From Phascolomyces articulosus (lineage: Eukaryota > Mucoromycota > Mucoromycetes > Mucorales > Lichtheimiaceae), in contig JAIXMP010000013.1 in assembly GCA_025677815.1 (NCBI GenBank), positions 682,001-746,000 on the forward strand: a stretch of 64,000 bases of DNA, given 5' to 3'. A program made the position numbers and the translations under genes. Under the pieces are notes generated by a model. That model ran no database searches. It saw nothing but the letters and a program-made list of their open reading frames with translations, and was not told the origin of the DNA. Shown here piece by piece: positions 1 to 64,000 of the stretch (position 1 is the stretch's first letter; every line of letters begins with the position of its first letter).

Positions 1-447
1 GAAGTATCAGAAGATTTTTTCATAACATCATGTATATACAGTGGTTCATACCATAGGAATATAGACTAATATTATTGTTTCTAAAGACTAATCCAATATA
101 TTGTTGGATAACATATAGCATAACTCTGAAATGATGTATTGTCAAAAAATTCACTTTGGTTCGTATCGTAAAGAATGAAAAAGAAAGTGGTTGAAGAAAG
201 TTCTCATAGGTGATATTTTGAGAGCGGAATTGATCCTTGTTTCTGACCAATGAATTTGATATCATGGCGGCCTTATAAAAGTTCCCACGGGTGCTTCAGT
301 CGCTTTTTTTTTGTTCCATTCCCCACTTTTTTCTCTTTTTTTTTTTTCCCTCTCTCTCCCCCTTCTCCTTTTATTTTTTATACATACACCAACCTCTCTC
401 TCTCTCTCTCTTTCACTCCTCCAATAGATATATACATATATTAAACA
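1..447. promoter_or_regulatory. Upstream region and pyrimidine-rich leader of the BCKDH E1 beta gene
   Basis: No gene is seen in the first 250 bases. From about 300 to 420 the plus strand is an almost pure C/T tract ending in a CTCTCTCTCT run, followed by a short AT-rich leader and the ATG at 448. Such C/T blocks just before the start are typical of fungal core promoters and 5' leaders. The short ORFs read from the tract (rich in Phe, Ser and Pro) are composition artefacts. Confidence 0.5.
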
Positions 448-2079
448 ATGTCAATCATATCCAAAGTCGCTCGTCGCTCAATATCCATTCGAGTTTCTCA
501 GGTAATTTTTGATACGATCACCTTTTCAGCATATGAATTGATTATCTAAAACAATAAAAAAAATTACAGCAAAAACGCGGCTATGCTGCTGGTACAGCAC
601 AACCACAAGACGGTATACAACAAGGTGTTGCTTATTCACATTTACTGAAACGCGGTCCAGAAGATGCCTTGCGTAACCCTGAATTGGCTCATATTAGCGC
701 TGTCAATGGTATATAGACGAAGAAAAGCACGCCAAAAAAAAAGTTGCTATCTTTTAAAAGAAAGCCTGGGAAAAAATTAATTGATAACGCTCGAAATTAA
801 AAAAAATTGTATAGGTGAAACCACAAAAATGAATTTATTCCAAGCTGTCAACGACGCCATGTCAATTGCCTTGGCTACAGATGATAATGCAGGTAATAAA
901 ATAAAAGGAATGATAACATGCAAATGTCATTTTTACCATGACAACTAAAAAACAAACATTAACGATTCATTCATTTTTTTAAAATTATGATACAGTTGTA
1001 TTTGGTGAAGATGTGTCATTTGGTGGTGTATTCAGAGCAACAACAGGACTTGCAGAAAAGTTTGGCAAGGATCGAGTATTCAATACCCCGTTGACAGAAC
1101 AAGGTATTGCTGGTTTTGCCATTGGTATGGCCGCTGTGGGTCATACTGCTATTGCCGAAATCCAGTTTGCCGATTACATTTTCCCTGCTTTTGATCAACT
1201 TGTCAATGAAGCTGCCAAATATAGATACCGCTCTGGAAACCAATTTAATGTGGGCGGTTTGACTGTTCGTGCCCCTTGCTCTGCTGTTGGTCATGGTGGT
1301 CACTATCATTCTCAAAGTCCTGAAGCTTTCTTTGCTCATTGCCCTGGTTTAAAGGTAAATTTATCATTGCGAAGGAAAACGGAGGGGATGTGAAGAAATA
1401 AAATAACTAAATTTTGGGGGATGTTTTAGATTGTTAGTCCTCGTAGTCCTATTCAAGCCAAGGGTCTTTTACTCGCATCCATTCGCGATCGTAATCCTGT
1501 CATCTTTTTCGAACCCAAGAACTTGTACCGTGCTGCAGGTAAAAAAAAATTACCATCCATTTATTTTTTGGGATAATTTTCTCACGCTGTATTATCGGAT
1601 TAACAAAAACTAAACCAAATTTAAAAAAAAAAATTATAGTGGAAGAAGTACCAGTAGCCGATTATGAATTACCTTTGGGTAAAGCTGAAGTCTTGAAGAA
1701 GGGTTCCGACGTCACTATTGTAGGTTATGGTGCACAAATGTATACCTTAGAAAATGCAATTCAATTGGCAGAAAAGAAAATGCCTGGTTTGAGCTGTGAA
1801 TTGATTGATTTGAGAACCATTGTACCATGGGATGTGGATACCGTTGTTGAATCAGTAAACAAGACAGGTCGTTTGGTAATTGCTCATGAAGCTCCTAAGT
1901 CCAGTGGTATGGGCGCTGAAATTGCTTCTACTATTATGGAACGATGCTTTTTACGATTAGAAGCACCTATTCAACGTGTATGTGGTTGGGATACACCTTT
2001 CCCCTTAATCTTTGAAAAGTTTTATATGCCCAGTATGATTCGATGCTTCGATGCTATCAAAACCTCTGTAAACTATTAA
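448..2079 (+). CDS. Branched-chain 2-oxoacid dehydrogenase E1 component, beta subunit (mitochondrial)
   Basis: Beta subunit of the thiamine-diphosphate E1 decarboxylase of the branched-chain 2-oxoacid dehydrogenase complex, which commits Leu, Ile and Val skeletons to catabolism in the mitochondrial matrix. Six exons (448-501, 570-708, 815-892, 996-1354, 1430-1538, 1640-2079) join in phase into 392 codons, the usual family length. The first 20 residues ([18 protein letters not shown]) are basic, hydroxylated and free of acidic residues, as in a matrix-targeting peptide. The pyrimidine-binding core ([16 protein letters not shown], then [14 protein letters not shown]) and the C-terminal transketolase domain ([25 protein letters not shown], ending near [13 protein letters not shown]) are typical of E1 beta. 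They fit the branched-chain enzyme better than pyruvate dehydrogenase. An AATAAA lies about 40 bases past the stop. The gene converges on the nucleotidyltransferase gene, with 253 bases between the stops. Confidence 0.93.
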
Positions 2080-2332
2080 TTATACATATATTTATAAATA
2101 TTTGATTTTCATTTTAAAATAAACAAAAAGAAAAGGAAAAAGACACTTGTAATAACCATCTTTTTATTATTATTACTTTTTACGTACTTATTGCAATTTG
2201 TTATTTTTTTGTGAGATTGTTTTAGTTGCAGCAGCAGACTGGCAACGCATCGACCCATATATTTGTATTATGAAAGATGCTGATTTAAAAATTGATATTG
2301 GAGTAATAAAAGGATATACTATCTTGATACTA

Positions 2333-5300
2333 CTAACATTCCATGATAGTATCCAAATGAAGACCACGATATGCGACAAGACGTCTTGTTTCATAGGATC
2401 GAACTACAACTAAATCTTGAAGTTCAAATCGTGGTGGAAGATCATCATTACGACCTCCTGTGACACGGACGAGCCATTCTTTCATTGGAAACAAACCAAC
2501 TTCATCTCGATTCACAATTTCGCTTCGAATGGTTATCACCTCGAACCCGAATGCTTCAAGTGCATCAATGATATCCATCTTGTCCACATAATCAGGCATA
2601 TCCACTAGTTTCATGGTTGCTTTCTTCACCACAACAGTTGTAATTGCTCCAATGGTAGACTTGCTTTGACCATCGTCTTTGTTTGTAGATGACGTTGGTG
2701 TTGTCTTTTTTTCAGTTGATTCTTCTTCGTCTTGTTCATCGTCTGTTGATAAAATACCGATCACGCGATCTTCGTCTTTATGTGTTTTCTTGTTCTTGGC
2801 TGTTTTACGCGAGCCGGTAAAGAATGCGGATGATAAAGCAGGATCCTCCGAAGAGGGAGAATTGGTTGGAATCACCTCCATATATCCAATGGAATTTGGT
2901 GGTGGATGCATTTCTTTTGGTTTGCTGCTATTTGTAGTAGATGGCGAGGAAGAAGCATCCACACTAGTTAATTTCTTTTTGCTCTTTTTCCCCTCTGTAT
3001 CATCCTTCTTTTTTGGGTTGAGTTTTACGTCAATCTCGTGCGACGGAGCCGTTTGTTGTTTAACATTAGTCTCTATAGATGTAGCTTGTTGTTGTTGTTT
3101 ATCTTCAAGAAAAATGGGTGTACTTTTGTTTGATTTGGGTGTTGCCTTTTTTCGTCGTTGAGAAAGTGGAAGAGGGGAAAATTCGACCGATTCCATATCA
3201 ATCAAATCTTCCTCTTCTGGTTGTGGTGTTTGATCCATTTGTTGCCTCGCGTCATATACAACCGCATGTTTTTGCTTTTCCTTTTTTTGCATGTCAATCA
3301 TCTCATCCCAAGTAGTAGCGTTGACATCAAAACTGTTTATTTTCGCTTCAAATCGCTTTGATATTTCTGAACCATTGTCATGGGTATTTGTATCCGTGTT
3401 AAATTTTGTTTCAGCTTTTGAAGATGAAGGTAGTGCCTCGGGAACTGGTTCCTTTTTTCCATGAGATGACGATGAGTTTGTGGATGGTATATTCATTTCA
3501 ATGTTGTTTTTTGTACTTAATGTTTTTGGATACGTTGCATCTTCAGCCATTTCGGAAGCGTTGTATCGTGATCTGTAATCGTCAAAATCATAACTTATTG
3601 AAGGTGTAGGTACCGGTTCACACACTGTATCCAGATCAACATTTGTTCGTAACAGTCGGTGTGCACGTCGAAATTCGTTCAATACATGTTCAAATCCTTC
3701 TTTAGAGCAGCTCACACTAAAAATAGAATAGAATAATTTGAAATTCATATGCATAGGTATTATACACATATGAATCTGACCCACACCTTCCAATGGACCT
3801 TTTCCATTCATAACCACTATCCACTTACGCAACATTTCGTTCCTTAATAAATGGATCCTCTACAGCAATATAGTGTCGCTTACGCCAGGAGGATAATTTT
3901 GGAATTGTGGTACCAGCACGAATGGATATAGTAGTACTGTAATCAAATACAATGCCATAGTATGAAAAGAACCCAACCAAAAGATCACCTACGGTTTGTC
4001 GATTATGACAACGCCAAATGGTACGGTGTCTAGTGTTGGTGTTATTGATAATCTTGTCTGTTTGATGGTATAATTTCAATTGGTCACTGATACCGCTGTC
4101 ATCCACATTCTGTACTGTGACACAGTCATGGAACGATACATCAAAAAGTTTAGGTCTGCCACGATAAAGGGATAGTTTCGGTTCAGTCATATATGATCGA
4201 CAATTCAAGTGCTCACATATGATATTGTCCTCTTCTAGTTTTTGAAGGTTGGGTATGACAGGAGGTGAACATGTCATCAAGTAGAATAAACCCATCAAGA
4301 CATAGGTATAACTACTCAATGTGGATGCGGTTGCTATAAAAATATAGAAACAAAAATAAATATATAAAAATATCAATAATCCACTTTATCGATTCATTCA
4401 TGGACATTCAAAAGAAAGGCAGCAGCTTTACAGTCGTTGATCTTGCGTCTTTTTGTAAAATTTTTGATAGCGTATAAAAAGGGCCTGACACGAGGTTCCA
4501 GAAAAGTATATTCTTTGATGAGTTTCGAATTTTCAACACCCATATCATTATGAGTATTGATATCGGCCTTGATTTGTAAACGTGGATCTTCAAATTTGCA
4601 AATAGGTACGTTGGCTCGAGGAATGGCTTCGATGTTAATCATACCCGCTCGCTTTAACATGCCAGAAAGACAAAACATGTTGTAATATGAATTTCGTTCT
4701 CTTTGCTTGTTGAACATGTTGTAAACATCCATGTTGAAATATTGTGAAGGTACCAAGATACATAAATCAAGATCAGAATCAGCAAAATCAAGTCCAGTAG
4801 CAGATGACCTATTATACATATGAATAAATGTCAAAAGTTATTTTTTTCAGTATATAAAAATAAATTGGAAAGAACAGATGTGTATCATTTACCCAAACAT
4901 GGCTACACGTAATTTTACCCTTGGGAATTGACGACGTAACATATTGACAATCTTATCCACTAGTCGTTTTCGGTCATCTTCAACATGCCCTGGAGGGATC
5001 GAATCCTGATACAAATATATTGGTATATAATAACAAACAATTTATCAGCAATGCAAAGTTGCTACGCGATATAATGAAAGTTTCTTCATTTATGCATTTT
5101 ATTTTTACACTATACCATATACATGTGTTCAATTTCCAGACAGAGTTTTTCATGCTTATCTGCTGCAATTGTTCCTGGAATAAAGCTATCTCGACTACTA
5201 GTGGAGCTGATGCTAGATCGTGCATATGGATTCGACTATATGGATAATAAAAAATACAATTACGAAACATTTAGCTTTTAATAACTCATACCCTAAAAGG

Positions 5301-6021
5301 ATATCCATTTTACTTTTACCTGACTACTATTACGACGATTATTACTATTAGTAGTATATGTTGTATTTGGTAAAGTTGAGGTCGTCGTTATAGAAGAGGC
5401 GGGAGAAGTAACACTATCATAATGATTATAAAATGACGTTGCTACATGATTTTGAGCTGTTGCTGCCGCTGCTATTGTTGCTGCCGCTGATGATGATGAT
5501 CTAGTAAACATGAGTGTTACTTTCATATTATCCTCCAATTGTTTTTTCCTTTCCAATTGTTGCTCCACTTCAAATGCTGCAGCAAAAAAAGGTGGATAGA
5601 TGACCAATAGATAATCCCTAGGACCAGTTGAATGAATCTCTGGGAAAATACCCTTTGAATAACGTTCATCCTCCAAATAAACATGTGCTTTAATCAATTC
5701 ATATCCCCACGTTTCAAATGTTTGCCAATCGTCCCTTATATCTGTTCGTCGACCTGGTGCATAGGTTTTAAAGTATTTGGCGAAATCGCCATATTTTTCC
5801 AATGCTGAGAAATAAGTATTTCTGATTGCCGGAGAAGCATAATGGAATATATGAGGTACGAGATTGTTAAAGTGTGCTACTTGTGGCCATGACCGATTGC
5901 ACCATTTGGCATCCTTGACTAATGAATTCTCCCACGTTAATTGTTTGCAGTATTCTAATAATGCATCCTCGTCCTTGTTGACAGTTATGGGAATAATCGG
6001 AAACGTAGAAGAGGAAGCCAT
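2333..6021 (-). CDS. Cid1/TUT-family terminal nucleotidyltransferase (poly(U)/poly(A) polymerase-like)
   Basis: Non-canonical polymerase that adds nucleotides to RNA 3' ends. Six exons, read from the right (5320-6021, 5116-5235, 4893-5005, 4432-4808, 3829-4333, 2333-3716), give 1066 codons. The polymerase-beta-type core is clear: FGSSATGL, then DSDLDL with the metal-binding Asp pair near residues 324/326, and a third Asp near 394 (QIKADINTHN). Next come the helical region (KRRKINDSTASTLSSYTYVLM), PPVIPNLQ, and a PAP-associated domain ending EDPFI. The donor ACT|GTAAAG at 4432 was chosen because it restores the conserved link from KIND to LSSY. After the core comes a long Ser/Thr/Lys-rich stretch and a globular C-terminal segment (about 90 residues from MKLVDMPDYVDK) that I do not recognise. 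The first 234 residues are also family-atypical. Whether it adds U or A cannot be told from sequence. Confidence 0.88.
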
Positions 6022-6250
6022 ATGTAGGTAAAATATGGGCCTTCTGGTTTTGTTTGTTTGTTGTTTCTTTTTTTAATAAAGAGCCCTTCCTTTCTTTATT
6101 TATTTGCTTTTTGTTATAATGGTGAATAAGGTGTGTGTGTATATGCAAGTATTGTCGGCTGCTGCGGGAAAGAAAAAGGAAACGAAGAGCGCGAAATGAT
6201 AGAAAATAAAGCACGCGTTTCTTTCTTTTTTATTTTAAAGCGCAGTAATA
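6022..6250. promoter_or_regulatory. Bidirectional promoter with MCB- and SCB-like cell-cycle boxes
   Basis: Only 229 bases separate the start codons of the nucleotidyltransferase (minus) and MLH1 (plus). On the MLH1 side there is a perfect MluI cell-cycle box, ACGCGT, at 6213-6218 (33 bases before the MLH1 ATG) and a CGCGAAA at 6190-6196 that fits the SCB consensus CRCGAAA. In yeasts these sites bind MBF/SBF and drive G1/S transcription of replication and repair genes. That MLH1 is S-phase regulated here is inference. Confidence 0.5.
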
Positions 6251-9200
6251 ATGACAACTGTCCCATCGATCAAACGACTCGATCAAGCTGTTATTAATCG
6301 AATTGCTGCTGGAGAAGTAATCTTTTTTTTCTTTTATAAAAGTTACTCGAATATATTCTTTTTCGCACCATTTGAAAATACGTTGACATAATATATATCC
6401 ATGGGCTTTTTCATATCAACAGATCATTCAGAGACCTGCCAATGCTTTAAAAGAGCTGATTGAAAATTCATTAGATGCAGGATCGACTCAAATCCAAATT
6501 CTTATCAAAGAAGGGGGTTTAAAACTATTACAGATACAAGATAATGGACATGGCATACACGTAAGATAGATAATAAGAAGGGGAAGGGGAAGAGTTGTGA
6601 TATAACAATCCATCAAAGTGCTGCATATACAGTCTAATACCAAAGTTTATTTGATCATACATACATACATATTTATAAAGAAAGAAGATATGGGAATTGT
6701 GTGTGAACGATTTACGACGAGTAAACTTAAAAAGTTTGAGGATTTATCACAAATAGCAACTTACGGATTTCGTGGTGAAGCTTTAGCAAGTATTTCACAT
6801 ATTGCTCATGTCACTATCACTACAAAAACTAAAGATGCTCAGTGTGCATTTAGGTAAAATGGATATAATGATTGATTTATATATCGATTCTGGACATCAT
6901 TATTGATTGATTTTATAATGGTTATGGTGGAATAGAGCATCGTATTCCGATGGCAAACTAGCACCACCGCGACCAGGTGCAAGTGCTGATCCGAAACCTT
7001 GTGCAGGAAATGATGGGACACAGATTACGGTATATCTCCCTTTATCATACATTTGTTATGTCTTTCCTATAACCATTATATTAATAATATGTATATAGGC
7101 TGAGGATCTATTTTATAATGTACCGACAAGAAGACGAGCGCTTAAATCTGCAAGTGACGAATACAATCGAATCCTTGATGTTGTCAGCCGATATGCAGTT
7201 CATAATTCAACTGTCAGCTTCACGTGCCGAAAGGTGAATCTCTGATATTTATAAAATATATGCCACACTATGTATTGTTGTTAAGGAGATATGACTCATC
7301 ATTATATTTCTTTACACTCTTTTTAAATATATATACAGCAAGGAAGTTCGACAGCTGATGTACAAACTTCATCCACTTCCAATATCACTGATACTATACG
7401 ACAGATCTATGGTTCTTCTGTAGCATCCGAATTATTACATGTTGAAAAAGAATTTCCTCCACTCGATTTTAAAATGAATGCATCGTTTTCTAATGCCAAC
7501 TATCATGTAAAACGAACAACGTTTCTCCTGTTTATCAATCGTAAGTAAAAAAAAAAAGAAAGAAAGAAAAAGAAAAAGCAGCTATTAACCCTTTTTGTTC
7601 TATTTATTTTCCTTATATCAACTAATTCAACATGGATCTGGTTGTGATTTTATTTTAGATCGACTCGTGGAGAGTACAAACATCAAGCGAGCGATTGAAA
7701 ATGTATATACATCATTATTGCCAAAAGGATCGTATCCCTTTGTTTATCTTAGTTTGGAAATAAGCCCAAGGAACGTAGATGTCAACGTTCATCCTACCAA
7801 GCGAGAGGTAAGCTTGTTTATTTAGCTTCATACAACTGTATTTTCATTGTGAAGAACTGAAGGAACTAATTGAGTTTTGGATCCGGATACAATACAGGTT
7901 CATTTCCTAAACGAAGAAAAAATTGTAGATAGCATTGCTAGTACACTGCAGGAACAGTTAGAAGGTTCTAATTTCTCAAGAACATTTTATACTCAGGTAA
8001 CTATAATTTGTCTTGCATAAATCCCGTACACTTTATCTAATAACATCTCGTAGACAATATTGCCTGGTGCAAGTCAAATAGAAGAACCATCCAGTAAGTT
8101 ATTTATCAGTTTTTTACACGATCGAAACCGATGAATAATAGCTTGATTTTATATATATTTGTTTCAAATCTAGACCAGGAGGGAAATTCAGAATCAACAC
8201 CAAATAAAGTGGCAGCATATAATCTTGTACGGACCGATAGCCGAATAACTACATTAGATACTTTTATTCAACGATCAGAAGATGGAAATGAACTTAATAC
8301 AGACCCAATGGAAGTTAATAATGAATCACCGTAAGCTATTTTTTTTTCATAAATAGAAGAGATCTTCTCGCCTGGTAAACATAAAATAATTCTATCTTTC
8401 TGAATCCCTGGCATATATACATAAATATAGGGCACAGCCGATCTCTTCTCAATCAATGAAAAAACCAAGAGTAGATGTACAAATTACAAGTATTCTAAAC
8501 CTTCGTAACGCAGTCAAGAAATCCGAACATTCCGGTAAGCTTTTTTCTTTGACAAGACAAAGAACAAAAAAAAACGAGCTTAGAAATAATATAATGCTAT
8601 ATAATAATAACTCTATCCTATCGTTTAGGTCTTACACAAGTATTACGTGACCATTCATTTGTGGGATGTGTGGATGATACCTTAGCTTTATTACAACATG
8701 AACGAGATTTATACTTGGTGAATTATGCAGTTATTAGGTAAACATAAAATGGTATATCATAAATTTATGGAATGATGATTAACTTGTTTCCCTTCTTTTT
8801 TCTATCCACTTCATGCTTTATTTAGTGAAGAACTATTTTATCAAGTGGTCCTTGCTGAATTTTGTAACTTTGGAAAATTACAGTTAACATCACCTGTTTC
8901 GATTCTTGAGTGTATCAAGGTTGCTTTGGATGTAGAAGAAAAAGAAGGGACGCTTTCTGAACAGCTTCAACCTAAAGATACAATTGCCTCGGTAATATAC
9001 AATGGGATGGATGGAATTTATGAGATAAAGCAAACCCAATCATCCCAGAAAGAAAGGGAAAAAAAGCTGATCCATTTTTTCTATTCACAAAGATAATTAC
9101 AGATATGATTGTATCAAGAGCTGATATGCTTGAAGATCATTTTTCCATGGTCGTTTCCAACGAAGGATCATTATTAGCATTGCCTATGTTATTAAAAGGA

Positions 9201-9628
9201 TATGTGCCCACCATGGATAAATTACCGTTATTTCTACTACGATTAGGAACTGAGGTAAATAGTGGATCCTTTTTATTTGAGGAAGAAATTTTTTTCTTTT
9301 GGAAATTATTTGACTCATGAAAAATCAAAAACAATTATATTCATAGGTGGACTGGGAAAATGAAGAAGGATGTTTTGATAGTTTGGGTCGTGAATTGGCT
9401 ATCTTTTATTGCGCAGAACCTCCTGTTGAACCTGTGGATGCAAATGAAACTGCACAACGTCAATATAAGCAAGAACATGAAAAATATTTATGGCAGGTTC
9501 AACATTTAATTTTCCCTGCTTTAAAAAGTCAATTCGTGGCACCTACGTGTCTGGCAAAAGAAGGTGGAGATTATATTACTCGTCTAGCTCGTTTAACCGA
9601 TTTATATAAAATTTTCGAACGATGTTAA
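6251..9628 (+). CDS. MLH1: DNA mismatch repair protein MLH1 (MutL homologue)
   Basis: ATPase of the eukaryotic MutL heterodimers that link mismatch recognition to strand incision. Fifteen short exons (first 6251-6316, last 9347-9628) join in phase to 691 codons, close to other fungal MLH1 proteins. The GHKL ATPase motifs are intact: [20 protein letters not shown] (general-base Glu near 33, Mg-binding Asn near 37), DNGHGI, and [30 protein letters not shown] marks the end of the transducer domain. A Ser/Thr-rich linker follows (exons 9-12), then the C-terminal dimerisation domain, ending in the invariant MLH1 tail FERC. For exon 14 the acceptor after CACAAAG (exon from 9093) was used, because the stronger-looking TTACAG acceptor puts a stop in frame. 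An AATAAA sits at 9632. The other MutL paralogues lack the FERC end, so the MLH1 assignment is secure. Confidence 0.97.
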
Positions 9629-9968
9629 AATAATAAAGATATTAACCAGCAATGTACTTGATATAAAATAAAGAGTGTATAATTGTAAAATAAATTTTTA
9701 TATATAAATATGTAATCAACGAACATTTATATCATGAAGTTGGAACTCTTCACATAAATGTTGTTGATCATACGTCTTTTGCGCTTCCAGTTAATCAAAT
9801 TTGTTGATTTTTGATTTTGAACTAACCCGTACGTAGATCAAAAATCTTTTTGTATACCGCCGAAATATATTATAAATCCCCTGTTCATCTAAAAAATGAA
9901 GTACTTTATCTTATTCTCTTTTTTTTTCCAAATCGATGGGATAAAAGAAGTGTATTTTATTTTCTCTC
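9629..9968. other. Intergenic: MLH1 3' end and transporter promoter
   Basis: AT-rich spacer between two genes on the same strand. It holds an AATAAA polyadenylation-like signal at 9632-9637 just after the MLH1 stop and a TTTTTTTTCC tract at about 9920 in front of the next start. No ORF of interest is seen. Confidence 0.4.
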
Positions 9969-11169
9969 ATGTCATATAATGTTCAAACTCGAAGAGTATT
10001 TCGAAAAAATGGAATATTACCTACCAGTCATTCAAGAAAAGGTATTATTCAACTTCATATCTAAAACGAGCCTGTCAGATAATAATAGCGTTTTTTAATT
10101 AAATTATATAATAGAAGAAGTAAATAATCATGATGATACGATAGGAGGATTATCACGAAAACAACTATCGTTAATAGTACTTGTCGCTCAAAATACACTA
10201 TTAGTGCTAATGATGCGATACTCACGCATTGTACCAAGGAATGGCGATCAACCATTATATATTGCATCAACAGCCGTTGTCATGGCTGAAATCATTAAAT
10301 TATTGGTATGTCTATGTATGCTTCGATCCGAATTAAAATCTTGGTCACTATGTCGTTCGGCTCTTGTCAAGGACATTATATACAATCCCAATGAAACCGT
10401 ACGACTCATGACTCCATCGGCATTATACGCGATCCAAAACAACTTGCTCTACTTGGCACTCAGTAATCTCGAGGCAGCTACTTTTCAAATAACATATCAA
10501 CTCAAAATTTTATCAACAGCTATTTTCTCCAACGTATTATTGAATCGAAGGTTAAATCAGAATCAATGGTTTGCGTTAGGATTGTTGATGGTGGGTGTGA
10601 CGTTAGTACAAATCACGACGCGTGAAGAAGAACAACCTGATATGGAAGCTATAAAGCAAGAACAAAACCCAATGCTTGGTTTGATGGCTGTTTTAGCGAG
10701 CTGTATTTCATCTGGGTTTGCAGGATGTTATTTTGAACGGATGCTTAAACAATCAAGTACTTCCATGTGGATGCGTAATATTCAGTTGGGAATATCAGCA
10801 TTGGGGTTTTCTATAATTGCCATGGTAACAAGTGATTTTCAAGCTATTTGGCGACATGGAGGGTTATTTCAAGGCTATACCATTTTGACATGGATGGTCA
10901 TTAGTAACCAAGCTTTGGGTGGCCTTTTGGTAGCAACCGTCGTCAAACACGCAGATAATATCTTGAAAAACTTTGCTACGAGTGTTTCTATCATTTTATC
11001 CAGTATCGTCAGTTTTTACTTTTTTGATTTTCAACCTACAGTAATGTTTGTTCTAGGTGCCATGTTGGTGACTACAGCTACATATTTTTATGGTAGTGCC
11101 GATGAAAGTCATCGTCGTCAACTTCAACATCAACAACAAACTCCATCCTCCATAAAACCACACCATTGA
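9969..11169 (+). CDS. Nucleotide-sugar transporter, UDP-galactose / SLC35A type
   Basis: Golgi antiporter that brings a nucleotide sugar into the lumen in exchange for the nucleoside monophosphate. Two exons (9969-10041, 10115-11169) join in phase to 375 codons. The ATG at 9969 is used because later ATGs, such as 9979, lie in a frame that does not continue across the intron. The SLC35A signature is present: LLVLMMRYSR, STAVVMAEIIKLLVCL, YAIQNNLLYLALSNLEAATFQ, YQLKILSTAIFS, a glycine-rich FAGCYFERMLK, and VKHADNILKNFATSVSIILS. About ten hydrophobic spans are visible, followed by a hydrophilic His/Gln-rich tail. The sequence is of the UDP-Gal/UDP-GlcNAc/CMP-sialic-acid transporter type. UDP-galactose is the most likely substrate in a fungus, but specificity cannot be read from sequence. 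Confidence 0.9.
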
Positions 11170-12307
11170 AAACTAATTTTTCTGCATGATTTTTACTACA
11201 TGCTTAAATACTCCGTCTCTCTCGTTCTCCCTTTTATATAAACTTAAACAACAACTTTTTATAGTTTGTAAGCTTATAAACATATATCATATCATTATTT
11301 CTTTGTTATGGGGACGTGTACACATGGAATATTATTATTGGTTCTTTTATCTCATCTATCGGCACCATCTATTTACCTTCATGGTTCTCCCCTTTCTCCC
11401 TCCTTAATTCTATATACTTTAGTTTAAATTCTATTTTTTACATCATGCATAATGTATAATTTTCTACTATATTGTAAATATATAATATAATTAATCAAAA
11501 CACTCCACCTTACGTACCATTATATGTTAAATTATTAATTCCAATACTTATTGAAGATCCTTCCAGAATAAAAAAAAAAGCCACTTCCACTTTTGAAATT
11601 CCCATCATTTCCCATACTGTATCCAAGTAAGGAATTTATTTTGATCATGGCCACATGACAGAATCTATAATAATAGGTAATAATCCGATATATAATTTAT
11701 TTATACAAATATATAATAATATGCATGCACAAGCACAGCCCAAGAGAGAGATCAACCAGTTCGATAGCGCAGCAAAACGAAACAGAGAAAAAAAAAACGC
11801 CCTGTATTAGAAAATAAACTCAGTTCCGAAGTTGTCTCTGTTTGGTGTCGATGCCCTCCCCCTTCATAGTTTAACCCATGCCAAACTCATCCCTCCCCCC
11901 AAATTTTTATTGACCTTATCAAAGATGTAACTTCTTCAAAATAAATCTTTTGACATAACGATTTTAATTGAAACCGGGGAAATATAACAAACAAACAAGT
12001 CCAAGTTGATAGGACAGTAACAAAAAAAAGTAACTTGAAAAAAAGGGGGTGGCAACAAAAAGTTTAAAAAAAAGTTGAGAACGAAAAAAACTTAAACGTT
12101 TACTGCGGTCGATACAGGACGATATGGATAATTGATAATGAATTGGGTGTACAATCCGCACCAAGAAGATGGCGGACTTTTGCCCTTTCAATCGCACCTG
12201 TAATTGGGGGAACCATTGGGAGGGGGGAGAGCAAAGCTGTCGCCCAAAAAAAAAAAAAAGCACGCGGCCGAGTTTTCCTATCGCTCTTTCCTTCGCTTGA
12301 TAACAAA
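11170..12307. other. Intergenic: transporter 3' region and eEF2 promoter
   Basis: About 1.1 kb. The left part is AT-rich with no coding signal. The right part is the eEF2 promoter: C-rich patches at about 11855-11905 (CCCTCCCCC, CCCTCCCCCC), a CCAAT-type box on the minus strand near 12210 (read ATTGGG on plus), and an A-run before a GC-richer leader reaching the ATG. The ORFs on both strands here (for example 12143-12385 +) are composition artefacts. Confidence 0.4.
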
Positions 12308-15300
12308 ATGGGTACGTTAAAGAAGTGGATGGATGAGGAAAAATTATACGCACAGATATTATATATTACCAAAGGGGATGGATGATTGACAGGATGGATG
12401 GATGGATCAAGTCATATGCCTCTATGTATATGTAATGTGTATGTGTGTGGGAATATTTTTGCTAACCTGTTTGTTTATATTATGGATGGTTCATTTTACC
12501 CATGAATAGTGGTATGTATTTTATATTACAATTTCAAATAATAACTCAATGAAGTCCATGGTGACAATTTTATGTAACTAAATAAACTTGCCTATTATTA
12601 TATTATTATTATAGAACTTTACTGTTGAGGAAATCCGTGGTTTGATGGTAATTATGAATGACCTTTTTTTTTTGCAATTCTCGAAACATTCAATTACCAA
12701 AATGGGGAAAATGGACAATGTCAACTAACTCACTTTTTTGCTCTTCTCCTTTCATGGTTTATTATCAAATAGGACAAAGTTACGAACGTCCGTAACATGT
12801 CCGTCATTGCTCACGTCGATCACGGCAAGTCTACTTTGACTGACTCTTTGGTCTCCAAGGCCGGTATTATCTCTGCCGGTCGTGCTGGTGAAACCCGTTT
12901 CATGGATACCCGTAAGGATGAACAAGAACGTGGTATTACCATCAAGTCCACCGCTATTTCCATGTATTTCGCTTTGGAAAACCCTGACGATGTCAAGGAA
13001 ATCAAGGGCCAAAAGACTGAAGGTATGAAGAGTACTTTATATATATGAAGTGGGGAACGAGAAAGCAGTTTAAAGTAGTATAATGAGAATATGTTACTTA
13101 GCTTATTATTTTTTGTAATGATATTATAGGCCATGATTTCTTGATCAACTTGATCGATTCACCAGGTCACGTTGATTTCTCCTCCGAAGTTACTGCTGCC
13201 CTTCGTGTCACTGATGGTGCTCTTGTCGTCGTTGATTGTATTGAAGGTGTCTGTGTCCAAACTGAAACTGTCTTGCGTCAAGCTTTGGGTGAACGTATCA
13301 AGCCTGTTATCGTCATTAACAAGATTGATCGTGCTTTGCTTGAATTGCAATTGGAGAAGGAAGAATTGTACAACGTATGTAGTTTTTTTTTGCATTTTAC
13401 ATACGAATGGAACTGAAGCTGTAGAAAGAATGGTGAAATTGGAGAGTACTTTTTTCTAACTTGATATTATTATTAGGCTTTTGCTCGTACCATTGAATCC
13501 GTTAACGTCATCATTGCTACCTACTTTGATGAAGCTCTTGGTGATGTCCAAGTCTACCCTGATAAGGGTACCGTTGCTTTTGCTTCCGGTCTTCACGGTT
13601 GGGGTTTTACTCTTCGTCAATTCGCTGTCCGTTACTCCAAGAAGTTCGGTGTTGACAAGGAAAAGATGATGCAACGTTTGTGGGGTGAAAACTACTTCAA
13701 CCCTAAGACCAAGAAGTGGACTACCAAGGAAACCGATGCCAGTGGCAAGCCTTTGGATCGTGCTTTCAACATGTTCGTCTTGGATCCTATCTACAAGATT
13801 TTCGATTCCATCATGAACTTCAAGAAGGAACAAATCCCCGTCCTTTTGGAAAAGCTCGAAATTCACTTGAAGAACGAAGAAAAGGAATTGGAAGGCAAGC
13901 AATTGCTCAAGGTTGTCATGCGCAAGTTCTTACCTGCTGGTGATGCTCTTTTGGAAATGATCTGTATTCACTTGCCTTCCCCCGTCACTGCTCAAAAGTA
14001 CCGTGTTGTCAACTTGTACGAAGGTCCTTCTGATGACGAATGTGCTCAAGGTATCCGTGACTGTGACCCCAACGGTCCTTTGATGATGTATGTCTCCAAG
14101 ATGGTTCCCACCTCCGATAAGGGTCGTTTCTACGCTTTCGGTCGTGTTTTCTCTGGTACCATCCGTGCTGGTCTTAAGGTCCGTATTCAAGGTCCTAACT
14201 ACCAACCCGGTTCCAAGACCGATTTGGCTATCAAGTCTATCCAACGTACCGTTCTTATGATGGGTCGTAACACTGAAGCCATTGATGACTGTCCCGCTGG
14301 TAACATTATCGGTTTGGTCGGTGTTGATCAATTCTTGGTCAAGTCTGGTACCATCACCACCTCCGAAGTTGCCCACAACATGAAGGTTATGAAGTTCTCT
14401 GTCTCCCCTGTCGTGCAAGTTGCCGTTGAAGTCAAGAACGCCAACGATTTGCCCAAGCTTGTTGAAGGTTTGAAGCGTCTTTCCAAGTCTGATCCTTGTG
14501 TCTTGACCTACACCTCCGACTCTGGTGAACACATTGTTGCCGGTGCTGGTGAACTTCACTTGGAAATTATCTTGAAGGATTTGGAAGAAGATCACGCTCA
14601 AGTTCCTATCCGTACTGGTGACCCTGTCGTCCAATACCGTGAAACCGTCACTGCTGAATCTTCCATGGACTGTTTGTCCAAGTCTCCTAACAAGCACAAC
14701 CGTATCTTCATGCGTGCTATGCCTTTGGATGATGAATTGTCCAACGATATCGAAAACGCCAAGATTGGTCCCAAGGACGATTTCAAGGCTCGTGCCCGTA
14801 TCTTGGCTGACAAGTACAACTGGGATGTCACTGAAGCCCGTAAGATTTGGTGTTTCGGTCCCGATGCTACCGGTCCTAACCTTGTTGTCGATGTTACCAA
14901 GGCTGTCCAATACTTGAACGAAATCAAGGATTCTTGTGTTGCCGCTTTCCAATGGGCTACCAAGGAAGGTCCTTTGGCCGAAGAAAACTTGCGTGGCTGT
15001 CGCTTCAACATCTTGGATGTTGTCCTTCACGCTGATGCTATCCACAGAGGTGGTGGTCAAATTATCCCCACTTTCCGTCGTGTTGTCTACGCTTCCATGT
15101 TGACTGCTCAACCTGGTATCCAAGAACCCGTCTACTTGGTCGAAATCCAATGTCCCGACTCTGCTATGGGTGGTATTTACTCCGTTCTTAACCGTCGCCG
15201 TGGTATGGTCTTCTCTGAAGAACAACGTCCTGGTACCCCCATGATGAACATCAAGGCTTACATGCCTGTCAACGAATCTTTCGGTTTCACTGCTGATTTG

Positions 15301-15477
15301 CGTGCTGCCACCGCTGGTCAAGCTTTCCCTCAAGCTGTCTTCGATCACTGGCAAGCTATGACTGGTAACCCCTTGGAAGAAGGCAACAAGGTCTATGATA
15401 TCATCCGTGCCGTCCGTAAGAGAAAGGGTCTTGTCGAAGATATTCCCGGTCTTGACAAGTACTACGATAAGCTCTAA
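12308..15477 (+). CDS. EFT: Translation elongation factor 2 (eEF2)
   Basis: GTPase that drives ribosomal translocation. The spliced frame is 844 codons, matching the 842-845 of other fungi. Exons: 12308-12311 (ATGG), 12510-12511 (TG), 12615-12647, 12773-13022, 13130-13374, 13477-15477. The two-base second exon is required to give [11 protein letters not shown]1 is AHVDHGKST (residues 26-34), followed by DSPGHVDF and NKIDR. The diphthamide loop [12 protein letters not shown] puts the modified His at residue 701. The protein ends in DKYYDKL. Switch I reads [15 protein letters not shown]: Met replaces the Thr (yeast Thr57) phosphorylated in yeast and animals. Codon use is strongly biased to C-ending and other preferred codons, unlike neighbouring genes, as expected for a very highly expressed gene. 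That bias also creates long empty ORFs on the opposite strand. Confidence 0.97.
12510..12511 (+). other. Two-nucleotide microexon of eEF2
   Basis: Exon 1 ends ATGG|GTACGT. The next coding block begins AG|AACTTTACTG. Joining these directly gives a stop within five codons. Inserting the TG that lies between TGAATAG and GTATGT restores ATG GTG AAC TTT ACT, the conserved MVNFT start, and makes the total coding length divisible by three. The flanking introns (198 and 103 bases) have good donors (GTACGT, GTATGT), and the first has a CTAAC branch-site match near 12462. No other ATG or donor in the interval gives an open frame. Confidence 0.72.
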
Positions 15478-16276
15478 ATGCTTTCATCCGCATTCCTATT
15501 ACTCCCTTCTTAAATTAGAATTTGTGTATATTGCATATAGCAACAATGATAAAGTTATTTTTCATTTTCCTGATACAATTTTTATTTGTTATTATGGATT
15601 ATCCGTGTTATTATTAATATATATATCCTGTGGTACAAAAACAATAATGAAATGGATGTTTTACGATTGATGAGGGTTGGATCGATGAAGAAGATAGTGT
15701 TAAGATAGAGCTTTTGTGTTGACGTTTTTTATTGCGACAAAAATTCGATATGGTAGGGTATGAAATGACTATCCAGAGTACATAACGACTATACGAACAT
15801 GATTTTGGATATATAGAAAACTGAAAAACATATTTCGCGTTAATAATGCTATCTACTTGATAGATGGTTACATAGTCAATTAGTTGGATGATATTCGTTT
15901 GGATGGCTGTATATGTACGGTTGTGATTCTGGTGATAGTATGTGATATATATGTTAAGATACCTGACCGTTAATGTGAAACAAAAATTCAATAGCAAGTC
16001 CTTGTAAGTAAAGAACGGTGGTTTTTCTATATATCTTTAAATCATTTTTGTATTAAACTATCATATTATCATATAATATAATATAGCATCCAGATAAGGT
16101 AGATCTCAAAAAAAATGGATCGACAACATTCAGGTTTACATATTTACAATTGGTGTCACTTTGCTGAGTTTACCCCAGACATATCTTTTATGCAATAGAT
16201 AACGATTCGATGCTTTTATAGAAACGATTGAAAACATATAATTCGTTAATAAATCAAAACCTTGACATTATAATAA
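15478..16276. other. Intergenic: eEF2 3' region
   Basis: AT-rich DNA running from the eEF2 stop to the foldback element. No conserved coding sequence is seen; the ORF at 15614-15997 on the minus strand has no recognisable content. Confidence 0.4.
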
Positions 16277-16476
16277 AAGAGAATTACTACACAGGTAACA
16301 AAAATCTGAAAGTCAGACTTCACAGGTAGCAAGAATAATAGGTATCTCAGTAACTTGCTACCCACGTAGCCTAGCGCTGAATCTTGCTACCTTTGTAATC
16401 TGTTACCTGTGTTGTCTACCAAAGTCTTCCACCTGTGATGTCTCCTCTTCCTTTCCCTTTATTACTCGTACCTATT
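16277..16476. repeat. Left inverted-repeat arm of the foldback element
   Basis: 200-base arm. Compared with the right arm it has a 29-base insertion near 16362-16390 that partly duplicates the adjacent TTGCTACC motif, which suggests a local slippage duplication after insertion. The rest aligns with only scattered substitutions. Confidence 0.8.
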
Positions 16477-16909
16477 TAATTATTGTATAAACAAAGTTAA
16501 TGCTATGAACAATATCCATCTTAGTTTGACAGTGTATCTTTTTGACACTTATAAAGACATAAAACTCTAGAACACGTAAATGTATAACTTAATTTAACAG
16601 CACTTTTTCCTAGATCTGCCTCTTGGGAAATAAGAAGTATCACATAGTACAATCAAAAGAAATAATTATGAATACAGGAATACTGGTTTTTTGGTTTTAA
16701 ATATAATGCGTAGGATTTAAATACTTACACGCATTAAAGAATCTGCTCTATTATTTTGAAGATTAAAATGGGTATTGATTTTTAAGCGCAATCCTTAATA
16801 TAATCTTTTTTTATTATTGAAGTCGTTTTATTCAGTTTTATTAATTCTGTAATGAGAAGACTGCTATGTTTGTGTATCGATTTTTCCTTTTTTAATAATA
16901 CAAAAATTC

Positions 16910-17080
16910 AATAGGTACGAGTAATGAAGGAAAAGGAAAAAGAGACATCACAGGTGGAAGACTTTGGTAGACAACACAGGTAACAGATTACAAAGGTAGC
17001 AAGTTACTGAGATACCTATTATTCTTGCTACCTATGAAGTCTGACTTCCAGGTTTTTGCTACATGTGTAGCAATTCTCTT
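16910..17080. repeat. Right inverted-repeat arm of the foldback element
   Basis: 171-base arm, the reverse complement of the left arm from CTCTT at 17076-17080 inward to AATAGGTACGAG at 16910. The high identity of the arms implies recent insertion or gene conversion between them. Confidence 0.8.
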
Positions 17081-17215
17081 ACTGAATACAGAGAATACAC
17101 CCTCGTCAATATCAGAAGATACAGTAAATGTTGTTTCCCTTCCGTATATTCAGATTCAGATTTAGATTAGTTCAATAATTTTAGGACATAGTAAAGAGCC
17201 CCAATAAAATTTAAC

Positions 17216-17930
17216 TCATTTCATACAAAAAAAAAAAAAAGATACAGTAAATGCACGTGTAATTTGAGATATAGATCGAGAGAGAAAGAGAGAGAGTGAG
17301 TAGATGTCAATGATAATACCTATTTTCTGCTTGTTTTCTCGGCTATGGTTTGTTGTTATCTTTGTCTCATCGATAGATTCCACCACCGAAATACGGTAAC
17401 TAGAAGAGCGTTTCTGTGGATATTGATGACTAGGAAGCACAACATTATTATTAGACCAAAGTATGACATCTGCCGATGAAACGCTTTGTATTGAATTAAA
17501 CATTGGCGATGACTGGCAACTTCGATCATTTGGGGTCCAGTATCCATATAATTTTGATTTGGTTGTATGTCATCTCAGTCAGTGATAAATAACGGCTTAA
17601 TGGTAACCTTCGATAGCTCAGATTTCTTTTGACTTGGAAGTAGTAGCAATCGATATTTACAATACTTTGGGTGTCGCTGGTATGTGGATGGGAATAGCGA
17701 TTCTTTTTGTCAGGATAAGTCACTATAGCACCTATACCGCCGTTCGTTGAGGAGAATGGTAGTGACGATGACAGAAAATTTAGGGTTGACATTAATATGT
17801 TACCACGATGGTTATTGCTGAGCGATTGTTGATCCAGTTGTTGCTACTCAGCTTCATTGCTCTTATTTCTGTGAATATCAGATATTGTTCATTGCTGAGT
17901 ATTTGGATCTTTTGATGATGATGCTGCATT
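17216..17930 (-). pseudogene. Decayed or unresolved Ser/Asn-rich gene
   Basis: On the minus strand one frame reads like real low-complexity fungal protein (HNAASSSKDPNTQQ, then QQLDQQSLSNNHRG, NILMSTLNFLSSSLPFSS, GAIVTYPDKKNRYSHPHT). It is interrupted by a TGA and a TAG in the same frame. Protein-like sequence then resumes in another frame (QSSPMFNSIQSVSSADVILW, SHQYPQKRSSSYRISVVES) to about 17216. Either this is a pseudogene with nonsense and frameshift changes or it has small introns I could not place. I do not recognise a family. It lies next to the foldback element and is divergent from the small membrane-protein gene. Confidence 0.35.
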
Positions 17931-18473
17931 ATGTTGTTGATTACAATATTCTTTATATATATATTTATATATATATAATATGTTTAATATATGGAGAATA
18001 GAAAGAATAATTCATGGGTTAAGGAAGGTTAATTTGAACTACCAGATATTTTATAGATAGTTTTTCCTTCTATTGTCTAAGTATAGTGATGCTTATGTAA
18101 AGAATTTCATAAAAGTACTTAATCTCAAAGCATATATTAATATCTTTTGTGTGTAATTATATATATTCAAGAAAGTACGATGATGCAATAGTATGTTTTC
18201 CATAACTTTATCTTAATATGGACAAAGAATTTGAAAAAAAAACAGAGCCAACAAGATGTGTAAAGCGTAGTAATATGGTTGTATCACATAAGGCTTCCGT
18301 ACAAGTAGCGTACCATGGATCACCGCCACATATTAGCAACTATATCCAATCACATGGCCTGTTTTGATAATATTTATATATTCTTGGTGTTTTACTTGGC
18401 TCAGCAATTCCTTTCTCACTCTTCCTTTTCTTTTTATTTCATAAAACACACACAGAAAAAAAAACACGCTAAT
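17931..18473. other. Intergenic: upstream of the small membrane-protein gene
   Basis: AT-rich spacer with a (TA)n-like patch near 17950-17975. A C/T-rich stretch (about 18410-18440) precedes the start at 18474. Nothing else is recognised. Confidence 0.4.
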
Positions 18474-19125
18474 ATGGGATTTGCAGAAACTTTTGGTGAA
18501 GTTGTTGGATATTCGATCTATTTCGTTGTAGGAACTATCTGGTTAGGTAAATATAATGTTTTATATTACAACTAATATTACAAGGACCATAGAATAATTA
18601 TTCAGTCACAAAACAGGAAGGATATCGTGTGTAAAAGAGGATTCATATTGAATGCGTATGTATATATTTATACTGAAAAAATTTGTAGCGTTCCTGGGTG
18701 TCGGTCTATGTGTTGTGCTATTTTATATTGGCAGTATTTGTGCCAATTTTTCATGCTGGGGGCCTGTCTTCCGCTGGATAAAGGACGGTTATCATTCCAC
18801 TAAATCGGCACTGAGTCGAAGCATAGCTACTATTTCCCGTTTACCCAAAACAGTGGTAAAGGTATGCACGGATGGTTTACATAAAGTTCGGGAAACAATG
18901 ACTTCGCGAGGAAACAATAAATCAAATACAGAATACGCTATGGCACCCTCTCGCAACAGTTCAGACGAAACACCTCTTTTAAATGAAGATGAGAGTAGTG
19001 TTGACGATCTTCCAGAAACAAAAATCGATATTGTTGTTGATCCACCGTCCAGAAATTCTGTCACTGTAATAACTGATGAATTACCAATGACAAATTATGA
19101 AACATCGACGGCAACCCACCCATAA
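18474..19125 (+). CDS. Small membrane protein with acidic dileucine-type tail, unknown function
   Basis: Two exons (18474-18546, 18689-19125) give 169 codons. The start at 18474 is preferred over an upstream in-frame ATG at 18315 because it follows a C/T leader and directly opens a hydrophobic N-terminus. Residues 9-47 are hydrophobic (VGYSIYFVVGTIWL, then AFLGVGLCVVLFYIGSICA), enough for one or two membrane spans, and the exon junction falls inside this block. The remaining 120 residues are hydrophilic and Ser/Thr-rich. DETPLL matches the [DE]xxxL[LI] endosome/vacuole sorting signal, so a vacuolar or endosomal membrane location is possible (inference). No family is recognised. Confidence 0.7.
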
Positions 19126-19416
19126 TAATTAAGAATCCATTTTTCTAAATATATATATCAAGACAATTTTGGATACGTATATATTTTATAAAAAAAAAAC
19201 ATAAGAGTTACAGAAATATTATATATAATAACGTTCATGCATATCATAAATCCACTTTTTTTTGTTTTACCTTTCCACTTTCCATATTTTCCCACCATAC
19301 ATTTTAACTTTTGTATATAAATTATATAGCAACATTTTTTTTTGTATAAATAAGTAGTCAATAATTCATATCAATTCAATCTTCTAATTTTTCTATTGTT
19401 TTTTTTTTGTCTTGTT
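19126..19416. other. Convergent 3' spacer
   Basis: AT-rich spacer between the converging membrane-protein and NRK1 genes, with T- and A-runs (about 19189-19200, 19257-19263, 19336-19345, 19398-19410) suited to polyadenylation on both strands. No gene is seen. Confidence 0.4.
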
Positions 19417-20479
19417 TTAAAATGTGTTTACAAGCTTATTGACTACAGCGTTGGCTGTTTCTTCAATTGAATATTTATCAGTATCTAGAACAAGCACACC
19501 TTGTACAGCTTCATGTTCAATTTCGGAATGATCTTCTCCTAAAAATAAATGCTTGTTGCATTTTATATATTCTGGCCATACAATTTTATCAAAATATCCA
19601 GGTGGATCAATCCAATAGCCTAAATGTAGAATTTTTTTTCTTGATCAATACACTGTCGACCCCAAATTATGTCCTTGCCTCTTCTCATGTGAATCATGTT
19701 ATTTTTATTACCTTCTGTAGTAACATAACCTTGTCGACTCTCTCTTCGATGCTTCAATGTTTCATAAGATGCATTGATAAACACTTTACAATCAAGATGT
19801 GTGCAAAGGTCACGGTCCCAATAGAGCATAAATCCATCCACAATCAAATATAATGTATCATCTTGCTTCAAAGGAGCAATGGATTCCTTAAGACGTTCTA
19901 AAGCTACATCGGAAATCAATGTGGATCCATCGTGCGTGTTATTGACTTCGTTCGATCTATATTTTTCAGGTAATTGTTTATTGTTAACCACGTATTGAAT
20001 AGTTTCATCGAGTCGATGGAAATCCACTGCTTCAGGACAATCCCAATTGGCAAGTTGTGTTTCGGGATCTATAGGTATTTCACTATCAAGCTTTTTTTTT
20101 GTGGTGTATATATAAAAGAGTATAGGATTTGTAAGTCGTTCTATGTCTGAAATGGTAGAGATTTCGTTCAACTCATTAAATTACTTACTTTAAAAAAATC
20201 ATCTTGATAAATTACAACTGAATGTTTCAATAAACGTCGAAGGATTCGTGTTACTGTCTGAAGATAATGAATTAAGTGTTAGGTACAGGAACAGTACGCG
20301 CAGAGTGTAGTTCGTATTGTGGAAAAGTTCTAATAACTTACGGTTTTTCCACTACAGCTTGCTCCACTACAATAGCCTGCATTTAGCAAAAATATATAAA
20401 AAGAAAATAATGCTCTTTATTTTATTTTTTGAAATAAATCCTTGTCTCTCCACCTTATGCCAATGGTGCAAACTTTCAT
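19417..20479 (-). CDS. NRK1: Nicotinamide riboside kinase
   Basis: Phosphorylates nicotinamide riboside to NMN in NAD salvage. Five exons from the right (20454-20479, 20342-20366, 20189-20257, 19712-20090, 19417-19619) join in phase to 233 codons, similar to yeast Nrk1. The first two exons are only 26 and 25 bases and together encode MKVCTIGISGASCSGKT, a perfect NRK P-loop. Then come YQDDFFK with the catalytic Asp, IPIDPETQLANWDCPEAVDF, LIVDGFMLYWD, RRESRQGYVTTEG (lid) and WIDPPGYFDKIVWPEYIK, all typical of NRK rather than uridine kinase. The exon 2 acceptor (TATTGTAG at 20367) was chosen over an upstream AG because only it gives the P-loop. The exon 4 acceptor follows an A-run (CACAAAAAAAAAG) with no pyrimidine tract, but it keeps the frame and conserved sequence. 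Confidence 0.92.
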
Positions 20480-20626
20480 AGTTCTAATAGTGTCGGCTGA
20501 AGCTCGTCGTTTCAAAGGTTTTTTTTAGGCGCTCAAAGAGTCGAGTTTTATTTCGTAACCCCGTCAAAGAGAGGTGGGAGAGTATAAATCAAAGAAAAAT
20601 TGGGTGCAAGGGATACAATTTACAAG

Positions 20627-20926
20627 TTATGGAGATAACCGAGGAAGTGCCAGTTGAGCAATCCTCTGTTGCACTAACCTATGAACTATTACTAATACAT
20701 TATCATGAAGGGAAGGAATGCCATCGAAAGTAATAGAATTGAGAATGGCTTAGGGATCCGGGAGAAATTTTAAAAGATACAAAGCAGATTGAAAGGAGGA
20801 TAAGGTACAATCTGTCATCCATAGGTCGTTCCAGTTAGTACACCAGGCCTTCCACTTAACTGGGCACTGGTATAGAATATGATCTTGATCTTCCATAGGT
20901 TCAGCACATAATGTGCTCAAGTCGTT
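20627..20926 (-). pseudogene. LINE-type reverse-transcriptase 3' relic
   Basis: One minus-strand frame reads STLCAEPMEDQDHILYQCP, then VKWKAWCTNWNDLW. This is the Cys/His motif C-x2-E-x(n)-D-H-I/L-x3-C-P found after the reverse transcriptase domain of many non-LTR retrotransposons. The frame runs on with an internal TAA at 20750 through LNSITFDGIPSLHDNVLV and ends near 20627. An upstream in-frame TGA and the lack of any RT core show that it is a short dead fragment. It lies in the divergent interval between NRK1 and the PPR gene. Confidence 0.6.
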
Positions 20927-21056
20927 TCAAAAGTATACTCTCTATATTCTATATTGGTAAATTCCCCAGCAGATTTTTCATTTCCGACAACAACAAAAAA
21001 ACACAGGAACATCTTTAGTGTCTCTGTTTATTATAAAAGAAAGAAAATAACCTGCC

Positions 21057-22733
21057 ATGCGGAGGCTATGGATCAATATACCTACTCGAAATAATAGTGT
21101 GTTTTGTCAATGTCACCAGTTACCAACACCACGAATACTTCGCATCGATTTGCGATCGCAGCGGTATACAACGGGAGCCGCCACTATGGCTTGTGAAAGC
21201 AGCAATAGCAGCATCAATAATAATAATAATAATAACACAATGTCGACTTTTACCAATAATACCACCCGACGACACATTAATAGTAATAATAAACATCGAT
21301 CCATTGGCAATGACTTTTTAGAATACCTCACAAATGCTGAACGAGCAACAGGAGCAACGACACCACTACGACAAAGGATCAATACCGATGAAAGACGATC
21401 AGTAGCACCTAATTCATGTTCCAAAAAGGATAAAGCTTCAGCACTATCCGACTTTTATCGTTCGTTAGCAACTCAAGACATTGACTCCATATGGCCAAAA
21501 TATAGTTATCTTTATCATTACCAGTACCACAAGTATTTGACGCGCCGCAACTTTCGACAGTTGTTTTTAAGCGCGATTCGATCACGGTCAACACAGCGCA
21601 ACCTCCATCGATTACTGGTCCTGATTGACGATATGAAAGAACGAGGAATGCAATTAAAATGCAACGAATATGATGCATTGATGCATTGGATTGGAGGTCG
21701 CACTGTGCCAGTAAAAAAGTCTCATCATTTAACAGAGGCGTTGGCGCTCTTTGATGAAATGCAACAACAGCGAGCGATCCAGCCTTCACTAGTGACATAC
21801 AATACGTTGATTCATATAGCATCGCAGGTTTCTGATATACGGATGGCTCAGCGATTATACCACGATATGATTGCACATGAGATTCAACCGGATGCTTATA
21901 CATATGCAACATTGTTAAGAAGTATGGGACGAATGCGAGATGTGGATGGAATGGAACAAATGCTTGAACAGTTACAGTCAATGCAACATGTCGCGAACAA
22001 TACAATTATATGGAATGCAGCATTATCGGGATATGCGGCGAGTGGTAGAATAGACGATGTCAAAACAATGTTTACCAAAATGTATAATTCATTACAACAA
22101 CATAATAACAACAATAATATTACGACAGAAAAACCACAACAAAATTTAGAATTAGAAGACGAAGGAAAAGAACAAGGAGAAAAAAAGGCACCTATTGCAG
22201 ATTTTCAAAGCTTTCGGATATATATTGAAGCACTGCTGAGCCAAGATGAACAAGAGGAAGCAGTCCAAATATTAGAAGATATGATACAACATGATATTGA
22301 ACCAATTGCAGTTATTTACAACAATCTATTTCGATCATTTATGAACGAAGACCGAGAAGAAGAGGAGGAAGATAATAAACCCAATGATAAAAATGACCTT
22401 ATGATGGATGAAACGAAAAGGACTCAATTAGCTACTGTCAAGAAACTATATCAATCCATGATGGAGTTGAATGTGGCGCCCAACTCGGACACTATGTATA
22501 CCCTTGTTTCCGCGCTTCTCGACTTGGGTGACACCAAGTTGGCATTGGAAACATTTGTACAACTCAACAAGAAAACGGCTACAATGGAGGCTGTCAAGGA
22601 TCATGCTGCCATGACGGATCATGATACGGTTGCCATGCTTGCACAACGACGATTTGCATTGGATACCACAAAACCAAGTAAATTGGAGCCAAATCAAGAA
22701 TTGTTGGAAAGATTAGGAAAGATTGTCAAATAA
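21057..22733 (+). CDS. Pentatricopeptide repeat (PPR) protein, probably mitochondrial
   Basis: Single-exon 558-residue protein. PPR proteins bind organellar RNA with tandem 35-residue helical hairpins. Clear repeats lie at about residues 225-345: ALALFDEMQQQ..QPSLVTYNTLI, AQRLYHDMIAHEIQPDAYTY, MEQMLEQLQSM, TIIWNAALSGYAASGRIDDV. More divergent ones follow at about 380-430 and 470-510 (VKKLYQSMMELNVAPNSDTMY). The N-terminus (MRRLWINIPTRNNS) is basic and lacks acids, fitting a mitochondrial presequence. Residues about 50-75 are Asn-rich from AAT repeats, and an acidic insert (EEEEDNKPND) splits the later repeats. The gene is divergent from NRK1. Its target RNA cannot be inferred. Confidence 0.87.
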   Translation: MRRLWINIPTRNNSVFCQCHQLPTPRILRIDLRSQRYTTGAATMACESSNSSINNNNNNNTMSTFTNNTTRRHINSNNKHRSIGNDFLEYLTNAERATGATTPLRQRINTDERRSVAPNSCSKKDKASALSDFYRSLATQDIDSIWPKYSYLYHYQYHKYLTRRNFRQLFLSAIRSRSTQRNLHRLLVLIDDMKERGMQLKCNEYDALMHWIGGRTVPVKKSHHLTEALALFDEMQQQRAIQPSLVTYNTLIHIASQVSDIRMAQRLYHDMIAHEIQPDAYTYATLLRSMGRMRDVDGMEQMLEQLQSMQHVANNTIIWNAALSGYAASGRIDDVKTMFTKMYNSLQQHNNNNNITTEKPQQNLELEDEGKEQGEKKAPIADFQSFRIYIEALLSQDEQEEAVQILEDMIQHDIEPIAVIYNNLFRSFMNEDREEEEEDNKPNDKNDLMMDETKRTQLATVKKLYQSMMELNVAPNSDTMYTLVSALLDLGDTKLALETFVQLNKKTATMEAVKDHAAMTDHDTVAMLAQRRFALDTTKPSKLEPNQELLERLGKIVK

Positions 22734-23127
22734 AATAAAATAAAAAATAATAAAAAAAGTAAAATTTTAGCTTGATGAAAAACGGGTGACTTAACAAATA
22801 AAGTAAAAACTATCGGACAAACGGCAAAGTCTTAATTTTTTTTCTATGTTGATGCTTCTAACTGGTGCTGCTAAAAAGAGAGACCTTGCATGTAAACTGC
22901 GGAAGCATACGTCCGAAGAAAAGAGGAGTGATGATGATGATGGTAATGTTTATGTGCAATGATGGCAGTTTTGTAAACTGAGTTTTAACGCATTAAAAAA
23001 ACGCGCGCTTTTTTAGACTTTTTAAACTCTTTTTTTTTTCACCTCTCACCTTTGTCATTTTCTTTTTTCTTTCTTCTCCTTCTTTATCTTTTCTTTTCAT
23101 ATACCTCCAAATTATAAACGTACAACA
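22734..23127. other. Intergenic: PPR 3' end and lectin-like gene promoter
   Basis: A TAAAATAAAATAAAAAATAAT run directly after the PPR stop holds several AATAAA-like signals. A C/T-rich leader (about 23030-23105, long TTTCTTCTTTTC runs) precedes the next ATG. No gene is seen. Confidence 0.45.
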
Positions 23128-24993
23128 ATGGCAACTGAAAACGGTTTCCCGATTGGTTACTTTTATATCGTCTCCAAGATGAATGGTCTTGTTGCTGACT
23201 TGCGTGGTGATCCTGAAACTGCTGCGGTAAATAATGAACTCTACTATCCATCTTTTCAATACCACTCAGTCGACTTATTCAATATGTTTTTTTAAATATT
23301 ATAACTATGTATTTAGCCTGGTACCAAGATTATCATGGCTCATAAGCAAGAAGAATCACCCGAACGTGATAGCCAACTTTGGATTCACCAAAATGGTATA
23401 TTTAATATAACATATTATGGAGAAAAGGTGAATAAAAGATAACATTGACTCTAAAAACGATGTCTTGATATTACTATGTAGGCTATTTGACCAACAAGGC
23501 CACCGGCTTGGTCCTTGATATCAATCCAGCCGAGAGTTTTATTGGTAAGTGACATGGGAAGGAATTCCAATAAGATGATAAAACACAAATGATGAATAAA
23601 CCTCTTTTTGGTTTTCTTTTTTTTTTTTTTGTGGTTGTCGTCGAGTACCTGTTTTTAAAAGGCACTCCTTTACTGTTGTGACACCTGGTTTTTTTTCTTT
23701 GCCCGCTCTACCTATTGATAAGAAGCTAACTCAAACAATCTCATGTGGTTATATAGCTATTTTCACCAAGGAAAAGAGAATGTATTTGGATGGCATGAAA
23801 GTTGATGTAAGTCAGTTGTTTATATACTTGTTTATTTTTCATTGGAAGATGGAAAGAAATTAAAAAAGAGAGCGCAAGAAGTGGAAAAGTGGAAGGTTAA
23901 AAGGAAGTTCTTGAACGTTCCACACTTTGTTGAACCCTACTTTTGTGTCACATATAACTTGGCTAAAACGTAAAATTGGATATATAATGGTTCTTTTTCT
24001 CAATAACAGGCCAATGATCAACGTTTTGGATATGAAAGTGATCCTGGCTATATCTATCAACTTTCTGATCCAAAGAATGTTGTGGATATCCGCCATGAAT
24101 TATCTGAAGTTGATGCACGTCTTATGATCTACAAGCGTAAGCAATACCCATCATCAGAAGATGGCAAGGAGACAAAGAAGAATCAATTGTGGGAAATTGA
24201 ATTGAGTGACCCTCCACGCGCTGTGGATTCTGATGATGAGGTAATAACAGTGTAGCCATATCAACAGTGGTTATTGAAATCAAGTATTAATTGGATTATA
24301 TATATATGGTTACTTTAATCGATATGTAGGATGAAGATGATGGCAAACGTGTTCGTATTAAGGCTTGGTTCGGTAACTGGAAGGCATTCGGTTCCCGTAA
24401 GAAGGAAATTCTTAACGAAAAAGATCTGTGTGAAGCACATCAAAAGGTTTATGAAAATGAGGAAAAGAAGAAGAAATCCACTTTGAGGTAAGTAACCATT
24501 AGAATAGCATCCAAAAAACCTAGTATTTTCGAAAACGTCAAGGAAAGGATAGAATAACATAACAACCATCTTCTTATTCTTCAATTAATATTATAGTTAT
24601 GAATTGATCGCTGGTGCTGTCGCTGTTCAAGCTGTCCGAATGTGGGAACAAAAGCAAGAAGAAGAGGGCAAGGATGTAGATAGCAGCGCATCTAAGAAAC
24701 TCATTGCTGGTTTTGCTGCATCTGAGGTATGATAATTTTCCTATAAAATCCTTCTCATAAGACTAACTTTTTTCGCTTCTTCATTTTATAGTTGGTTAAA
24801 ATTCTTGCTGCTCGTGGTGAAGATGTTGAAGATGAAAACAGAAAGAAGCGCCTTCTTACTAAGATGGCAATTGTTGCTGGTAAGAAATTTTAAAAAAATA
24901 GTTATCGATCTACATCATACTTTGAATATATACTAAGCATGTTAATACACTGTAGCCACCAATTACTTTGAAAACCGTCATGACTCGTCATAA
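23128..24993 (+). CDS. Beta-trefoil (ricin-B-like) protein fused to a CipC-like helical domain
   Basis: Nine exons (23128-23226, 23317-23395, 23482-23544, 23757-23806, 24010-24240, 24330-24487, 24597-24726, 24792-24879, 24956-24993) give 311 codons. The N-terminal half has ricin-type trefoil hallmarks: GYFYIVSKMNGLVADLRGD, a D-S-QLW motif, and NKATGLVLDINP. A middle acidic stretch (DSDDEDEDDGKR) and a lysine-rich segment follow. The last about 80 residues (YELIAGAVAVQAVRMWEQKQ, KLIAGFAASELVKILAARGE) resemble the small CipC/DUF3759-type stress proteins of fungi. No signal peptide is seen, so it is probably cytosolic. Sugar binding is unproven, and the CipC match is from memory of the family pattern. 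Confidence 0.72.
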
Positions 24994-27327
24994 ACAAAAG
25001 AAAGTTGAAGGCTGTTGTTTTTCTTCCTGTGCAACACTTCAAAGTGACACCCATGTGCTTTGATGGATGATTAACAAGCCTATTACACTCCCCAAAACCA
25101 TCCATTTGTACATTTCGATATCCCCAAACTTATATATTTCATTTATACAATACAATATTTAAAACAAAGATATCATATATCTATTATACACGCAATAGTG
25201 CATACCAGCATAAAGTTATTTACTTTTTTAGGTGCTGTTTATTTTTACAAATGTATTCAAGCATACGTAACCTTATTTATGCATATTTATTTATTGGTTA
25301 CTCTATTGTTAATATATAAACAATGCTATTGTTGTATTGGTGGACGCTGCTATATGTGTACTAAATGTGCAGGATCACAACTCCGGCTAGTCGGCATCGA
25401 TGTATAGTATCGGTCCACATATCTTTTACCTCGTAGAATGGAGTAATAACATAGCAGATGGTACCATATATACGTAGCTTTTCAAAGACTTATTGTTATG
25501 CATTGATACGTAACAAAAGACCTGTTTAAAATGAATCCATAGAATACAAGTTACGTAGGCATATTTGAGGTGCTGTGCTATCCGGATTATGCTTTTTTTA
25601 TCAAGGTGACCCAGGATTCCTCCAAATGGAATATCTATGCGCATTATACAATTTGATACCCCTTTAACTTTCAAGATAAATAAATATATGCTTTTTGGAA
25701 TAACTCTATGCATCCAACTGAACATAATTATACTTTATACAGGAAAAAAAATACGTAATGTGCTTAATCGGATAAATTTTGCATAGTGGACATATATATA
25801 CTACTTATTTGTCGAATATTTGATCTTGGTGCGAAGGAATGGGACAGATATAAATAGCAAGCCTGAAAATAGGGTATTTGTTGTAGTTTTGTGACCACAA
25901 AGAAAACACCGCTGTAAGCTGTTGGACACAAACCACTCAGCAATTACGTACACCAAAACAACCTGACAGGAAATTTAGTGTTGTTATGACGTTGTTGCAA
26001 CTATATATGTCGTATTGGATATAATTTTAATAAACCAGAAAAAGTCACTTGTATCTGATACTTTGGAATTATTTTCTTGATGTATAAACAACAATTTTTT
26101 TTTTAAAAAAACAGTGTCTAGCAAACAAGGATTGTTGGTTATATGGATACCTATCTGTTTCAATATATATATATAAAGTGTTGTGTTCTTAGACAAACTT
26201 CTTTCTTCCGAAAGATAAGGCATGAATAATATTTTAGAGAATTGCTATCTTGCTATCTTGTCTTCTTCTTTTGTAATTAAAAGTAACTAAATACATACAA
26301 GCGTTTAAAATATTTATATAATAGCATTTGTTAGATGAAAATTATTATTACTTCATATCCACAATCCTCTTTATAGTTTTACGGACGTATTGGGCAAAGA
26401 TATATTATTGAGCAAAAAAAAAAAAAAAAAAAAAAAAAGAGCCGAGTTAATTAATGGAACAATTTTCACATCAAAATTTTTTACAGAAATGCACTTTAAA
26501 GAATGAACATCTTATTACTGTTTTCAATGAATCAAGTAAATTAAGTGTATATTTTCTCATACAGGCGATTGACTGTATGCACTCATCCAGCGATTAAAAC
26601 AGCTCCTTTTCCTCTGTGTCGTCATATATAGTAACATTTTCGCAAGCAATTACTGAAATAGAATGAATATCTGGTTATCATTGGAAGGATGGAATAAATG
26701 TAGCAAAGAGTATAAATAATTGATGGGAGAAAAAGTTGTATAAAACAAAAAATGGGGATATAACAGAAATTTAATAACTACTAACGCATAATTCACACAT
26801 AAAATTACGTGCAGGGACCAACTATGACGCATGAATCCAATATCGTAACACTAATACAATGTATGTGTCTATCGGAATGTGTGAAAAACAGCTGCAGTAA
26901 TTAGTCTGTGGGTACAATGAATCTTATAATATACCACTCAAATTATTCCCCTTAATAACATTGTTGCATATCAGATAACAACATAAAAATAAGTTATAAG
27001 GCAAAATCAAAAAAAAAAAACAACTGCCACGCAATCAAAATGACATCTTGTACATTATAATTGTCATGGTAATATTCTGAAACGTTCGTTCATTTGTGAC
27101 GAATCCCCCCTATCCTTGCCCCTTTTAGTGGCAATTCCAGGTCCAGCAAAGAAAGCATGAGAAAAAGAAAGAGAGCAATGCATCAATTTGAAACAAAAGA
27201 AAACGATGTGATTCGTCATGAAAGCTCCGAAGCGAAGAATTGAATAAAAGCAAACTTGGTTGACGTATATTTTCTTCCCACTCTTCAACTTTTTTATTTC
27301 CTTTTCTCTCTCTCAAAAAAAAACGAT
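24994..27327. other. 2.3 kb AT-rich intergenic region
   Basis: No gene recognised. ORFs at 25198-25407 (+), 25426-25725 (-) and 25984-26223 (-) show no family signature. A pure A-run of 25 bases lies at 26414-26438. Close to the protease gene there are two CCCCT stress-response-type elements at about 27105-27125 and a C/T leader just before the ATG. Confidence 0.4.
26414..26438. repeat. Poly(A) tract, 25 bases
   Basis: Uninterrupted run of A in intergenic DNA. No retroposed gene or target duplication is seen beside it, so it is probably a simple repeat. Confidence 0.85.
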
Positions 27328-28951
<1,624 letters not shown>

Positions 28952-29516
28952 GTATTTTTCTCAATAATTGATTATTATATATCATGATGATTATTATTGT
29001 TGATTAAGATTTTATACATATTACAATCCCCCTTTCTTTGTCATCCATTTTCTTTCTTTCTGTGCCTTTTTTCTTTTGTATTGTTTTCTTTTTTTCATTT
29101 TTCTTTTGTTACGTATACATTTCAGTAGTAAACATTCCCCATCTGCGTTTCAACTGTTTGTTTTTTCTTTTTTTTATTTCTAGTGGATCCTCTTTCATAG
29201 CTATATAAATATAAATTGATGAAACTTTGTTACTTTATTGTTTTCTTTTCCACATGTTTCAAATACAAAAAGAAATCTTTCTTTTTGTTTGTTCACAATG
29301 GGCCATTTTACAGTAGAAAAATGTCTGATATACTGTAGTTGGATGATCTATCTCAAAACAATTACTATATGATTGTGAATTCATATTATCTGTGAGGTAT
29401 TATAACATACGTCACATTTTCTCAATGTGAAATTTGCAGCATAAATATGCCACAGGCACAAAAAGAATTAAATTTTCACGCGTTTCAACCTTTTTACCCG
29501 TCCTGAAGAAAAAAAC
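28952..29516. other. Intergenic: protease 3' region and F-box gene promoter
   Basis: T/C-rich 3' region with no gene. A perfect ACGCGT (MluI cell-cycle box) lies at 29478-29483, 34 bases before the F-box ATG; this may be regulatory or chance. Confidence 0.4.
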
Positions 29517-30376
29517 ATGGCCTCAACTCCAATTGATAGCATTTCTGCCTTACCATGGAGAGTGACTTTTCGTGTGCTACAATGTCTTTCCATTCGTGAT
29601 CTTTCTGAACTTCGTTTGACATCACGTCATTGGCGACAATGTGTTATCAGATATGGTTCTGCATGGATTTCTGTCACTATTACAAATCGATCTGCTCAAC
29701 TCATTAACATGTTGCCTCGTATTGCCCTGTTTATTGAACATTTAACATTGGATACTTACTCTGAAAACATTGAAGAAGGGGTCATGGTAATGATGATGAA
29801 TGGAGAATTTAAGAATTTACGATCTCTTGGTAAGGATAATATGGTATAAATTGCTTTATAAAGGAAAAGAGCTGTGATGGATGCGTGGATGACATAAATG
29901 TACAACTAATTGTAACGATATCTTTAACCATTCGTATTGTAGAGGATGGAGAATATCTGCTACTTGGATTAGAACGAGTAGAGAATACTTTAGTGAAGCT
30001 TATTATCCAAGGTGAACGTGTGCCAATGATACAAGATGTCTTACACCGTGCCTCGAAATTAACACACTTGCCATATTCTTCTACCTTTGATAACATTGGT
30101 ATTATTTACCCTGGTATTCTCTTTGATGGCGAATTACCTGACGTACTGCCTCTAACTCATTTGCAACTAAAAGTTCCGGATTATAAAGATATTGAATATC
30201 CAGAACTTGAGCTTCTCTTACAACATACTCCTAATCTGCGCTATCTAAAGCTGAGCCGTATTTGGGGAATTCAGCTTGTTGAAAATTTGGTTAGCAAATA
30301 TTGTCCAAGCATTGAATTGTTTGCTGTGGAGCCATTTGAAGATCCTGATTTAACTGGATTCGATATTTGGCATTAA
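29517..30376 (+). CDS. F-box protein
   Basis: Probable substrate adaptor of an SCF ubiquitin ligase. Two exons (29517-29829, 29943-30376) give 248 codons. An F-box spans about residues 9-45: SALPWRVTFRVLQCLSIRDL, then LRLTSRHWRQCV. The rest has spaced leucine-rich segments (ERVENTLVKLIIQGE, LTHLQLKVPDYKDI, TPNLRYLKLSRIWG) that look like short degenerate LRRs, the usual layout of the expanded F-box/LRR families in Mucoromycota. The protein is short for that class (often 400-600 residues), so it may be a truncated copy or a small member. The substrate is unknown. Confidence 0.78.
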
Positions 30377-33300
30377 TCATGTAAGAACCTGAACAACAAC
30401 GTTATGCTACCATCAACATGAACATCTAAAACCATCGGCGATATAATTGGTTACTTATCCTTCATTCTTCACACTAATCTCGATAACTGCTACTACTATT
30501 TCTACCTTGATGACAATGATATTAGAAGCGCTATAAATATGGAATACAAAGAATGGTATTCATTATACTAGTATACATCAAGTAGGAAAAGGAAAAATTA
30601 TAATAATATAGGATTTAGCTGTTATTTGCTCACTTAAAAAACCTCTTATTGGGGGATGCTATTAATCAATATAATTGTTTGACCAAGGCGTGCGAACAAG
30701 CCATGGATACAAGAAGGAATATATCTACATACAAATGACGGATGATTGTCTGTAGGGAGAAAAATATTACCTGCTTGCAAATTATAATTTCACTTGCTTT
30801 TTATTAAGAAAGGCCTCTCCTTATATATCATCTTTTAACCACTAAAATATTGTTCAAATAAATGTAATAGTCTAGTTATCAATTAACATATTAAAATGCA
30901 TCTACCTTTCAATGGAACGAAAGAAGTGAGGAGAGTCTCTCTATGAAACTGCTCAAGAAATAACTCAGCTTATATGTATTTCTTGCTTAAGGAAAATGTG
31001 TGTCATTATTATCATAGATTGTCATTTACCATTACTAGCACTTAACAAACGACGCGATATGCTATCTTTAATATTATTTTTGGACCGTGCGCAACATGGT
31101 TATGGTGATACATTTCTTACACATAAAACCCAAGAACTTTATCAACAAAAATAAATACTCATTAAATTCATTCCATTCTTGTTGTTTATCATTCAATGAA
31201 TAATACTACGAACTACAACAATATATTATATTACACTCCTCCAATAATTATTATTTTAAATTTATAGTTCATTATCGAGGATGCGAGTTATATAATTATG
31301 TAGCCTTATTTGCTACGTACACTGTTGCAAAGGCATATAGTTAGTTCCAAAAATAAAACACCGATTATGAAAAGGTTTAAAACAAACTAGTCATTGTTTT
31401 TCACGTTCTAATGCTGATAGCATAATCACCATCTTTTATACTATAGGCACAGTTTAAAAATGGATGAAGCATGAGAACAGGCCTTTTTTCTATATAAAAT
31501 GTTCAAAAAAGACTGCACTGCTGTTGTTGTACAGATATTCATTCGTACATATAAAATTTCTTGGCCTCCGGATCTTCGGAACCCTTGGTACGACTTCCTC
31601 CCGATAATGGATTATGATAAAATCTATACTTATTTCGGGAACTACGGGATGAACATCCTCTCCCACCGATCAGTAAGACGATGTATTTAAATAACAAAAA
31701 AAAATACATACATTGCACTGGCATGTTGGTATGTTTTGGGGGACACCCAAAAATGGCTGGTGCGCTAACGGTTATTCTTCTAAAATAGCCGATCGATTAT
31801 CACCATACATCCATAGAAAACTTTTCGATAGCTCCCGACGCGAAAATAGGATTCAAAAGTGTTCTATTTCCAAAGTTTGCAGTATTGAAACTATCCAATT
31901 ACCTTGGAGGGGATTTATTATACAAAGAAAATAGTGCAATATCATGGTTATATATATCCCAAAAAAAATAATGATAAACATTGACAAGATTTGCATAGAC
32001 CAAATATTGTAACTAAAGAATAAGAAAATGAGGAATTATTATCATATGTTCCCACATGCCGTCCGTGGTAGAAATATATACCGAGGTTTGTTTTTTGGTG
32101 AATCGTTGTTGCATTTATGCTTTGGGGTAACAACCAGAAAATTTAGTTCAATGATTGGATCTATGAGTGAAATAGGATATTTAGAAAAAGTAGCGTATTT
32201 GCCGCGGAAATCGTCCCAATTTAGTGAACCCTGTGACATTTTTTTTTGATATTGCTTCAATTTTTGGATTTGACGATAACTTAACAAGACAATCGGGATA
32301 ATCGGTGGATATTTTATATTATAATTTTTTTCTTGGCCCTTTTGGTTTTAACTAGTTCAATAGATGTCATAATAACTATGATGATATAATATAGCAATAT
32401 AATATATAACACACATCACTATTTTAAATATTGAGTTTTAAAACATATACTACCGTATTGTAAAATAGTAGTTGTCTATTTTATATTGTATTTTTAAAGT
32501 AGCTATTAATAATAATAATAATAATAATAATTTAAATGATAAATAAATGTGATAAAGGGAGAATAACAACAAAGGATAGTATAGTAAAAGTAATCACACT
32601 CTATTTATCTTTTGATCCCACGATGGAGATATTAAACTCAAAAATAGATATATCATGTACGACTGTCAGTTATAAACAACTTTTTAAAAAGAGTGGGTAA
32701 CAATCAAATAGATGAGTTATTGTTCATTAAAAAATGATATTTGATAGACAGATGATTATTTGTAATGAATACATAAAAAACAAGGCAATTACTATCAAGA
32801 ATAAAAGAGAGGAGATGCGTTAATAACATAGTTACACGATCAAAGAAATAGTTAATGCAATTATTAACTTCTTTATCGTTGTTTTTTATAGTTTGACTGC
32901 TTGAATTCAAAATTAAATAAATTATAATTAGCTCAAGGCTACTTTTCTTGGAAGATTCTATGAGTCGTAATAGAAAGAAAGAATAAAGTAAATAATAGTC
33001 CTTTGCAAGTTTGCCGCGGTGATAATATATAATGAATGGTGATATGGGAAATAATGACGATATGAGATATTGTAGTTTATATAATTATTGTGGTAATATT
33101 TTCAATAGAAATGAAGTGACATTTATAATAAATTATAATCAAGTATTGAACTTCTTTCTATTATAGCTTAAATGGGCATAAATAGATGAATGACATGAGT
33201 TTTCGTTTGCAACTGTGTGTTTATTGATGAAGAAATAGATATGGCAGGTAAGCTAATTCGCATTTTCATTTTTTTTCCCAGCGTGTCTGAAGCTAAATTT

Positions 33301-33900
33301 GGAGTTTGGGGGTTGTACGAAGGAATATCCAGAAGTAAGGTAAAGTAACAAAACCCCACACAAAAAAATTAAGCCATTCTTCGCTATATTCATTCATCCG
33401 TTTTTTTCTTTCAATCCAAATAGAAAGATATTAAAATATTTTCAATTTTATTACAGGATAAAATGTATTATAAAATATTTATGATATTATATAATCTAAT
33501 AGACGAAAAATTCATTTACCTTGGGTTGAGGTTTATTAAACAAGTAATCAGTAATAGTAGTTTATTGACCGTCATTTAATTGAACTTAATACAAGTTATT
33601 TTTCGAGTTCCCCCCATGATCGGAGATGTAATAAACTAAAATCCCACTAAACAGCACACAGTGATACCAACCAATGATTGGCGCCCGCAATTCCTTGCGT
33701 AGGTCAAAAAGAAAAGCGCTTTTCTTTCCTTCCTTTAAAGTTTTCCACCTGTTTCTCAAACCAAAAAAAAAAAGCCCTACGAACTTCTCATTCTCTCTCT
33801 TTCTTTCTTTTACTTTCTCACTCACTCATTCTTTTTTCATACGATACTCTCTCTTATTTAATTCTTTAAAAAAAAATTAATAATACTATAATCAACTACC
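30377..33900. other. 3.5 kb AT-rich intergenic region with decayed ORFs
   Basis: No intact gene. On the minus strand between about 31540 and 32290 several broken frames look protein-like (see findings). An (AAT)n tract lies at 32508-32531. From 33700 to 33880 there is a strongly C/T-rich leader to the bZIP gene. Confidence 0.4.
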
Positions 33901-36197
33901 ATGGAATCAGAACATGATATGGATACCATGGATGCCATGGATACAGATGTCCCTGAAGACCAATACGATACCCTTGGAGAAGGTGACAGTATTCATAATG
34001 ACGCACATACAGACAACGATTCACAACCCGTTAAAATCCGAAAAAAACCTGGTCGTAAACCAAATCCTGCCTCACCCGCACTTCGAAAAGCACAAAACCG
34101 AGCAGCACAACGAGCCTTTCGCGAGCGAAAAGAAAAACACTTACGAGAACTTGAAGTGGCCATTAAACAAGTACGAGAACAACGAGACAAACTTCATAAT
34201 GAGAATGAACAACTCAAGAGTGAGAATGATATTTTGAAATCTGAGAATTGGTATCTCAAAGGCATTGTTTTGTCACTTCAGTTGGTGTGCTTCCAACATA
34301 ACTTGACGATTCCTCAACATGGTCCTTATATCAATGATCAAACTTTATCACTTCTTGCACAATCGATACCAGAGCCTATTGCTGCTTACCTTGATGTCAA
34401 CTCTAAAAGCAAACTCCCTACCTTTTCCAAAGTATATAATAATAATCATCATCGACGACAGCAAAGAGATCGTTACGTTTCTTCAGGTTCCATTTTGATT
34501 ACTGAAGATGGTGTACGTGCTATGCCTAATCGACAACGTAGCCAACCTCCACCACCACCACCACCATCACTACAACAACACGTTGCTGCTGCCGCTACTT
34601 CTCCTGCCTGGGAACAGCCTACTCCTTCCACCACAACCGAAAGTAGTAACAATAGTGTTGATCTAAATGACCCAAACACATTCCCTTCTCCTTCACCAAG
34701 TATATCTACTTCACGAGATGATCAACAACAACGTATTTCCCTGGCTAACCTTCCAGACTTATCACCTGTACAAGAATCCAAAACCCCTGAAGAAGAGAAT
34801 CGTCATCATCAACAACGCCGCAGTAATAATAACAGCCACCATTATCGACCGAATAATATGCCAAAGCCAGTGATGTTGACGGATGAACCCCTTACAAGTA
34901 ACCTTGCAGCTATTCAAGCACTTCGTCTACGACTCAGATTGCAAGCAGCATGCGTGCGAATGAGCTCTTTACCGTTTGCTATCCAGCCGACATTATTACA
35001 AGTAAGAAAAAGAGAATATTTTTATTCATTATTGACCTTTTGCAAAAAAAAAAAAAAAAAAAAAAAAAAACTCATTTCCAAATCAAATGTGTTTTTTAAA
35101 TTAGCTTACGATTCCTCATGATCCCCGTATCGATTTGATTCCAACACCTCACATGCGGGATCGAATGATTCTTTTCCGAGATCAGTTCAGTTTAGACGAC
35201 TGTTTCCGATGTTTACTTAGCGGCTCGGTCTTCCATGGCGGAGACCCAGCTATCGCAGGAAACTGGGAGCTTCCTGTTGAGTTTTTCGAAAAATATTGGT
35301 TCTTGACGATCGATTTTAGCTTACAACGTACAACTAATCGATGGCGAAGAATGCAAGGATTAGAAGAAGTTAACCCATTTTCAGAACAAGATCAAACTAC
35401 TACCTCAGGTTCTACAAGTACAACTGGATTAGCATCAGATGCAGCACACATTACTACTGTAGCTACAGTTCCTTCACAACCTTCGCTGGAATCAGCAACA
35501 CGTCCACAACCTCAAATTACAGTCAATGATTTGTCATCTTTCTTGGGTATTGACTTGAATCGCGATAAAATTTTACAAAACCCATCCTTGGCATCTACTA
35601 CTACCAGTACCCTCACCCATAACAATACCAATAATACTACATCTTTCTTATCCACTTCACCTACTGTTCCTAATCAACAAAATCCAAATCAACCACCACC
35701 ACAATTACCGAACCCTTCCGTCAACAACAGCAATACGATCTCTCCTATAACTTCTGGACAAACTGCATCTTATCCATCCTCCCTTTCTTCTACATCAACC
35801 GCGAAATCAAAATCAACGGCGTCTAGTGTTGATAATAATACAGGCGATGAAATGTTTTCACCCACGCCTATCCAATTGACCAATGGGTATTATGGTATGC
35901 ACTATACTCCAAGAAATAGTGTGGGTCAGAAGACAACCCGATTTAATGCACCTGAACAACGATGCACTACATGGGACTCGTTAATAGCAAATGACAATGG
36001 TAAGTTTTTTTTTCTGTGCTACATCTAGATTTACTCAACACAAATCTCAAAAATCTACTCTCTCTCCTCTCGATCTTCAACTTACTCGATTCTCTATCCT
36101 CTCTCTCTCTCTCTCACACACACACAATTACTTCACCATATACAAATAATCTAATAATAATATTTTTGTTGTTGTTACAATAGATGATTTTTCATAA
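33901..36197 (+). CDS. bZIP transcription factor, Pap1/Yap (AP-1-like) type
   Basis: Three exons (33901-35001, 35105-35999, 36184-36197) give 669 codons; the last exon adds only DFS and the stop. The DNA-binding domain is at residues about 46-120. The basic region KAQNRAAQRAFRERKEKHL has the NxxAQxxFR signature of the fungal Yap/Pap1 class, which binds TTAC-type half-sites. It is followed by a leucine/asparagine zipper (LRELEVAIKQVREQRDKLHN). The N-terminus is acidic; the middle is Pro/Gln/Ser/Thr-rich, as in activation domains. Exon 2 opens with a well-ordered segment (LFRDQFSLDDCFRCLLSGSV, ELPVEFFEKYWFL) of about 70 residues that I cannot name. The classic paired cysteine-rich redox domains of Yap1 are not evident, so an oxidative-stress role is not assured. 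Confidence 0.85.
35044..35070. repeat. Poly(A) tract of 27 bases inside bZIP intron 1
   Basis: Pure A-run in the 103-base first intron, between the donor at 35002 and the acceptor at 35104. It makes up a quarter of the intron and is likely length-polymorphic. Confidence 0.85.
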
Positions 36198-39100
36198 ATG
36201 ACATAACGGACAAAACCGGTTTCAAGCTTATTATTTTCACATGCATTATAATCCATATACGCACTCTCTCATTCATTCTCTCTACCACCATATTTTTATA
36301 TTCCCTTCGTCTCCCTCTGATCCTAACCATCTCTCCTCTTATAACACATCTTTTTACACAAACAAACATTCTTTCAAGTAGATTTTTTCCCTCCTCCTGC
36401 ACTTGAAAAAAAAAACCATCCAACTCACTACCCATTAGTTATTTAACACTTCACACATATTACATATAGCATTTTTTTTATTCTTATTATTCCTATTTTA
36501 TTACAAATATCTTGTTTTTTTTAAACAGTTTTTGAGCCGGTTTCAATTCCCTTTTTAAAAAAATATGGATTTCTATTTGTTTATTTATTCTAATCAATCT
36601 ATTATGTTATTTTTATCTCACGACTTGTACCTTAATAGAAAAAATATCCCAATGAAGATCATTTTATGAATTGTGGGGTATTTTTCTTGTCTTGAAAACA
36701 ATCATAGTATTTGTTGTGAGTTTTTAATTATATTGGAACATCAAGAACATCTTTTTTAAAAAACAGTAATTCCAGAATCAAAATTAAGGTTTTCAACACG
36801 TTTTAAAATATTTATACTCGTCAATGGACTTGCGTGCTCTTCGTAGTTTTTACAACATAACTCCTTCGTGATATCATGATGCATAAATATTTACCAAAGC
36901 CACTACCATTATCATTAACTCTCAGTCTTGTATGTCTGCTCCTTTCCCCTCTTCTCCTATTCAATGAGTTGCTTCTATGGAAAACACACACATATATATA
37001 TTTAACGTAAATTCTCCATGAAACATAGTTACTTATTGCGTAGTTATAGTTATAATATAAGGTTTTATCAGAGAAAAGACCACACATTATTACCGAAAAC
37101 ATATAACAAATGACATAAATGAATATTGTCCAAGTATAGAAATACTTCAATAAGAGGTATTACATCTTTTAATTAATTTACATTACTAGAATAATTGTTA
37201 TGACATTTGTGAGAAAAAAAGGTATTTGATTCTGTAATCAAAATAAATGTCAATCCATGTTTATGCATGATCATCTGTTTTTTTCTTTGCTGCTGTGCAC
37301 ACTCCATGCATCAGCATCATTCCTGTATCATTTATTTATTTACGTATTATGGTTGAAAATGTATAAAATGACATACCTTCTTCAGTGATCGCATCATTTT
37401 TTTTTTGTATATTGGGGTTACAATAAATGATTAACCATGTAAATTATTTAATAGATTCAGGAAAAGGAAAGTGGATTGTGCGTATCATTTTACATACATC
37501 CTTCATCGTTGTATCCATTTTTTTTTTTTGCTTACTACTTATTTTATGATAATATAGGTAGTAATGCATGTGCATATATAGTCCAATAAAAATCATTCAT
37601 ATGCATCATGAATAGACATCATTACACGCCAGAGTTAGAAAATAGTAGCATATGTTGGCAAGTAGTGAAAAGTGACGTCTTGTAAGCATATTGCTAGCCA
37701 ACAGCTATTATTTGTACAGAATAACCCTTTTTTTTCAGGGACATATTAGCAATAAACATTTGATGCGGTGTTGCTGTTGCGGTATAAATAGGAGCGAGCA
37801 ATTCTTTAATGCACATCAAAATTGGAGTATACAGAAAAAAAACGGTAATTAACACGTATGTCATGGACAGATAATAGAATCGAACTTTATTTGCAACTGT
37901 AGCAGAAGTAACTTATTCACACATTATTTTGAAATAGCTGCTGATACTATTTGAATTGGTTAGAAGAGTGTAAATAGCTAGCTTTCTCATCTTGTACAAA
38001 TAGAAATTATATATAATAATGAAGGGAAAACATATTATTGCGATAGTATTCTGAATGTCAATAATAGTAAATAATAAAAGTATAAAAAAAACATTGAGAA
38101 CAAAGTAGGGTTAAACTCTCGCTGTTGAGAATATTTGTGGAATCTTTTTTTATTATTATATTTGTTCAAAGAAGAAGAGATGATAGATATGTTATATTAG
38201 TTATTAGTTATTTACATGGTGTTCTATCTAGTGATGAATTGTGTTCAGCATTCCTGTTTGGCTCGCTTATTCCAGTTTCTTCGCTATCTATGTTTATTTT
38301 TCCCAAGGTACGAAATAATAGTCCGTATGCTATAGATTGCGAAACTCTTGTTGGATATATATGATATATACAATGAGCATGAGAATGTGAGCTGTTTGAA
38401 TATTCCGCTGGAGACAGATAATAGTTATGGTTAATCACTGTAATTGCTTGCAAGAAGGACACAACACACCATGAAATAGGAGGAAACAGATCATTATATC
38501 AGAGGCACAAGTAATACATGTTTTTAAAAAAAATTAGTTTGATACCATATTTAAACGCTGGCCATTGTTTTGATGTTGTAGAATATTATATATTAAAAAA
38601 CTTAATGCTGAAGAATAATTGAATGAAAATAAGAAACAAAATGACAGTATTCCTGTCTATCTATATCTCAGCATTAGAAAGTCAGTTGCTCATGGAACAA
38701 TGTTATAACTATTTGTTAGGATGATCAATATACGCAAATATTTAATTAACATATATTGTAAATACTATTATTATTCTAGCTAGTATGAGGTTATGATGTG
38801 TTATATGCATATTTTTATGAAATGATTGCGATGGTTGCTGTGTAGTAAGGATACACTTGAAAAATAAAAATACCTGCTTACCCAAGGATTCTAGAAATGT
38901 TGTTACCCGGCTAACTGTCTGTGATGAATTCATGTTTGTTTTTCTTTTTGATTGGGTATATAATTTCTTGATGATGTAAATAATTTGTTATAAGGGAGAG
39001 AAGGGGTTATTGATGTCTCGAATAGTTTTTTATTTATTTATTGACGAATATCGACGATGACGATATTGAGATATATGCATTTTTTTTGTGTATTCCTTCA

Positions 39101-40458
39101 TAGCGATGATACCTCGACATTGGATTTTTTTCTTTTTGTTTTTGTGGTGAATGGTGACCATTTTAGATTGTAAATTTGATTTGTAGAGGAGGAAGGTCAG
39201 TTTTTTTGTTACCTTTTTGATTTTGGTTTGAATCGTCCATATAAAACCTACTGAATATTTAATATTTATTAGAATCCCTGGTTATTTCTACGTATGTGGT
39301 ATAAAGCTAACTAGCTTTGCAAAAAACCGCGTAGCCCTTCTTTTGAATGTGGTTCCGAATATAAAACAGTACACTTCCTTGTGACAACACTCTACTGCAG
39401 CATTTTCTTTCAATATGCGGTCCTCTTGGTTTAAGGGTGGTGATAGATGCATATTACTCCAATATCCAGAAAACCCACCTCGTTTACTAAGTTTAATCCT
39501 CATTATTGCTCCCATATAGAGAGCCCATTGGTAATTTATATTCAATGATCCATCGTTTGTGATTCATAATATAATATTATGTACATATCCACACCTGTTT
39601 AAATCAACATTCTATAGAAAAAAAAATCTACAACTTTTAGTTTTATAGTTTGCTTGGTTTCTATCTCCCTCTCTCTCTCATTTGATTTGGACTGAAATAA
39701 AAAAAAATTCAACTCTTTACAATATCAACGATGTACATATAATCTTTATATATGTTAAACTGCTATACTATGAATGGAAGAAGAGGAACATGAAATTTGC
39801 ATAGATACATAGAGGGACGCAAGTTTAAAAAAGTCTAACCTTTTATGTTTGTTTATTCCACCATTCACCAAAGGCAGGGAATGGACGTTGATAGGCTCTT
39901 TACCACATATGTATATTTACCATGTCAATCTATTTTTGACCTTTTACAGTTGTAATCCAAAATTAGATTGAGCGGACACTATGGTAACTAATAATGTTTA
40001 CACAGCACGAGATTAAAAAAATTACCGTTTTGTTTTTTCGAGATAAAATATGATGGTTTTTAAGTTTATTGCTTTAAATAATATATGTAAAAATATTTAT
40101 ATGAGTAAGTGTTAAGAAAGGAAAGCTCTAATAAAATGCAAAAGGACGATAGTATGGTTTGAGGGTTGGGGGTTAATTGATGAGGAAATATACTTTGTGG
40201 ATTTTTTTGAGAGGAGAAGAAAAAAAAGTGCTATTGTTATAAATATTGTGTGATAGGAAAGGGTAGTGTTGTGTGTGTAGTAGTAGTTAAGTGCGAGAGA
40301 GAGAGGGAGGAAGAGAGAGAGTGTGTGTGTGTGAATGACAAAAAAGACAAACGCTATAGTACATAAGATTACAAGGTTTTTTTTAAAGAAAAATGGTTTA
40401 CATGGAAAGTTTTAAAAAACAAAAACAAGGAAGAATAAAAAAAATAGAACAAATTTTT
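36198..40458. other. 4.3 kb AT-rich intergenic region
   Basis: The left end is C/T-rich and probably belongs to the bZIP 3' UTR. The remainder has no recognised gene. A minus-strand ORF at 39288-39545 (85 codons) has less AT-biased content than its surroundings but no family signature. GA/GT repeats lie at about 40290-40335. Confidence 0.4.
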
Positions 40459-43122
40459 TTAAAAGTGTTCACTGGTAGCATAATAATCTACTTGATGGAA
40501 ATTTTGCCGTTGTCGTATTAAGCGTCGTAATAAAGCTTCTTCTTCAATGACTTCATGACGACTCAAACTATTGAATCGACGATCTGCCAAAGCGATACCA
40601 TACACACGTCCGTAATCATGAACAGGACCGTCCTGGTGACCACGATACCAACCCAAAGAATAAGCCGATCGAATCATACGTAAAGCAAACTCTTCACGTA
40701 ATGATTTACTTGCATTAATACGATTATAATCAGCAGCGGCATCACGAATCGCGCGTTCCAAGGTGGTTGTATTGCTGGCGCCAAATAAGTAAGCATTATA
40801 ATATTCACTGCTGGTGACGGTAGGGATACGGGTTTCCTTGTCACGAATGATATGAATATCGCGAGCAGGCTCAGCTTCAGACCATGTTGCTTCATCTGGT
40901 CGATCAATCAAATATTCACCTAATCCACCGACGCCTGTCGAAATTACGGAAGAACCAAACCAAAGTCCTTCTGCTGCCATCAATCCAAAGTTTTCCGTCA
41001 AACTAGGTACAAAGACAAAATCGGCCGCACTGCGACAAAAAATGGACCAGCGACGTTGCTCTGCAGCTGTCGACATGACAATGACATCCTCTGGGTATTT
41101 CTCCTGCAATGCTTCAAGTTTTTCAAGTGGATAGTCGCCTGGTTGACCAATAACGACAAATTTCATGTTGTTTTGAACAAAATAATCGGCAGCATCAGCA
41201 AATGAGTCCAATCCTTTGTCGTGTTGGAATTGTCCAATGTAGAGCACCAAGGGACGCTTTAAATCATCTTCTTTGAGTAAACTACGTCGTACAAGGAATC
41301 GTTTGGCACGATCTTTGGAAGTGGTAACATAATCATTCATGGCACCCGACAAGGGCCAGATCGTGCGGACTTCTGGAACGCTCAATGCCTTTGGATCATC
41401 CGATGCCTTCGATGCCAGCGATGGCTGCCTGCGGATCATATCTAAAGAGTATTCCGGGAATCCGATCTTGCGGGATACCAATCGTGGGTCTTTGAATGGA
41501 TTCAATTGATTAAAATCAACACCATTGCTAATACCAAAGAACCGACGTTCTTGTGCTTTGTTAAGCACACTTTCCATTCCGACTTCTTTGAGATACACTT
41601 CAAGACGACCTTCCACGAGATCCGATGCCATGGTACGACCCACCATAGTAACCACGCTTGCATGATCCATACCCAAACTTGACATAAACACGCGCTGACC
41701 ACGTGTATGTGGTTGCAATGCTGGATCATTAGTGATAGGGGCTTCATCCATAAATTTATGCAAGTTAGCAAGTGAATTGGTATATTGAAGTTCTTGTTTA
41801 TAATCGTGAATAGTGTAAACAACAGATGGAGGTTTAGGACCCAATTGATCCATTTCGCGTTTATCATGCAATGCCTTGGCAATATAAGCGGTTGAAGCGC
41901 CATGTAAGTGCACCACATCGACATGTGGGGCTAAACGAATAGGAGCAAACAAAGGCTCTTCATCTTTGGCTGTTGCTTGATGAGTTAAAAAGGCAGCTGC
42001 TGCTTTGCTAAAGAATTGATCTTGCCATTCACGAGGTAATCCAGGTGGGTTGTTGCTATAGATCTGAAGCGCATTTCTAGCACGAAAGACTTGACTGAAG
42101 GGACGCCTATTACCCGGACCAATCAAGTAAACTTGGACACGTTCTGTTCGGGGGATAGGTTTGGGTGGTTCGGTCATGGGCGGGGCAACGGAAACAGTAG
42201 TGTTGACACCATCGACCATTTGCCAAACAGTGATGTTGGTGGGCGGAGGTGGAGGATCAAATACATAATCCATCTTCCAAACCCGAAATTCGATAGGAAT
42301 TTGTCGTTTTTTCTTATCACGAACGTCAATGACCATGTCTGTCAATTTTTCAATATCGAATTTGTTTTTTAAAAATGAATAATATGGCATCACAATGCGT
42401 ACATCCTTGTCGCCTGTCTTTTGTTGTGCTGCAGCTAAAGCAGTAACGGTTACACCAATGCTACTCATCATGGCAGGTCCAAATTCTTTTGTAACGTGGT
42501 AAACGGTGGCACCATGTTGGGTATTGACGGGGAGTGTTGTGTCGAGATGCTTGTATGGAATGGCTGGGTATTGTTTCAGGGCTAAAAATAATTGTCCATT
42601 AGTTTTTCTTTTTACATTTTATGTTCCCGACATCATAAAGAAGAACGTTTTTTTTTTTCTCGATCATCCCAACATGATAAAAATATATAGATGACACGGA
42701 TAAAGATAAAGAAATAGGAAAAAACAGGTATTTTTGGATTGGGATGTAGAAGTTATTTTTATAACAAAAGAAAAAAAGAATTGTTGTGTTATTGCCTTAC
42801 CGATCCGTACTGCTGCAGGTTGTCCATGTAATATCTTATAGCCGGTAATCAATGCCATAAATTGTAAAGTACCAAAGACGAATATCAATATCATTAAATA
42901 ATGCCACCAACGCCATTTGCGATCTTGTCGGCCGAAGAAAGGGGCCCCTGAAGAAGTAGTACGCCCTGAAGTAGAAAATCCAAGTGTCTGTTTCCATGAT
43001 AACCCAGTTTTACTCGTTGCTGTGGTTACGGGCATATTCAGTGCAGTAATCGAACCTCGACGATAGGTGGCTGTTGAAAGATCGTAATATTTCGTTTCGA
43101 CATTATTCGGAGGTGGTGTCAT
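40459..43122 (-). CDS. Type II membrane glycosyltransferase with GT5 (starch/glycogen synthase-like) fold
   Basis: Two exons (42801-43122, 40459-42581) give 814 codons. Residues about 1-73 are a basic, Ser/Thr-rich cytosolic tail. Residues about 74-96 (YLMILIFVFGTLQFMALITGY) form one membrane span, so the catalytic part is predicted to be luminal. The N-terminal GT-B lobe is starch-synthase-like: HVTKEFGPAMMSSIGVTVTA, DVRIVMPYYSFLKN, DVVHLHGASTAYI, VYTIHDYKQELQY. The C-terminal lobe has VLYIGQFQHDKGLDSFADAA, SLTENFGLMAAEGL and STGVGGLGEYL. The usual K-x-G-G-L-G-D nucleotide-sugar loop is replaced by MMSSIG, so the donor or activity may differ from glycogen synthase. A Golgi/ER wall-polysaccharide or glycan role is inference. 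The start follows a long C/T-rich leader. Confidence 0.82.
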
Positions 43123-45865
43123 TGCACATTCACAAGATGAGTATATATATTTAGGGTTGAGGAGGAAAAACGAAGGGAAAGGAATGGAGAATGAGAGGAT
43201 AAAGAAAGGAAAGAAAGAAAGAAAGAAAAAGAGAGACTTTGGTTTGGGTACTGAGGGACCGCGACACCAAAAAAGCAAAAGCTATCAAAAGAGTGTGAAA
43301 AAAAAAAAGAGAGAAAGAAAGAGGGTTTAGAGTTGTTGTTTAACTTAGCAGCTACTAATAATAATAATAATGAAGTTGTAAGCGGGACAGGAAAAAAGTT
43401 GAACAAGAAAAAATAAGCTCTAAAAAAAGCGGGTCTTGTTATTTTTACTAGATTTGGTGCTAAAATATATATACAAGAAAAAAAAGAAAAAAGACCAAAG
43501 TGGCGCATTGGGAGAAAAGATCTGCGTCCAATTCTGTTATGGCACCTTAGCACGAGTCTATCTTTTTCTTCTTCATCATCCACTATTTTCCTTCAGTTAC
43601 ACATCTTTTTTTGGTGTTCAAATGGTTAAAATCTTCATATATAACTGTTTCTCTCTCACTCGGACTTGTTATAATATATATATATTATAACCAAAAGTGC
43701 GAATTTGGTCCCCCATCAAAAAATAGGAGTCAAGGTAACAAAAAATAATAATGAAATGAAAATTTTATTAGATCTTGCCAAAATAGCTTAAGTCTATTTT
43801 TTATATTTAACACACGTACCACACCTTTCTCCGATTCATAATAATAATATCATATTAAAAAGAGACCAAAGCAACCTATATACAGCGGATTCAAGATTTT
43901 TTTTATTCTGTACGTGGGCAAAGATTACGTATTATTCTAACCGTCTTTTTATTCTGTATTTTTTTTATTTATTTCCGGGACTTATTCTTCATGGATAAGA
44001 AAAAAAGAACCCTGCTTTATTTTTTTATTTTTTTTTGCCAAGCCCTGGGAAGAAACATGGATTATTAACTCATGTGGCTCCTTTTCAAGTTATACAAATA
44101 AATAATAAAATATCATAAAATACAGAAAAAAAAAGTGCTACTTTTATTACTTTATTCTATTTTATTGGATCGTCATTCAATAAGATACTTAAGATCAAAT
44201 TGTAACATATTTGATTGAATCATGTTTATAAATAACAAGAAGGAGAGAGAGGGGATGATATATATTGATGGTAGGTTCTAGTAGGTTGCATAGTTATATA
44301 TTATTATAATAAAACTGGTTTTATTTCATCTTCCTTGTTTAACATGTTCTCGGACGGGTTAATCTTGTATCCCTTGTGGCTAGTGTTACATCCACTAAAA
44401 AAATTCAAATCTTTTACGTTTATGGCAATGATTGCTTTATTATTACAAGTTTATAAATGCATGAAATTAGTCTTTGATTTATTAGTGAAAAAGTTAAATC
44501 ATAATAACTCTTCTTTTATATATAAAAAAACGATAGCAACCCAATTTGTCAGATTGATTCAACTTCATTTTACTATTAGCATCAAAAAAAGGATCCCCGT
44601 CGCCTCAATTTAATAACTGAAACAAAAATGTTTGATATCAATCACATCTAAAATATCTTGGAATAAATAGAATTCTGATCCAGTGGGTTTTTTAAGCAGA
44701 CGACATCAAAAGAGCATATTATTTACTCGCACTTTATCTGTATATCATTACTAATAACGACTTATCGACAATACCAAGCAAAAGTGTCTATTATCAATAT
44801 AATAATTAATAATATATGATATATATATCGTTGGTTCTAGCCATTTTTTTTGTTGTTTAATATAATGATCGGAATGGTTTTACAAACAAAAAATCATATC
44901 ATAAAGTAGTCTTTAATTCTTTATAACCAAACGAAAAGGAAATAGAGTTGGTGGAGGTTTTTTTTTACCTTAATAGTTAGTTCCAAGATTGTCTTAGATA
45001 TGATGTGTCTTATTGTTGCTCGATCAATGTATGACATAATTCCTTGTAATAGTATATTATTATATTACTCAGTAGCCATCGTATATACCTGGTAATATGA
45101 TATTAAATAAAAATGAAGTATATTTAAAATGCATTATATTTGTACTATTTCCCTCCAATTTTTTTTTTCAAATTAGAGTGATACATTAAAAATAAAATGC
45201 ATCAGGATTTCATCATCATGAGATGAAAAAAAAAACTTAAAATAACAATAAAACTAGATTGACTGATTAACAAACAAGTCCAGCAAGAAGCTTAAACGGA
45301 TACATTAAACTTTTTTTAAAAAAAAATCTCGTTATTTATATGAGAAAATCTCAACTCACAAACAAAACTTGACAAGAAGTATATATAAAATAACAAATTG
45401 CTTTATATTATGACATGATGTCTTCAAATAATATAATGGTCTTTTGTTAGTCTCGACCTCCTTAATTATTACCAAAATTTATGTAAACTTTATCATCGTC
45501 TTATATAGAACGTACCCAAAAAGAAATGTTTTATCATTATGGTGCATAAATGAACTATTCAGGAACAAGGAGCGAGTAAAATGAGTATCATAAAATCACA
45601 TGAAGTGGTACACTTGAGTGCAATTATGAGTTGGTTAAATTGGACATGTTGATTCTCTATATGGAGCTAGTTGTAATCTACTGGCCACTATTATATTCAT
45701 ATATTCTCTCAATTCAACACATATTAATCTACTGATACATATATGTTTACAAATATAGTTGGAAATCAGGTAAATAAAAATACTATACTATTGAACTATT
45801 ATTATTGCAACTATTATATATATAAAACCGATGTTTACAGGAAAAAAAAAGATGTAGTAAATTAT
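43123..45865. other. 2.7 kb intergenic region
   Basis: From 43123 to about 43440 is the promoter and leader of the glycosyltransferase gene, very G/A-rich on plus (C/T-rich in gene sense) with an AAAGAAAG run. The rest is AT-rich. ORFs at 43436-43690 and 44335-44613 have no coding character that I recognise. Confidence 0.4.
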
Positions 45866-48800
45866 TTATACAATACGAGGTAATACAGAAAATGGTTGAA
45901 TCGGTTGTGTTTTTTCTAATTCTAATGCATATAACAAACAATCTTTGGCACGTTCAATACGTTCTGTTTTACGATATACTTCACCAAGATAAAACCTATA
46001 TTTTGGTATACATTTTCACACAAAGTCAGTAAAGAAAATCGATCTTTCATTGACCACCAAAAATTATCCATTTTAAAAGAAAACTATTTACCATGCTTCT
46101 GCACAGTTCCATCCATTGCCACGAGTGACCAATTCCAAAATGCCTTCTGCAACTTCTAAAGTGCCTTGTTCTTCAAACGCTTTGGCCAACCCAACCCGAC
46201 ATTCAATATCATTGCTTTCGCATACCAAGCCTTTTTGAAATGCCGTAATGGCCCAATCCAACCTGTTTTGTGCTAATCGTATCTTTCCCAACATGCACCA
46301 TAATCGTGCATTCGACGTCCAATCCACATTTTCACCTTCTTCGACTGATTTGAGGGCTTCATCCACTCGACCGATCGATAAAAAGAAACTGGCGGATAAT
46401 ACCCAAAGGTTACACAATATACGGGTAGATCTTTTTTGCCGTAATCGACAACGTGCTGTCAATTGGGTAGATGCACTGGCGGAGCTTAAGGTGGACCCCC
46501 CACCTCCATGATTCAATGAACGAGTGGAGTTGAAAGATCGTAAACTTTGTAAAGAAGATACCGATGCCTGCATCGGATAACTGGCACGTGCTAATAGAAG
46601 GTAAAATTGTACATACTTGGATTATTAATAAATCCCAACAAACACATCCACGACCAAATAGAGTAAATACCTCCATTACTGGAAAAAAGTGAATCTTTAC
46701 TTTCTCGACTGGTGCTGTCTTCACTTGTGGAAGAGTGACCGCCTTTATTTTGTTTGTGTTTTCGAAGAGACCGGCCACGGAATAAATGAAGGGATGGATG
46801 AAGTCGTCGATGATGTGAACTGGGTATTGGTTCTGTTTGAACACTTTCTGCTTTACCATTCCGTGTAGTACTAGTACCATTGACATGTGGTCGAATTGAC
46901 TTTTTTTCTCGAAGAGAATGATAACTATCACTTGGTGTTGAATGACCATTTGTGGAAGGTTTTGAGCTGGATTCAGTTTCTGCACCAGAAGAAGGTACAG
47001 CTTCACTCAAATTCCCAAGGGATCCAGAGATCACCATTCGATTCCGTTCATGGCCTTCATTGTACAGCCCATCCAATTGTAATTCAGCATCATCCGGTAC
47101 AGCAATTAAATTATAAGAAGCAAACACATCCTTTTGTGATTCCAACGCATCCGCTGGTCCTTTGATAATATTTAACAGCATGGAATGAGTAGTTTCCAAC
47201 GACACATATTGGGATAGATCATCAAATCCAGGTCGTGTTCCCAATTCAATATTGTTTAATTCATTTTCATGATAATCGACAATAATATCTTGTACTTTTT
47301 CCAAGGCTGTTTCACACGTTTTGAACGCTTGTTGCATATCTCCTTGCATTGGACATGTGCATAATAACACCAAGAGATGCCACGATGGAATATGCCTTGG
47401 ATTTAATTGTAATGCTTTACTCGTGGCTTGAATAGCTTGTCCTATATCGCGTGTTTCTCCTCGTTGCAATGCCAATTGATAATAAGTTTCCCAAGATTCA
47501 TTTATTTTGAGCGATTCCTCCAAATAATGCAATGCTTTCTCATGATATTCTGGTCGCATGGTTGGATCCATAGCTAAATATATTATATTAAAAAGGTAAC
47601 ACACACACAGATGAGAAGGGTTACACATTGTTTCATGCTGTTGCTGAATTCTATATATTAAAGTTTTACCGATGAATGTCAAAAAAAAGAACTTACTTTG
47701 TGTTGCTAAGAGACCATATGCTGTCCCTGCGGCTCGGTAAACACGTGTTCCAAACAAAGTAATGCATGATGATACTTCTTGCTTTGGTTTCAATTCCATT
47801 TCAAACACGTTCTTTGCAATCTCCGCCATTTCCACTGCCTCTGCTCCACGTTCCAAATCTTCACAAAGCATTTTAATAGCAGATAATAAAACGTTCAAAA
47901 CATCCTCAGTTGTTTCCTTTTCCACACTTCGTTTGGAGGCAATGGATTTTCCATTTTGAACATGACCCTGTTCATCCATGGTTGCTCCACGATCCTTGAT
48001 CATTTGGCGAATCTCTTCAGTTTTTATCAAGGGAACAGGGATATTATTTCCTTCATTGTCTGTTGCCAAAGCTTCTCCATGAAATCGAGATTCATCACGT
48101 GCTTGCGAGGTGAGACCGACAAGATAGAGATAGGAACGGAAGGCATAATGTGCTTCTTTGAATTCACCTAATTTGATTTGGGTACGGAATTGTTGTCGCA
48201 TAATACGAGGGGAGTTGAATGCTTTTTGAGTTGCACGACCCAATGACTATATAAATATTTCGTTAGTTAGGTAATATCTCTTAAAAATTTTATTCATCAC
48301 TTATTCCCCTTAATAAGAGATAGGTATTCACCTCTGCAAAGGCTCGTAAATCAGCAATAGGCCAAGGAACCAGGTCAATCAAATCTCCTACTTGATCGAC
48401 GTAATCCAGTACCACAGGATTCACTTGATCAGCCCGAGGAAAAGATGCAGATGCATGAAGTAATGTTTCGTAAATAGAACGCAGTCGCATTGCTTCAATC
48501 ATAAACACAGCTTGACCGGAACTGTCATTTTTCTGCATTAATTCATATATATCCATCCCTTTTCATTTCCTTTTCCCTTCCTTTCTTTATCAATAAGGTG
48601 ATGGCATCATAATGATATTTGTTTATCCTACCTTTCCTTTTCTGGACAAAAATAAGTGCCTTGATGATAAGTGTCTGCTAAATATTTTAACGATTGTCGA
48701 GTAATTGTTAATCGCTTTTCCAATCGCCATATTGTAGGTTGACTTGCTGTTGCTCTTTGATAAGCACGTAATATTTCTAATGTCGATGCAGCATCATCGG

Positions 48801-49868
48801 TACTATCATTTACAATCTTGGGTGAATAGAATGATAACTCAATAGAATAAATGAAACACAAACATACTCATTTTTTAATGCTAATAGGGAAGCTCGATAA
48901 AGACCTTCTTCTGCCCAATCTGTAAATACACGGTCCTTTGCTCCTGTGATATCTTTGATAATCGATATAATACTTTTATAGCATTCCAATGCTAGAGGTA
49001 TATCGCCATTCAATTCAAGGCTAATTGCTAAGATACAATAAAATATTGCCCCCAGTTTTGATGCACAGTCCGCATGCCGTTGAGTTTTCAGATATTATAT
49101 AACAACCAACTAAACACGATTACACTCCCGCCTCACCTTTAATAACTTGAGCTTGTAAAAATAATACTGAACGATATCCTGATATTACGTCTTGTTTTGA
49201 AAAAGAAAGTTGTTGTATCATATCCAATGCCTTATTAAATTCGCCGCATTCATAAAAAGAGCGTGCTAAGATAATTTTTGCAAACTATATACTTGTCCAA
49301 ATACTGAGCAAACCCAAATTCAGAGATTTAACCACCCCCCTTCTTCCCTTCTCGTCCCACCTAATGAATTATTCTTCCTTTTTTTCCCACTGAAAAAGCT
49401 TCCGCCTGTATTATTACCTCCTTCTCATGAGTAGCATCGTCATTCATTTGTATAACTGACTTTAATTGAAGTTGAAGTGATTTCACTTGTTTGGCGTCTA
49501 ATCGTGGAGATAATAGGGGTGTTTCATTATTATCACCGTTGTTGTAAGTATCATGACGAACGCCATTCTGATATTGCTGTCGTTGTCGTTGTTGTTGTGT
49601 AATATCTCGACGAGCATTGAAAGATAATTCAGATAATGATGCTTCAGCTGAAATTGTCTGTGCTAAGACTATGCATAGAAACAATAATAATTATAAATAA
49701 AAATATCTTTTGTTGGGGGGCTGTCAAGATAAATATATAATACTTACTTTCACCTTTTGGGTTATGCTTTTTATAACGTCTAACTAACTCTGGGATAAGT
49801 TTCCAATTTCCTTTACAACGGGCATCCTCAATCTCTTTTGAAATTTGAACAACTTTAGAGGCTGTCAT
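45866..49868 (-). CDS. TTC7/Ypp1-like TPR scaffold of the plasma-membrane PI 4-kinase complex
   Basis: TTC7 (Ypp1 in yeast) links the Stt4/PI4KIIIalpha kinase to the membrane anchor Efr3 for PI4P synthesis. Ten exons from the right (49748-49868, 49418-49668, 49137-49284, 48868-49027, 48632-48802, 48332-48521, 47697-48246, 46671-47573, 46092-46590, 45866-45995) give 1040 codons with all phases matched. Recognisable TTC7 features: the N-terminal SKEIEDARCKGNWKLIPELV, the block FAKIILARSFYECGEFNKAL, TPR units such as EKALHYLEESLKINESWETY, and the C-terminal FYLGEVYRKTERIERAKDCL. A Ser/Thr/Lys-rich loop encoded near 46680-47000 separates the last two TPR groups and makes it longer than animal TTC7 (about 860). 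The exon 6 acceptor (GACAG at 48522) was set by phase. Confidence 0.85.
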
Positions 49869-50477
49869 TGGAAGGAGAAAGAGAGCAGGGAGAGTTATAT
49901 ATAATAAATAAATAAAAAAAAGGAAAGAAGAGAGCTATAGCTAATTACATAAAAGTTTTTGCGGGTCATACAAATTGCCGACCCATTGTGTGGAACGAGC
50001 AAAACCACATTTCTATTATTTCATCATCGGCAGATTCGGGATTTTCTTTCCGGAGCAAATTTGAACAACGTCAAAAAGCTATTCTTGGTGACAAATTAAC
50101 TTCATCCTATTACTACTCTCTAATGTACTGTTACTTTTTTATTCATCATAACGACATATCGAATAAAAAAAAAGTAGTAGTAGTTAGTTGTTGTTTCGCC
50201 ATGAATAAAGTTAAGAGATATCAGCTGTATTGATGATCATGTTATTAAATATTTGTTATATAGTAGATATTTCACCCCTATAGGAATTTTTATTTATATG
50301 ACAGATTTATAAACCCCCTTAAAAAAAATTAATAGTAATAAATGTATTTGATCTACTGACAACGAAAAAAGAGCTCCTTTTCTTTATTATTATATCTCTC
50401 AATAATGTGAAGAAGATTTTATTATGTTTTATATAATATGTACAAAAAGAGAATGTTTTATAGTCTTATTATTTTTT
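49869..50477. other. Intergenic: TTC7-like promoter and SDH1 3' end
   Basis: 609 bases. The right-hand part carries TTATTTTT and AT-rich signals for SDH1 transcript ends. The plus-strand ORF at 49988-50233 begins within the TTC7-like promoter and shows no recognised similarity. Confidence 0.4.
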
Positions 50478-52933
50478 TTAATAAACTCTAGCAACAGGTG
50501 GAACTGGTTTACATTCATTTTTATCTAGTGTGGTATCTGTCACTTTTCTATATTTAAGAGTGACTTCACCTGTTTCTTGGTTTTGCCATGATAATGTATG
50601 TTTCATCCAATTCTATATAAAAAAAACATTCATACATATTAGTATATAATGAATGAAAATTCTTTACTATGGATACACTATCCTATTCAAATAATAATCC
50701 CCAAAAAATGGATTACCTCATCATCACGTTCAGTATAATCTTCTCTTGCATGAGCACCACGCGATTCTTTACGAGCAGCAGCACCATACATGGTTTGAGC
50801 AGCACATGTCAATGCATTTTGTAATTCCAACGTCTCTGTAAGATCCGTATTCCAAATCATGCCTCGATCTGATAATCCAACATCCTGAAGATCTTCCCAC
50901 ACCTTATCAATCTTTTTACAACCTTCATCCAACGACGATTGTGTTCTGAAGACAGCAGCGTCGGATTGCATCACCTTTTGCATTCGCAAACGAATATCGG
51001 CCGTTCTATTGGCACCTGTAGCAGTACGAACCTTGTCCATATTTTCAATGGATTGCAAACCAGCATCTGAAGCAAAAGGTGTCAAGGGAGCGCCAGGAGA
51101 AAGGTTATCAGCAATATGATGAGCAACAGCACGACCAAAGACAACGATATCCAACAAGGAATTGGCACCAAGACGATTAGCACCATGAACAGAAACACAA
51201 GCGGCTTCACCCGCAGCATATAATCCAGGAACCACTTGATCATTGCCCTCTTTATCAATGGTCAAGACTTCACCCGTATATTTGGTAGGAATACCACCCA
51301 TATTATAATGCACAGTAGGAATGACAGGGATAGGTTCACGAATCACATCCACACCACAGAAAATAGCAGCAGTTTCAACAATACCAGGTAAACGTTCACG
51401 AATCAATTCTTCAGGTAAATGATGCAATTGTAAAAAGACATGATCCTTTTCTGGACCTACACCACGCCCTTCTCTTACTTCCATACTCATAGCACGCGAG
51501 ACCACGTCACGTGAAGCTAAATCCTTGGCTGTGGGTGCATAACGTTCCATGAAACGTTCACCTGCAGAATTGATAAGAATACCACCTTCACCACGACATC
51601 CTTCTGTAATTAAACAACCTGCGCCATAAATACCCGTAGGATGAAATTGAACAAATTCAGAGTCTTGGAGTGGAATACCAGCACGTGCTGCCATAGCGTT
51701 ACCATCACCCGTGCAAGTATGAGCAGAGGTGCATGAAAAGTAAGAACGACCATAACCACCAGTGGCTAGGACTGTCTTGTGCGAACGGAAACGATGTAAT
51801 GTACCATCTTCCATGTTGAGCGCAATCACACCTTTACATTCACCATCTTCCATAATAAGATCGAGAGCAAAATATTCAATAAAATAGTTTGTATTGTGAC
51901 GCAAAGATTCACCATAGAGTGTATGAAGTAAAGCATGACCTGTTCTATCAGCGACAGCGGCACAACGATAAGCTTGGCCCCCTTTATTATTTAAAAAAAA
52001 TGTCAATATATCATTTTCTATGTAGTATCTTGGTATATATATGTGAGTAAGAGTTGTGATTTTTTTTTTTTACCTTTGCCGTATTTTAAGCTTTGACCAC
52101 CTAACGCACGTTGATAAATTTTACCCTCCGAGTTTCGTGAGAATGGCATTCCGTAATTTTCAAGTTCGATTACAGCACGAGGGGCTTCACGACACATGTA
52201 ATGAATAGCATCTTGATCACCAAGCCAATCTGAACCTTTGACTGTATCATACATATGCCATCGCCAATCATCTTCTGTCATATTACCCAAAGCTGCATTG
52301 ATACCACCCTATTAATATTATTATTATTATTATTATCATAATACATATAAGTAAAAAAAGGTACAACAATTCTCTTCCACCCTGCCATTCAATGATATAT
52401 AAAATGACATGTGGGTTATATATCTTCCCCCACAAAACTCTAATTTCATATATTACCTGAGCTGCAACTGTATGTGATCTGGTGGGAAAGAGTTTTGTAA
52501 TGCAAGCTGTATTAAACCCTGCTTCTGCTAATCCAAAGGCAGCGCGCATGCCAGCACCACCTGCACCTACGACGACAGCATCATATTCATGATCAATAAT
52601 TGGATATTTGCTAGAAATACGACCCTATTTTTATATAATCCATATGAGTATATCTATCTTGGATATAAAGTATGCTTCCTTCTTCCTTCTTATTACCGAT
52701 ACAGAAGTTCCACGTAACGGTTCATTGGATATCACTTGTCTTCTTGGTTTAGCAGTATGGAATGAATTCCCTAGAAACAATAATATATTTAATATCTTTC
52801 TCGGTACAAAATGGATGGGATGATTATCCTAAGAAAAAAGAAATCATATAAAAAAAAACTTACGTATCACAAAGGTGTGTAAATCTCTGGAAACTGAAGC
52901 AATACGTGTTTTATTATGAGTGAAACGAAGCAT
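50478..52933 (-). CDS. SDH1: Succinate dehydrogenase flavoprotein subunit (complex II, SDHA)
   Basis: FAD subunit of complex II, oxidising succinate to fumarate at the inner mitochondrial membrane. Six exons from the right (52864-52933, 52697-52770, 52457-52624, 52074-52308, 50717-51981, 50478-50612) give 648 codons, the family norm. A basic presequence ([18 protein letters not shown]) is followed by [20 protein letters not shown] for FAD binding. [18 protein letters not shown] contains the His that carries covalent FAD (about residue 99). Also present: [66 protein letters not shown], and the tail WMKHTLSW ending [10 protein letters not shown]. All are canonical. The gene is divergent from the small unknown gene at 53906. 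Confidence 0.97.
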
Positions 52934-53905
52934 GACAATGAATGAATGATATCTTTATATTTACGAATACGTTAAAATAAAAAGCAAAAAGACAATGAAA
53001 GAAGAAAAAAAAAAGAGTGGGGAGATTTATTCTAGTACTGAAGAAAAATAAAAAGTTTCAAGGAGATAGAAGCTTGTTTTTCTAATACGAGATTTTTATA
53101 CCTAACAAGAAAAACCTTCAAAAATTCTAGTTACACAAATTTCACCATGGCATTTCTTTGACGACCACAGTTTTTTTTTTTTTGTCATGCGTATATGTAT
53201 GACCTATTTAATGTTTATCATTTCCCCAGATAGTAACCAACCTTTCAATAAATAAAAATAGGATTCAATACTATCTCTACAATATCTAGATTGTTTATTG
53301 TCTACAATGCAAAAAAGGCCGTCATTTCATGAGCTTCACACACAAAACAAAAGCAAGACCAGATCAAGGTTTTTGTCTCCCACGCTATCCAAAGTTGACA
53401 AAATTTATTCTTTTACGGACTTTGAGGAATATTTTTCCGGGCAGAATTCAATTTCGTGAACATGAATACACTTATTCTATTTTCCATGATAATTATTTTA
53501 CTCATGTGTGAACTAACCATACTCCTTCTTCCCCCCAAAAAAAAACGTCTTGATTGATAAAGAAGATGATATATACCTTGCTACGAGACCACTACTAAAT
53601 ATAGTTGGGTATTGTGGAGATACAAAATAATAATAAAGAAAATTGCTTGTTGGATTGGTGTCACTTATTAGTAATAATAGACATTGACCACAAGAAAATC
53701 ATAGTCATCATCTAAAGTCAGTTGTTTACTATTATCTTTTTATCATCGTTATGGATGAACAACAATTTTAGTTTTTATAGGTGACATTGATTTTTTTTCA
53801 GGCACCAGCAGGGAGATGTAAATAACCCAATTGCGGGGCTTTTTTGGATTATTTGGTTTAAAACAATTAACATCAACGCCAAATATCATATATACTTTTC
53901 CAACA
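52934..53905. other. Divergent intergenic region between SDH1 and a small unknown gene
   Basis: About 970 bases, AT-rich. No gene is seen: the short plus-strand ORF at 53329-53511 has no recognisable content. It probably holds the SDH1 promoter on its left side, with A/G-rich plus-strand sequence (C/T-rich in SDH1 sense). Confidence 0.4.
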
Positions 53906-54463
53906 ATGGCAAAACCAACCAATCTTTCTCGTGATGCTCGTAAAGGACATGTGTTAAAACCGGTAACATGATTGTTCTACTTTGTCTTTTTTTTGTCTAC
54001 GAATGATCACCTCATCGATTTAGTTTAATTTTATCAACATTGAAATAAAACAATGAATTACCTTTTTTTTCCTTTCAACTCAATGATTGTCATTTATTTA
54101 ATTGTTGATCCATGATTATATAGATTGAATGTTTCGATATGGAAACTCAAACGGATCCATGGGAATGTCCATTTTGTGTACCTCCTGTTTATACCATAAA
54201 ACTTCCTTCCAAGGAAAGTCAATTTTTAATGGAATCGTTTCGAAGACAAATATCAGAACATTTACAAATCCATAAACAAGATGTGATTAAAGCCATTGCC
54301 GAAAGGGAGAAGCGGAAAGCAGCAAAAGTATGATCTTTTATAACAATAATGAATGTATGATGATATATCAATGAACTAAAAAAAACATTTCATTCTTTAG
54401 ACGGATAGAGAAAAACGAACCATACAATGGGTGGATGCTACCATGAGTAGCATGGAACCATAA
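53906..54463 (+). CDS. Small conserved-looking protein with a CPFC motif, unknown function
   Basis: Three exons (53906-53962, 54124-54327, 54401-54463) give 107 codons with matching phases and good donors (GTAACA, GTATGA). The protein starts MAKPTNLSRDARKGHVLKP, then has a Cys-bearing loop PWECPFCVPP and a charged helical second half (SQFLMESFRRQISEHLQIHK, AIAEREKRKAAK), ending near VDATMSSMEP. CPFC could be half of a metal site, but no partner pair is seen beyond one upstream Cys (IECFD). It might be a small subunit of a larger complex. I do not recognise the family. Confidence 0.68.
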
Positions 54464-55105
54464 TTACATTGTTCTCTCCAACATCATCCATCATCATCAT
54501 TATTATTACCATTTATTCATTCATCATTATCACTTATTATAACGATACCCTCAACAGCATAAAAACTCTTTTCTTCATTTTTATAAACAAACCTTATTGT
54601 AACTGTTGCCCTACACTACCTTTGCAAAACTAGGTTAACTATCATCAAGCAATTTTTTTTTGTAACACGTGAAATCCATCACCCTTTTTTTGCCCTATAA
54701 AAGCGATCTACCTTTTTGTTTTGATATCACAAAAGAGACATTATTATTATGGATCAAAATATGCAGGTCGATAATCAACTTTATTATGGCATGTCAGCAT
54801 ATGCGCGCGTTTTAAAATAGAAAAAAAAAGTGACATAGAACAAAAAAAAATATGAATTGTAAATACAAGGATATAAAAAAGAAGTACATATACTGATGAA
54901 AAAAAAAACATAATAAAAAAATCATATATACGACATAATGAAATAAAACCATAATGAAAAAATGAATGATGATGGTGATACAAATGATGTGACAAGTGTA
55001 TGTGTATAAAGTGCATGTCTTCCTCCCTCCTCTGATAATCATAAAAGAAATATATATATATATATATATAAGAAGAATAATAGTAGTAGAAATAATATAA
55101 ATTAA
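54464..55105. other. Convergent 3' spacer with a (TA)n repeat
   Basis: Convergent ends of the CPFC gene and the coiled-coil gene. An ATCATC-rich 3' UTR comes first, then A-rich runs and a (TA)n microsatellite at about 55050-55071. Minus-strand ORFs across it (Phe/Tyr/Ile-rich) are composition artefacts. Confidence 0.45.
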
Positions 55106-57145
55106 TTACTCTTCATCCTCATCCTCATCCTCATCCTCATCTTCTTCTTCCTCGTCATCATCTACTGCATCTGGAGAAGAATTGGATATAGATCGTTGCG
55201 CTATGCTATCTTCAGTAGAAGTATCATTATTCGTTGACGTAGTCTCACCTTTTAATCGTTGGATTTCAGCTTCAAGTACTTCGATTCTAGTTCTTAATTG
55301 TCGTAATTGAAGTAAAGCATCATCAAAACCAATCAGCATTTCATGTTCAATATCTGGATGAAGTCCTCTCGGTGTTAATGAGGTGATCCTTTTTCCATAG
55401 GCATGCTTAGAACCTGCACCACGACCTCTTTTACCACCTTTCTTTTTCTTTTTTGAACGTGGTGGTTGCGGTATATCGTCTGGATTGAGGGGCAAAGTAG
55501 TACCAATAAATGAAGTCACCGTAACTGATGATGGGATAGGAAAATCCGTAAATTCTTGTTGCTGTTGCTCATTCGCTGTACCATGACTCGTGGAGGATGA
55601 TGGCTCTGTTGAGATGGGACCATGATCATCATTTTTATCAATAGTAGCAGTTGCTCTCATTGCCGCCGATCGACTTGATTCTGCTGGTGGTGGTGTTGTC
55701 GATGACCTCGTGATGGTATCGTGATGCGTGCTGGTATTTGGATCTGAAAAACTAGTGGATGAAGATGAAACAGCAAGATACATATTTCGTAGAGAACTAA
55801 GGGCAATACATATACTGATCCATTGATCACGTAGGTAACGTAATTCGTTTTCATAATTTCGAACGGATCGAGATTCTGGTGTCGTATCAATGATAATCTG
55901 AGTACTACCACTGCCACTATGACTAAGAGTAGTATCATTGTTGGACTCAATTGCTGTTGCTCTTCCTGATCCTAATAATTCTGTTGTTATACCACCACTT
56001 CTCGTATTACCACTCCTATTGCCATCCACCTCCGTATGGACCATATGTTGTTCTGCTAACGATACAGATGTTGCAAAATCACGTGGTGTAAGAATGATTT
56101 GTGATGGTCCTTGTCGTTGTTGTCTTCTCTGCTGTGGTCGTTGCTGTTGTTGTTGCGATGGTGATACCACTGGATTTCTGGTTGTTGTAGGGGAAAAGAT
56201 AGACAACGAATCAAAATTAATAGATGCCGTAGGTGAAGAAACAGCTCCTATGGATGAAGTTGTTGTATGAGGGTGCTGTGGTAATTGGAAACGGGGTGGA
56301 TCAATAGATAATTGACGCGATGTAATCATGTTGCGATTTCTAGAAGAATATGTAAATGTCCTTCCTCTTCTTCTTGCCATCAAATTTCTTAAAGTAGTTG
56401 TGGGTGATGATGGTATTAATGTTGAATATGGCATCGTTGTAGCATGATTCATTTCTCTTGGAAGAACAAGTCTTTCATCATAACTGACTCGTCTTCTTGG
56501 TGATCCGTGGGGGATATCATCCAGTGGCTGCTGTTCTTGGTTTGATATGGATGAAAGAAACGTTTCCCATTGATTTTGTTGTTGAAAGTGCTCGATTGGA
56601 AATGAATGGAGAGGTGTTGCAGTAGTAGTAGTAGTAGTAGTTTGAAGAGAATCCATAACATAAGACATATCTTCTGTTATAGATTCTTGGTGTTGCTGCT
56701 GCTGCTGCTGTTGTTGTTGTTGATAATGATCTATTGTCGTGGCACTACTACTATCTGGATGGAATGATGATGATGGTGGTGGTGGGTGTGTTAAGAGTGC
56801 CATAATTTCTTCTGCGGTTAAATAAGTGGCGCGCGTGTTGGAGGTGTTATTAGCAGTAATGAGTAATGAGGATGGTGCTATTGTTTGATGTGGGTCAGGG
56901 AATGGAGTATTTGTATTGATAGCATCCATACTTCCAACAAGCCCTCCTACTCCTCCATATGTTGCGAATGGAAACTCTTCTGTATGAATGGTATTCATAA
57001 AATTATAATTGTGTTGTTGTTGTGTTGCTGTTGTTGCTGTTGTTGATGGTGCGCTTGTGATAGATGGTTGTTCCCCGGTTGAACGGTCGTTGTTGTCGTC
57101 TTTATTATTATGATTTAAAAAATAACCAGAATGATCATCTGCCAT
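55106..57145 (-). CDS. Large Ser/Thr/Gln-rich nuclear-type protein with coiled coil and acidic tail
   Basis: Single-exon ORF of 679 residues. The N-terminal two thirds are low complexity: a polyglutamine run (about ten Gln, CAG/CAA), Thr, Ser and Pro stretches, and an Arg/Gln-rich patch. An ordered helical segment, NYENELRYLRDQWISICIAL, lies near residue 430. A strong basic cluster (PRSKKKKKGGKRGRGAGSK, near 565) looks like a nuclear localisation signal. Next is a short conserved-looking block, ITSLTPRGLHPDIEHEMLIG. A coiled coil follows (DALLQLRQLRTRIEVLEAEI), then a purely Asp/Glu tail made by a TCATCC tandem repeat at 55113-55141. This suggests a transcription or chromatin factor, but no DNA-binding domain is recognised. 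Confidence 0.75.
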   Translation of the reverse strand: MADDHSGYFLNHNNKDDNNDRSTGEQPSITSAPSTTATTATQQQHNYNFMNTIHTEEFPFATYGGVGGLVGSMDAINTNTPFPDPHQTIAPSSLLITANNTSNTRATYLTAEEIMALLTHPPPPSSSFHPDSSSATTIDHYQQQQQQQQQQHQESITEDMSYVMDSLQTTTTTTTATPLHSFPIEHFQQQNQWETFLSSISNQEQQPLDDIPHGSPRRRVSYDERLVLPREMNHATTMPYSTLIPSSPTTTLRNLMARRRGRTFTYSSRNRNMITSRQLSIDPPRFQLPQHPHTTTSSIGAVSSPTASINFDSLSIFSPTTTRNPVVSPSQQQQQRPQQRRQQRQGPSQIILTPRDFATSVSLAEQHMVHTEVDGNRSGNTRSGGITTELLGSGRATAIESNNDTTLSHSGSGSTQIIIDTTPESRSVRNYENELRYLRDQWISICIALSSLRNMYLAVSSSSTSFSDPNTSTHHDTITRSSTTPPPAESSRSAAMRATATIDKNDDHGPISTEPSSSTSHGTANEQQQQEFTDFPIPSSVTVTSFIGTTLPLNPDDIPQPPRSKKKKKGGKRGRGAGSKHAYGKRITSLTPRGLHPDIEHEMLIGFDDALLQLRQLRTRIEVLEAEIQRLKGETTSTNNDTSTEDSIAQRSISNSSPDAVDDDEEEEDEDEDEDEDEE
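55113..55141. repeat. TCATCC hexamer tandem repeat coding the acidic tail
   Basis: About five copies of TCATCC in plus orientation, which read as Glu-Asp pairs on the minus strand at the very C-terminus of the coiled-coil protein. A coding minisatellite likely to vary in length. Confidence 0.8.
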
Positions 57146-58570
57146 CTATCAAATCGACGACAATTGTCACTTAATGTAAACCGTAGTTCATATATAGTAA
57201 AGTAGGTGGAATGCAATTACTTAACCCACCACGAGTCAATTCTGTTGGTAAGAATCAATAAAATAAAATAAGAAAAATAGAAAGGAAATAAGTTATTATT
57301 GTTTTGTTATTTTTAAATAATGTGAAAAGGGAGAAAAAAGGGATTGAAAGAAAGGGAGAAGAAGAAAAGAGAACAACCTTAGAATATAAATCTTCCTTTT
57401 ATATCTTTGAATGGTCTATTTCTTATTCTTCTTCTTCTTTTACGTGTTGTGTTCCTTGCTATACTTGTCTGATATCTTTTTAAAAATATATTGACCATTG
57501 GATTAATAACAATTAGCCTTTTGAATAAAAAAACTCTCCACATATGGAAATGTGAATCAATCCGTGCGTATAGGTATATAATAGTTATTTACATCCATAC
57601 AGTTTTTTTTTTTTTTTTGGTGTACACCAACACGAAAAAAAAAACGTGCCAAATAGGATGAGGGTCCTTTGTTTTTTACTCCTTGGGACAATCACTCAAC
57701 AGGGTATATTCAATATGTACCTGTCACTACTTTTACATAAATTCTCTTCTTCGTAAATGGTATATTCTATCAAAAAGATAGAAGTCATCACCCAATATAG
57801 AATAAAAAGAGCCGTCCTATGATGATGAATATAATATATGATTCTAAAAAAAACATAAATCCCATCTTAAACTTTTTCCCCTTGATTGTTCACTTTAATA
57901 AAAAAAAAAAAGACGGCGCACTACACACTATATAAATATATTTGCTGAGTTTTTTTTCCTGGTGTAAAAAAGATTGGTGTTTGCATAAATCATGTCATTA
58001 AAATAGTGAGGCTTTTAATGAAAAAGAAACTGATGGTACTGAGAATGATGTATAGAAAGAAAGAATGAAAAATGAAGGGGAAAAAAAGGAAAGAAATAAA
58101 TAAGAAGAATAAGAACCCACATCCAAATATATCACCAATTTTTCCTAATTGTGTTATTACGTACACACGTATTATTATTATTATTATTATTATTCTATTT
58201 AATAGTGGTCTGGGAAAATTTAATGCGAAAAAAATACATTAGTGTAGTGTTGTGCGTTTCACGAACACTTTTACTGTTCAGGTAATAATACATTCATTAT
58301 GTAGTAGATGTATTATGAAAAGCCCCATGACGGCGCCTCCTTCCCAATCAGCAGTACATTATAGTGCATTCTTCTTTATATATAATAGATAGATTACATA
58401 CATACTACATACATACATCATTGGTTCCAATAGTATGTAGAAACATTCTGTTCTTCTTGATCGATCATGCTTTTTTTAGAGAGAGGGGGGAATGTGGCGC
58501 CGTTGTTTTGGTTTATATAAAGACCATTAAATTGTTGGTGACACTTTATTAATCAACACACATCACCATC
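57146..58570. other. 1.4 kb AT-rich intergenic region
   Basis: Promoter side of the coiled-coil gene, with G/A-rich plus strand from about 57320 to 57380. A T-run at 57604-57619 and an (ATT)n tract at about 58170-58193 are present. A CCAAT (58344) and a TATATAAA-like site (about 58512) precede the short frame at 58571. No other gene is seen. Confidence 0.4.
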
Positions 58571-58624
58571 ATGAAGGATAAAGACGTCGTCGAACAGTGT
58601 GTGAATGATTGTATACTATCAAAG
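58571..58624 (+). CDS. Possible first exon of a small or broken gene
   Basis: An ATG in good context (CATCACCATCATG) behind a TATATAAA at -58 and a CCAAT at about -225 opens MKDKDVVEQCVNDCILSK, then a plausible donor AAG|GTACGC. No convincing downstream exon is found: joining to the acceptor GGTGTAG near 58720 gives only nine more codons before a stop. This may be a tiny gene, a non-coding transcript start or a truncated gene. Confidence 0.22.
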
Positions 58625-61600
58625 GTACGCCTTTTATTTATAAAACTATATGTAATATATTAAATATAATTTGCATTACCTCTTCTTTTTCAACGTCAAC
58701 TCTCCCTGGTGTAGTATATGGTAGTATATAATATATTATGTTAATGAAAAATATATAAAGATCCAATTGAAGGAACCTTCGTCAGTCAATTATCATAATT
58801 ATCTGGACCCTTCTATTTATAAAATAAAAGGATTGCTCAACATTTGGATGACGCTATTCTAATATATGTAATGTACTATAGAATGCATCTTTGTTTTGGT
58901 GTACAAACAAAAGAATAAACTTTCCATATTATATCAAATCCGATATGTCTTTTTGTCAATAAATTCTATTATTATTATACGATAAACACAGTGATCTCTT
59001 GCATATATCATGGCTATTATCGTACGTTTTCTCTATTTAGTCTATTGAAAAAAAAATAACAACAAAATCAGTCTGCACTGCAAATGGATATATAAGAACA
59101 AACGAGATTACCATACTATGAATACGACTCCTACTTTATTAACTCCTACTATATGTAATGTATATTTAGTGAACCGATGCAGATGTGCGGTATTAGGTAT
59201 ATCATATCCTTAAAGTGCTTACGCAAACAGGGTGACATATATATACACAAGGGATACTATTGGCATAAATTTGGTAATGATGTACAGTTGATGAGTGGCA
59301 TTTTCATTATATATAGTAATTTATTATATTTAGATGTGGATCGAGCGAAAGAAGATAGGAGATCTAAATAATAAGCATCATATCCAGATATGATCTAGAA
59401 TGAGGAGTGATCCTAGTATAAATGTCAAGCTTATTTTTTTTTCGTTGTTCCTTATAATCATTGTCATGTTAAATATGCAACCATGTAGTAATATACATCT
59501 GTGTGTGTGTTATTATGTGGCGCAATTCGACACCTTTCTCCCATCTCCAATTTAGAGTGAAATGAGAAAAAAAAGATAGACTATTTAATTTTGTGCCATT
59601 CATGCCTTTTATATTATTCAATAAATCCCCAATAAATTGGAGAGAAAAAAAAACCGGGTTTTTGGGTAAAGCGAAAAAGAACAATCTTGTTGAATCGAGA
59701 AGAACTTGTATTTTTTATATAATACCACACTTTTGGGTTTATAGGATATATATAGAAAAAAGGGACCGACATTTCCTGCTTTTCTATAATAATAACAACT
59801 AATGATTCCAATAATAAAAAAAGGAGATATGTATTGTATATATCATGATTGATTTAATAATGGTAACTGGTAACTGCTATGACAGAAAAACGCGTGACAG
59901 GAAGTGGATTTTTCTCGTTTTGTTATTATATAATCTACACGTTTTTAAGGATCAGCAAGTAAATAGTAATGGAAATAATAGTTCAAGTTGACTCGCGCGC
60001 CGTTGATCCCTTATTACACACAATTTTTCTTATAAACGTGTCATACATTACATCTAGAATGATGGAAGGTCTCCTTTATTTTGTGGGGTAATAAAAAAAT
60101 ATATTCATAGATGATTTCTTGTTCTTTATATGAAAAATCTCACAGCACAATAGTACAATCAATTCTATATTGAAGCAGAAAAAGATGAATCAACTTTTTT
60201 ATAATTATATGTCTAATAATAGATTCAAAACAAATGCTCAGTTTTTCTTCAAGATCAAAATGAGAATTTTTGTTATTGATCCTAATAATGTAGGGTAGTC
60301 AAGAGCAAAATGATATGATGTAACCATAATATCAATAAGTAGCAGTAGTATAAATAACAAGCAACATGGTCAAATGATAAAGGAACATATTTCCTTTTTC
60401 TTTTTCTATATATTCTTCTGGCATTTGGCTAATCATCTTTATTTATTTATTTTTATCTCCTTTATGGATAATGGTGATCGTGAACCAGATATAGATTGGT
60501 GTGCAACCATTGATGGCAAATGTAGAAATACCAATTATTATACAATACAATGACCTCCTGGAATCTCAGGCAAAGAAAATAGTGAGGATCTAGGCCTATT
60601 AAAGTTCTTGCGAAGTTTTAAATTGCTGTAACTTTAAATAACTGGATCGGAAGATCGTCAAAAGTTTAAAATTCAAAGCGCTATATCATAATATTAACTG
60701 GAGCAGCTTAAGAATGTTTCGATGGCCATATCATCAAGAGAGGTGGAACAAGTCTGACAATATATGAGAATAGCAAAGATTGAAAAATAGTCATATGATA
60801 ATAATGAGACAATGACTTATTAAAAGAGTATATCTATAAGAACTAAATGAAGTAAGAATTCGAATGCACTTTTGTGGTGAATGATTAGAAAACAAGCACT
60901 GACAGAGATTCTAGCGATAATGCTTTTAAATGGGAGAACTTCATCAAAATAGGTTTGTTGTATATTAAAGAATCATGTTGAATTGTTATATCAATAGAGC
61001 TTGGAATATACTTCTCTGTATCATTCAATTGGAACCCGTGAGTCTCAATTTGGATGGATGAATACATACTACTATGCACTGAACTCTGAATCAACGATAC
61101 GTAACATTGTCCATGTGAAATCATGAATACGTCGTCACAAATTCATATTCATTTAGTTTTTATGATGCCAAACTACTTGATAACAAGTACTCGTAGTCAG
61201 AAAGATGTAGTATATTATGTCACTCCGTAGAACCAAGAATTGATGATTTAGACTTGAACCCTTTATGTTTAACAGATAAATATATTGCTAAACACGTGGT
61301 TAAGTTGACAGAGGATAAAAAAGGCAAACAAAGTAATTACTTATTATGATTGTGAATTGGGTGGTTTCAATCATTAGTATATGAAGATCATCTTAGTGTT
61401 TAATAACCCAACATTTGGATCTTAGGACAGGCTTTTCAAACAAAGGATATTGAGCATCGTCAGTTCATTATATTCAGTACAAATTGGAAGAAATGATAGG
61501 ATCAAACATGCCTATAGTGATAATAGTAATGAACTCGTGCATAGAATAATTCCAGAAGATGAAATAATTATAGTGTATAATAAAAATAATTTTATATAAT

Positions 61601-63607
61601 ATATACCAATAAGGTTACATTTTTAGGGACTTTGCTATAATGATGATATAATCATGAGTAGCATTTTCAAAAACTACAATCAATAGGGGTGGACGAGGAG
61701 AAGGTTCCATATACGTATATAAAAAAAATTATGACATCAGTGATGATGACCTTTTTTTGGTGTTCCTAATTACATAAGAAAACGAACGTGTGTTGTGTGT
61801 GTGGGAGGGGAACGCCACACTATATAATTCTCTGTTTTATAGTGATAGGAACGTTATTTAGTGCTATTCATACCTAAAAATTCCCATCAACTGTCAAAAG
61901 CAATAGTTACTTAATTACCGAGTTTTTGGGGGACAGTCTTGCTAAAGTAAGAATGCGTGATCTGGGATCAAGAAAACACTGTAGCAGCATTTATAGTTAT
62001 GGATATGGCTTCTCTTCTTCTTCATGTCCCTTAAAAATTAAGTATGATGGGGATAATTATATATCGTTTCTTACTTTCACTCTATCAATAAATGGATCAT
62101 CTCACGTTTTTTTCCTAATTGAATATTAATAAGGAGACCTAATAATTGGATGATCGACTTAATAATAATATAGGATTAACAACCGTTACAAGGTCTATTA
62201 TAGTCGTTGTAGTTGATCCCTTATTATTAAATAGCACCTTTTTTTTTGTAAACGTATACCACGATATTACTTATATGAACTATTTACCATGTTTATAATT
62301 CTATTTCGCATGACAAAATAGATTCGTTCTATCTAAGCGGGAAAAAAATGAATTAGTTTTTTTTTTCGATCTAAAACTTATAATACATCCGAAACAAACA
62401 AAAGGTTTTTTTTTATACATTTGAACCAAAAATAGAGTCTCATACGTTCTTATAGTGGTTGATGGTGATCCAAAGATATATATGTACATAGTAAGAGAAA
62501 AGACTTGTAAAAAGACGATTAATTATATGAAAATGTGACAAGAGATGAATGGTAAGAACTATCCAAATTTATGATATGAAAAAGGATCTTACCAAATAAG
62601 TTATTGAAGTGGAACCACTTCCGGTTCTGCCCCTAGAAAATGTGCGGAGCCATCGGAAAAGTCGGCCGCAAACGAAGTGGTGGTGAATCCAACAAATAAT
62701 AATAAAAAAAGTGTACGTGTGCTTAGATATTCTTTTTTAAACCTTACTCATTGCAAACAATGTATTACCACTTAATAATTTTTTTTTTCGCACCGTTCGT
62801 AATAACCTACGGAAGATCATTTTTTACTATTTCCCGTTTATAGTATTATTATGTGGCTCTATTCATTTAGTCTTATATGTCTATTGAATCATTCCCATAC
62901 ACATTGTAAGGGAAAAAAAAGGGTCCATCCTTTATAATTCATAAGATCGATTCTCCATCATCCATCCATAATAATAATTTAATAATCATATAGAATTTTT
63001 CTTCATCCAATTTTGAATGACGTTTGATTTTTTTTTTAATCCAGCCGACCTGTATCGGGCTGACATGTAGATATCCTGTTCGGGCAATAAATTAGCACGA
63101 ATTCACCCGTGGTTTTCCCAACTCTTACCAGTGGATAGCATTTCATATTAGAACTTGGTAAGGTTTGAGTTGATAGAGAAGTGGATCGAGAAATGGAAAT
63201 GGTTGAAAGTGTAAAAAACCCATTTTCTAGAATTAGGTAAGGAAAAGAAAATGAATATCCATTTTGACTATGATTATAATTGCTTATGATACTTGGATTG
63301 AATGTGAGAAAAGCCTTTTATATTGCGGGGGGGAAACACTGGAAAAGGTCGGCTAAGTTCGGCACATGTGATAATTGTCAAATTTTTTCCCACTGATTCC
63401 CGTCTTTACTCACAGGGGAGAAATAAACACCGACTCTTCAACCTTTTGTCTTATTACTTGTGTGTGCGTGCGTGCGTGTGTGAGTGTGATTTTCTATTAC
63501 ATAAAGTCAAAAAAGAAACATAAAGAACCAGCACTTTTTTCAACTGATCTTGGCTCTTTCGTTTTATCTACACTTTTTTTTTCTTTTCATATAAATCTAT
63601 AATCACC
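58625..63607. other. 5 kb AT-rich region without a recognisable gene
   Basis: Scattered short ORFs, none with a family signature. Two places look like decayed coding DNA: plus 60464-60800 and minus 60885-61124 (see findings). GTTGATCCCTTATTA occurs at about 60003 and again at about 62213. GC-richer islands lie at about 62615-62690 and 63030-63090. The last 200 bases (C/T-rich, TTTTCTTTTCATATAAATC) form the succinyl-CoA ligase leader. Confidence 0.4.
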
Positions 63608-64000
63608 ATGTTCAAATCACTTCGTTCTGCTTCTGCTCTTGCCGCTCGTGCCTCTATGGTGAGTTTTCTTTACAATATTGCCATTCAAACCCCCATCTAC
63701 CACACACAACAACACCTTTCTACACAAACTACCTTTCTATCTATCTTTAGCTATCTCTATCTACCTTACTTTTCATACATAAAAATATAACATAGACGGA
63801 ACTAGTTAACTTATATATTTACAAAAAAAAAAAAAAAAAAAAAACTTATAGGCTGCTCGTGCTCCCACTCAACAACAAAAGCGTTTCCTTAACATTCATG
63901 AATATCTTTCCGTTGATCTTTTGCGAAAGTATGGTATCAACGCTCCTCGTGGTGAAGTTGCCAAGACTCCTCAAGAAGCTTTTGAAATCGCTAAGCGTCT
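63608..64000 (+). CDS. Succinyl-CoA ligase beta subunit, mitochondrial (5' part, cut by window edge)
   Basis: Beta subunit of succinyl-CoA synthetase, which makes ATP or GTP from succinyl-CoA in the TCA cycle. Exon 1 (63608-63658) encodes the start of a presequence, MFKSLRSASALAARASM. The intron ends with a 22-base A-run followed by ACTTATAG. Exon 2 starts at 63852 and runs off the window. It gives AARAPTQQQKRFLNIHEYLS, then VDLLRKYGINAPRG and KTPQEAFEIAKRL, the start of the ATP-grasp N-terminal subdomain in this family (NIHEYQS..LL..YGV in others). A-type versus G-type nucleotide specificity is decided further on and cannot be read here. Codon use is C-rich, like eEF2, which suggests high expression. 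Confidence 0.9.
63823..63844. repeat. Poly(A) tract of 22 bases inside succinyl-CoA ligase intron 1
   Basis: Pure A-run ending 7 bases before the acceptor AG, where a pyrimidine tract would be expected. Confidence 0.8.

Follow-up and report, generated by a model that had tools for sequence, protein, structure and literature searches.

The window, by which we mean the whole 64,000-nucleotide stretch of DNA that was analysed, contains a complete eEF2 gene on the plus strand with six exons that add up to 2535 nt, or 844 codons and a stop (Table 1). The translation of the joined exons has no internal stop across 844 residues, and all five introns are of the GT-AG type. The protein has full-length similarity to eEF2 over about 844 residues, for example to the elongation factor 2 of Phycomyces nitens (P0006; 89% over 100% of the query), and the top-scoring protein among the matches listed is that of Circinella minor (Mucorales, Lichtheimiaceae), which agrees with the Mucoromycota origin presumed in the original prediction. 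Other large open frames in the window have Pfam matches and are included in Table 1. No stray fungal eEF2 DNA was found in a scan of viral contigs or in phage records.

Table 1. Positions in the window of the parts of the eEF2 gene and of other features
Feature	Position	Strand	Remarks
Large open frame	10204..11169	+	Pfam nucleotide-sugar transporter (PF04142, E 9.8e-111); immediately precedes eEF2 among the large open frames
eEF2 exon 1, coding part	12308..12311	+	ATGG = ATG and base 1 of codon 2
Intron 1	12312..12509	+	phase 1, 198 nt, GTACGT...AATAG
GGAT array	12376..12407		degenerate tandem array inside intron 1
CTAAC match	12462..12466		44-48 nt before the end of intron 1
Intron 1 acceptor	12507..12509		TAG
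Exon 2	12510..12511	+	two-base TG = bases 2 and 3 of codon 2 (Val)
Intron 2	12512..12614	+	phase 0, 103 nt, GTATGT...TTATAG
TATTATTA-type repeat	12593..12613		at the end of intron 2, immediately before the acceptor
Intron 2 acceptor	12612..12614		TAG
Exon 3	12615..12647	+	33 nt, begins AACTTT
Intron 3	12648..12772	+	phase 0, 125 nt
Exon 4	12773..13022	+	carries VDHGK
Intron 4	13023..13129	+	phase 1, 107 nt
Exon 5	13130..13374	+
Intron 5	13375..13476	+	phase 0, 102 nt
Exon 6	13477..15477	+	includes stop TAA
Stop-free frame	13930..15483	-	517 codons, antisense to the last eEF2 exon
Large open frame	21051..22733	+	Pfam match to PPR repeats
Large open frame	40459..42618	-	Pfam glycosyltransferase (starch synthase catalytic domain)
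Large open frame	50687..52069	-	Pfam fumarate reductase/succinate dehydrogenase flavoprotein

The original prediction held that the start of this gene is split into ATGG, TG and AAC, with two canonical donors (GTACGT and GTATGT), two canonical AG acceptors, a CTAAC match in intron 1 and a total frame of exactly 844 codons, and each of these elements was found in its place. Intron 1 would interrupt codon 2 in phase 1 (ATGG^TG), and intron 2 would fall in phase 0 between codons 2 and 3 (GTG^AAC). We consider it about 93% probable that two spliceosomal introns cut the first two codons of eEF2 and leave the two-base coding exon TG between them. From the DNA we infer both the joining of ATGG, TG and AAC in the mRNA and the order in which the introns are removed. 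Branch sites were assessed by eye: the final 45 nt of intron 1 lack CTAAC both in the window gene and in two further copies described below, and the CTAAC of the window gene begins 48 nt from the intron end.

When the 47.4 Mb assembly (110 contigs) was searched with the large last exon, contigs C45 and C2 each proved to carry one more close eEF2 gene; we call these copy B and copy C, respectively. The other matches of this search were more distant (27-56% identity) and are presumably other GTPases. Copies B and C have ATGG/GT, then AG/TG/GT, then AG/AACTTTAC, and the ATGG/GT junction is common to all three eEF2 copies of the genome. The tiny exon reads TTAG-TG-GTATGT in copy B, where introns 1 and 2 are 256 and 108 nt long, and CTAG-TG-GTCAGT in copy C, where they are 159 and 87 nt long; each of the three genes has 844 codons. 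The second donor of copy C (GTCAGT) and the first donor of copy B (GTAAAG) are off consensus. With the window gene, copy B shares 836 of 844 residues and, among fourfold sites, 312 of 381; copy C shares 730 of 844 residues and 184 of 325 fourfold sites. Neither intron 1 nor intron 2 of copy C aligns with its counterpart in the window gene better than shuffled sequences do (z 0.7 and -0.9), yet TAG-TG-GT stays, so the AG-TG-GT core has been kept although the introns have drifted. In copy B the same comparison gives z values of 0.7 (intron 1) and 2.6 (intron 2). As in an ultra-small coding microexon (1-2 nt), canonical GT-AG ends lie on both sides of TG (four ends, three copies), inclusion of TG restores the frame of a conserved protein at 844 codons, and the exon is kept in related genes with diverged introns (three copies, one genome).

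Since each of the three eEF2 copies has the tiny exon, an old origin seems likely. We constructed a maximum-likelihood tree of 40 proteins, namely the three copies plus 37 of the best 120 records from one protein search; the tree was midpoint-rooted, and its interpretation was read from the non-Mucorales rows. The window gene and copy B grouped with Circinella and Lichtheimia inside a Mucorales group of 20 rows (96/95). Copy C grouped with Dichotomocladium and Fennellomyces inside a clade of 11 rows (100/98) that also has Absidia, Halteromyces, Hesseltinella, Chlamydoabsidia and Apophysomyces. Absidia repens, Halteromyces, Hesseltinella and Apophysomyces are represented in both parts of the tree, which dates the duplication to before these families diverged. 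Since copy C lies in a separate clade that spans several Mucorales families, the exon probably predates the duplication, and both introns were probably already present in the ancestor before an early eEF2 duplication in Mucorales. The DNA basis for this dating is one genome, and the exon could instead be real but not ancient, having originated separately in the two paralogue lineages or having been copied by gene conversion. We regard this as improbable: the positions and phases of the introns are identical while the introns of the window gene and copy C cannot be aligned, recent gene conversion would leave introns similar, and an exact double gain of both introns is unlikely. From the paralogues and the protein N-termini considered below, we infer that the microexon is conserved across species.

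To the prediction that the conserved N-terminus can be assembled only with a two-base exon, we can add a qualification: at the eEF2 locus of the window, 19 single-intron models reach AACTTT in frame, but none of them gives MV. We enumerated all models with zero, one or two introns that run in frame into AACTTTAC within 1000 nt at the three loci, allowing introns of 40-700 nt, an exon 1 of at most 150 nt and a microexon of at most 40 nt. This yielded 206 models for the window gene, 473 for copy B and 336 for copy C. No intronless start was found at any of the three loci within 1000 nt, and among the enumerated models the only N-termini reachable at all three loci were M, MV and ML. One MV model was found in the window, three in copy B and one in copy C, all with a 4+2 split. 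Two of the copy B models have poor donors and a TA exon, and a good second donor occurs only in ATGG/TG. Among the enumerated rivals that lack the TG exon, none has its start at corresponding positions in the three copies.

Two shuffle controls were used. With ATGG and AAC fixed, AGTGGTNNGT lay at a legal distance in 0.3% (window), 0.14% (copy B) and 0.095% (copy C) of 20,000 dinucleotide shuffles per locus. In the second control, the 1000 nt upstream of AAC were shuffled 3000 times while start, donors and split were left floating, and a 4+2 MV split with donors of at least the observed quality appeared in 0, 1 and 0 of 3000 shuffles for the window, copy B and copy C, respectively. When no demand was placed on the donors, some MV model was present in 23%, 21% and 32% of the shuffles, and the bare MV pattern at a single locus would be weak evidence. 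The case therefore rests on the conservation in three copies together with the quality of the splice sites.

We then compared the N-termini of database proteins. Two protein searches, each scoring about 8000 eEF2-like proteins, gave 143 different records when the best 120 of each were taken; 35 of the listed records were assigned by name to Mucorales/Umbelopsidales. An MVNF start was found in 12 of these 35 records, compared with 49 of 58 listed records from other named fungi and their kin, which include a 1395-aa protein of Chytridiales (P0068) that starts MAYEYALI. Fisher's test for this difference among the matches listed gave P = 1.2e-6, a value that comes from non-independent records (several of them from a single species) drawn from the best 120 of about 8000 and annotated by differing methods. 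That related records would carry wrong starts had been foreseen, and 23 of the 35 lack the MVNF start. NFT is kept and MV missing in 7 of the 35, which is what an intron abutting AAC would lead one to expect: the Circinella minor record (842 aa, labelled ‘partial’) begins NFTVEEIR, that of Lichtheimia ornata MDRSCKENFT and that of Apophysomyces ossiformis MPFPLQFNFT, and the other four are the records of Radiomyces and Chlamydoabsidia (MNFT), Halteromyces (MGNF) and Fennellomyces (MANF). Another 13 of the 35 start at the equivalent of Met13 and 2 at Met22, and one listed Umbelopsis record has an extension ahead of VNFT. A phase-0 intron abutting AAC, together with a tiny exon that cannot be placed, would cause this pattern of odd starts, although the pattern is no proof of a 2-nt exon in each species. 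The Halteromyces (P0011) and Fennellomyces (P0016) records begin MGNF and MANF, which could reflect either misannotation or 2-nt exons of differing sequence.

The rival start models were weighed against these data. A single intron that joins ATG directly to AAC (ATG/GT...AG/AAC) would give an MNFT start and no microexon, and MNFT starts are indeed annotated in two records, P0005 (Radiomyces) and P0022 (Chlamydoabsidia). Counted from AAC, suitable ATG/GT sites occur in the window at -57 (GTGACA, intron of 54 nt, ATG at 12558) and -129 (GTTCAT), in copy B at -872 (GTAACC) and -535 (GTAAGA), and in copy C at -678 (GTGATG). However, these distances are unrelated among the three copies, both window donors fit only one of four consensus positions, and Val occupies position 2 in those 49 of 58 other named records among the matches listed, all of which makes this model very unlikely. 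The ATGGTG at 12558, with the donor GTGACA, was rejected; nothing corresponds to it close to AAC in either copy B or copy C.

Slightly less likely still is that translation begins at Met13 (MDKVTN) and that the upstream pieces are untranslated. Although the 13 Mucorales/Umbelopsidales records with that start or its equivalent would agree with this, the three copies and many records share the upstream NFT(V/I)EEIR at the protein level, and a gene finder unable to place exons of 4 nt and 2 nt would be expected to pick the Met13 start. A real TG exon preceded by ATGT (ATGT/TG/AAC), which would give an MLNFT start, is extremely unlikely. Two such models exist at each of the three loci, one of them in the window with GTATGT at both donors and an intron of 71 nt, but their ATGs lie at unrelated places (-180/-174 in the window, -301/-288 in copy B and -460/-420 in copy C), the first donors in copy B fit only 1-2 of 4 positions, and ML followed by NFT is seen in none of the 143 listed N-termini (printed prefixes and classes). 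This model still implies a two-base exon, and 6 of 8 ML models use the same TG exon. A stwintron or a recursive splice site with no exon between the introns has next to no chance: introns separated by 2 nt do look as if one were nested in the other, and both readings make stepwise removal likely, but codon 2 requires TG in the mRNA, bases would be kept between the introns and no splice signal of an outer intron would be interrupted, whereas the outer donor of a [D1,2] stwintron is split by the inner intron.

If the two introns flank a TG exon as we propose, both must be removed, probably consecutively, because the machinery assembled on one intron covers the neighbouring splice site. Two spliceosomes can hardly bind simultaneously to introns that are 2 nt apart. 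In a plant microexon study, the same argument was made and flanking introns were inferred to be removed consecutively, the upstream intron being more often detained than the downstream one (PMC8831610). Exon 1 and the acceptor AG both end in G, and the three bases before the second donor are GTG before as well as after removal of intron 1; either order of removal thus leaves the near context of that donor unchanged. Inclusion of TG would restore codon 2 (Val) and the frame. Translation of the three copies with TG skipped gives a five-residue peptide followed by a stop (MELYC* or MELYY*), and retention of intron 1 or intron 2 leads to early stops in all three copies, so that mis-spliced messages would not encode the complete protein from its usual initiation codon. 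The requirement that the frame and codon 2 stay intact would have maintained the arrangement.

Val2 is a residue that would permit removal of the initiator Met by methionine aminopeptidase. In all three copies, the skipped mRNA has a five-codon open reading frame followed by an in-frame ATG at Met13, so re-initiation could yield an eEF2 that lacks its first 12 residues. It is conceivable, although doubtful, that the TG exon acts as a splicing checkpoint of Mucorales eEF2 genes and that the rate of the two-step removal sets the amount of full-length eEF2. If transcripts confirm the TG exon, an essential Mucorales gene relies on recognition of a two-base exon adjoining its start codon, and has probably done so since before an early gene duplication. 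The locus would then be a natural, testable case of how introns separated by 2 nt are spliced, and would provide a specific and probable explanation for the odd eEF2 starts in 23 of the 35 listed public Mucorales/Umbelopsidales records.

The eEF2 TG exon is unusual in adjoining the start codon in an essential gene and in being common to old paralogues. Recognition of short introns in fungi is generally considered to operate across the intron. The original statement that exons of this size defy exon-definition models was too strong, since exons of 1 nt have already been published; the TG exon is a new, apparently ancient case of that kind. Among the papers listed from one open-access library, judged by title and start of the abstract, we found no report of an eEF2 or Mucorales microexon, and in a Mortierella paper “microexon” occurs only as a TopHat option.

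The closest published case is CYP621A of Fusarium, where 18 RNA reads support a single-nucleotide exon; its authors describe it as the first for a fungal gene and cite exons of 2-5 bp in Arabidopsis, Drosophila and humans (PMC12940212). Like the TG exon, it is a fungal coding exon at the lower size limit that is revealed by an otherwise unclosable frame, is kept between related genes and is missing from nearly all gene models. Unlike the TG exon, it is 1 nt long and lies in the middle of a rarely expressed P450 gene (PMC12940212), while the eEF2 exon has 2 nt, sits at the start codon of an essential translation factor, occurs in three paralogues and is predicted here from DNA. In land plants, APC11 and VPS55 have 1-nt exons that are likewise tiny, old and frame-restoring, are missing from reference annotations, and leave models with shorter or different N-termini, as for eEF2; they differ in belonging to plants, in their length and in the evidence from RNA-seq and RT-PCR (PMC4674806, PMC8831610). 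The Xlr2 microexon of Trichoderma is also missing from the predicted gene model, but this switch microexon is 20 nt, ten times longer, and is glucose-regulated (PMC11121469). The stwintrons of Hypoxylaceae are also neighbouring fungal introns that need consecutive splicing, but there the inner intron splits an outer splice signal and no exon is kept (PMC9024468, PMC12403724).

Among the eight listed Glomeromycotina records, two have an MVNF start and six lack a normal start (P0073, P0087, P0102, P0109, P0112 and P0142), hinting that the eEF2 5’ end is likewise hard to annotate in that group. Copy C (contig C2, reverse strand, locus L014) has three additional introns where the window copy and copy B have one uninterrupted exon. 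The 517-codon frame antisense to the last eEF2 exon is probably not a gene but a consequence of codon bias.
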